From Candidatus Planktophila sp. (GTDB lineage Bacteria; Actinomycetota; Actinomycetes; Nanopelagicales; Nanopelagicaceae), in the NCBI GenBank assembly GCA_009691135.1, contig SHVF01000001.1, positions 33,649 through 97,648 of the forward strand: DNA of 64,000 nucleotides. Direction: 5' to 3'. Made by a program: the position numbers and the translations under genes. Shown here piece by piece: positions 1 through 64,000 of the stretch. Below the pieces are notes generated by a model. The model had not been told where the DNA came from. It worked only from the letters and a program-made list of their open reading frames with translations, and did no database searches. Numbering within the stretch: the stretch's first letter is position 1; each line of letters begins with the position of its first letter.

Positions 1-3
1 ACC

Positions 4-849
4 TTAGCGCCGCTCTTCCTTCTGCTTGCAGATCATGCAGAGAGTTGCGCGAGGAAAAACTTGGAGTCGTGCCTTACCGATTGCATAGCCGCATTCTTCA
101 CAATTTCCATAAGTCTTATTATCGATACGATCAAGAGCGCGCTCGGTCTGCAAGACCATATCTCGGGCATTGATAACCAAGGACATCTCGTGTTCGCGTT
201 CGAATGTCTTAGTGCCAGAATCTGCCTGATCATCTCCGGCGCCTTCACCAGATTCGGTAATTAACTCATTCATTTCGGCTTCTACGTGCGCCAGTTCTAT
301 GCGAAGCCGCGCTAAATCTTTAGCAATTTCGGTGCGGACAGATTTTAACTCTCCGACAGACCATGGCGCCTCACCATCGCTGGCAGTAACTGGAGTCGGC
401 GCTGCCTTAATTGGCTTAAGTGGTGCAACTTTCTTGCCGCTCTTTACTGGGCGTGGAGGTGGGGGCATGACTAGTCGACGTTCTTCAATCACAGGAGTTG
501 AAACTGGTGCAACAACGGTTGCAACGCTAACGGTCTGCGATTTCTCATCAACTGTAAGCGTTGTCTTGCCAACTTTTGAAGGGAACGGGCGACCTGGCGC
601 TTTTTTAGCAGCAGATTTCTTTGCTGGCGCTTTTTTGGCAGCAGATTTCTTTGCTGGCGCTTTTTTGGCAGCAGATTTCTTTGCTGGCACTTTTTTGGCG
701 GGTGCCTTCTTAGCCACTTTTTTCGCAGGAGCTTTCTTAGCCGCCTTTTTCACAGGGGCTTTCTTAGCTACCTTCTTCGCAGAGGCTTTCTTTTTTGCTG
801 GCACGCCGCGCACCTTATGCTCTTTTTGGCGCACCACCAACTTTGCCAC
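4..849 (-). CDS. TraR/DksA-family C4 zinc-finger protein with long Lys/Ala/Pro-rich histone H1-like N-terminal region
   Basis: ORF; C-terminal CEECGYAIGKARLQVFPRATLCMICK zinc finger; N-terminal KKAPAKK/SAAKK repeats. Confidence 0.85.
   Translation of the reverse strand: MAKLVVRQKEHKVRGVPAKKKASAKKVAKKAPVKKAAKKAPAKKVAKKAPAKKVPAKKSAAKKAPAKKSAAKKAPAKKSAAKKAPGRPFPSKVGKTTLTVDEKSQTVSVATVVAPVSTPVIEERRLVMPPPPRPVKSGKKVAPLKPIKAAPTPVTASDGEAPWSVGELKSVRTEIAKDLARLRIELAHVEAEMNELITESGEGAGDDQADSGTKTFEREHEMSLVINARDMVLQTERALDRIDNKTYGNCEECGYAIGKARLQVFPRATLCMICKQKEERR
601..690. repeat. Three tandem copies of a 30-bp repeat encoding a 10-aa KKAPAKKSAA-type unit
   Basis: ttttttrgcagcagatttctttgctggcgc repeated at 601-630, 631-660 and 661-690. 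Confidence 0.9.
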
Positions 850-926
850 TCAGGGACGGCGTGAATTCTTACCTTTTAATTAGAGTGATCATGTAAATCA
901 GGGTGAGGGATTAGACTCTGCCTCTC

Positions 927-3900
927 ATGACTATGCGTCCAATTTCTGCTCAAATCGACCTTCCCGCGATGGAACGTTCGATTTTGGATTTCTGGCGCAC
1001 GCACTCAATTTTCCAGGCAAGCACTGCGGCGCGAGTTGGCGCCCAGCCATGGACATTCTATGAAGGCCCACCAACTGCTAACGGAGCGCCTGGCACCCAC
1101 CATATTGAAGCGCGCGTTTTTAAAGATGTCTTTCCGCGTTATCAAACAATGAAGGGTAAATATGTAACCCGCAAAGCAGGTTGGGATTGCCACGGTTTGC
1201 CAGTTGAAATTGCAGTTGAAAAAGAGTTGGGATTTTCTGGAAAAGGCGACATTGAAAAATATGGAATCGCTGCCTTTAATGAAATGTGTCGAGAATCTGT
1301 AACTCGCCACGTTGGCGCTTTCACAACGATGACCAACCGCATGGGTTTCTGGGTTGATTTTGATCAAGCCTATTGGACTATGGCTCCAGAATATGTAGAA
1401 AGTGTTTGGTGGAGCCTAAAAGAGATTTGGAAAAAAGGTCTCTTAGTTCAAGATCATCGCGTTGCTCCATATTGCCCGCGTTGCGGAACCGGGCTTTCAG
1501 ATCATGAACTTGCGCAAGGATATGAAACAGTTACAGATCCTTCCGTTTATGTGCGCTTTCCGATCACATCTGGTGAACTTGCTGAACTAGGCGCTGCGCT
1601 TTTGGTTTGGACTACAACTCCTTGGACGCTAGTTTCAAATACTGCAATCGCAGTGCATCCCGATGTCGATTATGTTGTAGCCGAAGTTGGCGTTGAAGAG
1701 AACCGGGAAGTATTGGTAGTTGCCGAACCACTTCTGTCAGCCCTGACTGGCGAAGTTAGAGTACTTAGAACAATTAAAGGTAAGGATCTAGAACACACCA
1801 AATATAAGCGCCCCCTTGATTTAGTTGATATCCCAGACTCACATTTTGTAGTTCTTGCAACTTATGTCACTACCGAAGACGGAACAGGGCTAGTCCACCA
1901 ATCCCCCGCCTTTGGCGCCGATGACCTAGCGGTCTGTCGTGGTTATGGACTGCCGGTGGTAAATCCAATCGCACCTGATGGAAGATTCTTAAGCGATGTG
2001 CCACTAGTTGGTGGAATCTTCTTTAAAGATGCCGACAAAATATTGGTGAAGGAACTTAAATCGCGTGAAGTTTTATATAAGCACCAACCATTTGAGCACC
2101 CTTATCCGCATTGCTGGCGCTGCCATACTGCGTTAATTTATTACGCACAACCTTCTTGGTATATCCGCACAACATCAATTAAAGATGCGTTGATCCGCGA
2201 GAATAATCAGACCAACTGGCATCCTGAAACGATTAAGACTGGTCGCTATGGAGATTGGCTAAATAACAATATTGACTGGGCACTATCCCGGAATCGCTAT
2301 TGGGGTACTCCCCTTCCAATTTGGCGTTGCGAAGAAAAGCATGAAATCTGTGTTGATTCACTTGCAGAACTAGGAGCACTTGCCGGGCAAGAACTTTCTA
2401 ACTTAGATCCGCACCGTCCTTTTGTAGATGACATTAATTTCCCTTGCGCTGCCTGTGGCAAAACAATGACACGCGTTCCTGAAGTTATCGATTGTTGGTA
2501 TGACTCTGGCGCGATGCCATTTGCGCAATGGGGTTATCCGCATAAGCCGGGCTCAGTTGAAAAATTTGAAGCTGCTTATCCTGCTGATTTTATCTGCGAA
2601 GCAATTGATCAAACCCGTGGCTGGTTCTATACCTTGATGGCTATCGGTACCTTGGTATTTGATAAAGGCTCTTATAAGAGCGTGCTCTGCCTGGGCCATA
2701 TCTTAGATAAAGATGGTCGCAAGATGAGCAAGCATGTGGGCAACGTGCTTGAGCCAATTGAATTAATGGATCAACATGGCGCCGATGCTGTGCGGTGGTA
2801 CATGTTGGCTGCAGGTTCCCCATGGTCAGCACGTCGGGTGGGCCACGATGCCATCAGCGATGTTGTTCGAAAGACTTTGCTTACTTACTGGAACACCATC
2901 TCCTTCCATACTCTCTACGCCCAATCATCGAACTTCGAAATTTCCCAGATCCCAGCGGTTAAAGATCGCTCCATGATGGATCGTTGGATCTTGAGCGAAC
3001 TCAATTCCTTAATCCAGGAAGTTGATGCCGCTTATGAAGAATTTGATTCGCAAGTTGCAGGAAAGGCGCTGGCACGTTTCATCGATGATCTATCTAATTG
3101 GTATGTGCGTCGCTCGCGTCGTCGCTTCTGGGATGGCGATGTTGCAGCACTTGGCACCTTGCACGAATGTCTAGTAACACTGACCCAACTCTTGGCACCG
3201 ATGGTTCCATTTATCACCGAACATGTCTGGCAAGAATTGGTAAAGATGGCCGATCCAAAAGTTGCCGATTCAGTTCACTTAACTAATTTTCCAGTAGCCA
3301 ATGCTGCTCTAATTAATCTTGAGTTAAATGCGCAGGTTGCAATGACTCGTCGGGTTGTGGAGCTCGGTCGCGCCGCTCGCGCCGAGTCTGCGATCAAAAT
3401 CCGCCAGCCACTGCAACGTGCACTGATTTCGGCCAACGGATGGTCAAAGTTGCCGAAGGATATGAGGGACCAGATCTCAGATGAGCTAAATGTGATTGAC
3501 CTTGCAGATATTGCCGATGCCGATGGAGATTTAGTAAATATTTCAATCAAGGCAAATTTCAAATCACTCGGCGCCAAGTACGGCAAGGAAGTTCAAGATA
3601 TCGCTAAGGCAATTGCAGCTACCGATGCAACGGCGCTCGTTAAAACTCTTCGCTCGACTGGAGCCAGCAAGGTTGCAACGTGGGATATAGAACTTGAAGA
3701 TCTCGTGATTACAGAAGTACCAAAGAGCGGTTGGATGGTGGCAAGCCATGAGGGTGAATCTGTTGCCCTCGATTTAGCACTTTCGCAAGCGTTAATTGAT
3801 GCCGGAAATGTTCGTGAAGTAATTCGCTTTATCCAGGAACGTCGCAAGAGCGATGGCTTTGAAATCTCTGATCGCATTAAGGTGCGTTGGAACACTGATC

Positions 3901-4037
3901 CGGCAATCGTCTTGGCAATCTCATCTGCTGCTAGCCATATCAGCGATGAAGTTTTAGCTTTGGAATTTACTCACGACCCAGGTATTCCTGCAGAAGATAA
4001 CGATCTTGCGATTAGCGCAATCCTAGAAAAGGCTTAA
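927..4037 (+). CDS. ileS: Isoleucine--tRNA ligase
   Basis: 1036 aa; HIGH-like GAPGTHHIEARV, KMSKHVGN, WDCHGLPVE. Confidence 0.97.
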   Translation: MTMRPISAQIDLPAMERSILDFWRTHSIFQASTAARVGAQPWTFYEGPPTANGAPGTHHIEARVFKDVFPRYQTMKGKYVTRKAGWDCHGLPVEIAVEKELGFSGKGDIEKYGIAAFNEMCRESVTRHVGAFTTMTNRMGFWVDFDQAYWTMAPEYVESVWWSLKEIWKKGLLVQDHRVAPYCPRCGTGLSDHELAQGYETVTDPSVYVRFPITSGELAELGAALLVWTTTPWTLVSNTAIAVHPDVDYVVAEVGVEENREVLVVAEPLLSALTGEVRVLRTIKGKDLEHTKYKRPLDLVDIPDSHFVVLATYVTTEDGTGLVHQSPAFGADDLAVCRGYGLPVVNPIAPDGRFLSDVPLVGGIFFKDADKILVKELKSREVLYKHQPFEHPYPHCWRCHTALIYYAQPSWYIRTTSIKDALIRENNQTNWHPETIKTGRYGDWLNNNIDWALSRNRYWGTPLPIWRCEEKHEICVDSLAELGALAGQELSNLDPHRPFVDDINFPCAACGKTMTRVPEVIDCWYDSGAMPFAQWGYPHKPGSVEKFEAAYPADFICEAIDQTRGWFYTLMAIGTLVFDKGSYKSVLCLGHILDKDGRKMSKHVGNVLEPIELMDQHGADAVRWYMLAAGSPWSARRVGHDAISDVVRKTLLTYWNTISFHTLYAQSSNFEISQIPAVKDRSMMDRWILSELNSLIQEVDAAYEEFDSQVAGKALARFIDDLSNWYVRRSRRRFWDGDVAALGTLHECLVTLTQLLAPMVPFITEHVWQELVKMADPKVADSVHLTNFPVANAALINLELNAQVAMTRRVVELGRAARAESAIKIRQPLQRALISANGWSKLPKDMRDQISDELNVIDLADIADADGDLVNISIKANFKSLGAKYGKEVQDIAKAIAATDATALVKTLRSTGASKVATWDIELEDLVITEVPKSGWMVASHEGESVALDLALSQALIDAGNVREVIRFIQERRKSDGFEISDRIKVRWNTDPAIVLAISSAASHISDEVLALEFTHDPGIPAEDNDLAISAILEKA

Positions 4038-4040
4038 CGC

Positions 4041-4322
4041 TTAAAACAGAACTACGATGAGGCTTTTAACTAAGCCAATAGCAATTAAAAGAACTATAAA
4101 AGATAAATCAAGTGAGACTCCACCTAAACGAAGCGGAGGAACAAATCTGCCTACAAATTTCATCGGTGGATCTGTTAGTGTATAAATGAATTCGAAAACA
4201 GCGATCAAAAATGAGTTTGGCCGCCAATTGCGCGCAAAGATGCGGACATAATCGATGATCAAACGAATAAAGAGCGCGTACTTGAAAAGATCAAGAAGTG
4301 TTAAGAGCAGGTTTGTAATCAT
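4041..4322 (-). CDS. YggT family membrane protein
   Basis: 93 aa hydrophobic, TDPPMKFVGRFVPPLRLGGVSLDLSFIV motif; dcw position next to sepF. Confidence 0.85.
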   Translation of the reverse strand: MITNLLLTLLDLFKYALFIRLIIDYVRIFARNWRPNSFLIAVFEFIYTLTDPPMKFVGRFVPPLRLGGVSLDLSFIVLLIAIGLVKSLIVVLF

Positions 4323-4348
4323 AGTTATCTAGCGACCTGCTTGCTAAA

Positions 4349-4813
4349 TCAGCTCTGGTTAAAGAAGCTGGCTTGCGCAGCAGCGGTCTTATCTTCACTG
4401 CTTACATTTACATTGGCAGGAGATAAGAGAAATACTTTATGACTTACACGTTCGATACGTCCGTGAAGACCAAATACTAAACCGCTAGCGAAGTCGACCA
4501 AACGCTTGCGCTCTGACTCTTCCATGTCATCAAGATTAATGATTACAGGATTGCCTTCGCGATAGTGCTCGCCCATTTTGCGCGCTTCGCTGTAAGAGCG
4601 TGGTTGCAAAGTGATGATGTGGTAATTGGCTTCTGGTTGTGTTGATTGTGCAACTGTTGAGCCAACGACTGTTACTCCTGCGCGATCACGTGAAAGACGT
4701 GATACATCCCGAGAAGGACGATCGCTTGCGCGTACGGGAGTTGCTTCAACTTGAGCTTGATCTTCAGTATCTACTAGACCGAGGTAGCCCATCATTTTGT
4801 TAAGTGCCGACAT
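4349..4813 (-). CDS. sepF: Cell division protein SepF
   Basis: PRSYSEARKMGEHYREGNPVIINLDDMEESERKRLVDFASGLVFGLHGRIERV. Confidence 0.93.
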   Translation of the reverse strand: MSALNKMMGYLGLVDTEDQAQVEATPVRASDRPSRDVSRLSRDRAGVTVVGSTVAQSTQPEANYHIITLQPRSYSEARKMGEHYREGNPVIINLDDMEESERKRLVDFASGLVFGLHGRIERVSHKVFLLSPANVNVSSEDKTAAAQASFFNQS

Positions 4814-4822
4814 AGGTAAAGT

Positions 4823-5509
4823 TTAGGGGTGATAAGCGCGCGAACCGAGGATTTCACTACCTACGCGCAGATGTGTCGCACCATAAGCAATTGCCACTTC
4901 AAAGTCAGAGCTCATTCCGGCAGATAGTCCAACTGCATCGGGAAAGCCCATTTTAAAGGCGCTATGTACTTTTGCTATTTCACCAAAGGCACGATCAAAG
5001 CCATACTCAACTGGTGGCACACACATCAGACCCGCTAAATGCAGATTGGGATCGGCTGCAACTTGATCGGCTAACTGCCCTAACTGATCTGCACGAACTC
5101 CCCCACGTTCTGGTGCGCCATCGAGTGAGAACTGTAGGAAGATCGAAATTTTGCGACCCTTTTCTGAGCAGATTCGTGACAACTTGGTGATGTGCTCACC
5201 AGAATCTATTGAATGAATATATGTTGCCCAACTCGCAATATCTTTTAATTTTCTCCCCTGAACTTGGCCCTGAAAATGCCAAGTTCCTGCAATGAGTTGT
5301 GATTTCTCCGAACCTTCATCGCTGCGATTTTCACCGAAGTTGCTGACTCCCAGATCAGCCAAAATTTGGACATCACCTGCTGGATAAGTCTTTGTCACCG
5401 CTATCAAAGTTAACTCGCTGCGCTTGCGACCTGCCGTTACTGCAGCAGTTGTTATTCGAACTTCAACGCTTGCTAAAGCGGCAGCGATCTCTTGTGCCCG
5501 AGAATTCAT
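4823..5509 (-). CDS. YggS/PROSC family PLP homeostasis protein
   Basis: LIAVTKTYPAGDVQILADLGVSNFGENR; GLSAGMSSDFEVAIAYGATHLRVGSEILG. Confidence 0.92.
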   Translation of the reverse strand: MNSRAQEIAAALASVEVRITTAAVTAGRKRSELTLIAVTKTYPAGDVQILADLGVSNFGENRSDEGSEKSQLIAGTWHFQGQVQGRKLKDIASWATYIHSIDSGEHITKLSRICSEKGRKISIFLQFSLDGAPERGGVRADQLGQLADQVAADPNLHLAGLMCVPPVEYGFDRAFGEIAKVHSAFKMGFPDAVGLSAGMSSDFEVAIAYGATHLRVGSEILGSRAYHP

Positions 5510-6171
5510 AGACTGACCAACCCAACTTGTCGCCCCGTAAGTCCATCTCGGCGATAAGAAAAATGATCTGCACTTTCAACTGTACAGATTTGCAGATCTC
5601 TAATTTCAGAAATGCCTTCTGCCGTAAGTGAGGCTGCAAGCGCTTTCGATATGTCTAACGCTGGTGTACCTGCCGCAGTCTGCGCACTTGCCAATGGATG
5701 AAACGCCACGACTTCATCATGTACCTCTTGTGAGACTTCATAACAACGGCCGCAAATAGCGGGTCCTAATACCGCGTGGATTTTTCTCGCCCCCATCTCA
5801 CGCATCAGTTCAACTGTCTTAAGAGCAACGCCATTTAATAGACCACGACGACCAACATGCACTGCTGCGACCGCCTCTGCTGAAGTAAGAAGTAATGGAA
5901 TGCAATCGGCCACCATTACTGCAAGAGTGACTCCCGCAATTCCGGTAACTAGCGCATCTGCCGTCGGGACTTCATCGGTAACGCTTTCGATAATCACAAT
6001 CCGGCTGCCGTGGACTTGGTTCATAAATTGCACTGGTCCAAATTTATTAGTAAGGAGTGAGCGGTTTGCCTGCACATCTTGCAGAACATCACTTACATGC
6101 TCGCCTAAATTAAGGGAAGTGAATGCACCTTGACTGACACCGCCTGATCGATCTGTAAAAGTTGCCAACAT
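5506..6171 (-). CDS. pgeF: YfiH-type polyphenol oxidase family / purine nucleoside phosphorylase (laccase domain)
   Basis: FMNQVHGSRIV, VADCIPLLL, AAVHVGRRGLLNGV, GPAICGRCYEV motifs; overlaps the start of the yggS-like gene. Confidence 0.88.
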   Translation of the reverse strand: MLATFTDRSGGVSQGAFTSLNLGEHVSDVLQDVQANRSLLTNKFGPVQFMNQVHGSRIVIIESVTDEVPTADALVTGIAGVTLAVMVADCIPLLLTSAEAVAAVHVGRRGLLNGVALKTVELMREMGARKIHAVLGPAICGRCYEVSQEVHDEVVAFHPLASAQTAAGTPALDISKALAASLTAEGISEIRDLQICTVESADHFSYRRDGLTGRQVGLVSL

Positions 6172-6207
6172 AGTTAGTTTCTCACTCGCAAAAGGAGTGC
6201 CTCACTT

Positions 6208-7338
6208 TTACTTCATGAAGTCGGGAACATCGATCTCGTCTTCAGCGACTAGTTCTTCAAAGGTCACTCGCCTGCGAGGAGAGGAACCATCGAGTTCTAG
6301 CGCCACTGAAATCGGATCATTGGCAGGAATTGGATTTGCAATACCGGTGAGCGTTGACTTATCGATTACAGGAACATAAACCTTCTTAGGTTCTCCGCCG
6401 TCAAAACCAGCTGCGATGACTGTTACACGAACTTCATCACCGAGAGCATCGTCAATTGTTGTTCCAAAGATGATGCGTGCATCTGGATGAGCTGCAGATT
6501 GCACGAGCTCACACGCTTCGTTAATTTCAAAGAGTCCAAGATCGGAACCACCTGCGACTGAAAGCAGAACGCCCATGGCTCCATCAATTGATGCTTCAAG
6601 CAGCGGACTAGAGATTGCAAGTTCGGCGGCACGGGTGGCGCGGTTTTCTCCACGCGCAGATCCGATACCCATCAAGGCGGATCCAGCATCTGTCATAACA
6701 GTTTTAACATCTGCAAAGTCGAGGTTGATTAAGCCGGGTTGGGTAATAATTTCGGTGATTCCCTGAACGCCAGAAAGCAGAACTTGATCCGCGCTCTTGA
6801 AGGCATCTACTGCTGTGATGTTGCGATCTGAAATTGCAAGCAAGCGATCATTAGGAATAACTATCAGGGTATCTACTTCTGCACGTAAGAGTTCGATTCC
6901 TTCATCTGCCTGTGCTGATCTAATTTTTCCTTCAAATGAGAAAGGACGAGTTACAACGCCAATAGTTAGCGCGCCGAGATCGCGCGCAATCTTTGCAACG
7001 ATTGGTGCGCCACCTGTTCCGGTACCACCACCTTCACCAGCGGTAATGAAAACCATATCTGCACCACGTAAAATTTCTTCAATATCTTCTATGTGATCAA
7101 TTGCAGCTTGACGTCCCTTTTCAGGAGCAGCACCGGCACCGAGTCCTTTTGTTGATGTGCGACCAATATCTAATTTCACATCGGCATCACTCATCAACAA
7201 ATGTTGTGCATCAGTATTTATTGCAATGAACTCAACGCCTTTTAATCCGACATCAATCATGCGATTGATTGCGTTAACTCCACCGCCACCAATTCCAACA
7301 ACTTTGATAACGGCTAAATAATTCTGTGGTGCAGCCAC
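6208..7338 (-). CDS. ftsZ: Cell division protein FtsZ
   Basis: [27 protein letters not shown]-terminal peptide EIDVPDFMK. Confidence 0.98.
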
Positions 7339-7495
7339 AAGTTCCTCCTTTAGAACTGTAAACCTCTACTTGAGAATTACATTTCTACTCTCTTTAATGA
7401 GGGCAACGTAAGGCGTTATTAGCACGAAAGCAAAGACCGACTCATACTATTTATTCTATTTATTAATGAAACTTCTATCTGCAATTCACTCAAAT

Positions 7496-8185
7496 TCACT
7501 TCACAATTGGTGCATGTGGAGCGGTTACATCAATCATTCGAATCGATTTATTTTCAGGCTGATCAAGAAGTGCAGTGATTACTTTTATTTTCAAATCAGT
7601 ATCTAACCCATCGCCCCAAATTATTCGCATATCTCGCCCTGAAAATACGCCGTAAATTAAGAGGTTAGTTGGCCGAGCAGCGCTGAGTCGATCTATGCCG
7701 GCGCTAAATTCTGTAGGTAATTCTGTGAAGACTTTTATCGCAGCTAATCCGCTAGCGACAGAAGTTGCAGAAACTTTCGGGAGCCCCTCTGGCAGATCTG
7801 CTTGTAGGATAAATATTTTTCCGGAAGCATCAAGTGCCACTTGAGGTTGGCCAGGTTCGGTGTATAGCGCCACAGGGACGCGAGAGGTAATGGATATTGC
7901 AACTTTTCCATTTAGCCAATTGCGTGAGACTTGTGAAGATTGGATCCAATTGTTTGCAGCCAATCTTGCAGAGATGGAACGCGGATCTACTCGCGCTAAC
8001 TTCTCGCCGATCTCTAAACCAAGTGAGCGGGTAATTATCTCTTTAGATTGCTCAGTGGGCGCACCGGTGATTGCGATACTGCGCACTGTTAAAAGGTTCG
8101 ACCATCCCAGAACATAGGATCCCCCACCGAAGATTAAGACTGCCAAAGCGCTAGCAACCAGAGTTCGTGGTGACTTAACTTTCAT
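7496..8185 (-). CDS. ftsQ: Cell division protein FtsQ (POTRA)
   Basis: One TM then POTRA-like LTVRSIAITGAPTEQSKEII; position between murC and ftsZ. Confidence 0.88.
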   Translation of the reverse strand: MKVKSPRTLVASALAVLIFGGGSYVLGWSNLLTVRSIAITGAPTEQSKEIITRSLGLEIGEKLARVDPRSISARLAANNWIQSSQVSRNWLNGKVAISITSRVPVALYTEPGQPQVALDASGKIFILQADLPEGLPKVSATSVASGLAAIKVFTELPTEFSAGIDRLSAARPTNLLIYGVFSGRDMRIIWGDGLDTDLKIKVITALLDQPENKSIRMIDVTAPHAPIVK

Positions 8186-8196
8186 AAGTTGCGCCG

Positions 8197-9591
8197 TTAA
8201 TTAAAACGGCGTGCCAGTCCGTCGCTAATAATTGGAGCTAGCGAATTAACATCACCGGCACCAAGTGTGATAATCACATCACCAGGCCTGGCGTTATCAA
8301 TTACCCAGTCTGATGCTTCCAGGAAATTAGGTATAAAGCGTCCATGCTCCATCTGCTCCGCAATAGTCTCGGAAGTAATCCCTGTAATCGGCGCTTCACT
8401 TGCCGCATATATCTCTAGCAGTACAACCTCATCTGCAATAGATAAAGCGCGGGCAAACTCATTCATAAATGCTTTTGTACGTGAATAACGATGTGGCTGG
8501 AAAACAACTAGAACCCGACCATCGCCGGCGTAGCGCTTGGCTGCAGTCAGGGTTACATCAATCTCGGTTGGGTGGTGCCCGTAATCATCGATAACGCGGA
8601 TTCCATGGACCGTTGCCTTTAATTCAAAACGACGGCCTGTGCCATGAAAACTCGCTAAACCATTTAGCGCTTCTGCGGCAGGAGCTCCTAGAGCTAAGGC
8701 CATAGCCAGCGCTGCGCCAGCATTTAATACATTGTGTAGCCCGGGTACCTGAAGTGACATTGTGCCAATGGTTCGACCGCGCCAAATAACGCGCGAGGTT
8801 GAGCCCATCGGCAGTAGGTTAACTGAGTCGATAAACAATTCTGAACCCTCTGTCGCACCATAAGAAATCTTCCTTATTTCGAGCACAGTTGAGGCTAATA
8901 GTGAAGAACCGGCATCGTCGGCGCAGTAGACGAGAAATCCATCCCGCGAAATTGAATCAGCAAATTCAGAAAATGCCCTGGTTACATCAGCAGCTGTCGC
9001 GAAGAAATCAACGTGATCGTGTTCGACATTGGTAACAATTGCTGCATATGGGTGATATTCAATAAATGATCCATCGGATTCATCCGCTTCGGCTATAAAT
9101 AAATCACCTGTTCCGCGGTGCGCATTAGAACCTGAGGAAGTCAGAGTGCCACCGATGGCAAAGGAAGGATCGAGCCCACATGCTTGCAACGCCACGGCGA
9201 GCATCGATGAAGTGGTTGTCTTTCCATGTGTACCTGCAACTGCAAGGCTGCGCGATTCCGACATCAAAGTCGCCAGCGCCTGTGCGCGAGTGAGGATTGG
9301 CAATTTCAATTCCCGGGCACGAATTAGTTCGACATTCAATGGATTTATTGCAGTGGAGAAAACTACAAAATTAGCGCCATCTACTTGTTCGGTTTTGTGC
9401 GCGGCATGTACTTCTGCACCAAGGGCCGCAAGAGCGCTTAAAACAGTTGAATCTTTAGCATCTGAACCAGTAACAGTTATCCCGTGAGACAAGGCAATGC
9501 GGGCTAGTCCACTCATCCCTGCTCCACCAATGCCGATAAAGTGCAGACGCTTACCGATCCAATTATTGAGCGGACTCACTTTATTGGGCAT
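8197..9591 (-). CDS. murC: UDP-N-acetylmuramate--L-alanine ligase
   Basis: HFIGIGGAGMSGLARI, AGTHGKTTTSSML, VFQPHRYSRT. Confidence 0.97.
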   Translation of the reverse strand: MPNKVSPLNNWIGKRLHFIGIGGAGMSGLARIALSHGITVTGSDAKDSTVLSALAALGAEVHAAHKTEQVDGANFVVFSTAINPLNVELIRARELKLPILTRAQALATLMSESRSLAVAGTHGKTTTSSMLAVALQACGLDPSFAIGGTLTSSGSNAHRGTGDLFIAEADESDGSFIEYHPYAAIVTNVEHDHVDFFATAADVTRAFSEFADSISRDGFLVYCADDAGSSLLASTVLEIRKISYGATEGSELFIDSVNLLPMGSTSRVIWRGRTIGTMSLQVPGLHNVLNAGAALAMALALGAPAAEALNGLASFHGTGRRFELKATVHGIRVIDDYGHHPTEIDVTLTAAKRYAGDGRVLVVFQPHRYSRTKAFMNEFARALSIADEVVLLEIYAASEAPITGITSETIAEQMEHGRFIPNFLEASDWVIDNARPGDVIITLGAGDVNSLAPIISDGLARRFN

Positions 9592-10673
9592 TAGCTCACC
9601 TGACTTTTCAAGGCGTATTGCATGTAATTAACAATTTTTTCAGTTGCTAGCGCATCACTATCTGATCCAGTATCTGCAGATGAGGCAGCAAGATTTAGTA
9701 GGCGGTTTATATTTAAGTTAAGCCAAGCAGAAGTGAATTTGTTCTGCTGGAGAACTTCGGCTCTACCTTGCGATACTAGCGAGTTGGCATTGAAACTCTG
9801 TTCCCCGTTACCGATTGGCAGTGGGATAAATAAAGCGTATTTTCCAAGGGCATTTACTTCTGAGCATGAAATTGCGCCGCTGCGGCTAATAATTAAATCA
9901 GCAGCTAAATACGCCATCGCCATATCTTCAATATATGCCGTGGATTTATAGCGCTCCTGCCTTGGCGGCAAAGCATTTAACTTGCCGACAGCATGCAGCA
10001 GTTGAGACCCGTTGGCGAGCAGCGATGGCAGAGATTGCGCAATGACTTGATTTAATGCAACTGAGCCTTGAGAACCAAAGAAGGCAAGCACTAAAGGTTC
10101 GGTCGATGAAAAACCTAGAGCACGCTTGGCCCTGGCACGCGAACCAGTCCAGTCACCTGCACTCTTTACCAGCGCTGTGGCAACGTCTTCACGCAACGGA
10201 ATCCCTGTCACCAAGGCGCTTTGCAGCACACCTGATTGAACAGGCTGGGAGATCGCGCAATATGGGCTAAGACGAGCACCTAAACGATTTGCAAAACCTG
10301 GTCTGGCATTTGCCTCGTGAACAACGAATGGAACGCGCAGAGATTTGGCGGCTAGGTAAGCCGGTGCTGACACATATCCCCCAAAGCCAATCAAGAGATC
10401 AGCGCCATTTAATAGCTTGCGCGCTGCAAGAAAGGAACTAGATAAAGTAAGGGGAACTTTGAGTAATTTCAGAGATAATTTTCTGGGAATTACCACCTTA
10501 GGGATGTGACTTAATTTAAAACCCGCTGCTGGAACTAATTGATTCTCTAAACCGCTAGCCGTTCCAATAAATTGCAGCTCATCGCCGGGATGGTTTTGTC
10601 GCCAGAGCCGTGCCACCGCGAGTGCAGGTTCTATATGGCCTGCAGTTCCACCGCCAGCAAAAACTATCTTCAT
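9591..10673 (-). CDS. murG: UDP-GlcNAc transferase MurG
   Basis: FAGGGTAGHIEPALAVA, GFGGYVSAPAYLAAK, HEANARPGFANR. Confidence 0.97.
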   Translation of the reverse strand: MKIVFAGGGTAGHIEPALAVARLWRQNHPGDELQFIGTASGLENQLVPAAGFKLSHIPKVVIPRKLSLKLLKVPLTLSSSFLAARKLLNGADLLIGFGGYVSAPAYLAAKSLRVPFVVHEANARPGFANRLGARLSPYCAISQPVQSGVLQSALVTGIPLREDVATALVKSAGDWTGSRARAKRALGFSSTEPLVLAFFGSQGSVALNQVIAQSLPSLLANGSQLLHAVGKLNALPPRQERYKSTAYIEDMAMAYLAADLIISRSGAISCSEVNALGKYALFIPLPIGNGEQSFNANSLVSQGRAEVLQQNKFTSAWLNLNINRLLNLAASSADTGSDSDALATEKIVNYMQYALKSQVS

Positions 10674-11848
10674 GATGTGCGTAATCTACGCCGTTCAATA
10701 GCTTTTTGTAGTTCAACTTTCACTTCTGGATCGCGTAATGCGCTGCCAAATACATAGCCCAAACCAAGATAGAGAGAAATTAACGCTGAACCGCCATATG
10801 AGACAAATGGCAGAGTCACTCCAACTACTGGCAGAACGCTAGTGGCAGATCCAACATTGAGAATAGTTTGAATTGCTATCAAACATCCAATTCCTGATCC
10901 CACATAGCGTGACATTGGATCTTTACAACGAAGTGAAATCTTAAAGATTGAATAAATTATTGCAGCCAATAATAAGAGAACTGCCAGCGTTCCAAGCAGT
11001 CCTAACTCTTCACCTATAACAGCGAAGATAAAGTCGGTATGTGCCTCTGCTAAGTTGCCCCATTTTTGTCGGCTGCCACCTAACCCAACACCGAAAATTC
11101 CGCCCGTTGCTAAGCCCAATAAACTATGGGCTGGTTGCCAACCAGCATTCTTGTAGTCCTCGACTGCAAACGGATCGAGAACAACTAGAAAACGATCAAT
11201 GCGATAACTAGCAGTCACAATTAGTCCAGCAAAAGCGACTGCGCCGATGGCGATTAAGGTTCCAAAGACGCGAAGTTCGATTCCTGAAATAAATAGCATT
11301 CCACCAAGAATTGCCGCTATCACACAGGTTGTTCCCAAGTCATTACCAAGTAATACCAACACCATAACAAGTGCGAAACCAGGACCGATCAGGGCAAAGA
11401 CGTTTACTCGCGATTTTCCAGTGCGCTCTTCGTTGGACAACATATAGCCGGCCCAAAGAATTAGTAAAAATTTAGCCAGCTCACTTGGTTGTACGTCAAC
11501 AAAAGGAAGAGCAATCCAATTGGTATTTCCATTCACTGTTTTACCCACACCTGGAATTTGCAAAATTAGGAGAATAATTGCCGATAGCACTAGCCCAAAC
11601 CTGGCTAACAAACGCCATTGCGCCAATGAGCGTTGTGATAAAAATATCGCAACTGGTATTGAGATTGCAAGAAAAGCAAACTGACGCGAGACGATGGCAA
11701 CGGCATTTCCCCGAGTATCTAGAGCATGAATCGAGGAAGCTGAAAAGACCATCACTAGGCCAATTATTGATAGCGAAAGAGCACTTATCGCAAGAATGTA
11801 AAAATTGTTTACGGGCTTTGTTAGAAATTTTTCTCCGGCTTTGCTCAC
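10670..11848 (-). CDS. ftsW: Lipid II polymerase FtsW (SEDS family); start moved to GTG at 11848
   Basis: SEDS polytopic protein; GTG preceded by aaaggagaact; 4-bp overlap with murD stop. The longer track ORF (to 11926) lies inside murD. Confidence 0.92.
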   Translation of the reverse strand: MSKAGEKFLTKPVNNFYILAISALSLSIIGLVMVFSASSIHALDTRGNAVAIVSRQFAFLAISIPVAIFLSQRSLAQWRLLARFGLVLSAIILLILQIPGVGKTVNGNTNWIALPFVDVQPSELAKFLLILWAGYMLSNEERTGKSRVNVFALIGPGFALVMVLVLLGNDLGTTCVIAAILGGMLFISGIELRVFGTLIAIGAVAFAGLIVTASYRIDRFLVVLDPFAVEDYKNAGWQPAHSLLGLATGGIFGVGLGGSRQKWGNLAEAHTDFIFAVIGEELGLLGTLAVLLLLAAIIYSIFKISLRCKDPMSRYVGSGIGCLIAIQTILNVGSATSVLPVVGVTLPFVSYGGSALISLYLGLGYVFGSALRDPEVKVELQKAIERRRLRTS

Positions 11849-13230
11849 AAGTTCTCCTTTATTACGGCAGCCGCAAAACGATCGCCCCGATCGGAATAGG
11901 AAATAAACTGATCCATTGATGCACATGCCGGTGCTAGCAATACCGTATCTCCCGCACTCGCCCGCAATCTTGCCGCGGAAACAACGGCCTCCATCAATGA
12001 ATTACTGGCTCCACCTTTTACATAAGCAGAATCAGTTTCTATATAAATAATTTCAACCTCTGGCACTTGGCGACGGAGTTCAGTAGCGATTAACTCACGA
12101 TCTGTTCCGATCAATATCACCGCTTTGATTCTAGATTTGCAACGCTCCACCAACTTATCCATCTGCGCACCTTTTGCTAAGCCACCAGCGATCCAGATCG
12201 TGGAGAGAGTCCCTAACAGCGAAGCAGCCGCTGCGTGTGGATTAGTCGCTTTGGAATCATCTATCCAAGTAATTTCATCTCTTACTAGAATTGTCTCAAT
12301 ACGATGGCGACCAGGTTTAAAATTGCGAATCGCTCGTTGAATTGATTTATGGTCAACGCCCATGGCGCGAGCTAACCCAGATGCGGCCAGAGCATTTGAA
12401 ACGCTGTGTGGCACAGTTGGAACGACCTCTAGAACCTCTGCCAATATCACCGCCTCTTGCGGATCAACAACAAATGCGCGATCCACTAAGAGATCTTCCA
12501 CGACGCCAAGTTCACCAGGGCCAGGAGTTTCAAGGGAGAAAAATACTTTTCGACCCTGCCAATTCGTAGCCCTTGTTAGAACTTCAGGGTCACCAGCGTT
12601 AAATACTCCAGTGTTTGTGCGATCTAGAATCGACATCTTTGCTGCGGCATAACTCTCAAAATCTCCATGCCAATCGACATGATCTGGTGCAATGTTTAAT
12701 ACTGCTGCAAAATCAAATTCAGCCTCATGCAACCAGTGCAATTGAAAGGATGATAGTTCTAAGACTAATACTTGATAATTTTCAGAACTTTCTACAGATT
12801 CCAAAACTGTTGTCCCGACATTTCCGCAAGCAACCGCTGAGATTCCACCCTCGCACAACATCGCGGCAGTTAACTCCACGGTGCTTGTCTTTCCATTAGT
12901 GCCAGTTAAAGCAATCCATCTTTGAGCTGGCACTAGTTCTGCTCGCAGAGACCATGCTAAATCGATCTCATTCATGATCTTTATACCGGCCGAAATCGCA
13001 TCAGTTATCAAGGGGTGATCCGGTCTCCATCCTGGCGAAACTATCACCGCATCAAAATTCTTTACATCAAATGATTTCGAAGTAGCTACATCGAAACCAT
13101 CTACTGCACTGATTTGATCATCTGCTATCGAAATCAACGCGCCACGTTTAGAAAGTGACTTGGCGACAACAAGTCCAGTAACGCCTGCACCCAGGACAAG
13201 AATTCGTGAGCCATAGAAATTAATTGTCAT
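11845..13230 (-). CDS. murD: UDP-N-acetylmuramoylalanine--D-glutamate ligase
   Basis: LVLGAGVTGLVVAKSL, ALTGTNGKTSTVELTA, NPHAAAASL. Confidence 0.96.
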   Translation of the reverse strand: MTINFYGSRILVLGAGVTGLVVAKSLSKRGALISIADDQISAVDGFDVATSKSFDVKNFDAVIVSPGWRPDHPLITDAISAGIKIMNEIDLAWSLRAELVPAQRWIALTGTNGKTSTVELTAAMLCEGGISAVACGNVGTTVLESVESSENYQVLVLELSSFQLHWLHEAEFDFAAVLNIAPDHVDWHGDFESYAAAKMSILDRTNTGVFNAGDPEVLTRATNWQGRKVFFSLETPGPGELGVVEDLLVDRAFVVDPQEAVILAEVLEVVPTVPHSVSNALAASGLARAMGVDHKSIQRAIRNFKPGRHRIETILVRDEITWIDDSKATNPHAAAASLLGTLSTIWIAGGLAKGAQMDKLVERCKSRIKAVILIGTDRELIATELRRQVPEVEIIYIETDSAYVKGGASNSLMEAVVSAARLRASAGDTVLLAPACASMDQFISYSDRGDRFAAAVIKENL

Positions 13231-13242
13231 CGCCCATCCTGC

Positions 13243-14301
13243 TTAACTATTTACCCACTGGGCGTAGAAGAGTCCAAGTCCTGCTGCAACACAAAGACCG
13301 GCAATAATCCAGAACCGCAGGACAATTGTTACTTCTCCCCAACCCATAAGTTCGAAATGATGTTGAAGCGGCGCCATCTTAAAGATGCGTTTGCCGCCAG
13401 TTAATTTGAAGTAGACAACCTGCAAGATTACAGATGCGCTAATTATTACAAAGAGTCCACCAAGTGGAATCAACAAAAGTTCAATACGTAAGGATGTTGC
13501 AATGCCAGCAAGTGCACCGCCTAGCGCAAGAGAGCCGGTATCGCCCATAAAAATCTTGGCAGGAGATGCATTCCACCATAAGAATCCAGCGCAAGATCCC
13601 GCAAGGGCGGCAGATAAAACTGCTAAATCGAGTGGGTCTCTTACTAAGTAACAATTCGCTCCAGGTGCCACCGCGCAGCTCTGACCAAATTGCCAAACAC
13701 CGATCAAAATAAAGGCGATAAATGTCATTACCGCGGCTCCCGTTGCTAAACCATCCAAGCCATCTGTCAGATTTACACCGTTACTGGTTGCGGTAACCAT
13801 GAGAACTACCCAAATTATGACTAAAAAAGTTCCAAGAACAATTGAAGTATCGCGAACAGTTGAGAGATTCTGCGAAATCGGACTGAGCCCATCACGATCT
13901 GGAAAATGTATACCTGCATAACCAAAAGCTGCGGCACAGAGAACTTGTCCAAAAATTTTCTGCTTAGCATTAAGGCCGAGCGATTTCTGGCGTGAGACCT
14001 TTAACCAATCATCTAAGAATCCAACAAATCCGAGCGAAGCCATAAGGGCTAGAATTAAGAGCGCAGAAGTACTAATTACATTTCGGGTCAACAAGTGAGC
14101 AGTGAAATAACCTACTGCAGCCGCGAAGATGATAATAATTCCGCCCATGGTTGGCGTTCCGCGTTTAGTGTGATGCGATGAAGGTCCGTCATCTCTAATG
14201 ATTTGACCATAACCCCGGCGAGCCAAAAATCGAATTAGAGCCGGAGTGCCAAAGAGTGAAAAGAAGAGGGCGATAGATCCGGCAATTAGAATTTCTCTCA
14301 T
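13243..14301 (-). CDS. mraY: Phospho-N-acetylmuramoyl-pentapeptide transferase
   Basis: [35 protein letters not shown]. Confidence 0.97.
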
Positions 14302-15701
14302 CTTATTTCACTCTCCCCTTCTTCAACGATTCCAAGCATCTTCTCAAGTTGATTAGTAATACCCTGCGCAATCTCTTCAAAAGCTTCAGCGCGAGATGCC
14401 TTTACTAAAATCACATCTCCCGACCTCATCTGTGTTACTAGCGCTAGCGCTTCAGGCTTGCTTTCCAAAAGATGAACATCCGTTGCGCAAGTAGTGCCGA
14501 TCTCATCTGCGTACTCTGGGGCTGCGACGCAGACCAAGTGATCAATTCCTAACTCTGAGGCAAGGGTGCCAATACCCGCATGTCGATCTCGTGATGACGC
14601 GCCGAGTTCGTGCATCTTTCCCAGAAATGCCCACGATTGACCACCGCGTTCTTGTGCAAAAAGAACTAGCGTTCGCAGCGCCGCCTCGGCAGATTCTGGA
14701 CTCGAGTTGTAGGAATCATTTATTAAAACCACCCCACTTATCTCAGAAATTTCCATACGCCACTTGCTGTGAAGTTCTGCCGTAGAAAGGGCTCCTGCGA
14801 TTAAATCAATCGAAGCACCTAATGTGGTCGCAACCGCTGCTGCCGCAAGGGCATTAGCCACTTGATGGATACCAACGATGCGAAGTCCAACAGCGGCGCG
14901 ACCAGCAGAAGTTACCAAGTCAAAATGGGGACGACCTTCACGAATTTCAATATCTGTGGCGCGCACATCAGCAGAAGTGCTATCGCCGAAAGTAATTACC
15001 GTTCCATCATGAAGAGATTGCATCTTTTGTGTGAATGGATCGTACTGACCAAGGATTGCAACCGCTGATTCATCAAGTGAAGAAATCATCTCTGATTTTG
15101 CGGTAGCAACTGCTTCGGCAGAACCAAATTCACCAATATGTGCGGTACCCACACGTAAGACGACTCCGATATTTGGCTTAGCCATCTGACAGAGTGAGGC
15201 GATATCACCGAGATGGCGCGCGCCCATTTCCAATATACAAAACTTGGTGTTTGCATCACATTGCAAGAGAGTTATAGGTGTTCCGAGTTCGTTATTAAAA
15301 TTCTCTTGCGGAGCCACCGTATTTCCAACAGATTCCAAGATATGTTGTAATAAATCTTTGGTAGTTGTCTTGCCCTGTGAACCCGTGATTGCAATAACAA
15401 TCAGATCTGGCAGAGCCTCACGCACATGTGCAGCTAACTTATTTAGGGCAGCCAAAACATCTTTAACAACAATGCAACGCTTTGCAGAAGGCACTGTCAC
15501 AAGGGCTAGCACAGCACCATTTGCAAATGCTGCATCTATATAGGCATGGCCATCCGCTTTCTCGCCCTTTAGGGCTAGAAAGATCGAACCTGGGGCTGCG
15601 CTACTCGAATCAAAAACTGGTGGTGCGGTGATAGCCAAATCATCACCAATTAATTCTCCGCCGACGATCTTTGCGATTTCAGATGCTTGTAGGGTAATCA
15701 T
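14298..15701 (-). CDS. murF: UDP-MurNAc-tripeptide--D-Ala-D-Ala ligase
   Basis: [46 protein letters not shown]. Confidence 0.96.
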
Positions 15702-17191
15702 CGCTTAGCCTCGATCGCCTTTGCCAAGATAACTCGATCATCAAAATCAAGAGTCTTACCATTTATTTCCTGACCAAGCTCGTGACCCTTGCCAAGAACT
15801 GCAACTGTATCGCCCGCACCAGCAAGAGATACTGCATATGTAATAGCTTCGGCGCGATCACGAATTATCCGCGAGGCTTCTGCAATTTCTATCCCAGCAG
15901 TCATCGCTTGTAAAATAGCATCTGGATTTTCGGTTCTGGGGTTATCGCTGGTGAACACTGCAATATCTACATTCGCGTTAAGTGCTTGGCCCATTAACGG
16001 ACGTTTCATGGGATCGCGGTCTCCCCCACAACCCAGAACTGCGATGACTTTACCTGTCGTAAATTCACGAATCGAACCCAGCACATTTGATACCGCATCA
16101 GGAGTATGCGCATAATCAACTAGAGCCGTAAAGTCTTGACCTATTGTGATTTCTTCAAGTCGGCCCGCTGCGCCATTGATATTTGGAACAATTGTTGCGA
16201 TATCAATTGGGTCCACTCCTAGATCAACAGCAATAGCAATAGCCATAAGTAAATTATCAAAGTTATACCCACCTCGTAATGAAGTTGAAGTTTCGATTAA
16301 AATTCCACCGGCGCCACGAATCTTTAACTGTACGCGTTTGGATTGGTTATCAATTTCGATAAAGTGCCATACCGCCTGCGGGTTGGAGCGTGAAATTGTA
16401 ATAGCCGGGAGCTCAGTTGCGGTTGCCAGTCTTGCGCCATATGTGTCGTCAATATTGATGCAAGCCGAGTCTGCAAATGAGTAATTAAAAAGAGATGCTT
16501 TGGCTAAGAAGTAGCTCTCCATGTCACCATGAAAATCTAAGTGATCTTGCGTTAAGTTGGTAAAAGCTGCAATTGCAAAGTGAGCGCCTTCTAGACGGTG
16601 CATTGTCATCGCATGACTTGATGCCTCAATTACTAGATGGCGCATATGGCGCTCTTTCATAACGGCTGCAAGTGCCTGCAGATCTGTCGCCTCTGGTGTT
16701 GTCCGCTTGCTGGCAAGGACTTCACTGCCAATGCGAGTTTCCACTGTTCCGATTAAGCCACAATCTCGGTGAGCTGCTTCAAATATTTGATACAAAAGGG
16801 TTGAGACAGTTGTCTTGCCATTTGTCCCGGTGATGGCAACGCCACTTAGATCACGCATTGGTTCGCCATAAAACAGCGCGGCTATTCGTCCTGCAACTAA
16901 GCGCGGATTTGTAACAACTAGGACTGGAATTCCCTTTATTAATTTAGCGCCGGCAATATCTGTTACAACAGCAACTGCCCCATGCCTTTGCGCGTTGGCT
17001 GCAAATTCGGCCCCATGTCTATTGGCACCAGGTAAGGCAATAAAAAGATCTCCCGGTTGTACATCAGAATCGATATGCGTTATTCCAGTAATTAAAACTT
17101 TAGCGAGTTCATCTTCGCTAATTGACGATGTTGCACCAATTAAATGAGATATTTTTGGAAGCACCAGTGAGAAATCGGCAAATGGGCGCAC
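15698..17191 (-). CDS. murE: UDP-MurNAc-L-Ala-D-Glu ligase MurE
   Basis: ITGTNGKTTVSTLLYQIF, EASSHAMTMHRLEG, VLGCGGDRDPMKRPLM, TSDNPRTENPDAIL. Confidence 0.96.
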   Translation of the reverse strand: MRPFADFSLVLPKISHLIGATSSISEDELAKVLITGITHIDSDVQPGDLFIALPGANRHGAEFAANAQRHGAVAVVTDIAGAKLIKGIPVLVVTNPRLVAGRIAALFYGEPMRDLSGVAITGTNGKTTVSTLLYQIFEAAHRDCGLIGTVETRIGSEVLASKRTTPEATDLQALAAVMKERHMRHLVIEASSHAMTMHRLEGAHFAIAAFTNLTQDHLDFHGDMESYFLAKASLFNYSFADSACINIDDTYGARLATATELPAITISRSNPQAVWHFIEIDNQSKRVQLKIRGAGGILIETSTSLRGGYNFDNLLMAIAIAVDLGVDPIDIATIVPNINGAAGRLEEITIGQDFTALVDYAHTPDAVSNVLGSIREFTTGKVIAVLGCGGDRDPMKRPLMGQALNANVDIAVFTSDNPRTENPDAILQAMTAGIEIAEASRIIRDRAEAITYAVSLAGAGDTVAVLGKGHELGQEINGKTLDFDDRVILAKAIEAKR

Positions 17192-19032
17192 TAGCGTTGC
17201 CTTGCACTTACTTGAGAAGCTTTTACAACGCTGGCTTCGCGCTTCTTGGCGCTTAATTCTTTTTGAGTTAGGGCAACAGGCATTACCTTAGTTCCGGTTG
17301 GCGCCACGTTCTCTGATTGTAGAACAAAAGTCATAACCTTTTTAAACACTGGGCCACAAAGTGAGCCGCCATAGTGAGCGCCCTTAGGATCTTGAATAGT
17401 TACACTGATTACATACTTTGGCGCATCCGCTGGAGCAAAACCGATAAATGATGCGGTGTAGCCGCTGTATTTGCGCAGTTCTGAATTAAATCGCATTGCA
17501 GTTCCAGTCTTACCAGCAACTCGATAGCCGGGGACCGCAGCACTTGGCGCAGTTCCTTGTCCGGAAACCACAGATTCCATCATGATGCGAAGTTGTTGAG
17601 CAGTTGCGGTGCTAATAACGCGCTCGTTAGTGCGCGCCGATGAAGCAGTAAATTTTCCTGAAGCATCACTGGTTCCGGCAATAACTGTTGGCGAAACGCG
17701 AACTCCATTATTTGCAATCGTGGCAAAAATACTTGTCGCCTGCATGGCAGTTAGCGAATAACCCTGACCGAAAGCCACAGTCGGAGCAGTTGTTCCTGAC
17801 CAATTACTTACCGGGCGCAAGATTCCAGCAGATTCACCGGGGAGCCCAGAGCCAGTTGATTTACCGATACCAAACTTGGATAAGTAGTCATGCAAGGTAT
17901 CATTCGAAAGCATTTCACCAATTTGAATTGTGCCAGTATTTGATGAGACTGCTAAAATTCCTGAGGTTGTTAACTTTTGTACTGGATGACGCTCGTGATC
18001 GTGAAAAGTATCTCCACCCCGCTTAATTGAATAGGGAACAGTTAAAACAGTCTCTGGGGTTATCTTCTTCTCTTCTAGTGCGGCAGCAAGTGTCATCACC
18101 TTGCCAGTTGATCCCGGTTCATAAACATCCTGCACCGATGGATTACGCATGAGAGATTCTGAAACCGTTTTTGTATTGTTTGGATCAAAGGTTGGCGCAG
18201 TAGCGTGAGCTAAAATATGTCCTGTCTTAGGATCCATGACAATTACAGTGCCACTTACCGCACGCGCTTTGCTTACCGCTTCCTGAATCGCATTTGCTGC
18301 CACCCATTGCACGTCGCGATCAATAGTTAATCGAACAGTGGTTCCCTTTTTAGCTGCTGCGAGCTCGTTCTGTGATCCTGGAATTTCAGCTCCAAGACCA
18401 CGCGCATACGAGTATCGACCATCGGTTCCAGAAATCTTTGAGTTCATGCTCGATTCGATACCAGTAGCACCTATTCCATCTTGGCGGACGAAACCGACGA
18501 GTGAAGAAACCAGCGAACCAGAAGGATATTCTCGAATGTAATTACGTTCGGCAAAGAAACCAACGATACGCTTATCAAAATGCTCTTTATCAAGGGCCGC
18601 GTTATAAGTTCGGATTGCCGCAGTCAGATTTCGCCAAACTGCTGGTTTCGCACTCTTGGTAACCATTGAATAACGTTTTGTACCCGAAATAGCACTTTGT
18701 ACCTGCGCGACTGTCATCCCCAAATATGGCGCCGCGAAATTAGCGGTCTGCACTGTATCGGTTACTTGTGTCTGATCTACAACGATGTTTATCGCTGAGA
18801 CGCTACGTGCAAATGCCACACCATTTATATCTGTAATTTCACCACGCGCTGCCGGAATTGCGCGAGTGGATTCCATTTCATTGACCGCCTTGCTGCGATA
18901 TTCACCGGCTTGTACTGCCTGAATTTGAATTAAGCGAGCGGCAAATAAAAGAAAAAAGATCAAGATAAAGATTATGAGTACACGTATACGTGAGGCGGCT
19001 AAATTTAAGTTACCCACGGGTGACCTCCCCAT
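17191..19032 (-). CDS. ftsI: Penicillin-binding protein, FtsI/PBP2-type transpeptidase
   Basis: YEPGSTGKVMTLAAAL (SxxK), SSNTG, AGKTGTA (KTG); N-terminal TM. Confidence 0.94.
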   Translation of the reverse strand: MGRSPVGNLNLAASRIRVLIIFILIFFLLFAARLIQIQAVQAGEYRSKAVNEMESTRAIPAARGEITDINGVAFARSVSAINIVVDQTQVTDTVQTANFAAPYLGMTVAQVQSAISGTKRYSMVTKSAKPAVWRNLTAAIRTYNAALDKEHFDKRIVGFFAERNYIREYPSGSLVSSLVGFVRQDGIGATGIESSMNSKISGTDGRYSYARGLGAEIPGSQNELAAAKKGTTVRLTIDRDVQWVAANAIQEAVSKARAVSGTVIVMDPKTGHILAHATAPTFDPNNTKTVSESLMRNPSVQDVYEPGSTGKVMTLAAALEEKKITPETVLTVPYSIKRGGDTFHDHERHPVQKLTTSGILAVSSNTGTIQIGEMLSNDTLHDYLSKFGIGKSTGSGLPGESAGILRPVSNWSGTTAPTVAFGQGYSLTAMQATSIFATIANNGVRVSPTVIAGTSDASGKFTASSARTNERVISTATAQQLRIMMESVVSGQGTAPSAAVPGYRVAGKTGTAMRFNSELRKYSGYTASFIGFAPADAPKYVISVTIQDPKGAHYGGSLCGPVFKKVMTFVLQSENVAPTGTKVMPVALTQKELSAKKREASVVKASQVSARQR

Positions 19033-19429
19033 TGGCTAGCGCTTGCGATTGCGCATCTAGGTTAAGGAAAACTGGGGATTGCGAAGCTCGCATTCCGAGA
19101 GCTTCTGCCTGTGCGGCAAGAGCAGCCGGTGATGAAACTGATTCAATTTGGCGGTTTATTGCCTCGCGTTGATCTGCAACAACTTTTGCCTCCGCCTTTA
19201 GCTCAGAGAGCGTGAAGGCATCTTGGGCCAGCAAAATATTTACCGCGAGAAGAATTAGTAATCCAATTCCCGCAACTGCGGATAGAAATATTGCAAAGAA
19301 GCGATGAGTGGCTTGGGCGCCCTCTGAAAGATTTGGTAATAATTTTAGGAAAACTTCCGCAGATTTAGCTGACAATTTTTGACGAGGCACACGAACGATC
19401 TGAGTTGCTACTGGATTTAGGAGCGCCAT
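19010..19429 (-). CDS. FtsL-like small bitopic division protein
   Basis: 139 aa, one TM followed by heptad-like region; located between rsmH and ftsI. Confidence 0.75.
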   Translation of the reverse strand: MALLNPVATQIVRVPRQKLSAKSAEVFLKLLPNLSEGAQATHRFFAIFLSAVAGIGLLILLAVNILLAQDAFTLSELKAEAKVVADQREAINRQIESVSSPAALAAQAEALGMRASQSPVFLNLDAQSQALANGEVTRG

Positions 19430-20386
19430 CTACGCGGCCACCCTTTCAATTGCACGAAGTCGCACGGAGGCAGATCTTGGATTTTTGGCAAGTTCTTGAT
19501 CGTTTGGCGTCTCACCTGATTTAGAAGCCATCACAAACTTGGCAGCAAATTCGGGAAGATCGACCGGCAGATTGCGTGGAGTCTTTGAGGTAGTGCAATC
19601 GACAAAGATCTCTTTGACTATTCGGTCTTCTAAAGATTGAAATGACATTACAACTACGCGACCACCAACAGTTATGAGATCTAGCGCTATTGGTAATGCG
19701 CGTGTGATGGCGCCGAGTTCGTCATTGGCTTCAATGCGCAGGGCTTGAAATGTGCGTTTAGCGGGGTTGCCACCTGTACGTCGCGTTGCTGCTGGAATGC
19801 TCTCTTTTACCAATGTAGCAAGTTCTTGAGTTGAGTTAAGCGGTGCCTTAGCACGCGCTTTCACAATATTTTCAACGATGCGAGTTGCAAACTTTTCTTC
19901 GCCAAAGGTGCGCAGAATCTTCACTAAAGTACCTGGCGCGTAGGTATTTACAATCTCAGCAGCGGTGATTCCGCGACTGCGATCCATGCGCATATCAAGT
20001 GGGGCATCTTGTGAGTAAGAAAAGCCGCGGTCTACTTCATCTAATTGAATTGATGAGACACCTAGATCAAAGAGGATGCCATTGACTTTATCAAAGCCAT
20101 TCTCTTTAACAACTTCGGAGATTTGATCAAAGACTGCATGTGCACTCTTAAAGCGAGTGCCAAAATGAGCAAGGCGAGCAGATGCTCTTTCGAGTGCGAT
20201 CTGATCACGATCAATACCAATTACGGTAAGTGTTGGAAACTTTTCAAGAAGTGCTTCTGTGTGGCCACCAAGTCCAAGAGTGCAATCAACAATTACTGGG
20301 TTCTCATTTAAGAACACTGTTGGAGAAAGTAGTTCAATGCAGCGATCTAGCATCACTGATACATGTTGCGCGCTTGAATCGTTCAT
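19430..20386 (-). CDS. rsmH: 16S rRNA m4C1402 methyltransferase RsmH/MraW; start set at ATG 20386
   Basis: HVSVMLDRCIELL, DCTLGLGGHTEALL, GILFDLGVSSIQLD; ggggga SD before MNDSSAQHVSVML. Confidence 0.96.
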   Translation of the reverse strand: MNDSSAQHVSVMLDRCIELLSPTVFLNENPVIVDCTLGLGGHTEALLEKFPTLTVIGIDRDQIALERASARLAHFGTRFKSAHAVFDQISEVVKENGFDKVNGILFDLGVSSIQLDEVDRGFSYSQDAPLDMRMDRSRGITAAEIVNTYAPGTLVKILRTFGEEKFATRIVENIVKARAKAPLNSTQELATLVKESIPAATRRTGGNPAKRTFQALRIEANDELGAITRALPIALDLITVGGRVVVMSFQSLEDRIVKEIFVDCTTSKTPRNLPVDLPEFAAKFVMASKSGETPNDQELAKNPRSASVRLRAIERVAA

Positions 20387-20432
20387 CACTCCCCCATTTC
20401 TTAGCTCGCCTTTTCCTATATCTACTCTGCAT

Positions 20433-20533
20433 CTCTCATCTCTGGTCACCGCCGGCCGACGGATCTAACGAAAGTGACACCGGGGAAGGGGTGTCACTGT
20501 CGGCTTTAGGTCGGCGGTGGCCACAAATGAGAG
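20433..20533 (-). ncRNA. mraW-type cis RNA motif (long two-tier hairpin in the mraZ-rsmH spacer)
   Basis: Outer stem CUCUCAU...UGGCCACCGCCGAC / GUCGGC..CGGCGGUGACCA...AUGAGAG; inner perfect 9-bp stem AGUGACACC/GGUGUCACU closing loop CCUUCCCC, matching the CUUCCCC loop I recall for the mraW RNA motif. Confidence 0.78.
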
Positions 20534-20563
20534 CGCTATTAAGTTGTTTTATTACCTTTCAAA

Positions 20564-20995
20564 CTAGAAGAGCCCGGGAAAGATCTCCTCTGAAACTTCA
20601 GCAAAGCCTTTTTCGCGATCTGTTAGATATGAATTCCATGAAGTGTTATCCCAAATTTCAACGCGAGTATTTGCGCCAATAACTACACAATCTTTTTCAA
20701 GTCCTGCATAAGTACGAAGTCCGGCAGGAATAGTTATGCGACCTTGGCGATCAGGAATTTCATCGTGTGCGCCCGCAAACATCACGCGCATGTAATCGCG
20801 AGCATTCTTTGATGTAACAGGTGCTTGGCGCAGTGTTTCGGTGATCGTTGCAAATTCTGAAGACGGGAAAACGTATAAGCAACGTTCTTGTCCCTTTGTA
20901 ATTACTAAGCCAGCAGAGAGCTCTTCGCGAAATTTTGCAGGAAGTATCAAGCGGCCTTTTTCATCAAGGCGTGGCTCGTGGGTGCCGAGAAACAT
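20564..20995 (-). CDS. mraZ: Transcriptional regulator MraZ; start set at [15 protein letters not shown]
   Basis: [24 protein letters not shown]; second [13 protein letters not shown] repeat. Confidence 0.96.
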
Positions 20996-21036
20996 TTTCT
21001 TAGCCCCCTTCCCCGAGGACTCTTGAGGGGGAAATC

Positions 21037-21065
21037 CCACTTAATCCCCCACTTTACTCCACTTT
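21037..21065 (-). promoter_or_regulatory. MraZ-box-like direct repeats upstream of mraZ
   Basis: Minus strand reads AAAGTGGAGTAAAGTGGGGGATTAAGTGGG: three (A/T)AAGTGG boxes at 10 and 12 nt spacing, about 40-70 nt upstream of the mraZ start. Confidence 0.75.
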
Positions 21066-21124
21066 ACTCCTTTTTCAACCACCCTCCGCCATTAATCTCC
21101 CACCGCCTCCCCTTCTTGGGGATG

Positions 21125-21160
21125 AAAAAAACCCCCACCGATCTCGGCAAGGGCTGGGGA
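21125..21160 (-). terminator. Candidate Rho-independent terminator for the DUF3040 gene
   Basis: Minus strand CCCCA...CCGAGATCGG-TGGGGG followed by TTTTTTT. Confidence 0.5.
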
Positions 21161-21175
21161 GTTATGCGTTATAAA

Positions 21176-21538
21176 TTAGCCATTATTGCGCTGGTCCCAT
21201 CGATCTTCTAAGCCCTTTGTGAAGCCTTGGCCAAATGAGCGGCGAGCGCGTTTTGGGGTTTTGCCAGCCTTTGCACCAGCGTTAACCAAGCCGTTTACGA
21301 GAAGAATTACGCCGACCAGGGCCACGATGAAGCCTCCCACCCCAACCAAAGTCAGCTGAGCAATTAGACCGGCGAAGAGAATTGAGAAGCCACCTAGTAC
21401 AAAGGCGATGGCAATACCGATGGATGCGCCTATGCGGGTGCGAGAGCCATTTAAGGTCGAGACTAGACGTGGGTCATCGACAGATAGCGCCTCTTCCATC
21501 TCGGCTAGTAGGCGTTGTTCGCGCTCAGATAGTGCCAT
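21176..21538 (-). CDS. DUF3040-family membrane protein
   Basis: MALSEREQRLLAEMEEALSVDDPRLV N-terminus typical of DUF3040; two TM segments. Confidence 0.88.
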   Translation of the reverse strand: MALSEREQRLLAEMEEALSVDDPRLVSTLNGSRTRIGASIGIAIAFVLGGFSILFAGLIAQLTLVGVGGFIVALVGVILLVNGLVNAGAKAGKTPKRARRSFGQGFTKGLEDRWDQRNNG

Positions 21539-21606
21539 GGCCCCACAATAGAACAACTTCGCGTGCGGTGCTAGTTGGTTGAACAACTAGTTCAGAGGGC
21601 ATGGTG

Positions 21607-22797
21607 CTAGTCGGCTCCATTCTCATCATCTTCAAGTCGTATTAACCGCCCCGGACGCACGCTGCCCCGCCCAAAGCGCGCCTTCGCCCGATCGATTCCG
21701 CTTTGCGCATCGCGCCAACCTTTCTCGCGCGCACCCAAGACAAGCTGTTCCGGTGAATCCTGCTGCAAGTTCTCAAGTGAAACCCCGACCAGACGCAACC
21801 GCGCACGTTCTATCTTTAAAGCAAGATAGAGGGATTTAACGACCGCATAAATTTCGTGGGTGCTATCTATGGGAAGTGCCAACGTCTTTGAGCGATTAAT
21901 AGTTGAGAAATCCGCAAAGCGCACCTTTATCGAAATGGTCTTTGCAAATAGCCCTTTCTCGCGCAGCCGAGCAGTTGATTTTTCAGTCATGCGCAGAAAC
22001 TCTTGCAATATCTCAATCGGATCATCTAAATCATTTGGAAAAGTTTCAGCAGAAGAGATGCTCTTATCTGGTTCTTCAGGTGTCACATCGCGATAGTCGC
22101 GCCCCCAGGCTAGTTCGTAAAGTGAAGCACCTGCAGCATCGCCCAGGGCTCGAATCAAAGTTGCTCGCGGTGTATTTGCGATATCTGCAACGGTGTGAAG
22201 ACCTAAGCGTTCTAGCTGTTCGGCAGTCTTTGGTCCGACCCCCCAAATCGCGCCAACTGGCAACGGATGCAGAAAAGTTAAAATACGATCAGTCGTTATC
22301 TCTAACATTCCATTTGGCTTGCAATTTTGTGATGCCAACTTGGCAATAAATTTAGATGGCGCAACACCGACCGAACAGGTTATGCCTTCCTCTTTTTCTA
22401 CGCGTGCCCGTATGGCAGTAGCAATCTCTCGACCTGTGCCCAATAGTTTACGCGCACCAGTGACATCTAAAAAAGCTTCATCAAGTGAAATCGGTTCTAC
22501 CAGTGGCGTATATGAATTAAATATTTGCATTACTCGTTCTGAAATTTCCGAATAGCGGTGATGATCGGGTGGAACAAATATCGCTTGCGGAGCCATACGT
22601 TGGGCGCGACCAACCGGCATCGCAGCGCGAATTCCAAATTTACGAGCCGCATAATTTGCAGATAAAACTACGCCGCGCGCACCTGCTCCGACAACAACTG
22701 CTTTGCCGCGAAGTTCGGGGTGATCGAGTTCGGCAACGGATGCATAAAAAGCATCCATATCTACATGCAAAATCGTAGATTCGATGGGCTCGTTCAT
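21607..22797 (-). CDS. dinB: DNA polymerase IV (Y-family); start at MNEPIESTILHVDMDAFYASV
   Basis: HVDMDAFYASVAELD and PISLDEAFLDVTGA catalytic motifs intact; start overlaps end of dnaE2. Confidence 0.93.
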   Translation of the reverse strand: MNEPIESTILHVDMDAFYASVAELDHPELRGKAVVVGAGARGVVLSANYAARKFGIRAAMPVGRAQRMAPQAIFVPPDHHRYSEISERVMQIFNSYTPLVEPISLDEAFLDVTGARKLLGTGREIATAIRARVEKEEGITCSVGVAPSKFIAKLASQNCKPNGMLEITTDRILTFLHPLPVGAIWGVGPKTAEQLERLGLHTVADIANTPRATLIRALGDAAGASLYELAWGRDYRDVTPEEPDKSISSAETFPNDLDDPIEILQEFLRMTEKSTARLREKGLFAKTISIKVRFADFSTINRSKTLALPIDSTHEIYAVVKSLYLALKIERARLRLVGVSLENLQQDSPEQLVLGAREKGWRDAQSGIDRAKARFGRGSVRPGRLIRLEDDENGAD

Positions 22798-25700
22798 TTC
22801 GCCGCTATCTCTAGTAATTTGCGTGACCACTTTTCATAAGCCTGGCGTAGATCCCATGCACCGCTGGCGTTGATAGAGATTCCGCGATCTCCGGTTCTGC
22901 GCGTTTTGCCACGGACTAACAATATGGATGAACCATAGAGAGTGGAAGCAAATCCCTCTTGGGCGCCAGAAAAGAATGTCGAATCGGTGCAGCCATAACC
23001 ATCATCGAGAGTTAGAAAGATAACGCGTCGCCCAGAACGAACTGGCGGCGTCTGCATCGCAACTTTTACACCCGCAACCAGTACTTCGCTCTGAGATCGC
23101 AGCGAAAGCAGATCCGCTGATTTAACTGCGCCGATGGCATTTAAAAATGGGGCATAAAATTCAAGCATATGGTGGGTGATATCCATACCTAAACGTTCGA
23201 CTTCGTTACGTACTTTCTCAGAAGCGCCCATTGGTGGCAGACCACTTGCTGCAAGGTCGGGGGGTGCAAAACCAAAGACCATCTGCGAACCTGCAACAGT
23301 TGCAACGGGTGAGCGAGTTAAATCAGATAAATGCAATAACAAATCACGATGATTAATTGCGCCATTATTTAAAGAATGCACTCGATCAAGTGCGCCAGTG
23401 AGAATTAAGGTTTCAATAACTGGGTGCGATGCACCAGATCTGCGGTAAAAATCCGATAGGTCTATATAGGGGCGCCCAGCAATAATCGAAGTGACTTCCT
23501 TATCGCTGATGCCCGAAACAGATGTCAACGCAATGCGAACATGGTCACAGCCTTTCTCATCCCTTTCTACGGTGTATTGCTCCCCGGAATAATTAATATC
23601 AAGAGGCGCTAAACCAACGCCAAGTTGGCGCGCTTCATCGATCATCAAACGCTTTGGATACATTCCAGGGTCATGGGTAAGAACGCCTGCAATAAACGCT
23701 GCGGGATGATGCGTCTTTAAATATGCAGATTGATAAGTGGGCAGCGCAAAAGCTGCGGCGTGTGCTTTACAGAAACCAAAGGATGCAAAGGCGCGCAGCA
23801 CATCCCAAATTTCGGTAACAATATTTAACTCATAACCGCGCGTCGTTGCGGCAGGAAAGAACCAGTCGCAGACTTCTTGTTGGCCATCGATACTGCCTAA
23901 AGCCCGCCGTTTTTCATCGGCGGCAGCCAGTGAGATACCAGTCATCGTGGCGATAATCGAGATCACTTGTTCGTGAAAGACAACCACACCTTCGGTTTCG
24001 GCCAAGATAGAATATAGATCAGGGTGAATTATCTGCGCTGGGTTCCAGCCATGGCGGGCGTTAAGAAATGGCCGAATCATGTCGGACTTAACTGGGCCAG
24101 GGCGAAAGAGTGAAATATCAATAATTAAATCTGTAAATGTTTTAGGGGCTAGCTTGCCAACTAGTTCGCGTTGTCCGGGGCTTTCAACTTGGAAGATACC
24201 TAAGGTATGCGTTGATTGAATTAAATTATAAGTTGGCTCATCATCTAGTGGCACTGCATCTATATCTAGATCAATTTCCTCTATCCGCTTTATCTCGTGC
24301 ACCGCATGTGCGATTGTCGATTGCATACGCACGCCGAGGATGTCTAGCTTAAGTAAGCCGATTTCTTCTACTCCATCTTTATCAAATTCCACCATCGGAT
24401 AACCGCTGGCGTTAAGTTGCACCGGTGCGCGATCTAAAAGTCCACCATCAGATAGAACAACTGCGCAGGGATGCATCGCAAGATGGCGCGGCAGGCCATC
24501 GAGGCGTTGCGCCAGCGAGATCGCCATCGCAGTAAGGGGCGCCGATAAATTAAGGCAGCGAAGTTCGGGAAGTGATTTAAGGGTCGCCTCAATATTTCGG
24601 GCACGGATATGTGGCAGTGATTTAGCGATTAGGTCTATTTCGATCGCAGGTAAACCCATTGCGGCGCCCACATCACGGATGGCATTTCGTGCACGGTAAG
24701 TATCGACCATTGAAACTGTGGCACAGCGCGAGATCGCCTGCGGTGATTGCCAATCGGTATCGCCATAACGCTTGAAGACCAGATCATAAATTTCTAAACG
24801 GCGCGCAGATTCAACATCTATATCAATGTCGGGTAGCGCTCTGCGTAGCGGAGAACAGAAACGTTCCATCAATAAACCATGCTGCATAGGGTCGACCCCT
24901 GAGATACCAAGTAGATGACAGATCAGAGAACCTGCACCGCTACCACGAGCTGCTACTCGAATATTTTTAGCACGCGCCATATCGGTTATATCTGCAACCG
25001 TTAAAAAATATGGTTCATAACCAAGCGTTGCAACCGTTGCTAACTCATCATCTAAACGCACCCGGGCTTTAGCGATTGTGGCCGAATCGTTATAGCGCCA
25101 ATTAATTCCTGATTCACAGCGAGTGCGCAGCAGAGCGCGTATTGAGTTAGCCGAATCGGCGCCGACTATGTGTGCTTCAGGTAAGTGAATGCCACCTAAA
25201 CCAAGATCGCGTTGCGGTGATAGGAGCGCGCGTTCGGCCCATTGGCGCGTTGTCTGTAGAAGTTCACGTGGTGTGCGCTCCCCTGCTGCGCGCGCTATTT
25301 CGGCGGCGAGTGAAACCATCTCATCGTTTGATTTTAAATATCCTTCTGCATTGCGACGTTCCAGATGGCGCTGATGCAACGGAACTAATTGGCGCGCACA
25401 ATCAAGAATGTCAGCAACCGGCCCATCGGCGGCATCGCGCATGCGCACCGCATTGGTTATTACTGCATCAATATCGTGATCGCGCGCAAAGATTAATGAG
25501 CGCCCAGCATGCGCTGTCGAAAAAGGCCCGTTGCCCGCAACCAGGTGTGAAACGCAATCAATAGCGTGGTCGCCAAAGAGTGGCCTAGTTTTATTAAATA
25601 TCTCAAGTGCTATGTCGCTGCGGTGCATAGCAAGTGCTTGGCTAACTGGTGATTCAGGGCCATGAAGCAAATGCAGTTGAGTTGAGTATTGGCTAAAGCG

Positions 25701-26075
25701 TTGTAGCAGATCTAAAGTCAGGATCGGTGTGCGATCTGCAGTGTTCATATTTAAGCCACTTAACAAACGCACCAAAGCGCGCCATCCCCCATCGCCATGT
25801 GCCAAGACGGTAACCCGCGGCAGATCTTTAGTAGGCGCACTTTTAATATTTGGATCTGCCAGTAAATCAATTGCCAGATTAATGCCGATAATTGGTGCGA
25901 TACCAAATTCCAGACATGCGCTAGCAAAACGAATTGCACCAGATAAACCATCGCGGTCTGTCAGAGCCAGCGCCGGTGATTCAAATTGCGCAGCCCGTTC
26001 TACAAGATCGCGCGGCTGCGTTGTTCCGTATTTAAGTGAGAAAGCACTTGATGTGCGCAGATGTATAAAACTCAT
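22794..26075 (-). CDS. dnaE2: Error-prone DNA polymerase III alpha-like subunit DnaE2
   Basis: 1093 aa; PHP-like FIHLRTSSAFSLKYGTTQP with HxH lost (DnaE2-like); PDIDIDVES and KLDILGVRM catalytic regions. Confidence 0.92.
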   Translation of the reverse strand: MSFIHLRTSSAFSLKYGTTQPRDLVERAAQFESPALALTDRDGLSGAIRFASACLEFGIAPIIGINLAIDLLADPNIKSAPTKDLPRVTVLAHGDGGWRALVRLLSGLNMNTADRTPILTLDLLQRFSQYSTQLHLLHGPESPVSQALAMHRSDIALEIFNKTRPLFGDHAIDCVSHLVAGNGPFSTAHAGRSLIFARDHDIDAVITNAVRMRDAADGPVADILDCARQLVPLHQRHLERRNAEGYLKSNDEMVSLAAEIARAAGERTPRELLQTTRQWAERALLSPQRDLGLGGIHLPEAHIVGADSANSIRALLRTRCESGINWRYNDSATIAKARVRLDDELATVATLGYEPYFLTVADITDMARAKNIRVAARGSGAGSLICHLLGISGVDPMQHGLLMERFCSPLRRALPDIDIDVESARRLEIYDLVFKRYGDTDWQSPQAISRCATVSMVDTYRARNAIRDVGAAMGLPAIEIDLIAKSLPHIRARNIEATLKSLPELRCLNLSAPLTAMAISLAQRLDGLPRHLAMHPCAVVLSDGGLLDRAPVQLNASGYPMVEFDKDGVEEIGLLKLDILGVRMQSTIAHAVHEIKRIEEIDLDIDAVPLDDEPTYNLIQSTHTLGIFQVESPGQRELVGKLAPKTFTDLIIDISLFRPGPVKSDMIRPFLNARHGWNPAQIIHPDLYSILAETEGVVVFHEQVISIIATMTGISLAAADEKRRALGSIDGQQEVCDWFFPAATTRGYELNIVTEIWDVLRAFASFGFCKAHAAAFALPTYQSAYLKTHHPAAFIAGVLTHDPGMYPKRLMIDEARQLGVGLAPLDINYSGEQYTVERDEKGCDHVRIALTSVSGISDKEVTSIIAGRPYIDLSDFYRRSGASHPVIETLILTGALDRVHSLNNGAINHRDLLLHLSDLTRSPVATVAGSQMVFGFAPPDLAASGLPPMGASEKVRNEVERLGMDITHHMLEFYAPFLNAIGAVKSADLLSLRSQSEVLVAGVKVAMQTPPVRSGRRVIFLTLDDGYGCTDSTFFSGAQEGFASTLYGSSILLVRGKTRRTGDRGISINASGAWDLRQAYEKWSRKLLEIAAK

Positions 26076-26353
26076 ACCTGTTTAACGATCCAAGAACCTG
26101 TGATCTCATCGCGTTCGAGTTCAAAGGTCTTGAGCGCACCGATTGGTGCAGCTTCTACTGTCCACAAAGCGCGAGCGCCATCATCAGGGCGATATATGCC
26201 ATCGCTTACGCGGTTCCACCAACCACCTGCTTCACACCAACGCGATAGAACAGTGTGGATGCGAAAGCGTTTTCCACGAAAGGTAAATTCGATAGGCGTT
26301 GCCGCTCCATCGGAAGTGACTTCATGAGCTGGTGTTACCTCTGGGACTGACAT
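26072..26353 (-). CDS. Small DUF6504-like protein (start MSVPEVTPAHEV)
   Basis: RGKRFRIHTVLSRWCEAGGWWNRVSDGIYRPDDGARALWTVEA; 4-bp overlap with dnaE2. Confidence 0.75.
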   Translation of the reverse strand: MSVPEVTPAHEVTSDGAATPIEFTFRGKRFRIHTVLSRWCEAGGWWNRVSDGIYRPDDGARALWTVEAAPIGALKTFELERDEITGSWIVKQV

Positions 26354-26384
26354 TTTTACGGGCCTTTTGCCTTCCTGTGGATAT

Positions 26385-26400
26385 TCGAACAAGTGTTCGA
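26385..26400. promoter_or_regulatory. LexA/SOS box
   Basis: TCGAAC-AAGT-GTTCGA, matching actinobacterial SOS box consensus TCGAAC-N4-GTTCGA, 31 bp upstream of the DUF6504-like start. Confidence 0.88.
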
Positions 26401-26451
26401 AAACTAGCCCAAGGCCCTGACATTGGCAAGACGCGCCCCTATCCACGCTCA

Positions 26452-26475
26452 AGATAGTTGAAAGTTCAACTATCT
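26452..26475. promoter_or_regulatory. Perfect 11+2+11 inverted repeat (operator candidate) upstream of doxX-like gene
   Basis: AGATAGTTGAA-AG-TTCAACTATCT. Confidence 0.7.
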
Positions 26476-26538
26476 CCCCTACACTTGCCTGAGTCAGAAC
26501 ACAGACCAATCAAAATAGAAAAACTAACAAGGAGATCC

Positions 26539-26967
26539 ATGGACGCAGTACTCGTAATCGGCCGAATTCTTTTCGCGCTTATCTTCATCACATCAGGAAT
26601 CGCTCACTTCGCAAAGCTGGAAATGATGACCGGCTATGCAAAGTACAAGAAGTTGCCTGCTGCAAAGATCGGCGTAATCGCAAGCGGTCTCTTCTTCCTT
26701 CTAGGCGGAATCTACGTAGCACTTGGCTTCTGGGTTGACCTCGGCGCGCTATTGCTCGCAATCACGTTGGTGCTTGCCGCGGTTATCTTCCATAACTTTT
26801 GGAAAGAGACAGATGCAACTACCAAGCAGAACGAAATGATCGCTTTCAACAAGGATCTAGCCCTTGCTGGCGCTTCCCTAATCATCTTCGCCATTATCTA
26901 CAGTGGCGCTGTTTCTGCTGATGCTTTCGGTCCACACATTGGAAACATCTCGTTCTTCAACAAGTAA
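26539..26967 (+). CDS. DoxX family membrane protein
   Basis: MDAVLVIGRILFALIFITSGIAHFAKLEMMTGYAKYKKLPAAKIGV; ggagatcc SD before ATG 26539. Confidence 0.88.
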   Translation: MDAVLVIGRILFALIFITSGIAHFAKLEMMTGYAKYKKLPAAKIGVIASGLFFLLGGIYVALGFWVDLGALLLAITLVLAAVIFHNFWKETDATTKQNEMIAFNKDLALAGASLIIFAIIYSGAVSADAFGPHIGNISFFNK

Positions 26968-26982
26968 GCAATCCCTTACGGC

Positions 26983-27010
26983 AAAGGGCTCCCAGAAATG
27001 GGGGCCCTTT
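26983..27010 (+). terminator. Rho-independent terminator after doxX-like gene
   Basis: AAAGGGCTCCC-AGAAAT-GGGGGCCCTTT, 11-bp stem with one G-T pair. Confidence 0.75.
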
Positions 27011-27035
27011 CGCATTTCGGTGGCAGTATTAAGAA

Positions 27036-27776
27036 ATGGAGACCGCACTTGCGCTAATCGCCGGTGGATTTATCGGCGCCGTACTTGGCTTTGTTGGTGC
27101 AGGTGGCGCCATGCTCTCGGTTCCGATTCTGATGTACGGCTTTGGCTTTGATCCCAAACCAGCAACTACTGCTGCTCTTGCTGTTGTATTACTAGCAGCG
27201 CTTTCCGGGGTAATTCCCAAAGCAAGGAAGAAGCAAGTTCTCTATCGCGATGCCTTTGTGATTTGGGGTATCGGATCAATTACCAACTTAGGTTTTTCAT
27301 CGATCGTTGATCAAATACCGGATTCAGTTATTACAACTGGTTTTGCCGGCGTCTTGCTCTTGGCGGGTTCATCAATGCTGCGTCCACCAAAGCTCGATGA
27401 ACATAAACGAATGCCGCTTCCAGTGTTAATTCTTATGTCTTTGTTCATCGGAACAATAACTGGACTCTTTGGCATCGGTGGTGGATTTCTCGCAATCCCA
27501 GTTCTGGTTCTCTACTTTGGCACTCCGCAAATTGTGGCAGCTGGAACTTCGCTCTTAATTATCGCTGCTAACTCGCTGACTGCCTTCATCGGACATCGCT
27601 CGCAATGGGGCGATGTGCAATGGCATATCCCGATCTTGATGGGAGCATCCGCAATTGTCATTGCCCAAGTTGCATCACAACTCGCTCACAAGACCTCACC
27701 AGTTGTACTTCGCAAAGCGTTTGCCTACCTGCTCTTTGCGATCTCCATCTTTACCTTAATTCAAACTTATCTTTAA
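27036..27776 (+). CDS. TauE/SafE family sulfite exporter-like permease
   Basis: GGFIGAVLGFVGAGGAMLSVPILMYGFG and GLFGIGGGFLAIPVLVLYFG repeats. Confidence 0.9.
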   Translation: METALALIAGGFIGAVLGFVGAGGAMLSVPILMYGFGFDPKPATTAALAVVLLAALSGVIPKARKKQVLYRDAFVIWGIGSITNLGFSSIVDQIPDSVITTGFAGVLLLAGSSMLRPPKLDEHKRMPLPVLILMSLFIGTITGLFGIGGGFLAIPVLVLYFGTPQIVAAGTSLLIIAANSLTAFIGHRSQWGDVQWHIPILMGASAIVIAQVASQLAHKTSPVVLRKAFAYLLFAISIFTLIQTYL

Positions 27777-28984
27777 GGCGTAACTTTCTTTATTCCGCGC
27801 GATAAATAACCCGTAAGAATTAACATCGCAACCGGATAGATCATGCCGATTGAAAGATTTGTGTATTGCGCAATAATTCCCGTAACAGTTGGACCAAAGA
27901 AGAAGCCAGCTATTCCGATGACGCCAACGCGCGAGATCGCAACTGCGGGTGCGATCCCAGGAGTCTTGCTCGCCGCCAAAATAAATGCCGGAAACATTGG
28001 ACCAATGCCAAGTCCTGCGGCAATGAAACCAATATTGACAATTATTAAGGCCGGGATTGGGTAGGTATCTGACATCGGAATTGCAATCAACATTGCGATC
28101 CCCCAGATAGCTCCACCTAAGTAACCACCTAATTGCACCAAACGCGCTGGCCCAAAATGATCTAGCGCGCGATCACCAAGGAAACGACTAACGATCATGG
28201 CCAGGGCAAAGGATGCAAAGGCAGATGCGTAAACACCTTTTTCATATCCCATTTCATCGCGCAATAAGATCGCGCCCCAATCACTTGCCGCACCCTCACC
28301 AACCAAACTAGAAAGCAAGCCAACGCCTAGCAACCAGAGCGGCATCACGCCTTTTCCAAATAGCGGAATTTTTGACTCGTGCTCTTCATCGCCTTTATGG
28401 CCATCAATCGTTCGTGGCAGTAAGTAATAAGCGGCTATCAAATAAGCAATAAGGGCAACTACGGCGATGGCAATCAAATTATCGCGCGGTGAAACATGGC
28501 GAGAAATAAGACCGCCGACTACGGTAGTTAAGAATGCACCGGTACTCCACATCGCATGAAATGAAGACATATGACGCCTACCTAAAATATTCTCGACAAC
28601 AGTGCCCTGAAAGTTGTAACACATATCAATTAGTGCATAACCAAAACCCATTGTGTAAAGCGTAAGAAATAAAGTCAGAGCGTTAGTTGCCAAACCCATG
28701 CCAGCCAGCCCGGCGGGCATAATAAAGACGCCCACAAAAATTGTCCGTTGAGAGCCATACATATGCATAAAACGCCCAGCTAATTGCGCACCCGTGATGG
28801 ATCCAAATGTGCTGCCCAATAAAACAAAGCCGAAGGCGCCATTTGATAACCCGATTGCATCTTTAATTTCCGGGATGCGAGGTACCCAACCCATCGAAAC
28901 CGTGCCGAGCAATAAGAAGCAGACCCATAAAGAATTGCGTGCTAATTTGGCACGATGTACTTGATCAAGTGCTCCGAGAGACAT
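27773..28984 (-). CDS. MFS transporter
   Basis: Polytopic; WVPRIPEIKDAIGLSNGAFGFVLLGSTFGSITGAQLAGR; start at MSLGALDQVHRAK. Confidence 0.88.
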   Translation of the reverse strand: MSLGALDQVHRAKLARNSLWVCFLLLGTVSMGWVPRIPEIKDAIGLSNGAFGFVLLGSTFGSITGAQLAGRFMHMYGSQRTIFVGVFIMPAGLAGMGLATNALTLFLTLYTMGFGYALIDMCYNFQGTVVENILGRRHMSSFHAMWSTGAFLTTVVGGLISRHVSPRDNLIAIAVVALIAYLIAAYYLLPRTIDGHKGDEEHESKIPLFGKGVMPLWLLGVGLLSSLVGEGAASDWGAILLRDEMGYEKGVYASAFASFALAMIVSRFLGDRALDHFGPARLVQLGGYLGGAIWGIAMLIAIPMSDTYPIPALIIVNIGFIAAGLGIGPMFPAFILAASKTPGIAPAVAISRVGVIGIAGFFFGPTVTGIIAQYTNLSIGMIYPVAMLILTGYLSRGIKKVTP

Positions 28985-29006
28985 TTGCCAAGGGTATCCT
29001 GCACCC

Positions 29007-29495
29007 ATGGATGGCATCTTAGAAAAGGCAGCGGTAAAGCGTTTTATTCAAGCCGCCATTGATCTCGGAGTAAATGGCCAAGTCACCGTTCTATCTGATA
29101 CCGCCCGCACTGCAGTCGATGCTGCCAACGGCCTTGGAATTGAAGTCGGACAAATTGCCTCTTCCCTTATCTTTAAATTGCCATCCGGTAATCCACTTTT
29201 AATTATTACTAGCGGACGACACCGAGTTGATACCGAACTTGTTGCAAAGAATTTAGGAATCGCTGAACTCGGCCGCGCGGACGCGAACTTTGTAAAAGAT
29301 GTCTCTGGTTACTCAGTTGGGGGCGTAGCTCCACTTGGTTGGATAAATCAACCTGAGAAAATACTTATCGATCAAGCGCTCAACGATTACGAAATTGTTT
29401 GGGCAGCATCTGGCCATCCACACGCTGTTTATCCAACTTCTTTTGCTGAGTTAATTACCTGTACAGGTGCAACACCTATGGTTGTTGGCGATTAG
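29007..29495 (+). CDS. YbaK/EbsC-type aminoacyl-tRNA deacylase domain protein
   Basis: IASSLIFKL, SGRHRVDTELVAKNLG, GYSVGGVAPLGW. Confidence 0.9.
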   Translation: MDGILEKAAVKRFIQAAIDLGVNGQVTVLSDTARTAVDAANGLGIEVGQIASSLIFKLPSGNPLLIITSGRHRVDTELVAKNLGIAELGRADANFVKDVSGYSVGGVAPLGWINQPEKILIDQALNDYEIVWAASGHPHAVYPTSFAELITCTGATPMVVGD

Positions 29496-29890
29496 CCAAG
29501 TAGTTCAGATAATAACTTTTCGACTCGTCCCTTGATGTCATCGCGGATTACGCGAACAGATTCGATTCCCTGTCCTGCAGGGTCATCCAACACCCAATCT
29601 TCGTAACGCTTACCGGGGTAGAACGGGCAGGCATCACCGCAACCCATCGTGATAACGGCATCTGATGCTTGCACAGCCTCTGGTGTCAAAATCTTTGGTG
29701 TGTTATTTGCAATATCGATTCCGAGTTCAGCCATTGCTTCAACGGCAATTGGATTGATTGACTCTTTAGGAGCAGAGCCAGCAGAGAGAACTTCTACGCG
29801 ACCTTGGCCAAGTTCGCGCATAAATCCTGCAGCCATTTGCGAGCGACCGGCATTGTGCACGCAGACGAAAAGTACTGATGGTTTACTCAT
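29492..29890 (-). CDS. arsC: Arsenate reductase ArsC (LMW phosphatase fold)
   Basis: VLFVCVHNAGRSQMAAGFMREL; MGCGDACPFYPGKRYEDWVLDDPAG. Confidence 0.9.
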   Translation of the reverse strand: MSKPSVLFVCVHNAGRSQMAAGFMRELGQGRVEVLSAGSAPKESINPIAVEAMAELGIDIANNTPKILTPEAVQASDAVITMGCGDACPFYPGKRYEDWVLDDPAGQGIESVRVIRDDIKGRVEKLLSELLG

Positions 29891-30552
29891 TCTTTCCCTT
29901 TGCCTTTGACGCTAAGTGATTGGCTCAGCGCTAGCCCCAACACCGCGCCAATTAATTGGGCAGCAATAAATGGAGCAATGGATTTTGGTGCAATTCCGGC
30001 AAATGTATCTGACCAACCTCTCGCGAAGGTGACTGTAGGGTTAGCAAAAGATGTTGAAGATGTGAAGAAATAGGCGGCGCCAATCCAACAGGCAACAAGT
30101 GTTGGTATCTTCTTATCGCGCTTTTGATCAATGGCAGCAAAAATAATAAAGATTAAGCCGGCGGTTGCGATAATCTCACTGAGGAATAGATGTCCCCCGC
30201 TTCGAACCTTCGTCGAGGCAGTGAAAACCGCAAGATCGAAGACTAGATTTGCCAGCCCCGCACCGATTAAGGCACCCACAAATTGAGCGATGATAAATCG
30301 CGCAGTCTCGGCGATCGACATCTCGCGCTTATAGGCAAGTACCAAAGTTACGAGTGGGTTAAAGTGTGCACCACTTATATCGGCCAAGAGAGTGATTAGT
30401 GCATACAAGATGGCAGCGGTGCTAAGGGAGTTAATCAATAACTGAACACCTGTGTCAGATGACAGGTTTTCTGCCATTTCACCTGAACCAATTACGGTCA
30501 TTACTAATACGGCGCTGCCAAATACTTCAGATCCAACTCTTCGAAGCTTCAT
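29887..30552 (-). CDS. MIP/aquaporin family channel
   Basis: SGAHFNPLVTL and SFANPTVTFAR NPx motifs; overlaps arsC by 4 bp; start MKLRRVGSEVFG. Confidence 0.87.
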   Translation of the reverse strand: MKLRRVGSEVFGSAVLVMTVIGSGEMAENLSSDTGVQLLINSLSTAAILYALITLLADISGAHFNPLVTLVLAYKREMSIAETARFIIAQFVGALIGAGLANLVFDLAVFTASTKVRSGGHLFLSEIIATAGLIFIIFAAIDQKRDKKIPTLVACWIGAAYFFTSSTSFANPTVTFARGWSDTFAGIAPKSIAPFIAAQLIGAVLGLALSQSLSVKGKGKE

Positions 30553-30618
30553 GGCTACATCATTACCTATCTTTGACTGTGAAAAAGCCTGTCCCACGGG
30601 GTAAAATCTCAAATTGAG

Positions 30619-31422
30619 ATGAACCTTTCATTAACAGTGCATGAAGCAGCACATAAGTCTGCGCCGTATATCGTCCTGGTGCATGGCATGGGCTCGGCTG
30701 CGACCGCCTGGAAACCGCTGACACCTTTTTTGCAGGAGCGCTTTAACGTAATCACAGTTGATCTGCCAGGTCATGGCCAAACTCCAATGATCACCGGCCA
30801 ATCAATGGATCCAATTTCTATCGGTGAGCTAGTTGTTCGTGAAATTAAAGAACAATTGGGGGTTACTGAGTTTGATTTAATTGGAAGTTCTTGGGGTGGT
30901 TGGATCGCTCTGGAAATGGCAGCATCTTTTCCTGATTCAGTGCGCAGCGTGACCGCCTTGGCACCTGCAGGATTTTGGCTTGCAACATATGTGCAACGTA
31001 GGCCAGGTGCTTCCCAATTTCGATTATTGACAAGCAGATCTGCTGCACTTGCTCCATCATTTTTAAAATACGAACGTTCTCGTAAATTGGGGTTTAGCGA
31101 TGTCAGTCCTCGTTGGCGCGAGTTTTCATACGAGCTTTGCCTCGATGCAACGCTAGCAATGGCAAAATCGGAAGGTTATTTTCCGGCATGGGATGGCATG
31201 CTACATAAGCGCTTTGATTCACAGATCGATTCCAAAATTCCCGTAAAAATTATATTTGGTGATTCTGATAGAACTTTGCCTGCTACAACCTGTCAAGAGC
31301 GAACCATGGCGCCACAACATTCGGAGTGGATAATCTTTGAAGAATGTGGGCATGCCCCAATGTGGGATAACACCGAAAAGCTTGCGGCGCACATAATGGA
31401 AATTGCCGGAGTATCTCGATGA
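30619..31422 (+). CDS. Alpha/beta hydrolase
   Basis: LVHGMGSAATAWKPL, DLPGHGQTP, GSSWGGWIALEMA, CGHAPMWD. Confidence 0.9.
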   Translation: MNLSLTVHEAAHKSAPYIVLVHGMGSAATAWKPLTPFLQERFNVITVDLPGHGQTPMITGQSMDPISIGELVVREIKEQLGVTEFDLIGSSWGGWIALEMAASFPDSVRSVTALAPAGFWLATYVQRRPGASQFRLLTSRSAALAPSFLKYERSRKLGFSDVSPRWREFSYELCLDATLAMAKSEGYFPAWDGMLHKRFDSQIDSKIPVKIIFGDSDRTLPATTCQERTMAPQHSEWIIFEECGHAPMWDNTEKLAAHIMEIAGVSR

Positions 31423-32096
31423 GCACAACTGCGGTTACCGTTGTTTATTTTTGGAAGATAGAAAGTCGCGATATTGGATTTGCACTGCTGCGCATGGCTC
31501 TCGATCGCGGTAGATTGCGCAGAATGAAAGGCGTCACTTTCGCTAAAATGCTGGGCACCGGTAAAGGCGAAACATTTACTCCACGTGATGCCGATGCCAA
31601 TCGTTGGGGTTGTGTGCTCGTCCTGGATGAATCGCAATTAGATGCGCTCGATAACTCAAAGCTAATTAAGCGTTGGCGGGCTAAATCAATTGAAGAAGTT
31701 CGATTCTTGCTTGATCCAATTTCATCGCATGGCCTTTGGGCCAAAAAGAACCCATTTGCTTACTCATCTACTCAGACTGATGGACATGTAGTTGCAATAA
31801 CGCGGGCACGCATTAAGTGGCTGCAGAATTTTAGATTCTGGCGAGCAGTTCCTCCGGTTACACAAAGCCTGCATGCATCTGAGGGGTTAATTAGAACCAT
31901 TGGGATAGGTGAAGCACCTCTCGGTTTGCAAGGAACTTTCTCGCAGTGGAACTCTGGCGCAGATCTAAGAAATTTTGCTTACAAGGGCGCAGCGCACCAG
32001 AGCGCAATCGCTGCCACCGAACGCCATGGCTGGTATGCCGAAGAACTCTTTGCCCGCTTTGCAGTTCGCGATATTCGAGGCTTGATTACTAAGTAA
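31419..32096 (+). CDS. CrtA (spheroidene monooxygenase)-like protein
   Basis: GIGEAPLGLQGTFSQWNSGADLRNFAY...HGWYAEELFARF; adjacent carotenoid genes. Confidence 0.78.
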   Translation: MSTTAVTVVYFWKIESRDIGFALLRMALDRGRLRRMKGVTFAKMLGTGKGETFTPRDADANRWGCVLVLDESQLDALDNSKLIKRWRAKSIEEVRFLLDPISSHGLWAKKNPFAYSSTQTDGHVVAITRARIKWLQNFRFWRAVPPVTQSLHASEGLIRTIGIGEAPLGLQGTFSQWNSGADLRNFAYKGAAHQSAIAATERHGWYAEELFARFAVRDIRGLITK

Positions 32097-32122
32097 GTAC
32101 TCAAGTAGGGCAGACTTAGCCC

Positions 32123-32926
32123 ATGTCGATTCGTCATTACTCACCGCGTCGCAATCGCCGCCGCGGAATTTCGTCTCGCGCACAATTAGCACTAAATCTC
32201 ACTTTGGGTATCGCCATTTTGCTGCAAATCAGTTATCCACTTCTCAGTGGCGAGGCTTTGCGTGTAGTAACAATTTCCACGGTTTATTGGGCCGCGGGTG
32301 CAATGGCACTTCACGCTTTGTTAGCCTTCGGGGCGCGTTATGCATTTACATATTTGGGTATCACTCTTTCATTTGGCTTTCTTATTGAGCTAATGGGTTT
32401 GAAAACTAGTTGGCCCTTTGGAACTTATGAATATGACCCATCCCTAGGTCCACAACTCTTTGATGTCCCGCTCGTTGTTCCATTTGCTTGGGCGATGATC
32501 GCGCATCCAATACTTTGCGCAGCACGTCGGGTTTCTGGCAATTGGGTATTTCTCTATGGCGGATTTGGGCTAATGGCTTATGACTTATTTCTTGATCCGC
32601 AGATGGTTACGGCGGGACGTTGGAAATGGGAAGTCACTGGTTCGCATGTGCCTTTCACTCCTGAAGTTCCATTGTCGAACGCCTTCGGTTGGTTGTTATC
32701 TGGCATGGCGCTAATTGCAATTCTGCATTTAACGCTCTCGCGTGATCGTCGTAAAGTGAGTGCAAGCTTTATTACGATTGATATCTTTTTAATCTGGACT
32801 TGGTTTGCCGGTGTTATCTCGAACCTCTTCTTCTTTGATCGTCCAGGAATTGCATTTATTTTCGGCCTGACATTTGGAGCGGTACTGGCTCCATACATCT
32901 TCTCGCGTTGGCTCGGCCGCCCTTAA
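32123..32926 (+). CDS. CruF/DUF422-like carotenoid hydratase family membrane protein
   Basis: ELMGLKTSWPFGTYEYDPSLGPQLFDVPLVVPFAW; FGLMAYDLFLDPQMV. Confidence 0.82.
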   Translation: MSIRHYSPRRNRRRGISSRAQLALNLTLGIAILLQISYPLLSGEALRVVTISTVYWAAGAMALHALLAFGARYAFTYLGITLSFGFLIELMGLKTSWPFGTYEYDPSLGPQLFDVPLVVPFAWAMIAHPILCAARRVSGNWVFLYGGFGLMAYDLFLDPQMVTAGRWKWEVTGSHVPFTPEVPLSNAFGWLLSGMALIAILHLTLSRDRRKVSASFITIDIFLIWTWFAGVISNLFFFDRPGIAFIFGLTFGAVLAPYIFSRWLGRP

Positions 32927-32933
32927 TAAATAG

Positions 32934-34001
32934 ATGACTTCCGCTCTATTTTTCTTCTCAATTTTTTTACTTTGGATCTCACTTGCCAATTTCATAACAA
33001 TTAGACGTCCTGGCCTTGTGCAAGAAATTGATAAGAGCGTTTCGGTGTTGATTCCAGTTCGAAATGAAGCTGTAAATATTAATGAATTAGTCGATTGTCT
33101 TACCAAGCAAAGCCACTTGAAATCACTGGAAATTATCTTTATTGATGATTCCTCAACGGATAGCACCAATGAATTATTAAAGACCGCTATATCTGAAGGG
33201 GCTCCTATAAAAATGGTTAACGCACCTGAACTACCAGAGGGTTGGTTGGGCAAACCATGGGCACTGCAGCAAGGGTATTTAATTGCAAGTGGTGAAATCA
33301 TTGTGACAATTGATGCCGATGTGAGATTAACTCCCACGGCAATTGCTCAAGCCATAGCCATGATGGGCAAGGGTGACTTTATATCTCCTTATCCGCGCCA
33401 GATTGCAATTTCATTTGCTGAACGTTTAGTACAACCGCTTCTTCAATGGTCTTGGATGACAACAGTTCCCTTGCGGATAGCTGAAAAATCAACTCGACCT
33501 TCACTTGCTGTCGCAAATGGTCAATTCTTTTTGGTAACTAAAAGTGCTCTCGACCTGACAAGTGGATTTCAGAAGATTGCGGCTGAAGTTCTAGATGATA
33601 TGAAGTTGGCACGTGTGCTAATTGCAACAGGTGCGCACGGTGGAGTCGCCGATGGGTCAACTCTGGCAAAGACGCGCATGTATAAGAATTTCAGCGATAT
33701 TAAGGCCGGCTATGGGAAATCTTTGTGGAGCGCTTTTCCTACGCGTCTGAACACAGGCATTGCCATCACTTTTATTTTCGTAACTGGCGTTACACCAGTT
33801 CTAGTGTGGTTTAGTGGAAATCCAATTGGTCTATTCACTTTTCAAATTATCGTCATTACGCGGGCCTTGAGTGCGAAACGATCTGGTGGAAGGATTCTAG
33901 ATTCACTCTTACATCCAATCTCATCAGTAATTTTGATTTACTTGATTATTTACAGTTGGCGTGCCCGCGGTAAAGTGCAATGGAAGGGGCGCACCCTATG
34001 A
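32934..34001 (+). CDS. Family 2 glycosyltransferase, CruG-like
   Basis: SVLIPVRNEAVNINELV, FIDDSSTDST, DADVRLTP; between cruF-like and crtD-like genes. Confidence 0.8.
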   Translation: MTSALFFFSIFLLWISLANFITIRRPGLVQEIDKSVSVLIPVRNEAVNINELVDCLTKQSHLKSLEIIFIDDSSTDSTNELLKTAISEGAPIKMVNAPELPEGWLGKPWALQQGYLIASGEIIVTIDADVRLTPTAIAQAIAMMGKGDFISPYPRQIAISFAERLVQPLLQWSWMTTVPLRIAEKSTRPSLAVANGQFFLVTKSALDLTSGFQKIAAEVLDDMKLARVLIATGAHGGVADGSTLAKTRMYKNFSDIKAGYGKSLWSAFPTRLNTGIAITFIFVTGVTPVLVWFSGNPIGLFTFQIIVITRALSAKRSGGRILDSLLHPISSVILIYLIIYSWRARGKVQWKGRTL

Positions 34002-35512
34002 GCCAAATGAAAAAGCAGGTTGCCGTAATTGGCGCCGGCATGGGTGGAATGTGCACCGCAGCTCGTCTGGCCAAGGCTGGCTATGACGTGACTGTATTTG
34101 AATCATCTGATCGACATGGCGGAAAATGCCGCACCGAATGGATCGGAAATTACGCTTTTGATACTGGCCCATCTTTATTAACTCTTCCAGCCGTTTACCG
34201 TGACTTCTTTCAACGTACCGGTGATGTCATGGGTCGAGTGCTAGAACTCGAGAGCGTTAGCCCATCATTTGATTATCGCTTTAGCGATGGCACTTCCGTT
34301 AAATTCGCCAACCTATCGCGCAAAGAAACCTTGGCCGCGATTGAGACTTCTATGGGCAGCGCATCGGCTTTGGAGTGGGATCAAGTTATGCGCCAAGCCG
34401 AATCCATGTGGGATGTCTCGCGCGAGCCATTTGTGGAATCGGAGCTTAAATCAATTGCCTCGCTCTTGAAACGTCCTACCTTGCTGCGCGATCTGCGGAT
34501 AATTGCTCCATGGAAGTCTCTGCGCCAGATCAAATTAAAAGATGGCCGGCTACGCAACATTTTGGACCGCTATGCAACCTACAGTGGATCTGATCCACGT
34601 GTTGCACCTGCAGTTCTGTCATCGATTGCCTTTGTAGAAGAAGCATTTGGCGCTTGGCATATCAAAGGCGGAGTAGGAAAATTATCCGATGCTGTTTATC
34701 AGCGTTGTCTCGACCGCGGTGTGAAATTTGAATTTAACGTTGAGGTGTCCCAGATAAATCATGATGGCAGCCGCGTAAATGGAATTACTTTGGTCGATGG
34801 CCGCTCATTGGACTTTGCAACGGTTGTAGCAAACGCTGATGCGTCGCTGGTATATAACAAGTTAATCACTGGCAAGGTTAAGAAATTGCGCAAACAGCGC
34901 GCTGACTTAGCGAAGGCTGATCCATCACTTGCCGGCTTCTCGTTATTGCTTGGGTTGCGCCCGAGCGAGACGGACTCTGGGTTGTCCCATCACAATATTT
35001 TCTTTCCTGAAAATTATGAAAGCGAATTCATAGATATTTTTGACCGCAAAAAGCCAGTAGAAGATCCTGCGATTTATATCTGCGCACCACGCGATGAAAC
35101 AATGGTTAAACACGCCGGGCATGAAGCCTGGTTCATATTAATTAATGCACCTCGCCACGATGTATCGGGCGCCGATGGCTTTGATTGGAACGATAAAGAC
35201 TTTAACCAACGTTATGCAATGCAGATTATCGATTCGCTGGAAGCGCGCGGTATTTCAATTCGCAATCGGTTAGAGCTTTTAGAAATCCGCACGCCTGCAG
35301 ATTTAGAACGATCCGTTATGGCCCCAGGTGGGGCAATTTATGGAACTTCTAGCAATGGTGCACGCTCAGCATTTATGCGGGCTAAGAATCGTTCACCATT
35401 GCAGGGTTTGTATTGTGTTGGTGGTTCTGCCCATCCAGGAGGCGGGTTGCCGCTGGTTGGTCTAAGCGCTGAAATCGTTACGGAGGCGATTGTGGGCAAA
35501 GCGCGCCACTAG
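33998..35512 (+). CDS. Carotenoid desaturase, CrtI/CrtD family
   Basis: VAVIGAGMGGMCTAARLAKAGYDVTVFESSDRHGGKCRTE; C-terminal GLYCVGGSAHPGGGLPLVGLSAE. Confidence 0.88.
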   Translation: MSQMKKQVAVIGAGMGGMCTAARLAKAGYDVTVFESSDRHGGKCRTEWIGNYAFDTGPSLLTLPAVYRDFFQRTGDVMGRVLELESVSPSFDYRFSDGTSVKFANLSRKETLAAIETSMGSASALEWDQVMRQAESMWDVSREPFVESELKSIASLLKRPTLLRDLRIIAPWKSLRQIKLKDGRLRNILDRYATYSGSDPRVAPAVLSSIAFVEEAFGAWHIKGGVGKLSDAVYQRCLDRGVKFEFNVEVSQINHDGSRVNGITLVDGRSLDFATVVANADASLVYNKLITGKVKKLRKQRADLAKADPSLAGFSLLLGLRPSETDSGLSHHNIFFPENYESEFIDIFDRKKPVEDPAIYICAPRDETMVKHAGHEAWFILINAPRHDVSGADGFDWNDKDFNQRYAMQIIDSLEARGISIRNRLELLEIRTPADLERSVMAPGGAIYGTSSNGARSAFMRAKNRSPLQGLYCVGGSAHPGGGLPLVGLSAEIVTEAIVGKARH

Positions 35513-36094
35513 ATAAAAACTCCACAGTTGCAAAATAAATAGCACAGCCATCACGGCACCAACTAGATTCAAAGAAAAAGCATAAGAAACAAGTGCGATG
35601 AAGATAAAGCTGGCTCGCACTGGACGTTCTGCGGGAGTTACAACACCAACATCACTTATTCCCAAACCACCGAGTCGTGCTCGTGCATATTCTTGAGTAG
35701 AAGCGATTACGTAGGTAACCAAAACCAACCAAGCAGGTGCACCGATCCGGTATGCGACGTAAAACCAGAGAGCTTCGCTAATTCGATCCGCAACCGAATC
35801 CAGAATCGCGCCAAATGAACTGCTGCGATCTTGATAAATAGCAACGCTACCGTCGATGCCATCGGCGTAAAGAGAGAGAACGAGCAGTGGAATAGTCCAG
35901 AGTGATAGTGGATTTACCGCCATAGCAATAGCAAATACTAATCCGAGTAGCGTTAGAAAATTTGGACTAATTCTTAGGGAGGATACGACTTTAGCTGATG
36001 CATAAGAAATAGCGAGCCAGGTTTTTACAACGCCTTTGATTTCGGCGCCGCCATGAAGGACACTCCAAGCAGAGTTGAAATCAGATTTATTCAT
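35462..36094 (-). CDS. CDP-alcohol phosphatidyltransferase family protein
   Basis: DGIDGSVAIYQDRSSSFGAILDSVADR matches DxxDGxxA...GxxxDxxxD. Confidence 0.87.
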   Translation of the reverse strand: MNKSDFNSAWSVLHGGAEIKGVVKTWLAISYASAKVVSSLRISPNFLTLLGLVFAIAMAVNPLSLWTIPLLVLSLYADGIDGSVAIYQDRSSSFGAILDSVADRISEALWFYVAYRIGAPAWLVLVTYVIASTQEYARARLGGLGISDVGVVTPAERPVRASFIFIALVSYAFSLNLVGAVMAVLFILQLWSFYLVARFAHNRLRNDFSA

Positions 36095-36458
36095 GACCTT
36101 TTCTTATCTTTAATCTGCGCAAATATTTCTTGTGTAGCAGTGGATGTGTTCATTGTGTAAAAGTGCAATCCTGGGACTCCCGCTTCTAATAAATCTTCAC
36201 AGAGTTTGGTGGCAAGCCGCAAGTCAGATGCGCAACGACTGGCAATTTAGTGTGTTCGGTGATCTCGGATGTGATGCGAATTGTGCGTTCGCGAGTCGTT
36301 CCACCTGCGCAGCAAGTGACTGATATGAAATCTGGGGCGATCGGCTCGAGCGCACTAATTGCGCTCCAGAGGCGATCTTCCCCCTCTTGATCCTTCGGTG
36401 GGAAGAATTCAAAGGAGTACGTGACGCTCTCGCCAATTCCAGTCATACGCATCTCCAT
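36091..36458 (-). pseudogene. metF: Decayed metF (5,10-methylenetetrahydrofolate reductase): N- and C-termini joined by a large internal deletion, out of frame
   Basis: N-terminal YSFEFFPPKDQEGEDRLW...FISVTCCAGGTTRERTI...VVAHLTC runs to a stop at about 36186; another frame gives DLRLATKLCEDLLEAGVPGLHFYTMNTSTATQEIFAQIKDKKRS* ending at 36091. Confidence 0.85.
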
Positions 36459-36480
36459 GCGGTCAGGGTACCGTTGCGCC

Positions 36481-37566
36481 GTGGTTAATGATGCGCGTGG
36501 CACGCTCCTTCAAGTGCGTGAGCAGGTTCATAGCGAACTGACCTCATATTTAACCTTGCAGCGCGAATACCTAAGTGGCATCGGCTCTGAATTAATTCCG
36601 GTTTGTGATGCTCTCGAATCTTTCCTGCTCGAAGGTGGCAAAAGGTTGCGACCGCTATTTGCATATGCCGGGTTCGCCGCAACCGGCAAAGTTGCAACGG
36701 CTGCAGATATTCGCGCTTTCACAAGTTTGGAATTATTACAAGCATGCGCGCTAATTCATGATGACTTAATGGATCGCTCGGATACGCGCCGCGGCAAACC
36801 AGCGATACATCGCCACTTCGAAAATTTGCACCAATCTGAGGCGATGAATGGATTAGCAGATCAATTTGGTGAAGCCGCCGCGGTATTGCTCGGAGATCTA
36901 GCGCTAGTTTGGTCTGATCACTTGCTTCACACATCAGGTGTTTCCGATTCGGCGCTTTTATCTGCACTTTCGGTGCACGATGAGATGCGCATCGAATTAA
37001 TGGCTGGTCAATATTTAGATGTTCGCGAAGCTGGTGAGAAAACTCCCAGTGTTGATCGCTCACTGCGCATCGCGCGTTATAAATCCGGAAAATACACAAT
37101 CGAGCGACCACTTCATCTAGGTGCTTCACTGGCCATCACTAGTCCCAATGAAAGATCCCAATTAATAAATGTCTTAAGTGCCTACGGTCTACCGCTCGGT
37201 GAAGCATTCCAGCTTCGTGATGACATCCTGGGCATCTTCGGTGACCCATCGGTTACTGGCAAGCCAGCCGGTGATGATATTCGCGAAGGCAAACGAACTG
37301 TGCTGATGGCGATGACTCTAGAGCGCGCAGACCAACAGGCTTCGGCCAAGATAACCGCAGCACTCGGTCGCGAGGATTTAACCTCTGATCAGATTGATGA
37401 AATTCGCGGACTAATCACAGCAACTGGCGCTGTTAAAGATGTCGAAGATCTCATCGAGGGCTTGCTTTCCAACGCGCTAACTGCGGCAAACTCTGCTGAA
37501 ATTAACCCTTCAGCCCGTGAGTTACTGACTGAGCTCGCAACAACTGCAATCCGTAGGAGCCATTAA
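36481..37566 (+). CDS. crtE: Polyprenyl (geranylgeranyl) diphosphate synthase; probable GTG start at 36481
   Basis: GGKRLRPLFAY, LIHDDLMDRSDTRRGKPAIH, QLRDDILGIFGD. Confidence 0.9.
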   Translation: MVNDARGTLLQVREQVHSELTSYLTLQREYLSGIGSELIPVCDALESFLLEGGKRLRPLFAYAGFAATGKVATAADIRAFTSLELLQACALIHDDLMDRSDTRRGKPAIHRHFENLHQSEAMNGLADQFGEAAAVLLGDLALVWSDHLLHTSGVSDSALLSALSVHDEMRIELMAGQYLDVREAGEKTPSVDRSLRIARYKSGKYTIERPLHLGASLAITSPNERSQLINVLSAYGLPLGEAFQLRDDILGIFGDPSVTGKPAGDDIREGKRTVLMAMTLERADQQASAKITAALGREDLTSDQIDEIRGLITATGAVKDVEDLIEGLLSNALTAANSAEINPSARELLTELATTAIRRSH

Positions 37567-39051
37567 ATGCCAGCCAGAGTAAAAGGACCAACCGATCATG
37601 TTGTCGTCGTCGGTGCAGGTCTTGCTGGGCTAAGTGCCGCACTTCGTTTAGCAGGTGCGGGGCGCAAAGTAACTGTCATCGAACGCGAGAGTGTTCCAGG
37701 CGGGCGCAATGGTCTGCTCGAAAAAGATGGCTTCTCATTTGATACTGGACCTTCAGTTTTGACTATGCCTTCGCTAATTCAAGATGCCTTTAGTTGCGTC
37801 GGTGAAGATATGAAAGACTGGCTGGAACTTTCACCACTTAAACCTCTTTATCGCGCTTTTTATCACGATGGTTCACAGATTGATGTGCACGCCAATACCG
37901 CCGAGATGGAAGAAGAGATCCGTCGCACGGTGAGTGCAGAAGAAGCGCTGGGTTATCGCAGATATGTTGAATTTGTTACCAAGTTATACAAGTACGAGAT
38001 GAATGACTTCATTGATCGCAATATTGATTCTCCACTTAACTTGCTAACCCCAAACCTGGCACGTTTGATCGCACTAGGTGGATTTAGAAGACTCTCACCG
38101 AAAGTAAATCAATTCTTAAAAGATCCGCGCTTGCAAAAAGTTTATTCATTCCAAGCGATGTATGCCGGAGTTAGTCCACAACAAGCCTTGGCAATTTACG
38201 CGGTTATCGCTTACATGGATTCAGTAAACGGAGTCTTCTTCCCGAAGGGTGGAATGCACGCGGTTCCTCGCGCACTTGCCGCAGCAGCGCAAAAGCATGG
38301 CGTTACATTTAAATACAGCACTTCAGTTACTCGCTTGGAAGTTGAAAACAGCCGCGCCAAGGCAGTCATAACCGATACCGGTGAACGCATCGAATGCGAT
38401 GTTGTCGTAATGAACCCAGATCTGCCAGTGGTTTGGCGCGATTTATTGGGCAAGACGCCACTTTCGGTAAAACGCTTGAAGTACTCGCCATCTTGTGCCA
38501 CTTTATTGGTCGGCTCTTCCAAGAAATATGACCACGTTGCCCACCACAACATCCACTTTGGAAAATCTTGGGATGGCATCTTTGATGAGTTAATCAAGGA
38601 AAAAACTTTGATGTCAGACCCATCTGTGCTTGTAACAATTCCAACTAAAGATGATCCAGCACTCGCACCGGCAGGCAAAGAGATTTATTACATTCTCTAT
38701 CCAACGCCGAATTTAAGTGCCGATATTGATTGGAAGACGCAGGCGCGCCCATATCGCGATCACATGATTAAGACTCTGGAAGATCGCGGGTATACCGGCC
38801 TGAGTGACTCCATTGAAACTGAAGTCATGACCACGCCCCTTGATTGGCAGGACCGAGGCATGGAACAGGGCGCACCATTTGCTAGTGCGCATACTTTCTT
38901 CCAGACCGGACCCTTTCGCCCAAAAAATATTGCAGCAGGTTTTGAGAATGTGGTCTTTGCCGGATCCGGAACCCAACCTGGTGTTGGCGTTCCGATGGTT
39001 TTGATTTCTGGTCGCTTAGCCGCTGAGCGAATCGTGGGTCCGGTTAAATAA
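37567..39051 (+). CDS. crtI: Phytoene desaturase
   Basis: VVVGAGLAGLSAALRLAGAGRKVTVIERESVPGGRNGLLEKDGFSFDTGPSVLTMP; GSGTQPGVGVPMVLISG. Confidence 0.93.
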   Translation: MPARVKGPTDHVVVVGAGLAGLSAALRLAGAGRKVTVIERESVPGGRNGLLEKDGFSFDTGPSVLTMPSLIQDAFSCVGEDMKDWLELSPLKPLYRAFYHDGSQIDVHANTAEMEEEIRRTVSAEEALGYRRYVEFVTKLYKYEMNDFIDRNIDSPLNLLTPNLARLIALGGFRRLSPKVNQFLKDPRLQKVYSFQAMYAGVSPQQALAIYAVIAYMDSVNGVFFPKGGMHAVPRALAAAAQKHGVTFKYSTSVTRLEVENSRAKAVITDTGERIECDVVVMNPDLPVVWRDLLGKTPLSVKRLKYSPSCATLLVGSSKKYDHVAHHNIHFGKSWDGIFDELIKEKTLMSDPSVLVTIPTKDDPALAPAGKEIYYILYPTPNLSADIDWKTQARPYRDHMIKTLEDRGYTGLSDSIETEVMTTPLDWQDRGMEQGAPFASAHTFFQTGPFRPKNIAAGFENVVFAGSGTQPGVGVPMVLISGRLAAERIVGPVK

Positions 39052-39957
39052 GTGAGCGAGTTAAATGCGGCCGGGATCTTTGATCCGGAACTTCGCGCTT
39101 CATATGAAGAATGCAAAAGGCTAAATTCGCTGCACGGTAAGACTTATTACCTAGCAACGCTTCTCTTACCAGCAAAAAAACGTCCATTCGTTCACGCCCT
39201 ATATGGTTTTGCTCGCTATGCCGATGAAATTGTTGATGATTTATCCTCGACTCTCTCCCCCGATGAGAAAACAAAAGTACTCCGCGAATGGGGCGCTGAA
39301 GTTCTCGCTGGACTTAAATCAGGATCTACCAGCGACGCAGTTGGTAAAGCGCTAATCGATACCGTGCAGCGCTTTGATATTCCGCACCAGCATTTTGTTG
39401 ATTTTCTTCATTCGATGGAGATGGATTTAACTGTTACCGAATATAAAACTTTCGATGATCTATACGAATACGTTTACGGCTCAGCAGCTGTCATTGGCCT
39501 GGAAATGGTGCCAATTCTGGGCGGGGATGCCGTGAATTCTTTATCTGCTGCCAAGGACCTGGGCGTTGCCTTTCAACTAGCCAATTTTATTCGCGATGTT
39601 GCAGAGGATTTAGATCGTGGACGTATTTATCTGCCGCTAGATGAGTTAGCCAAATCTGGCGTGACACCTGAGATGTTGCGCGCACGAATTCTTACCCCAC
39701 AAATCATCAGCGCCCTAAAGTTTCAGATTGCTCGTGTACGGGCGTTACAGAAGGCGGCAGAACCCGGGATTGCACTCCTTGATAAGACCAGCCAACCTTG
39801 TATTCGCGCAGCAAGTGAGTTGTACTGTGGAATCGTTGATGAGGTAGAAAAAATTGGTTACGACATATTTAATAAGCGAGCCAAGACTTCTACGGCTCGC
39901 CGCGCACGTGTGGCCGGGCGCGCTTACATAGACGCAGTTTTGGCCCGAATCCGCTAG
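39052..39957 (+). CDS. crtB: Phytoene/squalene synthase; GTG start
   Basis: YGFARYADEIVDD, FQLANFIRDVAEDLDRGRIYLP. Confidence 0.94.
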   Translation: MSELNAAGIFDPELRASYEECKRLNSLHGKTYYLATLLLPAKKRPFVHALYGFARYADEIVDDLSSTLSPDEKTKVLREWGAEVLAGLKSGSTSDAVGKALIDTVQRFDIPHQHFVDFLHSMEMDLTVTEYKTFDDLYEYVYGSAAVIGLEMVPILGGDAVNSLSAAKDLGVAFQLANFIRDVAEDLDRGRIYLPLDELAKSGVTPEMLRARILTPQIISALKFQIARVRALQKAAEPGIALLDKTSQPCIRAASELYCGIVDEVEKIGYDIFNKRAKTSTARRARVAGRAYIDAVLARIR

Positions 39958-39958
39958 A

Positions 39959-40048
39959 GTTTCCAATGCGGGAGCCGCTCACACGGCTGAGAGGATCTGA
40001 AATTCAGATCGACCGCTTGACCCATCCGGTAATGCGGATGCGGAAAGG
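39959..40048 (+). promoter_or_regulatory. TPP (THI-box) riboswitch
   Basis: CGGCTGAGAGGATCTG...CGACCGCTTGACCCATCCGGTAATGCGGATGCGGAAAGG; P1 TTTCC/GGAAA, P3 GATCTGA-AAT-TCAGATC, P4 CCGC/GCGG, P5 CATCCG/CGGATG. Confidence 0.92.
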
Positions 40049-40055
40049 TTTGTCC

Positions 40056-40667
40056 ATGACATCTATTTACAACTTTCTCTCCGGAACTTTAGTATCCATT
40101 CTAGGTTACGATCTTTCATATCTAGAATTTATCGCACTGGTCGCTTCCTTTATTGGTGTGGCACTTGGCATAACTGGTAAGCGAATAACTTGGCCATGGT
40201 GGGCGCTGAGTTCAGTTCTATACGGAATACTTTTCATTCAATGGGAGCTCTACGCCAGCGCCGCCTTGCAAATAGTCTTTATCGTGGCCGCAATTTTGGG
40301 ATGGTTTGGTTGGGAGCCAACGGGTGCACGACCGGGAGCGCTTAAGAATAAGCATCGGATCTTTATATTTGCCGCAATCATCGTTGCAACTTTGGCGCTA
40401 GCACCTGTTTTAAAATCAATGGGCGCTGCATCCACTTACGCTGATGCTATTTTATTCTTTGGAAGTTTAAGTGCTCAGATTCTGATGGTCTATGAAAAGT
40501 ATGAAACTTGGGTGCTGTGGTTAATTGTCGATGCTGGTTATGTCGCACTCTACGCTTGGCAAGATCTGCCTTTCACATCTCTGCTCTATGCTGCATTTAC
40601 CGCTTTAGCAGCTATGGGATGGAGTAAATGGTATGCAGCTCATCGCAGCGCTCTTAGATCTCTGTAG
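40056..40667 (+). CDS. PnuC-family transporter, probably thiamine-specific (PnuT-like)
   Basis: PnuC-like 7-TM protein with WPWWALSSVLYGILFIQWELYA, ILGWFGW; ATG 40056 seven nt after the AAAGG SD in the TPP riboswitch. Confidence 0.88.
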   Translation: MTSIYNFLSGTLVSILGYDLSYLEFIALVASFIGVALGITGKRITWPWWALSSVLYGILFIQWELYASAALQIVFIVAAILGWFGWEPTGARPGALKNKHRIFIFAAIIVATLALAPVLKSMGAASTYADAILFFGSLSAQILMVYEKYETWVLWLIVDAGYVALYAWQDLPFTSLLYAAFTALAAMGWSKWYAAHRSALRSL

Positions 40668-41169
40668 CCAAAAAAACCATCCCGTCATAGCAATTGATGG
40701 TCCCGCTGGCGCGGGTAAGACAACGTTGGCTCATGAAATTTTCTTGGCTCTCTCACCGAAAATGTCGGTAAATGTCATTCACATGGATGACTTGTATGAC
40801 GGCTGGGAGAACGCCTTAACCGATGATTTGACTCAATTTTTGCATTATTTATCAGTCCAACATCAAAGCCAAGAGCCTGCAAAATTATCTCGTTACAACT
40901 GGGCCACATCTTCATTTGATCCACCTGAAGTAATTGCACCCGCAGATCTACTAATTCTGGAAGGTGTAGGAAGTGGCGATAAATCGTTGCAAGATCAATT
41001 TGCCGCTCTAATTTGGATAGATATTGACCCTGAAATCGGAGCGCAGCGGGTAATAGACCGAGATGGCCCAGGGGTGAGAATTCAAATCCAAAAATGGCTT
41101 GACACACAGCAACAATATTTCTCACAACACTCAACGCGCGAAAAGGCTGATTTCATTTTAACTACATAA
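40633..41169 (+). CDS. Uridine kinase-like P-loop kinase
   Basis: IAIDGPAGAGKTTLAHEIF Walker A; HMDDLYDGWE; overlaps the pnuC-like 3' end. Confidence 0.82.
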   Translation: MQLIAALLDLCSQKNHPVIAIDGPAGAGKTTLAHEIFLALSPKMSVNVIHMDDLYDGWENALTDDLTQFLHYLSVQHQSQEPAKLSRYNWATSSFDPPEVIAPADLLILEGVGSGDKSLQDQFAALIWIDIDPEIGAQRVIDRDGPGVRIQIQKWLDTQQQYFSQHSTREKADFILTT

Positions 41170-41179
41170 AATTACAGAT

Positions 41180-43114
41180 ATGTCTGACCTAACTGGCGAG
41201 CTAATTGATGGGCGATATCAGCTCATCCGCCACATGGCATCCGGCGGCATGGCCACAATTTACGAAGGCCTTGATACCCGCCTAGATCGAAAAGTTGCGG
41301 TAAAAATTATGCATCCGCACCTTGCGCAAGATGAACAATTCGTTGAAAGATTTATCCGAGAGGCAAAAGCGTCGGCTGCCCTTTCGCATCCAAATATTGT
41401 CTCAGTGCAAGATCAAGGTTGGAATCAAAACGGCACACCAGCAGTTTTTCTTGTAATGGAATTGGTGCAAGGTCATACTCTTCGCGAATATTTGAATGAA
41501 CAAGGGGCTTTATCCGTTGTAAGTGGAATTCAATTCTTGTTACCAGTTTTAAGTGCGTTATCTGCCGCTCACAAATTGGGAATTGTGCACCGCGATATCA
41601 AACCTGACAATATTTTGATTTCCAAAGAAGGGCGAATCAAAATTGCTGACTTTGGGTTAGCCAAAGGTCCTCTACTCGGAACAACAATGACGGCCGAATC
41701 CAGCATCGTATTGGGAAGCGTCTCATATCTATCCCCCGAACAAGTCCAACGTGGTATCGCTGATGCACGAAGTGATGTTTACTCTGCTGCAATTACCGCC
41801 TTTGAAATTTTTACGGGCGAAAAACCATATGCCGGCGAAGAGCCAATCCAGATCGCATACATGCACGTTAATGAGCGCGTTCCTCTGATGAGTACCAAGC
41901 GAGCGGGAATACCGCCAGAGCTTGATCAGTTAATTTACCGCGCTACAAATTCTGATCCAGATGCGCGCCCTCGTGATGCCAGTGAATTTCATCAATCACT
42001 TACTTTGATTGCCCAAGCGCTAGATCCCAATCAGAAACAGCTAAGCCTGGAACTAGATATACCAATTGCTCCGATGCGCCCTGCATCAAAGAAATCTAAC
42101 CGGCGCGAGAGAGCGCGAATTGAAAAGGAACAGACTGTGGCGATAAGTAAGCGCGAAAATACTAGAGAGAATTCCAAGGCAGAGGGTAAAGAGAGCACTG
42201 CGCAGATTCGCAAGCGCAAAAAGATAAGTAAGCGGGTTCGCCGCAATCGCTATATAGCCGCAGGTTTGGCGATCGCACTTGGCATCTTTGGTTGGTATGC
42301 ACTGGTTGGGCCAGGATCCAAAGTCGTTGTTCCATCAATTGTCGGTGCCACGCAAGAAGAAGCGTTAAGCGCCCTTTCGCCACTGGGATTAACGTTAGTA
42401 ATCTCCGAAAAACGTTTTGATGAAGAGATCTCAGATGGGCAGATTATTGAATCTGATCCAGCAGGTGGCGGCAAAGTCGATGCTGGAGGACAAGTCAAAG
42501 CGGTCATCTCTAAGGGCGCTGAACGTTATTTGATCCCAGCACTTGTTGGACTAACGCCAGAGGCAGCAGTTAATTTGCTGGCAAAATCACCAATCAAAGT
42601 TGGAGATTTAACTGAAGTATTTAACGATCAAACCCCTAAGGGATTTGTTATTTCATCATCCCCTGCTGCGGGTAAAAAAGTCAAACGTGACGCTGTGGTT
42701 AATTTATTAATTAGCAAAGGCATCGAAACAATTGATGTGACGTCATACGTTGGAGAATCTGCAGACCAAGCGCTAAATGAACTTACCGAAGGTGGATTTG
42801 ATGTAGAGACGGTTGATCAATTTAGTGAGAGCGTTTTGGCTGGTGCGGTAATTTCACAAGTCCCATCTGGCGGTGCACCACTTGCTAAGGGCGCCAAGAT
42901 TACTTTGACCGTTTCTAAGGGATCACAGTATGTATTTATTCCAAATGTCTTCTCGCTAACCGAAGCCAAGGCTCGTGCGGCGCTGACTGATCTAGAGCTA
43001 AAAATTGTAGTGAAGAAAATTGGCGTTAAGAAGGTCAAGGCGGTAACAAATATCTCGCCCAAGGTCGGCACAAAGGTTAAACGTGGCAGCACGGTGACGA
43101 TCACAGTAGGGTAA
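41180..43114 (+). CDS. Ser/Thr protein kinase with TM segment and four PASTA-like repeats (PknB/StkP type)
   Basis: GGMATIYEGLDTRLDRKVAVKIM, HRDIKPDNILI, DFGLAKG; extracellular PASTA repeats after WYALVGPG. Confidence 0.93.
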   Translation: MSDLTGELIDGRYQLIRHMASGGMATIYEGLDTRLDRKVAVKIMHPHLAQDEQFVERFIREAKASAALSHPNIVSVQDQGWNQNGTPAVFLVMELVQGHTLREYLNEQGALSVVSGIQFLLPVLSALSAAHKLGIVHRDIKPDNILISKEGRIKIADFGLAKGPLLGTTMTAESSIVLGSVSYLSPEQVQRGIADARSDVYSAAITAFEIFTGEKPYAGEEPIQIAYMHVNERVPLMSTKRAGIPPELDQLIYRATNSDPDARPRDASEFHQSLTLIAQALDPNQKQLSLELDIPIAPMRPASKKSNRRERARIEKEQTVAISKRENTRENSKAEGKESTAQIRKRKKISKRVRRNRYIAAGLAIALGIFGWYALVGPGSKVVVPSIVGATQEEALSALSPLGLTLVISEKRFDEEISDGQIIESDPAGGGKVDAGGQVKAVISKGAERYLIPALVGLTPEAAVNLLAKSPIKVGDLTEVFNDQTPKGFVISSSPAAGKKVKRDAVVNLLISKGIETIDVTSYVGESADQALNELTEGGFDVETVDQFSESVLAGAVISQVPSGGAPLAKGAKITLTVSKGSQYVFIPNVFSLTEAKARAALTDLELKIVVKKIGVKKVKAVTNISPKVGTKVKRGSTVTITVG

Positions 43115-43118
43115 GCAA

Positions 43119-43976
43119 ATGCCAAAAACGTCACCGCGCATCGGCGCACATACGCCGACAAGCGGCGGTATGGCAAAACGTTCTATCGCCTACGCCGAGA
43201 CTATTTGCGCTGAAGCGATTCAAGTATTCACATCTAATCCACGCGGTTGGGCGATGCCTGAGACCAACCACGATGCCGATGCCATTTTTCGCGAGAAAGC
43301 AACAGGGCTAGATATAGAAGTTTATGTGCATGCACCTTTTCTAATTAACTTAGGCTCACCAACCGAAGCAACTTATCTAAATTCGTTGGCATCGACTCAA
43401 TATTCGCTAAAGCGCGGCAAGGAAATTGGAGCACTCGGCGTTGTCGTGCATACCGGTTCTGCCGTTAATGAAGACTTTATAGAAAAAGCTTGGAAGCAGA
43501 TCCACAAAGGGATGATGCCGATTCTTAACGCTCTGCCTGATGATGCGCCTATGTTGTTGCTTGAACCAACTGCTGGCCAAGGTCAATCACTGGTTAAGCG
43601 CTTAGAAGATTTGGAATATTACCTAAAGGCTCTCGAATATCACCCCAAAGTTGGCATCTGCCTTGATACCTGCCACGTATTTGCTGCAGGTCATGACATC
43701 GCTAAAAAAGGCGGGATGAAGGAAACTCTTGACCTACTTGTTGAAGTCGCTGGCGCAGAACGTATCCAATTAATTCATGCCAATGATTCAATGGATGTAT
43801 GTGGCGCACTAAAGGATCGTCATCAAAATATCGGCGATGGTTTTATCGGAGTTGATCCATTTAAGGAACTTCTTAAGCATCCAGCTGTTGCCAACGCACC
43901 GTTGATTTTGGAAACACCGGGAATGGAGCCAGAACATGGCAAAGAAGTTGAGTTATTAAAGAAGTTGCGCGGATGA
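43119..43976 (+). CDS. nfo: Deoxyribonuclease IV (AP endonuclease family 2)
   Basis: IGAHTPTSGGMAKRSIAYAE, VHTGSA, GICLDTCHVFAAGHD, IHANDSMDVCGALKDRHQNIGDGFIG. Confidence 0.9.
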   Translation: MPKTSPRIGAHTPTSGGMAKRSIAYAETICAEAIQVFTSNPRGWAMPETNHDADAIFREKATGLDIEVYVHAPFLINLGSPTEATYLNSLASTQYSLKRGKEIGALGVVVHTGSAVNEDFIEKAWKQIHKGMMPILNALPDDAPMLLLEPTAGQGQSLVKRLEDLEYYLKALEYHPKVGICLDTCHVFAAGHDIAKKGGMKETLDLLVEVAGAERIQLIHANDSMDVCGALKDRHQNIGDGFIGVDPFKELLKHPAVANAPLILETPGMEPEHGKEVELLKKLRG

Positions 43977-44833
43977 ATGCACGTCACCAGATGCAGTTGC
44001 GCCTGGCGCCATGGGCGCTATTGGCGGTCTCTGCGGCTTGGGGCGCATCTTTCGTTTTGATGAAACCGGCCATCGAACGACAATCAGTAAATAGTTTTCT
44101 CGCAACTCGTTTTTTTATCGCAGTGATTGCCATGGTGGCACTTCGACCTAGCGTTCTTAAGAAACTAAATCGCGATCTAGTCTTAAAGGGAGCGCTGGCC
44201 GGACTCTTCTTAGGTTCTGGTTATATCTTCCAGACCTTAGGGCTGGCACGGACTGGCGCCGCAGTCACCGGATTTGTAACTGGACTTTACGTTGTCTTAA
44301 CACCGTTAATCGCAGCACTCTTCTTGAAAGAGAGAATCACCAAATTTACCTGGAGTTGCGTTGCACTTGGCACTGTTGGCTTAGCCTTGCTTTCTTTGCG
44401 CGGTTGGTCATTTGGAATTGGTGAAGCGCTAGTGTTCTTCTGCGCAATTGCTTTTGCCGCTCACATTATTGCGTTGAGTAAGTGGAGTTTTGGGTTAGAT
44501 ACCTACGCTCTAACCATTGTTCAATTGGCAATCTGTGGACTTCTCACAGGTGTAATCGCACTTGGCCAAGGTTATGAAACACCGCCTGATGCCGGAGTTT
44601 GGGGCGTTGTTATATTTACAGCAATCATCTGCACCGCCGTCGCATTTATCGTGCAAACCTGGTCGCAGGCTCATATGACCTCAACTAAAGTGGCAGTTAT
44701 TTTGACTATGGAAGTTGTTTTTGCCGCACTCTTTGCAGTTCTCTTCGGTGGAGAGTCACTTACTCTGCAAGTATTAATCGGTGGCGCCATGGTGGTTCTA
44801 GCGATGTATTTGATAGTAATGAAAGAAGCATGA
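43973..44833 (+). CDS. EamA/DMT family transporter
   Basis: SAAWGASFVLMKPAIER; ten hydrophobic segments; 4-bp overlap with nfo. Confidence 0.88.
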   Translation: MNARHQMQLRLAPWALLAVSAAWGASFVLMKPAIERQSVNSFLATRFFIAVIAMVALRPSVLKKLNRDLVLKGALAGLFLGSGYIFQTLGLARTGAAVTGFVTGLYVVLTPLIAALFLKERITKFTWSCVALGTVGLALLSLRGWSFGIGEALVFFCAIAFAAHIIALSKWSFGLDTYALTIVQLAICGLLTGVIALGQGYETPPDAGVWGVVIFTAIICTAVAFIVQTWSQAHMTSTKVAVILTMEVVFAALFAVLFGGESLTLQVLIGGAMVVLAMYLIVMKEA

Positions 44834-44845
44834 GAGGCTTGCGCA

Positions 44846-45889
44846 ATGACTTCTCCGATTGATTTACGTTCGGACACCGTAACTCGTCCATCTCAAGCGA
44901 TGCGTGAGGCGATGGCATCTGCTCCAGTAGGCGATGACGTATACGGTGATGACCCAACAGTTAATTCACTTGAAGAACGTGTCGCGGAAATGTTTGGTAA
45001 AGAAGCAGGCGTATTTACACCTACTGGATCACTAGCAAATCAATTGGCAATTCGTATGTTGGTTGCTCCTGGAGAAGAATTGATAGCTGAAACTAATTCA
45101 CATATCGTCCGCGCCGAATTGGGCGCCGCTGCAGTATTTAGTGGAATCACAACCCGCACTTGGCCAGCTAAGAACGGTCTGCTCATTGCATCCGATGCGC
45201 TAGATATCGCTCGTCCCAACTCAGGGCCATATTTAGTCTCAACTACTGCTATCGCAGTTGAAAATACCCATAACTTTGGTGGCGGAACCGTCCAACCACT
45301 TGATGAAATTAAAGCTCTTCGTAAAGGCGCTGATGAATTAGGCCTTGCGCTGCATTTAGATGGCGCTCGAATCTGGAATGCCCACGTTGCAAGTGGTGTT
45401 GCCTTAAATGAGTACGGAAAATACTTTGAGACCATCAGCGTTTGTTTATCAAAGGGCTTAGGCGCTCCAATTGGCTCGGTCATGCTCAGCACAAAAGATC
45501 GAGTATCAAAAGCGCGAATTTGGCGTAAACGTTATGGCGCCGGAATGCGCCAAGTTGGTTTGCTCGCGGGCGCCGCGCATTACGCCCTAGATAACAATAT
45601 TTTGCGACTAACAGAGGACCACCGCCGCGCTAAAGAGATCGCTATCGCTATTGCATCAGTTGATGCTTCACTTATCGATCCAAATACCGTTGAAACAAAT
45701 ATTGTCGGGCTTGATTTAAGCGCTTTGCCCATGACGGCTGCCGAACTAGCCGCTCGCACAAAAGATGCGGGACTTTGGATTAGCGCACTCGGTCCTAAAT
45801 ATGCGCGTCTGGTAACTCATTTGGACTTTGATGACGCGCAATGCGCACAAGCTATTGAAATATTAAAGCGCGCCCTCGTGGCGCAATAG
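44846..45889 (+). CDS. Low-specificity threonine aldolase (beta-eliminating lyase)
   Basis: [65 protein letters not shown]. Confidence 0.93.
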
Positions 45890-46336
45890 CCACTCTTTCT
45901 TATTTAAACCATAGGCATAGTTGCCGAGCGCTCCCCCAGTTTTAACGATGCGGTGGCACGGTATGACTAGAACAATTGCGTTCTTTGCACACGCACTTCC
46001 TGCTGCACGCACTGCTGCAGGTGAACCTGCGCGATCTGCTAAATCGGCGTAAGAAAGAGTTTTGCCTGCCCTTACTTTGCGCATCGCCTTCCATGCTGAC
46101 TGTGAAAAAACCGCACCGTCTTGACGGACTTGAATACCATTTAGCGCCTCCAAATCACCATCAAAGTAATCAGAAATTAAATCTGTAATTATTGGAATCC
46201 TCTTAACGGCCTTGGCATCTCGTGTTGTGCCTAATTCCGACAAAGTGGAGAAATTTGCGCCAATTAGTATTTGCTCATCAGCCAAAAGATTTAGCGTGCC
46301 GACCGGAGTCTTTAGGGAAGATAGAAGCAGTGGCAC
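45863..46336 (-). CDS. ogt: Methylated-DNA--protein-cysteine methyltransferase
   Basis: [33 protein letters not shown]. Confidence 0.93.
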   Translation of the reverse strand: MPLLLSSLKTPVGTLNLLADEQILIGANFSTLSELGTTRDAKAVKRIPIITDLISDYFDGDLEALNGIQVRQDGAVFSQSAWKAMRKVRAGKTLSYADLADRAGSPAAVRAAGSACAKNAIVLVIPCHRIVKTGGALGNYAYGLNKKEWLLRHEGAL

Positions 46337-46345
46337 GATACTAAA

Positions 46346-47692
46346 TTAGCGATCGCGCAACATTTCGGCAACTAAAAAGGCGAGTTCTAGCGATTGCGAA
46401 TGATTTAGACGCGGATCGCAGGCGCTCTCATAGCGAGTTGCTAGGTCAGCTTCAGAGATCTGTTCGCCACCACCAAGGCACTCAGTAACATCATCACCAG
46501 TTAGCTCGATATGGATTCCACCAGGATGAGTACCAAGGCCTTTATGAACTTCAAAGAAACCTTTAACTTCATCCATGACATCATCAAAGCGCCGAGTCTT
46601 ATAGCCAGTTGCCGTCTCAAAAGTATTTCCATGCATTGGGTCGCAGACCCAAAGTACTTGCGCACCTGATTTGGTTACGCCATCAACTAGTGCTGGCAGG
46701 GCTTCGCGAATCTTGCCAGCACCCATACGAGTGATAAAAGTTAAGCGACCTGGTTCGCGATCAGGATCGAGACGATCAATTAAAGCGAGTGCATCATCAA
46801 CAGTTGACTTTGGTCCTAGCTTTACGCCAATTGGATTGCGAACCTTAGAAGCGAAATCAACATGAGCACCATCTAATTGACGAGTACGTTCACCTATCCA
46901 TAGGAAGTGTGCAGAAACATCGTAAGGCAATTGTGTACGTGAATCGATACGTGTAAGTGCTTTTTCGTATTCCATAATTAGAGCTTCGTGGCTGGAATAG
47001 AAATCAACTGACTTAAATGAATCAGGATTTACCCCTGCTGACTTCATAAAATCTAGCGCACGTCCAATTTCGCGTGCCATTTGTTCGTAGCGATCGCCAA
47101 CAGATGAATCGCGAATAAAGCCTTTGTTCCACTCGTGGACTTGGCGAAGATCTGCAAAGCCACCTTGAGTGAATGCGCGTACCAAGTTAAGGGTTGCCGC
47201 TGATGTGTTGTAGACGCGCACCATTCTTTGTGGGTCTGGTGTGCGAGAGGATTCAGTAAATTCCAGATCATTAACTGCATCCCCGCGGTAAGCCGGAAGT
47301 GTGACAGCTCCGCGAGTTTCAAAATCATTTGAGCGTGGCTTAGCAAATTGCCCTGCCATGCGCCCAACTTTTACAACCGGCAAGCTTGAGTGGTACTGCA
47401 GAACCGCTGCCATCTGCAAAATTGTCTTAATACGATTGCGAATTGAATCAGCAGTAGCGGCTGCAAATGTTTCGGCGCAATCTCCACCTTGTAACCAAAA
47501 TGCTCGACCCGCTGCCGCTTCGGCAACTTTTGCTTTTAGAACATCACATTCACCAGCAAAGACAAGTGGTGGAAAAGATTTTAGATCTGCGACTGCTTTC
47601 TTTACACTTTCGCCATCAACGCCTCCCGGCCATTGCGGTTGTTGCGCCGCAACTAGCCCAGGGGTAAAGAGGTTCTCTAGTGAAGTAGTCAT
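46346..47692 (-). CDS. Class II 3-deoxy-7-phosphoheptulonate (DAHP) synthase
   Basis: PPLVFAGECDVLKAKVAEAAAGRAFWLQGGDCAETFA; VCDPMHGNTFET. Confidence 0.95.
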   Translation of the reverse strand: MTTSLENLFTPGLVAAQQPQWPGGVDGESVKKAVADLKSFPPLVFAGECDVLKAKVAEAAAGRAFWLQGGDCAETFAAATADSIRNRIKTILQMAAVLQYHSSLPVVKVGRMAGQFAKPRSNDFETRGAVTLPAYRGDAVNDLEFTESSRTPDPQRMVRVYNTSAATLNLVRAFTQGGFADLRQVHEWNKGFIRDSSVGDRYEQMAREIGRALDFMKSAGVNPDSFKSVDFYSSHEALIMEYEKALTRIDSRTQLPYDVSAHFLWIGERTRQLDGAHVDFASKVRNPIGVKLGPKSTVDDALALIDRLDPDREPGRLTFITRMGAGKIREALPALVDGVTKSGAQVLWVCDPMHGNTFETATGYKTRRFDDVMDEVKGFFEVHKGLGTHPGGIHIELTGDDVTECLGGGEQISEADLATRYESACDPRLNHSQSLELAFLVAEMLRDR

Positions 47693-47734
47693 GAGGGTAA
47701 GGGTAGTTTGCTCAGATAGATTCTCGGGTGAGAA

Positions 47735-48760
47735 TTATCCGAAGAAGATCTCCGACTCCTTGTAACGCTCGATCGGGACAGTCTTTAACTTCTCGGTGGC
47801 GCTAGCCAATGGAACGCGAACAATATCTGTACCGTGAAGTGCAACCATCTTGCCCCAGTCTCCTTCAGACGCTGCAGTAATTGCCTGCAAGCCAAAGCGA
47901 GTAGCAAGTACGCGGTCGAAGGCACTTGGCGTTCCGCCGCGTTGAATGTGACCGAGTACTGATGTGCGAGCTTCTTTGCCGGTCTTCTCTTCGATCTGCT
48001 TGGCAAGCCATTCGCCGATTCCGGAAAGTTTTACGTGACCGAATGCATCGAGTTCTGAATCCTTAGTGATCATGTCGCCATCTTGAGGAATCGCACCTTC
48101 TGCAATAACGATGATCGGTGCGTAACCGCTCTTAAAGCGTGATTCAACCCATTCGCAGACTTTGTCCACGGAGAATTTAACTTCTGGAATCAAAATACAT
48201 GCTGCCCCACCTGCGATACCTGAGTGAAGTGCGATCCAACCAGCATGGCGGCCCATTACTTCAACGATAAGTGCACGGTGATGTGATTCGGCCGTTGTAT
48301 GCAAGCGATCAATCGCTTCGACCGCAATGTTTACTGAAGTATCAAAACCGAATGTGTAATCGGTGTTGTTGAGATCGTTATCGATTGTCTTTGGAACACC
48401 AATAACTTTTACGCCAAGAGCATCAAGTTTGGTAGCAACGCCAAGTGTGTCTTCGCCACCAATTGCAATCAGTGCATCGATGCCTTGATCAGTCAAGTTC
48501 TGCTTTATACGTTCTACGCCATTTTCGATCTTAAAAGGATTGGTACGAGATGAACCAAGGATGGTTCCACCACGAGGCAAGATACCGCGAGTTGTCTCGA
48601 GGTTGAGCTCCATTGTGTAATTCTCTAGCGGGCCTTTCCAGCCATCGCGGAAGCCAACAAATTCGTGACCATATTCCTTTACACCTTTACGAACAACTGC
48701 GCGGATAACCGCGTTAAGACCAGGGCAATCTCCGCCACCTGTAAGGACGCCAATACGCAT
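47735..48760 (-). CDS. 6-phosphofructokinase (group III; active-site residues of PPi-dependent type)
   Basis: MRIGVLTGGGDCPGLNAVIR; IGGEDTLGVA; GVPKTIDNDL; VEVMGRHAGWIAL. Confidence 0.93.
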   Translation of the reverse strand: MRIGVLTGGGDCPGLNAVIRAVVRKGVKEYGHEFVGFRDGWKGPLENYTMELNLETTRGILPRGGTILGSSRTNPFKIENGVERIKQNLTDQGIDALIAIGGEDTLGVATKLDALGVKVIGVPKTIDNDLNNTDYTFGFDTSVNIAVEAIDRLHTTAESHHRALIVEVMGRHAGWIALHSGIAGGAACILIPEVKFSVDKVCEWVESRFKSGYAPIIVIAEGAIPQDGDMITKDSELDAFGHVKLSGIGEWLAKQIEEKTGKEARTSVLGHIQRGGTPSAFDRVLATRFGLQAITAASEGDWGKMVALHGTDIVRVPLASATEKLKTVPIERYKESEIFFG

Positions 48761-48826
48761 GAAAACTCCAGTTCAAAAGTTATGAAATCTAAGATCTTGG
48801 ATGGAACTAAAAGATCATAAAAAGTG

Positions 48827-48838
48827 GTCAACGTTGAC
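48827..48838. promoter_or_regulatory. 12-bp perfect palindrome upstream of xylulokinase (operator candidate)
   Basis: GTCAACGTTGAC, 22 bp before the xylB start. Confidence 0.45.
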
Positions 48839-48860
48839 AGACACAGTCTAGCCTTGCCCC

Positions 48861-50285
48861 ATGGATAATTTAAAACTCGTCGCGGGTGTGGATTCATCAA
48901 CTCAATCTTGCAAGGTCGTAATTCGAGACGCCGCTACTGGCCAGTTAGTACGTGAAGGTCGTGCCATCCACCCCGATGGCACAGAAGTTGCGCCCGCGCA
49001 TTGGATTAGCGCTTTAGATACCGCAATTGCTGCCGCTGGTGGATTAGATGACGTTGCCGCAATCTCAATTGGCGGACAGCAGCATGGGATGGTGGCACTC
49101 GATTCTCAAGGTGCAGTAATCCGTGATGCGTTGCTTTGGAATGACACTCGTTCGGCCGATGCTGCAACTGCATTAAATAAAGAACTAGGTGGTGCTGCCG
49201 AAATTGCTAAACAAGTTGGTTCAGTATTGGTTGCATCATTTACTGCAACAAAATTGCGTTGGTTGGCCGATAGCGAGAAAGCGAACGCTGACAAAGTTGC
49301 AGCAGTTGCCCTGCCTCATGATTGGCTATCTTGGCAGTTACAACATAATCAAGCTCAGGCGCTAGATTTTGAAAAGTTATTTTCCGATCGCAGTGAGGCT
49401 TCAGGCACCGGTTACTTTGATCCAACTTCATCGCAATACCGACGCGATATTTTGGCGCGTGCACTTCGAACAGATCGCGAAATTATTCTGCCCAAAATAA
49501 TCAGCCCAGCAGAATTTGGTGGGACAACTCAAAGTGGAGTACCTATTGCACCGGGTGCTGGAGATAATGCCGCAGCCGCACTTGGTATCCAAGCCCAACC
49601 GGGCGATGTTGTTGTTTCACTCGGCACCAGCGGAACGGCATTTGCAGTCTCTGACATACCAACTCATGATGCATCTGGCCAAGTTGCAGGTTTTGCAGAT
49701 GCAACTGGACGCTACTTGCCGCTGGTCTGCACGCTCAACGCTGCGCGAATACTTGATGCGGCAACTCGCATCCTTGGAAAAACACATGATGAAGTTGGAT
49801 CGCTCGCACTTACTGCCAAAGCTGGCGCAAATGGTTTATCGCTTCTGCCTTACTTTGAGGGAGAGCGCACACCTAATCGTCCAACTGCAACCGGTGTATT
49901 TAGCGGGATGAATCTAAATAACTCTAATCCTGCAGATATCGCACGCGCCATGGTCGAAGGAATGCTCTGCGGTTTAGTGGACGCGGTGGATGCACTTGAA
50001 AAATTGGGGGTTAATGTAAAGCGCATTATTTTAATTGGCGGGGCTGCTAAGAATCCAGCTGTCTCAAAGATTGCTGCCGCACTTTTCGGTCGCGAAGTAT
50101 TAGTGCCGCCTGCCGGTGAATACGTTGCAAATGGCGCGGCTCGACAAGCGGCATGGGCACTATTGGGAGGAGATGCAGCTCCAATTTGGGATTTAGGAAA
50201 GATTGAAAAAGTAAGCACCGCTGCAACGCCAGATGTGATTGCTCGTTATCGCACCTTGCGCGATCAAACTCAGACTTGGAAATAA
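48861..50285 (+). CDS. xylB: Xylulokinase (FGGY family)
   Basis: [42 protein letters not shown]. Confidence 0.93.
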
Positions 50286-51215
50286 ATGACACTCGCCCCA
50301 GAAATAGTTAAGCAACTTAGCGATCAAAAGGCAGCCGGACTTGCCCAAGTTTGGCAGGCACCTGTTTCGGTAATTCGTGAACAAACACAGGCAAAAGTCG
50401 CTTTTGCCGGACCTGCCGAACCAATTCTTTCAGTGGAAAATCGCTTCATTCCGGGGCTGACCGCTGATCTGCCGGTCCGTATTTATCGCCCTACCGAAGA
50501 TAAGAATTCACCGGCTCTAATTTATTTTCACGGTGGCGGATGGGTCTTAAATTTTCTAGACATCTACGATGCAGCGCTACATCGCTTAGCAAATCAAAGC
50601 GGTTCGGTAATCATCAGCGTTAATTATCAAAAATCACCGGAACACCCCTTCCCAACTCCATTTGATGATTGTTTTGCGACTTTGCAATACGTACAGAGTC
50701 ACGCAGAAGTATTTGGAATAGATGCAAATTTGATTGGCGTCGCAGGCGATAGCGCTGGTGGTAATTTAGCGGCCGCAGTTGCCCTAAAGGCTAGAGATCT
50801 AAATTTAAAAGTTGCCTATCAAATGTTGGTATATCCGTGCACGGCTCGTGATTTCACGACTAAGTCATACATTGAGTATGCAACTGAATATGGGTTAACG
50901 ACGCAAGCGATGCAATGGTTCTGGGATCAATATCTACAAGGAACAGATTTCGATCAAAATCCCTATGCCGTACCTGCGACCGCTAAATCATTTAAGAATC
51001 TGGCTCCCGCAATCATCATTACCGCCCAATATGATCCTTTGATATCTGATTCTGAAGATTACGTGAAGAAGTTGCAGTCAGATGGAGTAGGTGTTGTTTA
51101 TCACGAATTTCCAGGAATGATTCATGGATTTTTTGCCAACGTTGTTGCGACTCCAAGTTCACCACAAGCTATCGATTTTTGTGCTAAGGAAATTAGGAGA
51201 TTACTTTCTAATTGA
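50286..51215 (+). CDS. HSL-type alpha/beta hydrolase (esterase)
   Basis: YFHGGGWVLNFLDIYD, GVAGDSAGGNLAAAVAL. Confidence 0.92.
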   Translation: MTLAPEIVKQLSDQKAAGLAQVWQAPVSVIREQTQAKVAFAGPAEPILSVENRFIPGLTADLPVRIYRPTEDKNSPALIYFHGGGWVLNFLDIYDAALHRLANQSGSVIISVNYQKSPEHPFPTPFDDCFATLQYVQSHAEVFGIDANLIGVAGDSAGGNLAAAVALKARDLNLKVAYQMLVYPCTARDFTTKSYIEYATEYGLTTQAMQWFWDQYLQGTDFDQNPYAVPATAKSFKNLAPAIIITAQYDPLISDSEDYVKKLQSDGVGVVYHEFPGMIHGFFANVVATPSSPQAIDFCAKEIRRLLSN

Positions 51216-51228
51216 GTATATTTCAGTA

Positions 51229-52101
51229 ATGTCACACCGCAATCTGGTTCTCTTTATCTTGGCGGGCTTTCTTTGGGGCATTCCTTACTTATTCATTCGG
51301 GTAGCCGTTGATCCTGAAACTGGTTTCTCCCCCGCAATAGTCGTCTTCATGCGCGTATTCATCGGCGCGCTGATTTTGATTCCGATAGCGCTCCATGACA
51401 AGTCATTCTTCATCGCTATTAAGGGCTGGAAATACATCGCGGTCTATGCTCTTTTTGAAATGGTAATCCCATGGATATTAATTGGAACTGCTGAGCAATC
51501 AATCTCATCTGGTTTGGCAGGATTGCTGGTTGCTTCGGTACCAATCTTTTCTACACTGATTACATCTTGGCATGGTGATAAATCGGTATGGCAACCAAAG
51601 CGATTATTCGGTATTGGAGTTGGATTCTTAGGCGTTTTTCTATTAGTTGGAATTGAAAGTCTTACCGGTTCATCAAATCCAATTGCGATTTTGATGATGC
51701 TGGGTGCCTCATTGGGTTATGCCTACGCTGTTATTTATATAACGCGTAAAATGCCTGGGGTATCTGGCGTGGCAATAAATGGAATCGCTATGGCAATGAC
51801 TGCCATTTTTTATTCTCCAGCGCTATTTCTTCTCTGGCCAGATCGCCCAGTTTCGACGACCGCGATTTATTGTGTCATCGCACTTGGAGTATTTTCAACC
51901 GGTATCGCTTTCGCTATCTTTTTCACCGTTATGGCAGAGATCGGGCCTGCTCGTGCGTCTCTGGTTACTTATATGAATACCGCATTCGCCGTTGTATTAG
52001 GCGTTTTAATATTGAGAGAACCACTGACGATAGGAATCATCGTAGGACTTCCACTGGTGTTAATCGGCTCATTCTTAGCAAGCCGCAAAACTAGCGTTTA
52101 G
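51229..52101 (+). CDS. EamA/DMT family transporter; start at ATG 51229
   Basis: MSHRNLVLFILAGFLWGIPYLFIRVAV; ten-TM pattern; the upstream ORF extension lies inside the esterase gene. Confidence 0.88.
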   Translation: MSHRNLVLFILAGFLWGIPYLFIRVAVDPETGFSPAIVVFMRVFIGALILIPIALHDKSFFIAIKGWKYIAVYALFEMVIPWILIGTAEQSISSGLAGLLVASVPIFSTLITSWHGDKSVWQPKRLFGIGVGFLGVFLLVGIESLTGSSNPIAILMMLGASLGYAYAVIYITRKMPGVSGVAINGIAMAMTAIFYSPALFLLWPDRPVSTTAIYCVIALGVFSTGIAFAIFFTVMAEIGPARASLVTYMNTAFAVVLGVLILREPLTIGIIVGLPLVLIGSFLASRKTSV

Positions 52102-53015
52102 TTTTCGCCAAATCCTAGGCGTTGTAATAACTTAGGATCGCGCTGCCACTCTTTAGAAACTTTAACGTGTAGACCCAGGAAAATTCTCGCTCCAATTTCT
52201 CGTTCGATATCTGCGCGGGCACGCATTCCAATATCTTTTAGACGCTCACCTTTATGGCCCAAAATGATTCCAGTTTGTGAGTCGCGCTCTACGTGAATCG
52301 TGGCATGGATATCAAAGAATGGACGTGAACCAGTTTTTTCGCGCTCGGCCATTTCATCAATTGTGACCATAATCGAATGTGGCAGCTCTTCACGCGCATC
52401 ACGCATAGCCGCCTCACGAATTAACTCGCAGATCACCTGTTCCTGATTTTGGTCGCTAGTCATATCCTCAGGATAGAAAGCATGGCCTATCGGTAGCGCC
52501 TTACCAATTAGTTGCGCCAGCAAATCAATCTGGGAATGAATTGCCGCGGATATTGGGACGATCTCATCCCAAGTAAAACCTTTTGCTAAGTCGTTTACGC
52601 CGACTAAACGCAGAGCCAGTTTCTCTTTGGTAATTAAATCGGTCTTAGTTACCAGCGCAAATTTCTTAGCGCGCGGATGCTTAGCAATTTCTTGCGCTAA
52701 GAAAACATCTCCCGCACCGGATGTCTCATCAGCCGGCAAACACATCATCATAATATCGACTGAGTCCATACTCTCGCCAACAACTGCGTTTAGTCGGTGG
52801 CCGAGCAAAGTCTTTGGTTTGTGAATACCCGGAGTATCAACGAGTACAGCCTGAAACGTTGGCTGATTTACAATGCCACGAATGGCATGACGCGTGGTAT
52901 TTGGGTGTGGAGATGTAATTGAAATTTTACTTCCAACAAGTGCGTTGATGAGAGTTGATTTTCCAGTGTTTGGGCGCCCGACAATTGCGACAAAGCCCGA
53001 ACGGAATTCACTCAT
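52098..53015 (-). CDS. era: GTPase Era
   Basis: VAIVGRPNTGKSTLINALVG, DTPGIHKPKTLLG, TKTD; KH-type C-terminus ERLKDIGMRARADIE. Confidence 0.95.
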   Translation of the reverse strand: MSEFRSGFVAIVGRPNTGKSTLINALVGSKISITSPHPNTTRHAIRGIVNQPTFQAVLVDTPGIHKPKTLLGHRLNAVVGESMDSVDIMMMCLPADETSGAGDVFLAQEIAKHPRAKKFALVTKTDLITKEKLALRLVGVNDLAKGFTWDEIVPISAAIHSQIDLLAQLIGKALPIGHAFYPEDMTSDQNQEQVICELIREAAMRDAREELPHSIMVTIDEMAEREKTGSRPFFDIHATIHVERDSQTGIILGHKGERLKDIGMRARADIEREIGARIFLGLHVKVSKEWQRDPKLLQRLGFGEN

Positions 53016-53047
53016 GCCCTTATTCTCTCACTTGTTGCAGGCATTAC

Positions 53048-53914
53048 CTAAAGCGCGCTGATTAACTCGATTGCATCAGAAACAGAAGTAACAATCTCAG
53101 CAGCGCGTTCACCGATTAAGCGATGACACCCTTCAGATGTCGGTGCGTTAATTGGTCCAGGAATTGCCATCACTGGTCGCAATAGTTCGGCGGCATCGCG
53201 CGCGGTTCGAAGAGAACCAGAACGAAAGGCTGCTTCCACCACCAAGGTCGCCTGAGATAACGCGGCGATAATGCGATTGCGATTTAAGAATCGAACCGGA
53301 ATTGCGTGCGAACCCGGCAAAACTTCTGAGACAAGGGCGCCATTATCTGCGATTTCGGCGAAGAGTCTTACATTGCCCGCGGGATAGGCCACATCAATAC
53401 CCGTTGCAAGAACTGCAACAGTTTGGCCTTCGGCAATTAGCGCGCCTTTATGAGCAGCCGAATCAATTCCGTATGCGCCACCGCTAATGATGTTCCATTC
53501 GCGATCAACGAAGCCCGCAGCGAATTCCCCTGCAATCCGCATCCCGTATGAAGTTGGATTGCGAGTTCCGACAATTGCCAAGCTTCGTTGCGATAAAGCA
53601 GCAACATCACCTTTGACCACCAATCCAATTGGGATAGCAGCAAGATCGTTTAGGGATGTTGGCCACCCATCGGATGAGGGTGTCAAGAAGACTGCCTTTG
53701 AGAGCGAAATCTGCATTTTGATGGCTTTCAAATCAGCCGATCGAGCCTTTGCAATTACTTTTGCGTACTTCCTTATATCGTAACTATCAGAAATTAGGCG
53801 ATCATATACATCTACTGCTCCTTTTTCTTTGATTTCTCTCGACCAGAAAACCTGCCCTCCCTCAATTGCAGAAAATAAAACTAATCGGGCATCGACTTCA
53901 GAAAATACACTCAT
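53048..53914 (-). CDS. dprA: DNA processing protein DprA/Smf
   Basis: LAIVGTRNPTSYGMRIAGEFA, IISGGAYGIDSAAHKGAL, VLATGIDVAYPAGNVRLF. Confidence 0.92.
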   Translation of the reverse strand: MSVFSEVDARLVLFSAIEGGQVFWSREIKEKGAVDVYDRLISDSYDIRKYAKVIAKARSADLKAIKMQISLSKAVFLTPSSDGWPTSLNDLAAIPIGLVVKGDVAALSQRSLAIVGTRNPTSYGMRIAGEFAAGFVDREWNIISGGAYGIDSAAHKGALIAEGQTVAVLATGIDVAYPAGNVRLFAEIADNGALVSEVLPGSHAIPVRFLNRNRIIAALSQATLVVEAAFRSGSLRTARDAAELLRPVMAIPGPINAPTSEGCHRLIGERAAEIVTSVSDAIELISAL

Positions 53915-53975
53915 GAAGCACAGATTAGGTTGCAGCGCCGACAGCTAAAGCCTTATATAAAAGGGGTGTGTGTAA

Positions 53976-54581
53976 TTATTGAAGAAGTAATGCAATATTT
54001 GCGAAAGACCGGCGGTGTTCTATACACGGCCCATACTCTTGTAAGGATTCGGTGTGTACTTTGGTGATATAGCCCTTATGTTTTGCAAACCCATAATTTG
54101 GAAATTGAGTATCGAGTTCACACATAATTCGATCACGAGTTACTTTTGCAATAATTGAAGCAGCGCTAATACACGTAACGACTTGATCGCCTTTCCAAAC
54201 CGCCACATTTGGGATGGCAAGGCCTTCGATCGCATATCCATCAGTCAGCACATAATTTGGAATTACTGATAAGCCCTGCACCGCGCGTCGCATACCATCA
54301 AGATTTGCTGCATGCACGCCACGTTGATCCACTTCTTTTGCAGGAACGATAATTACACTGACCGCTAAGGCAAGATCGATTACTAGATCAAAAAGTTTTT
54401 CGCGCTCAGCCTCTGAGACATCTTTTGAATCGCGAACTCTGGACAATTCAGGTGCAAATGGATCGCTGAGTACAACAGATGCGATAACCAATGGACCGGC
54501 ACATGCTCCGCGTCCGGCTTCATCTACTCCCGCAAGCGGTGATATTCCGGCATCAAGTAGAAGTGACTCAATAACTTTCAT
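53976..54581 (-). CDS. rnhB: Ribonuclease HII
   Basis: LAGVDEAGRGACAGPLV; SAASIIAKVTRDRIM; YGFAKHKGYITKVH. Confidence 0.94.
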   Translation of the reverse strand: MKVIESLLLDAGISPLAGVDEAGRGACAGPLVIASVVLSDPFAPELSRVRDSKDVSEAEREKLFDLVIDLALAVSVIIVPAKEVDQRGVHAANLDGMRRAVQGLSVIPNYVLTDGYAIEGLAIPNVAVWKGDQVVTCISAASIIAKVTRDRIMCELDTQFPNYGFAKHKGYITKVHTESLQEYGPCIEHRRSFANIALLLQ

Positions 54582-54597
54582 ATTCTTGCCGACGTAT

Positions 54598-55251
54598 TTA
54601 CTTCAGAGATGAATACGAGTGAACAATGCCGAGATTCTTAATCGGCCAAATTATACCTACGACTTTGCCGGTTACTTTAGATGTTGGAACCATTCCCTTA
54701 TTTATATCTTCTTGGTGGAAGCGAGAATCAGCACTTGCCGCGCGGTGATCGCCCATTACCCAAATCTTGCCATTGGGAATGATGACGTTAAAATTTGTAT
54801 CGCTGGCTGAGTTTCCAGAGAAGATATATGGCTCTTTAATTTCTACACCGTTTATCATTAATTTTTTATTCTTTGAACAACATTCAATTTTGTCGCCAGC
54901 AATACCAATAGCGCGTTTTACCAAGTATTGCTTGGCTGGATTTGGCAGTACTCCAACGGCAACGAAAGCTTCTTTAACCTTGGCTAAGTATTTATTCTCA
55001 TCTATTTCGTAGTGCTCAGGCAGCCAATTATCTGGATCTCGGAAGACAACAACATCGCCACGTCCAATTGATTTGCCGATAAATGGCAACTTATTTACAG
55101 CCACGCGATCGTTGATCTGAAGCGTGTTCTCCATTGATCCTGATGGAATATAAAAGAACTGCACCAAAAAAGTCTTGATTACAAGTGAGACTGCGAGCGC
55201 AACTATGACAAGGATAGGTAACTCGCGTAAAAGCGAGCCCTTACGTGGCAT
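54598..55251 (-). CDS. lepB: Signal peptidase I
   Basis: YIPSGSMENTLQINDRVAVNKL; VKRAIGIAGDKI; MGDHRAASADSR. Confidence 0.95.
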   Translation of the reverse strand: MPRKGSLLRELPILVIVALAVSLVIKTFLVQFFYIPSGSMENTLQINDRVAVNKLPFIGKSIGRGDVVVFRDPDNWLPEHYEIDENKYLAKVKEAFVAVGVLPNPAKQYLVKRAIGIAGDKIECCSKNKKLMINGVEIKEPYIFSGNSASDTNFNVIIPNGKIWVMGDHRAASADSRFHQEDINKGMVPTSKVTGKVVGIIWPIKNLGIVHSYSSLK

Positions 55252-55265
55252 GGTTAGAGTGTTAC

Positions 55266-55841
55266 TTATTCAGCAGGTTTATTTTCGGCTGCAGGCGTTT
55301 CTTCAACTGCAGCTTCAGATACAACTTCTGCTGTCACATCTTGAGCTGGAACCTCTGCCACCACATCGGCCGTAATCGGTTCGGACACTACTGGAGCTTC
55401 GACAACCGCTTCAGGAGCAGCTGATGCCTCAACAACAACTTCTTCCATGACTTCAGCAACTGGAGTTGAAAGAATTCCATCACCGTAACCTTCGATTCCA
55501 TTTCGCTTTTCGCGAATCTTGGCAGCCTTACCACGTAGGTCACGCAAGTAGTAGAGCTTGGCGCGACGTACATCGCCCTTCTTTACAAGTTCGATCTTTT
55601 CAATAACTGGTGTGTGTACTGGGAAAGTACGTTCTACTCCGACGCCATATGAAACTTTACGGATTGTGAAAGTTTCGCGAACGCCATCGCCCTGACGGCG
55701 AATTACGATTCCTTGGAAGACCTGGATACGGCTCTTGCTACCTTCAATAACGCGAACATGGATTTTTAGTTCATCTCCGGCGCGAAATTGTGGGATGTCG
55801 TGGCGAAGTGACTTCGCATCAACTGCATCAAGAATATTCAT
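55266..55841 (-). CDS. rplS: 50S ribosomal protein L19 with long acidic Val/Ala/Glu/Pro-rich C-terminal extension
   Basis: L19 core [60 protein letters not shown]; about 75-aa acidic tail. Confidence 0.95.
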
Positions 55842-55990
55842 CGTATGGTCCTCATCTATTTAATGCTTATTTAAGCCGATTGCAGCGTGGCATTAACTGC
55901 CGCGCAGACTGCGTATCTTGCCACACAAGGGGCGCCCAGCGTAAATCGGCCTCCACCCTCACGCTTACCCCTTCTGCCGGGGCCTGAAAA

Positions 55991-56755
55991 TTACTCGGAC
56001 ATTCCCAAAATCGAGCAGAGTTGAGCATGCAGGCTTGCCCCAGCGACGATCGAAGTTTGTAACGGTGCGCTGCCGTGTTGGGTGAATTTGGCACCGGCTT
56101 CCAGAGCGATCAGACTGCCAGCCGCCCAATCCCATTCTTTCAATCCGGATTCATAAAAACCATCAATTGCTCCCATCGCTACATGGCAGAAATCAACCGC
56201 TGCAGCGCCATTGCGACGAACATCGCGTGCGATAGGAACTATTTTTGCAAGATCTTCTAATTGAGAAAAGCGATTGGCAACATCGTATTGAAATCCAGTT
56301 GAAATTAACGCTCGGTCTAGCTCGATTGGTTCATTGCAGGAAATTTTATATCCATTATAAAAAGCGCCACCGCCACGCATTGCCGTCCATGTTGAGTTTA
56401 TTGTTGGCGCGGTCACGACTCCGACAATTGAACCTTCGCTATCTTTTGCCGCAATTGAAACGTTCCAGCCCGGTAAACCGTAAACGTAATTTACAGTTCC
56501 ATCGAGTGGGTCTATCACCCAGGTAATCCCCGATTTACTTGGTCGTTCCGTACCTTCTTCGCCGATAATTCCGTCATCCGGTCGAGCTGCAAGAATCGCA
56601 TCGACTATGAATTTTTCGGCTGCGACATCCATTTGAGTGGCAATATCGATAGCCGTGGATTTAGATGAAATCTCAAAGGCCGGTGGGCGCTTCATTAGTA
56701 GCGCTGCCGCTTGCGCACCTGTTTTTTCTGCCAGTTTTAACAAATCTTGATACAT
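55991..56755 (-). CDS. Inositol monophosphatase family protein
   Basis: IIGEEGTERPSKSGITWVIDPLDGTVNYVYGLPGWNVSIA; KEWDWAAGSLIALEAG. Confidence 0.93.
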   Translation of the reverse strand: MYQDLLKLAEKTGAQAAALLMKRPPAFEISSKSTAIDIATQMDVAAEKFIVDAILAARPDDGIIGEEGTERPSKSGITWVIDPLDGTVNYVYGLPGWNVSIAAKDSEGSIVGVVTAPTINSTWTAMRGGGAFYNGYKISCNEPIELDRALISTGFQYDVANRFSQLEDLAKIVPIARDVRRNGAAAVDFCHVAMGAIDGFYESGLKEWDWAAGSLIALEAGAKFTQHGSAPLQTSIVAGASLHAQLCSILGMSE

Positions 56756-56815
56756 AGTTGCAGTCTAGGGCTCAACTTCTCCAAATTTCCTACTTGATCA
56801 GTTATTCTCACACCT

Positions 56816-57724
56816 ATGACTGAGCTACGCCTGACCGGCAAAACCCCAGATGGGGTGCACCTTGCGCTCACAGATCAAAACGGTGTCGAATTTTCTCTGC
56901 GCATTAGTGACATTCTGCGCGCCACCGTAAATCAACTGCGCCTTACCGCTGTTCCAGTTCGCGATGAAAATGAAACGATGAGTGTTAAAGAGATGCAACG
57001 CCGTCTGCGCGCTGGCGAAACTATGGATTCAATAGCACGCGAGGGAAATATCTCGGTAGAAAAAGTTGAACGTTTTGCTGGCCCTATTTTGCAAGAGCGA
57101 ATTTTTATTATTGATCAGGTACATGGTTTATCCCCTCGTCGCGAAGGTAAAGATGGCAGTCGTGATAACTTAACTTTTATTGAATTAGTGATTTCAAAGT
57201 TAGCACCGCGCGGAGTTGACATTGATGCACTCAATTGGAGTACTTGGCGCCTAGAAGATGGCACATGGACGATCGAACTTCATTATCCAAACCGCGATAA
57301 CTCAGGCGTTGCGCAATTTAGTTATGACGGAAAACGTCGCAGTATTTCTGCACTTGATGAGAACGCATCATGGATTATGGGTGAAGAAGCACCTGCTCGA
57401 CGTATTGAACCTGGACTTATTTACTCACAGCCAAAACATCCTTCACGAGCTAGCGCTCCAACAGAAGCACGTGAACCGATCCGAATCGATAGCGCGCCAA
57501 TACGCAGCGTTGCATCATCACTTGATGATCTTCCCGATAACGATCCAACTGATGAAGAATTTGAAGCACAAATAACCCGTGAGACTCCACGCTTGGTTTC
57601 TATTCGCGAGACTCCAGCACCTGCAGATAAGGCTGATGGAATTACCGCGCGCGCCAAGGTTCCATCATGGGATGAAATTATGTTTGGACAGAAGCCAACA
57701 GATGAAAGTAAACCTGAAAACTAA
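56816..57724 (+). CDS. sepH: SepH-like septation protein (DUF3071)
   Basis: N-terminal DUF3071-like MTELRLTGKTPDGVHLALTDQNGVEFSLRISDILRATV; variable C-terminal tail. Confidence 0.85.
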   Translation: MTELRLTGKTPDGVHLALTDQNGVEFSLRISDILRATVNQLRLTAVPVRDENETMSVKEMQRRLRAGETMDSIAREGNISVEKVERFAGPILQERIFIIDQVHGLSPRREGKDGSRDNLTFIELVISKLAPRGVDIDALNWSTWRLEDGTWTIELHYPNRDNSGVAQFSYDGKRRSISALDENASWIMGEEAPARRIEPGLIYSQPKHPSRASAPTEAREPIRIDSAPIRSVASSLDDLPDNDPTDEEFEAQITRETPRLVSIRETPAPADKADGITARAKVPSWDEIMFGQKPTDESKPEN

Positions 57725-58824
57725 TTAACGACTGCAGTTAAAAGCGGCACATAGCTTTCTATATCAGTATCTCCCCCATGATGGCCCACCATGGAACTTT
57801 CCTGATTTTCTCGTTCGGCGTCAATCAAAATTAAATCACCTTGTGCGATTACAACTATGTCACCAATGCGATCGGATGCATCCGCACTAACTTCGCCACC
57901 GAAGAGACCGGAATTCTTTGCCTCTTCTCGGGTATGGACAATTGCTTTTGCACCCAAGAATTCACGCCAACGTTGTGCGCTCTCTTGAATTGCAGTTGCG
58001 CTTGCCCCATCTCTTAGATATAAATGCCGAGCGCGTGGTTCGCCCGCAATCGTTGCGATATCTGTGGCTAAATCATTATCTCGGCCAATCACAATTTTTT
58101 CACCGACATTGATCATTCCGTGATCAGCCGTTAACCAGAGCCTTGATTGACGTGGCAGTTGCTGCAATAATTTTGCAACTAATTGGTCGATAGCAGTAAG
58201 AGCCGCTAACCATTTATCAGATCCCACGCCATCACTGTGTCCTGCAACATCTAAATCATTTACATATAGATAGACAAAGGCTGGCGTAGTTTTCAACGCT
58301 TGCACTGTCTCTATAACTAAATCTGCATGGGTATTAGCGCCCTTGTACTGCGCGCCACGAAATACTGCACGCGTAAAACCAGAGTCTTCATAACGCTTTG
58401 CTGCAACATGTGTGACATTTATATTCTTCGCTGCTGCGCGCTCAAAGAGTGTTGGGATCGGCTGCCAAATTACTGGGTCTACACGTTCATCCCATCGCAG
58501 CGAATTTAAGATTCGTCCCCCACTTCGCGGTACTTGAACTGTATATCCCAGCATTCCGTGTTCGCCAGGATTTACGCCAGTTGTAAGCGTTGCCAGACTT
58601 GTTGCAGTCGTTGATGGAAATGAAGTTTTAACAGCGCCATGTCTAATTAAAGATGTCATCGTCGGAATGTAAGACGCATATTTAGCGACCACATCTGCGC
58701 CCAGTCCATCAATTAAGAAAAGTAGCTCGCGTCCAGCTGGGCTTGGTCCGCATTGAATTTGATCGATCAAGTCGGCTAACCCCAGACTGGCAAAGAGCGA
58801 TGGAGTGATTTGCGAAAGTTGCAC
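57721..58824 (-). CDS. Alkaline phosphatase superfamily / type I phosphodiesterase-nucleotide pyrophosphatase
   Basis: FLIDGLGADVVAKYA, SFPSTTATSLATLTTGVNPGEHGMLGY, WLTADHGMINV. Confidence 0.9.
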   Translation of the reverse strand: MQLSQITPSLFASLGLADLIDQIQCGPSPAGRELLFLIDGLGADVVAKYASYIPTMTSLIRHGAVKTSFPSTTATSLATLTTGVNPGEHGMLGYTVQVPRSGGRILNSLRWDERVDPVIWQPIPTLFERAAAKNINVTHVAAKRYEDSGFTRAVFRGAQYKGANTHADLVIETVQALKTTPAFVYLYVNDLDVAGHSDGVGSDKWLAALTAIDQLVAKLLQQLPRQSRLWLTADHGMINVGEKIVIGRDNDLATDIATIAGEPRARHLYLRDGASATAIQESAQRWREFLGAKAIVHTREEAKNSGLFGGEVSADASDRIGDIVVIAQGDLILIDAERENQESSMVGHHGGDTDIESYVPLLTAVVN

Positions 58825-58856
58825 GGAGTTATCTTCTCATGGGTAAGGTTGGGGTT

Positions 58857-59771
58857 ATGAACCACCGTATGCCATTTACACCATCGCCAGAAGTTGCTGC
58901 CGCACTTGCAGAAGGTCGCCCGATCGTCGCACTTGAATCCACGATCATCAGCCATGGTTTACCTCGGCCTCAAAATCTAGAAGTGGCTCGCGAAGTTGAA
59001 GATATTGTCCGCGATCACGGCGCTGTGCCCGCAACAATTGCGGTGCTCGATGGCGTTGTTCATGTCGGTTTAACTGATGACCAACTTAAGGAAATCGCCA
59101 ATCGTGACGACATTGCTAAAGCATCTAGTCGCGATCTGGCAATCATTTCTGCAACTGGAAAGTCTGCAGCAACAACTGTTGCGGCAACCTCTCACCTAGC
59201 AGCGTTAGCCGGAATTCGCATCTTTGCAACAGGTGGTTTAGGTGGAGTACATCGCGATGCTACTGAAACTTTCGACGAATCTGCAGATCTGACCGCATTA
59301 TCACAACTAGATATAACTGTTGTATGCGCCGGCGTTAAATCAATTCTTGATGTTGCTGCAACGTTAGAGCGCCTCGAAACTTTGGCGATCGGCGTAGTCG
59401 GATATAGAACAACTTCCTTCCCTGGCTTTTATTTAACGGATTCTGGTTTCACTATCGAGCACAGTGCGCAAAACGCAGCTGAAATTGCCAAAATAATTCG
59501 AACGCGTGAAGCACTGCGTACTAATAAGAGCGCGCTGATTGTGGCAAATCCAGTCAAGCACGAGATGAATCGCAAGCGCCATGATGCCATTCTCAAGAGT
59601 GGGTTAACGGCTGCTCGCAAGGCCAGAATTACTGGTAAGGCAGTTACTCCATTCTTGCTAGAGCATTTCCACACCACCAGCCAAGGCGAATCACTTTCAG
59701 TCAATATAGAAATAATCAAATCTAACTCGGCACTTGCCGCAGATATTGCAGTTGCGAAGCAACACCACTAA
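58857..59771 (+). CDS. psuG: Pseudouridine-5'-phosphate glycosidase
   Basis: GRPIVALESTIISHGLPRPQNLEVAREVE, ATGGLGGVHRDATETFDESADL. Confidence 0.95.
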   Translation: MNHRMPFTPSPEVAAALAEGRPIVALESTIISHGLPRPQNLEVAREVEDIVRDHGAVPATIAVLDGVVHVGLTDDQLKEIANRDDIAKASSRDLAIISATGKSAATTVAATSHLAALAGIRIFATGGLGGVHRDATETFDESADLTALSQLDITVVCAGVKSILDVAATLERLETLAIGVVGYRTTSFPGFYLTDSGFTIEHSAQNAAEIAKIIRTREALRTNKSALIVANPVKHEMNRKRHDAILKSGLTAARKARITGKAVTPFLLEHFHTTSQGESLSVNIEIIKSNSALAADIAVAKQHH

Positions 59772-59786
59772 ACAAAAGGAAAATGG

Positions 59787-60692
59787 ATGTCAATACAAGT
59801 ACTTTGTATCGGTGATGTGATGCTCGATGTCATAGTCCGCATAGATGTTGCACCAGAGAAAATTAACTACGGCAGTGATACTACAAGTCGCATTAGCACC
59901 GGCAGCGGTGGCGCTGCAGGTAATGTGGCTGCTTGGCTGACCCGCACTGATGCGCGCAGCACAATCATTTGCCACGTCGGCGGTGACCCTGCAGGTGCGA
60001 CGATCGTTGCCGACTTCGATGCCTTGGGGGTTGAACACGGAGAACTAGTTATTTCAGGTCAAGCATCAGGCGTAGTTATCATCTTGGTTGATTCATCAGG
60101 CGAACGAACCATGTTTCCCGAAAAGGGTGCAAACTCCAGTTTGACTATCTCTGATTTACCAGAGCTATCGAAATTTCAAGCAGTCTACATTTCTGGATAT
60201 GCACTTTTAAATCCTTTAGCTCGCCCAGGTGTGTTGGCGATGATTGAAAAAATCAAGGCAGATAACATCACTATTTATTTCGATCCCGCTTCGGTTGGCA
60301 CGATGAAAGATGTATCCGATACCGAAATGCATCAATGGTTCTCACTGATGAATGTTCTTCTCTTAAATGAAGAAGAGTCCATATATCTAACGGGATCGGT
60401 AGATATGGAGCGTGCCTTAGATTATTTGTTGGATTACTCTGAAGTCGTGGTGATCAAACGCGGATCATTGGGCGCAATTGCCAAGACGCGTGGTTTTGAT
60501 TCAATTAGCGTCCCCGCAGTTCCTGCATCTGTGGTGGATACAACTGGGGCTGGCGATAGTTTTGCAGCGGGATTTATTGCAACTTATGCCAGAAGTCACG
60601 ACTTAACTGCTGCCCTGACATCAGGAACGCAATTAGCAGCCGGATGTGTTGCAATCGTTGGTGGCAGACCGCGTGTAGGTACCGCGATTTAG
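59787..60692 (+). CDS. PfkB family carbohydrate kinase, probable pseudouridine kinase
   Basis: GGAAGNVAAWLTR; VDTTGAGDSFAAGFIATYA; directly downstream of psuG. Confidence 0.9.
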   Translation: MSIQVLCIGDVMLDVIVRIDVAPEKINYGSDTTSRISTGSGGAAGNVAAWLTRTDARSTIICHVGGDPAGATIVADFDALGVEHGELVISGQASGVVIILVDSSGERTMFPEKGANSSLTISDLPELSKFQAVYISGYALLNPLARPGVLAMIEKIKADNITIYFDPASVGTMKDVSDTEMHQWFSLMNVLLLNEEESIYLTGSVDMERALDYLLDYSEVVVIKRGSLGAIAKTRGFDSISVPAVPASVVDTTGAGDSFAAGFIATYARSHDLTAALTSGTQLAAGCVAIVGGRPRVGTAI

Positions 60693-60717
60693 CCATTTAA
60701 CTTGGCAGAATGCGAGC

Positions 60718-62244
60718 ATGTCAACAGTAAAGAAGGCGGCAACATCGACCAAGGCTAAGAAGCCAGTTGGACCAAAACCTGGCGAATATCCTGGCAAGAT
60801 TGTTGATATAGATGTTTCATCTGAAATGTCTGAGTCTTTTCTTGAGTATGCATATTCAGTTATTTACTCACGCGCACTTCCAGATGCGCGAGATGGTTTA
60901 AAACCGGTTCACCGTCGCATCTTGCATCAGATGGCCGATATGGGACTTCGCCCAGAACGTGGCCATGTAAAGAGTGCGCGTGTTGTCGGTGAAGTAATGG
61001 GTAAGTTGCACCCGCACGGTGACTCTGCAATTTATGACGCACTTGTTCGCATGGCGCAATCTTTTTCTATGCAGGTTCCACTAATTGATGGACACGGAAA
61101 CTTTGGTTCACTAGATTCTGGACCTGCTGCGATGCGTTACACCGAAGCGCGTCTGGCGCAGGCTGCGATGGCAATGGTTGCCGAAGCCGATGAAGACACT
61201 GTTGATTTTGGTCCAAACTATGACGGCCAATTACTTGAGCCTCTTGTATTGCCTGCCGCTTATCCAAACTTGCTAGTAAATGGTGGTTCCGGAATTGCTG
61301 TTGGTATGGCTACCAACATGGCGCCACATAATTTAGGCGAAGTAATCGCTGCTACTAAGTTTCTAATTGATAATCCCAAGGCAACGCTAAATCAATTGAT
61401 GAAGCATATTCCTGGACCAGATTTCCCTACTGGCGGAGAACTTGTCGGCGCCGAAGGCGTGCGCGAGGCATATGCCACCGGGAAAGGATCATTCAAAGTT
61501 CGTGCCAGCGTTGAAATTAGCAAAGTAACTTCACGCAAGATGGGCATCACAATTAAGGAGTTGCCATTTAACATCGGGCCTGAAAAAGTTGTTGAACGTA
61601 TCGCAGATTTAGCTAAAGCAAAGAAGATCCAGGGCATTTCAGACATCATCGATTTAACCGATGGCCAGACAGGCACAAACGTCGTTATCGAGCTAAAGAA
61701 TGGTTTTGAACCAGAAGCCGTCCTTGAACAGCTCTACAAATTAACACCGATGGAAGATGCTTTTGCGATCAACGCAGTTGCACTGGTCAAGGGCCGCCCA
61801 CAAACGCTGGGGCTGAAGGAACTTTTGCAGGTATTTATCGATCACCGCATCGAAGTTGTACGTCGCCGTTCGCAATACCGTAAAGCAAAGGCAGAAAGCC
61901 GCCTTTCCATGGTTGATGGTTTGCTTAAAGCAATTATCGATATCGATAAAGTAATTAAAATTATCCGTGGCAGCGATGATGCCGCAGCGGCTAAAGAGAA
62001 GTTGATCAAAGATTTAAAGTTAAATGATGAGCAAGCAACTTATATCCTGGATATGCCACTTCGTCGCTTGACCAAGATGAGCAAACTCGAACTCGAGAGT
62101 GAGCAGAAAGAACTCAAAACAATTATTTCTGCTCTCACGACCTTGCTTAAGTCAGAAGAAAACATCAAAGCACAGGTTGCAACCGAACTAACTACAGTTG
62201 GTAAATCTTTCTCAACTCCGCGCAGAACCAAAATTCTGCAGTAG
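60718..62244 (+). CDS. parC: Type IIA topoisomerase subunit A (ParC-like), breakage-reunion domain only
   Basis: YAYSVIYSRALPDARDGLKPVHRRILHQM; AAMRYTEARLAQAAMAM catalytic Tyr; stop right after TPRRTKILQ. Confidence 0.92.
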   Translation: MSTVKKAATSTKAKKPVGPKPGEYPGKIVDIDVSSEMSESFLEYAYSVIYSRALPDARDGLKPVHRRILHQMADMGLRPERGHVKSARVVGEVMGKLHPHGDSAIYDALVRMAQSFSMQVPLIDGHGNFGSLDSGPAAMRYTEARLAQAAMAMVAEADEDTVDFGPNYDGQLLEPLVLPAAYPNLLVNGGSGIAVGMATNMAPHNLGEVIAATKFLIDNPKATLNQLMKHIPGPDFPTGGELVGAEGVREAYATGKGSFKVRASVEISKVTSRKMGITIKELPFNIGPEKVVERIADLAKAKKIQGISDIIDLTDGQTGTNVVIELKNGFEPEAVLEQLYKLTPMEDAFAINAVALVKGRPQTLGLKELLQVFIDHRIEVVRRRSQYRKAKAESRLSMVDGLLKAIIDIDKVIKIIRGSDDAAAAKEKLIKDLKLNDEQATYILDMPLRRLTKMSKLELESEQKELKTIISALTTLLKSEENIKAQVATELTTVGKSFSTPRRTKILQ

Positions 62245-62252
62245 TAAAAATA

Positions 62253-63011
62253 CTACCTCGGCTTCAATACTGCAGTTCCTTTTTCGTGGCTGAGAAATTC
62301 TAACTCGTAGCCAGGAAGTGCCTTCAAAAACATCTCGGCTAGATCTCTCTCACCTTCACGGTTTGCATCATCGAGAACAATTACCGCCTTTGGAGACAAT
62401 TTAGAAAGACACTGTTCGATTACTGGGTGGCGAGCCGTGTCATCCTTAGATCCCGGAGGGCCATCTATGAATAAAAGGTCGATCTGATCAATATCCGATA
62501 ACGCTGAAATGTCATACCAATCGCTACCGCCTGCAAGTGGCTTCAATGGAGCCACTCTTAGATCCACGTTTGTAATGTCGTGGTCCTGCAATAAAGATCT
62601 TGTCTTTCCCGCAAACTCTTGTAGATGATCGATGCTAAATACTTTTGCACTTGGTGTTGCCTTGGCTAAAACCAGAGTTGAAATCCCTGATCCGAGATCT
62701 AGAACTACCTTCGGTTTAATCCTCTTTGAAATGCTAAGCAAGGTTAGTAAGACATCGGCAGAAGCAGCCCAGCTACGTAGCCCAGGAATTGTCGCCTTGA
62801 AATCCATTAAGTTGATTAGTTGAGCGAAATATTCTGATTGTCGGTAATGCTGCCAATTCTCTTCGCGAGATCGCTTGCTTAAAATAAGTGGATCTCTTTC
62901 GGATTTTGACATATTTCTGAGCTTTGCCGAAATTCTTCTTGATAAGCGAATCTGATAGATCATCAACACGCATAAAGTTATTAAGCCGAGGTAGATAATC
63001 ACTTTGGACAT
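62253..63011 (-). CDS. Class I SAM-dependent methyltransferase (O-methyltransferase-like)
   Basis: VVLDLGSGISTLVLAKATPSAKVFSIDH; IDLLFIDGPPGSKDDTARHP. Confidence 0.82.
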   Translation of the reverse strand: MSKVIIYLGLITLCVLMIYQIRLSRRISAKLRNMSKSERDPLILSKRSREENWQHYRQSEYFAQLINLMDFKATIPGLRSWAASADVLLTLLSISKRIKPKVVLDLGSGISTLVLAKATPSAKVFSIDHLQEFAGKTRSLLQDHDITNVDLRVAPLKPLAGGSDWYDISALSDIDQIDLLFIDGPPGSKDDTARHPVIEQCLSKLSPKAVIVLDDANREGERDLAEMFLKALPGYELEFLSHEKGTAVLKPR

Positions 63012-63068
63012 TTGAGAATACTACGGTCATTGTTTAGGATAGGTAAATACTGTGGGAGAATTCATCAA

Positions 63069-64000
63069 ATGATCTCTACAAGCGCTCTTGAACTACGTGC
63101 CGGTGCACGCCTCCTGGTCTCGGGAGTTAACGTTCGCATCAATCACGGAGACCGCATCGGATTCGTTGGCCGAAATGGCGCCGGAAAATCCACTCTCGCC
63201 AAAGTTTTAGCAGGGGAAACACTTCCTTCAGGCGGTGCCGTACAGCGCACCGGCAAGATCGGATATCTCCCTCAGGATCCACGCACTGGTGAAGATCAAG
63301 GAACTGTTATTGAAAGAATTTTATCTGCTCGAGATTTAGATCAAATCGCATCCCGCATGACCCAAGTTGAAGAAGAGATGGCGACGACTGAAGGCGCCGC
63401 ACTTGAAAAGGCGATGGAGCGTTACACCCGCGTCGACGCTGAATTCCAAGCAGCCGGTGGCTATGCCGCAACCGCCGAGGCCGAAGCGATTGCAACTTCA
63501 CTTGGTGTTTCCGAGGCGGTATTTGGAAATCAATTAGATACTTTATCTGGCGGACAGCGTCGTCGTATTGAATTAGCACGTATTCTATTTTCAGGTGCCG
63601 AAACACTTTTACTTGATGAGCCAACAAACCACTTAGATGCCGATTCCATTATCTGGCTGCGCAACTATTTGAGCACTTACTCAGGTGGACTAGTAATCAT
63701 CTCTCACGATGTGAACTTGATTGAACAAGTTGTAAATAAAGTCTTTTACATCGACGGCAACCGTAACGTCATCGATGTCTATAATTTGGGCTGGAGGCAA
63801 TACCTCTTACAGCGCGAACAAGATGAACATCGTCGCAAGAAAGAACGCGCCAACGCCGAGAAGAAGGCAGAGATCTTGCAGAAGCAGGGCGAGAAAATGC
63901 GTGCCAAAGCATCTAAGGCAACTGCTGCTCAAGGTATGTTACGTCGTGCTGAAAAACTTCGTTCCTCACTCGATGATGTTCGCATTAAAGATAAAGTTGC
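63069..64000 (+). CDS. ABC-F family ATP-binding protein (truncated by window end)
   Basis: My translation from ATG 63069: ISTSALELRAGARLLVSGVNVRINHGDRIGFVGRNGAGKSTLAKVLAG; later LSGGQRRRIELARILFSGAETLLLDEPTNHLDADS; missing from the ORF track because it runs off the end. Confidence 0.92.
   Translation, partial: MISTSALELRAGARLLVSGVNVRINHGDRIGFVGRNGAGKSTLAKVLAGETLPSGGAVQRTGKIGYLPQDPRTGEDQGTVIERILSARDLDQIASRMTQVEEEMATTEGAALEKAMERYTRVDAEFQAAGGYAATAEAEAIATSLGVSEAVFGNQLDTLSGGQRRRIELARILFSGAETLLLDEPTNHLDADSIIWLRNYLSTYSGGLVIISHDVNLIEQVVNKVFYIDGNRNVIDVYNLGWRQYLLQREQDEHRRKKERANAEKKAEILQKQGEKMRAKASKATAAQGMLRRAEKLRSSLDDVRIKDKV

Follow-up and report, generated by a model that had tools for sequence, protein, structure and literature searches.

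In canonical TPP aptamers, the junction J4-5 sits between helices P4 and P5. Residues U59, G60, C77, G78, and A80 are highly conserved in TPP riboswitches; of these, G60, C77, and G78 touch a pyrophosphate-holding metal, and G78 is also in direct contact with the pyrophosphate (PMC3764141). Actinobacteria commonly bury the Shine–Dalgarno (SD) sequence or ribosome binding site (RBS) directly within the TPP aptamer, at the 3' end of the core, which is rich in purines (PMC2258182). Actinobacteria of the acI lineage have been reported as the most abundant bacteria in most freshwater lakes, and the same study, published in 2017, describes four thiamine-auxotrophic acI strains, IMCC25003, IMCC26103, IMCC19121, and IMCC26077, in which a THI element stands upstream of pnuC, and proposes a PnuT function (PMC5301498). 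The headline of the locus described here, a THI element with PnuT in acI and direct burial of the SD, is thus already published. Those strains have the same locus, and two of them (L238 and L244) carry the variant element described below; loss of J4-5, the placement of the SD, and the kinase are not reported in the passages of that paper that were consulted.

We analysed a window of 64,000 nt from Candidatus Planktophila sp., an acI actinobacterium (GCA_009691135.1, SHVF01000001.1, positions 33,649-97,648, forward strand). A TPP-type element is present between crtB and a PnuC-family gene (Table 1), where the initial annotation had placed a TPP riboswitch, and a search with the Rfam TPP model (RF00059) bears this out with a match at 39958-40064 on the forward strand. 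The score of 35.9 bits is low yet significant (E 9.5e-6 when 251 bases are searched, 0.0024 for the 64 kb window), and as it lies under the gathering score of 54.3, a default Rfam scan reported nothing at the element. A whole family of regulatory RNAs thereby escapes the default search. Directly upstream, at 32934-39957, the window holds a carotenoid cluster of crtE-, crtI-, and crtB-type genes.

Table 1. Features of the crtB-pnuT-kinase locus, in positions of the window
Feature	Position	Strand	Basis or remark
crtB (phytoene synthase)	39052-39957	+	upstream gene; locus marker in relatives
GCTAGAGT, extended -10-like motif	39953-39960	+	putative promoter
TTTCC, formerly taken as P1 5' strand	39960-39964	+	helix unsupported; probably between -10 and transcription start
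TPP-riboswitch-like aptamer, variant with collapsed P4-P5	39968-40048	+	RF00059 score and covariation in 74 relatives
P2 5' strand GCGG	39968-39971	+	3' strand CCGC at 40013-40016
P3 hairpin GCCG...CGGC	39974-39987	+	covariation
UGAGA, J3-2 pyrimidine (HMP) pocket	39988-39992	+	invariant, 74/74; role from PMC3764141
P3a hairpin	39994-40010	+	100% of cells paired
P4 5' strand CC	40021-40022	+	pairs with GG 40042-40043
Extended P5 CAUCCG-GUAAUG-CGGAUG (6 bp)	40023-40040	+	replaces canonical J4-5; bulge C40041
Shine–Dalgarno GGAAAGG	40042-40048	+	leading GG forms the P4 3' strand
pnuT, vitamin transporter of the PnuC family, predicted thiamine	40056-40667	+	PF04973, E 4e-37
P-loop kinase, uridine-kinase superfamily (PRK06547-like), candidate thiamine kinase	40633-41169	+	overlaps pnuT by 35 nt

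To read the architecture of the element, 74 distinct family elements were aligned, with shuffles as the control for pairing and for double changes. Support is strong for P2, P3, P3a, and the extended P5: together they are paired in 97.1% of cells (P2 alone in 89.5%, P3 in 97.5%), and over the whole structure double-change cells number 186 vs 59 in shuffles. Compensatory changes were found in P3, P3a, and P5. All six pairs of the extended P5 are formed in 70/74 elements and five in the remaining 4, with exchanges among relatives of G-C/A-U/G-U and A-U/C-G/G-C; a bulge of 0-2 nt separates this helix from P4. The loop L5, UAAUG, is as invariant as the UGAGA pocket (74/74). In silico, P2 has competing folds, with a probability of 0.02-0.9 depending on transcript length.

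The element shares P2, P3, P3a, P5, L5 UAAUG, J3-2 UGAGA, and a thiamine gene context with RF00059, and differs from it as follows: it lacks the J4-5 residues CCUG and CGNAGG, its P4 and P5 are near-continuous, and it appears to have no conserved P1. Of 32 canonical elements, 31 have both CCUG and CGNAGG; none of 126 distinct variants has either, and Rfam's own alignment of two variants (L146 and L163) deletes two J4-5 positions on each strand. In all 126 variants, then, J4-5 is lost and P4-P5 forms a near-continuous covarying helix, which explains the low RF00059 score. Because UGAGA and L5 are invariant while CCUG and CGNAGG are absent, the fold has been kept and the pyrophosphate site has not; and because base pairs replace J4-5 across the family, recognition of pyrophosphate must be altered. 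The earlier identification as a TPP riboswitch stands as to kinship but overlooks that the aptamer departs from the standard TPP type. Since the element falls short of RF00059 in both score and J4-5, we call it a variant descended from, and working like, a TPP riboswitch rather than a plain member of the family. This loss is the new point relative to published work; no description of a TPP variant without J4-5 was found in the literature searched, which excluded most subscription papers.

RF00059 scores in 201 genomes of the order fell into two main groups, at about 55-70 and 31-46 bits; within the same family, variants score about 31-46 bits vs 55-70 for most canonical members. The gene order crtB-element-pnuT-kinase is found at every variant locus but one, where the contig ends. 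Canonical elements of the family keep the pyrophosphate site and do not stand before pnuT; they precede thiC (L128), thiO (L125 and L187), and a thiamine-ABC substrate-binding protein (L123, L130, and L133). A rule that collapsed elements serve transport and canonical ones biosynthesis was rejected, since thiB-like genes too can follow a canonical element. Across a 397-genome sample of the phylum, just three others among the 30 best matches have a collapsed arm (L192-L194; genomes G370, G403, and G424), with the arms CCGUUCCG:CGGAGCGG and CCGUCCCG:CGGGGCGG. All three come from a single, unrelated family of a different class; their RF00059 scores are 32-36 bits, they stand before thiT (PF09515), and the strands at their P1 position are complementary. 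The collapse has probably arisen at least twice, each time before a thiamine transporter, an association that is no more than suggestive, given the canonical elements in front of a thiamine ABC transporter.

We read the transporter downstream of the element as best described as PnuT, a predicted thiamine importer, because of the riboswitch upstream and the near-complete thiamine auxotrophy of the lineage; the initial annotation, which had predicted thiamine rather than nicotinamide riboside as its substrate, agrees with this reading. Its relatives include Candidatus Planktophila and the acI strains IMCC26103, IMCC25003, and IMCC19121. The AlphaFold model (pLDDT 92.9) has a single PDB match at a meaningful E-value, PnuC (4qtn, TM 0.76), with which it shares the PnuC fold at an identity of 22-23%. 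Among the 201 genomes of the order, ThiC was found in 2 and TPK (PF04263) in 0; among 25 genomes of the same genus, ThiE exceeded the cut-off in only 1, as a weak composite match. ThiL exceeds the cut-off in most genomes of the genus. With ThiL present and ThiE and TPK not found, the enzyme that makes TMP from thiamine is missing.

The coupled P-loop kinase may fill this gap. It was found in 191/201 genomes of the order, mostly overlapping pnuT or within a few nt of it. In the four genomes of genus g31 it was not found, and the g31 genomes that were read have thiO under a canonical element. The model of the kinase (pLDDT 96.2) has a uridine-cytidine-kinase fold, and the protein matches PRK06547 and uridine-kinase models. 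ThiK (TIGR02721) and TPK phosphorylate thiamine, which is the missing step; the coupled kinase, in contrast, belongs to neither and has the uridine-kinase P-loop fold. It is a candidate thiamine kinase, a role to which we give a little under even weight and which, if true, would close a gap in thiamine metabolism. The idea that it occurs solely alongside pnuT was rejected: three loci (L313-L315), in genomes of the same family, have it directly behind crtE without pnuT, and in two of these (L314 and L315) it precedes the same Ser/Thr kinase, so that the carotenoid/Ser-Thr-kinase neighbourhood is kept without an adjacent pnuT. This neighbourhood and a fusion of a PRK06547-family kinase to the aminodeoxychorismate synthase PabB (L227, 1554-3659, reverse strand) speak against a pnuT-specific role. 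Elsewhere in the genus, ThiK-model matches are weak, under cut-off, and patchy. The genome of the window itself encodes an APH-type kinase with weak matches to GntI and ThiK models (L231, 1439-2359, reverse strand); as a candidate thiamine kinase it was rejected, GntI fitting better and the protein not being found in several near-complete genomes of the same genus.

The purine tract seven nt before the ATG at 40056, annotated earlier as the SD, is indeed GGAAAGG, and it lies inside the aptamer core, as in direct translation attenuation. In the direct type described for Actinobacteria the buried sequence is canonically AGGGA(G) (PMC2258182), whereas here it consists of the P4 3' strand GG plus AAAGG; three canonical elements (L012, L014, and L015) have AGGGAG near the start codon. 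The 2-bp P4 is formed in 71/74 relatives, as CC:GG or as covarying CU:AG, and in Vienna folding the pair GG:CC has a probability of 0.75-0.93. Because this GG pairs as the P4 3' strand, P4 and the junction that follows are a better location for the SD than P1. The overlap of a TPP-riboswitch relative with the SD upholds the earlier view of a compact switch that has no separate expression platform. According to the initial annotation, a P1 stem, UUUCC:GGAAA, would form when TPP binds and so sequester the SD. The five complementary letters on each side are in the right places, with TTTCC starting two nt past the crtB stop, and this much of the claim holds. The helix is not supported: TTTCC:GGAAA is paired in 53.8% of cells vs 52.8% in shuffles and in 58.7% when slid by one column (74 members), each of its five pairs has a Vienna probability of 0.00, and the first GG is taken by P4. 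A P1 of these two strands was rejected on its shuffle-level conservation and zero pair probability; a generic P1 duplex test gave no excess in canonical elements either and so had no power. The 5' strand, moreover, is probably untranscribed. In 70/74 relatives the motif GNTANNNT lies 5-16 nt ahead of GGGAGC, vs 7, 0, and 1 of 74 at shifted positions, and in the window the -10 hexamer TAGAGT (39955-39960) overlaps the crtB stop codon. At two loci (L031 and L145) the gene upstream of the element is divergent, and a promoter is therefore needed at this place. A sigma-70 scan of the window gave no -35/-10 pair at the locus and no -35 match for the -10-like motif. If this motif acts as the promoter, TTTCC falls outside the RNA, probably between the -10 and the start; read-through from crtB, which is possible in the window, would place it inside. 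Taken together, sequestration by P1 seems to us very unlikely. A decayed element without function, to which the low Rfam score would correspond, is scarcely credible given an invariant pocket and compensatory changes in 74 elements from many genera.

We therefore prefer a cis-acting OFF switch, derived from a TPP riboswitch, that would act on pnuT translation and, by coupling, on the kinase, and we consider this proposal as a whole probable. Transcription probably starts almost at P2, which would leave no P1. A thiamine-type ligand would fill the UGAGA pyrimidine pocket and dock the P4-P5 arm through L5 and P3, stabilising P4 and the junction, and GGAAAGG would then be hidden from the ribosome; when the ligand is absent, P4 would open and PnuT would be made. 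The shortness of P4, just two bp, counts against this, as do the competing in silico folds of P2. The ligand may be TPP bound in another way, for which the chances appear about equal either way, or thiamine or TMP, which is somewhat less likely though still a serious candidate; no ligand or another one takes up the rest. The TPP branch is equivalent to regarding the element as an ordinary TPP riboswitch in which Mg ions hold the pyrophosphate against a continuous P4-P5, the collapse being a quirk of the lineage and the ligand unchanged, and we are evenly divided on it. The HMP pocket, L5, and P2 are conserved, TPP, the end product, is the signal normally used, and canonical actinobacterial thiC elements can have a J4-5 that is one or two nt shorter (CCUGUCCGG). 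However, those shortened elements retain the CCUG and CGNAGG residues, of which the variants have neither, and the positions that replace J4-5 covary as base pairs. Were the transporter a nicotinamide riboside importer, PnuC, followed by a nicotinamide riboside kinase, its similarity to PnuC (TIGR01528 and 4qtn) and the uridine-kinase fold of its partner would be expected, eukaryotic nicotinamide riboside kinases also having that fold. Yet PnuC models fail to separate PnuT, every copy has a TPP-type riboswitch, the lineage lacks thiamine synthesis, and the published account reads the protein as PnuT (PMC5301498); we find this alternative improbable. If the variant, having lost the pyrophosphate site, senses thiamine itself or TMP, it would report the imported substrate in organisms that are unable to make thiamine; acI depend on thiamine from others. 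The variant may even be a thiamine sensor. We know of no natural thiamine-sensing RNA, and a switch without J4-5 would be a natural experiment on the way TPP riboswitches distinguish thiamine from TPP. The fullest combination, in which the variant class senses thiamine or TMP, the collapse arose separately before thiT, and the kinase is a new thiamine kinase acting before ThiL, is doubtful.

Further observations concern the relatives and the rest of the window. Many relatives have a divergent lycopene-cyclase-like pair between crtB and the element (for example L031, 1168-1494, and L145, 852-1486). Contigs of metagenome-assembled genomes (MAGs) titled 'Bifidobacterium breve' (L233, L252, L281, and L294) encode acI-type pnuT at 57-99% identity and look like mislabelled freshwater MAGs. 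On the reverse strand of the window, a match to the mraW RNA motif (RF01746) at 20422-20540 scores 40.2 bits (gathering 50; E 6e-5) and lies in the expected place, between an mraZ-like ORF (20564-21040) and an mraW/rsmH-like ORF (19430-20449).
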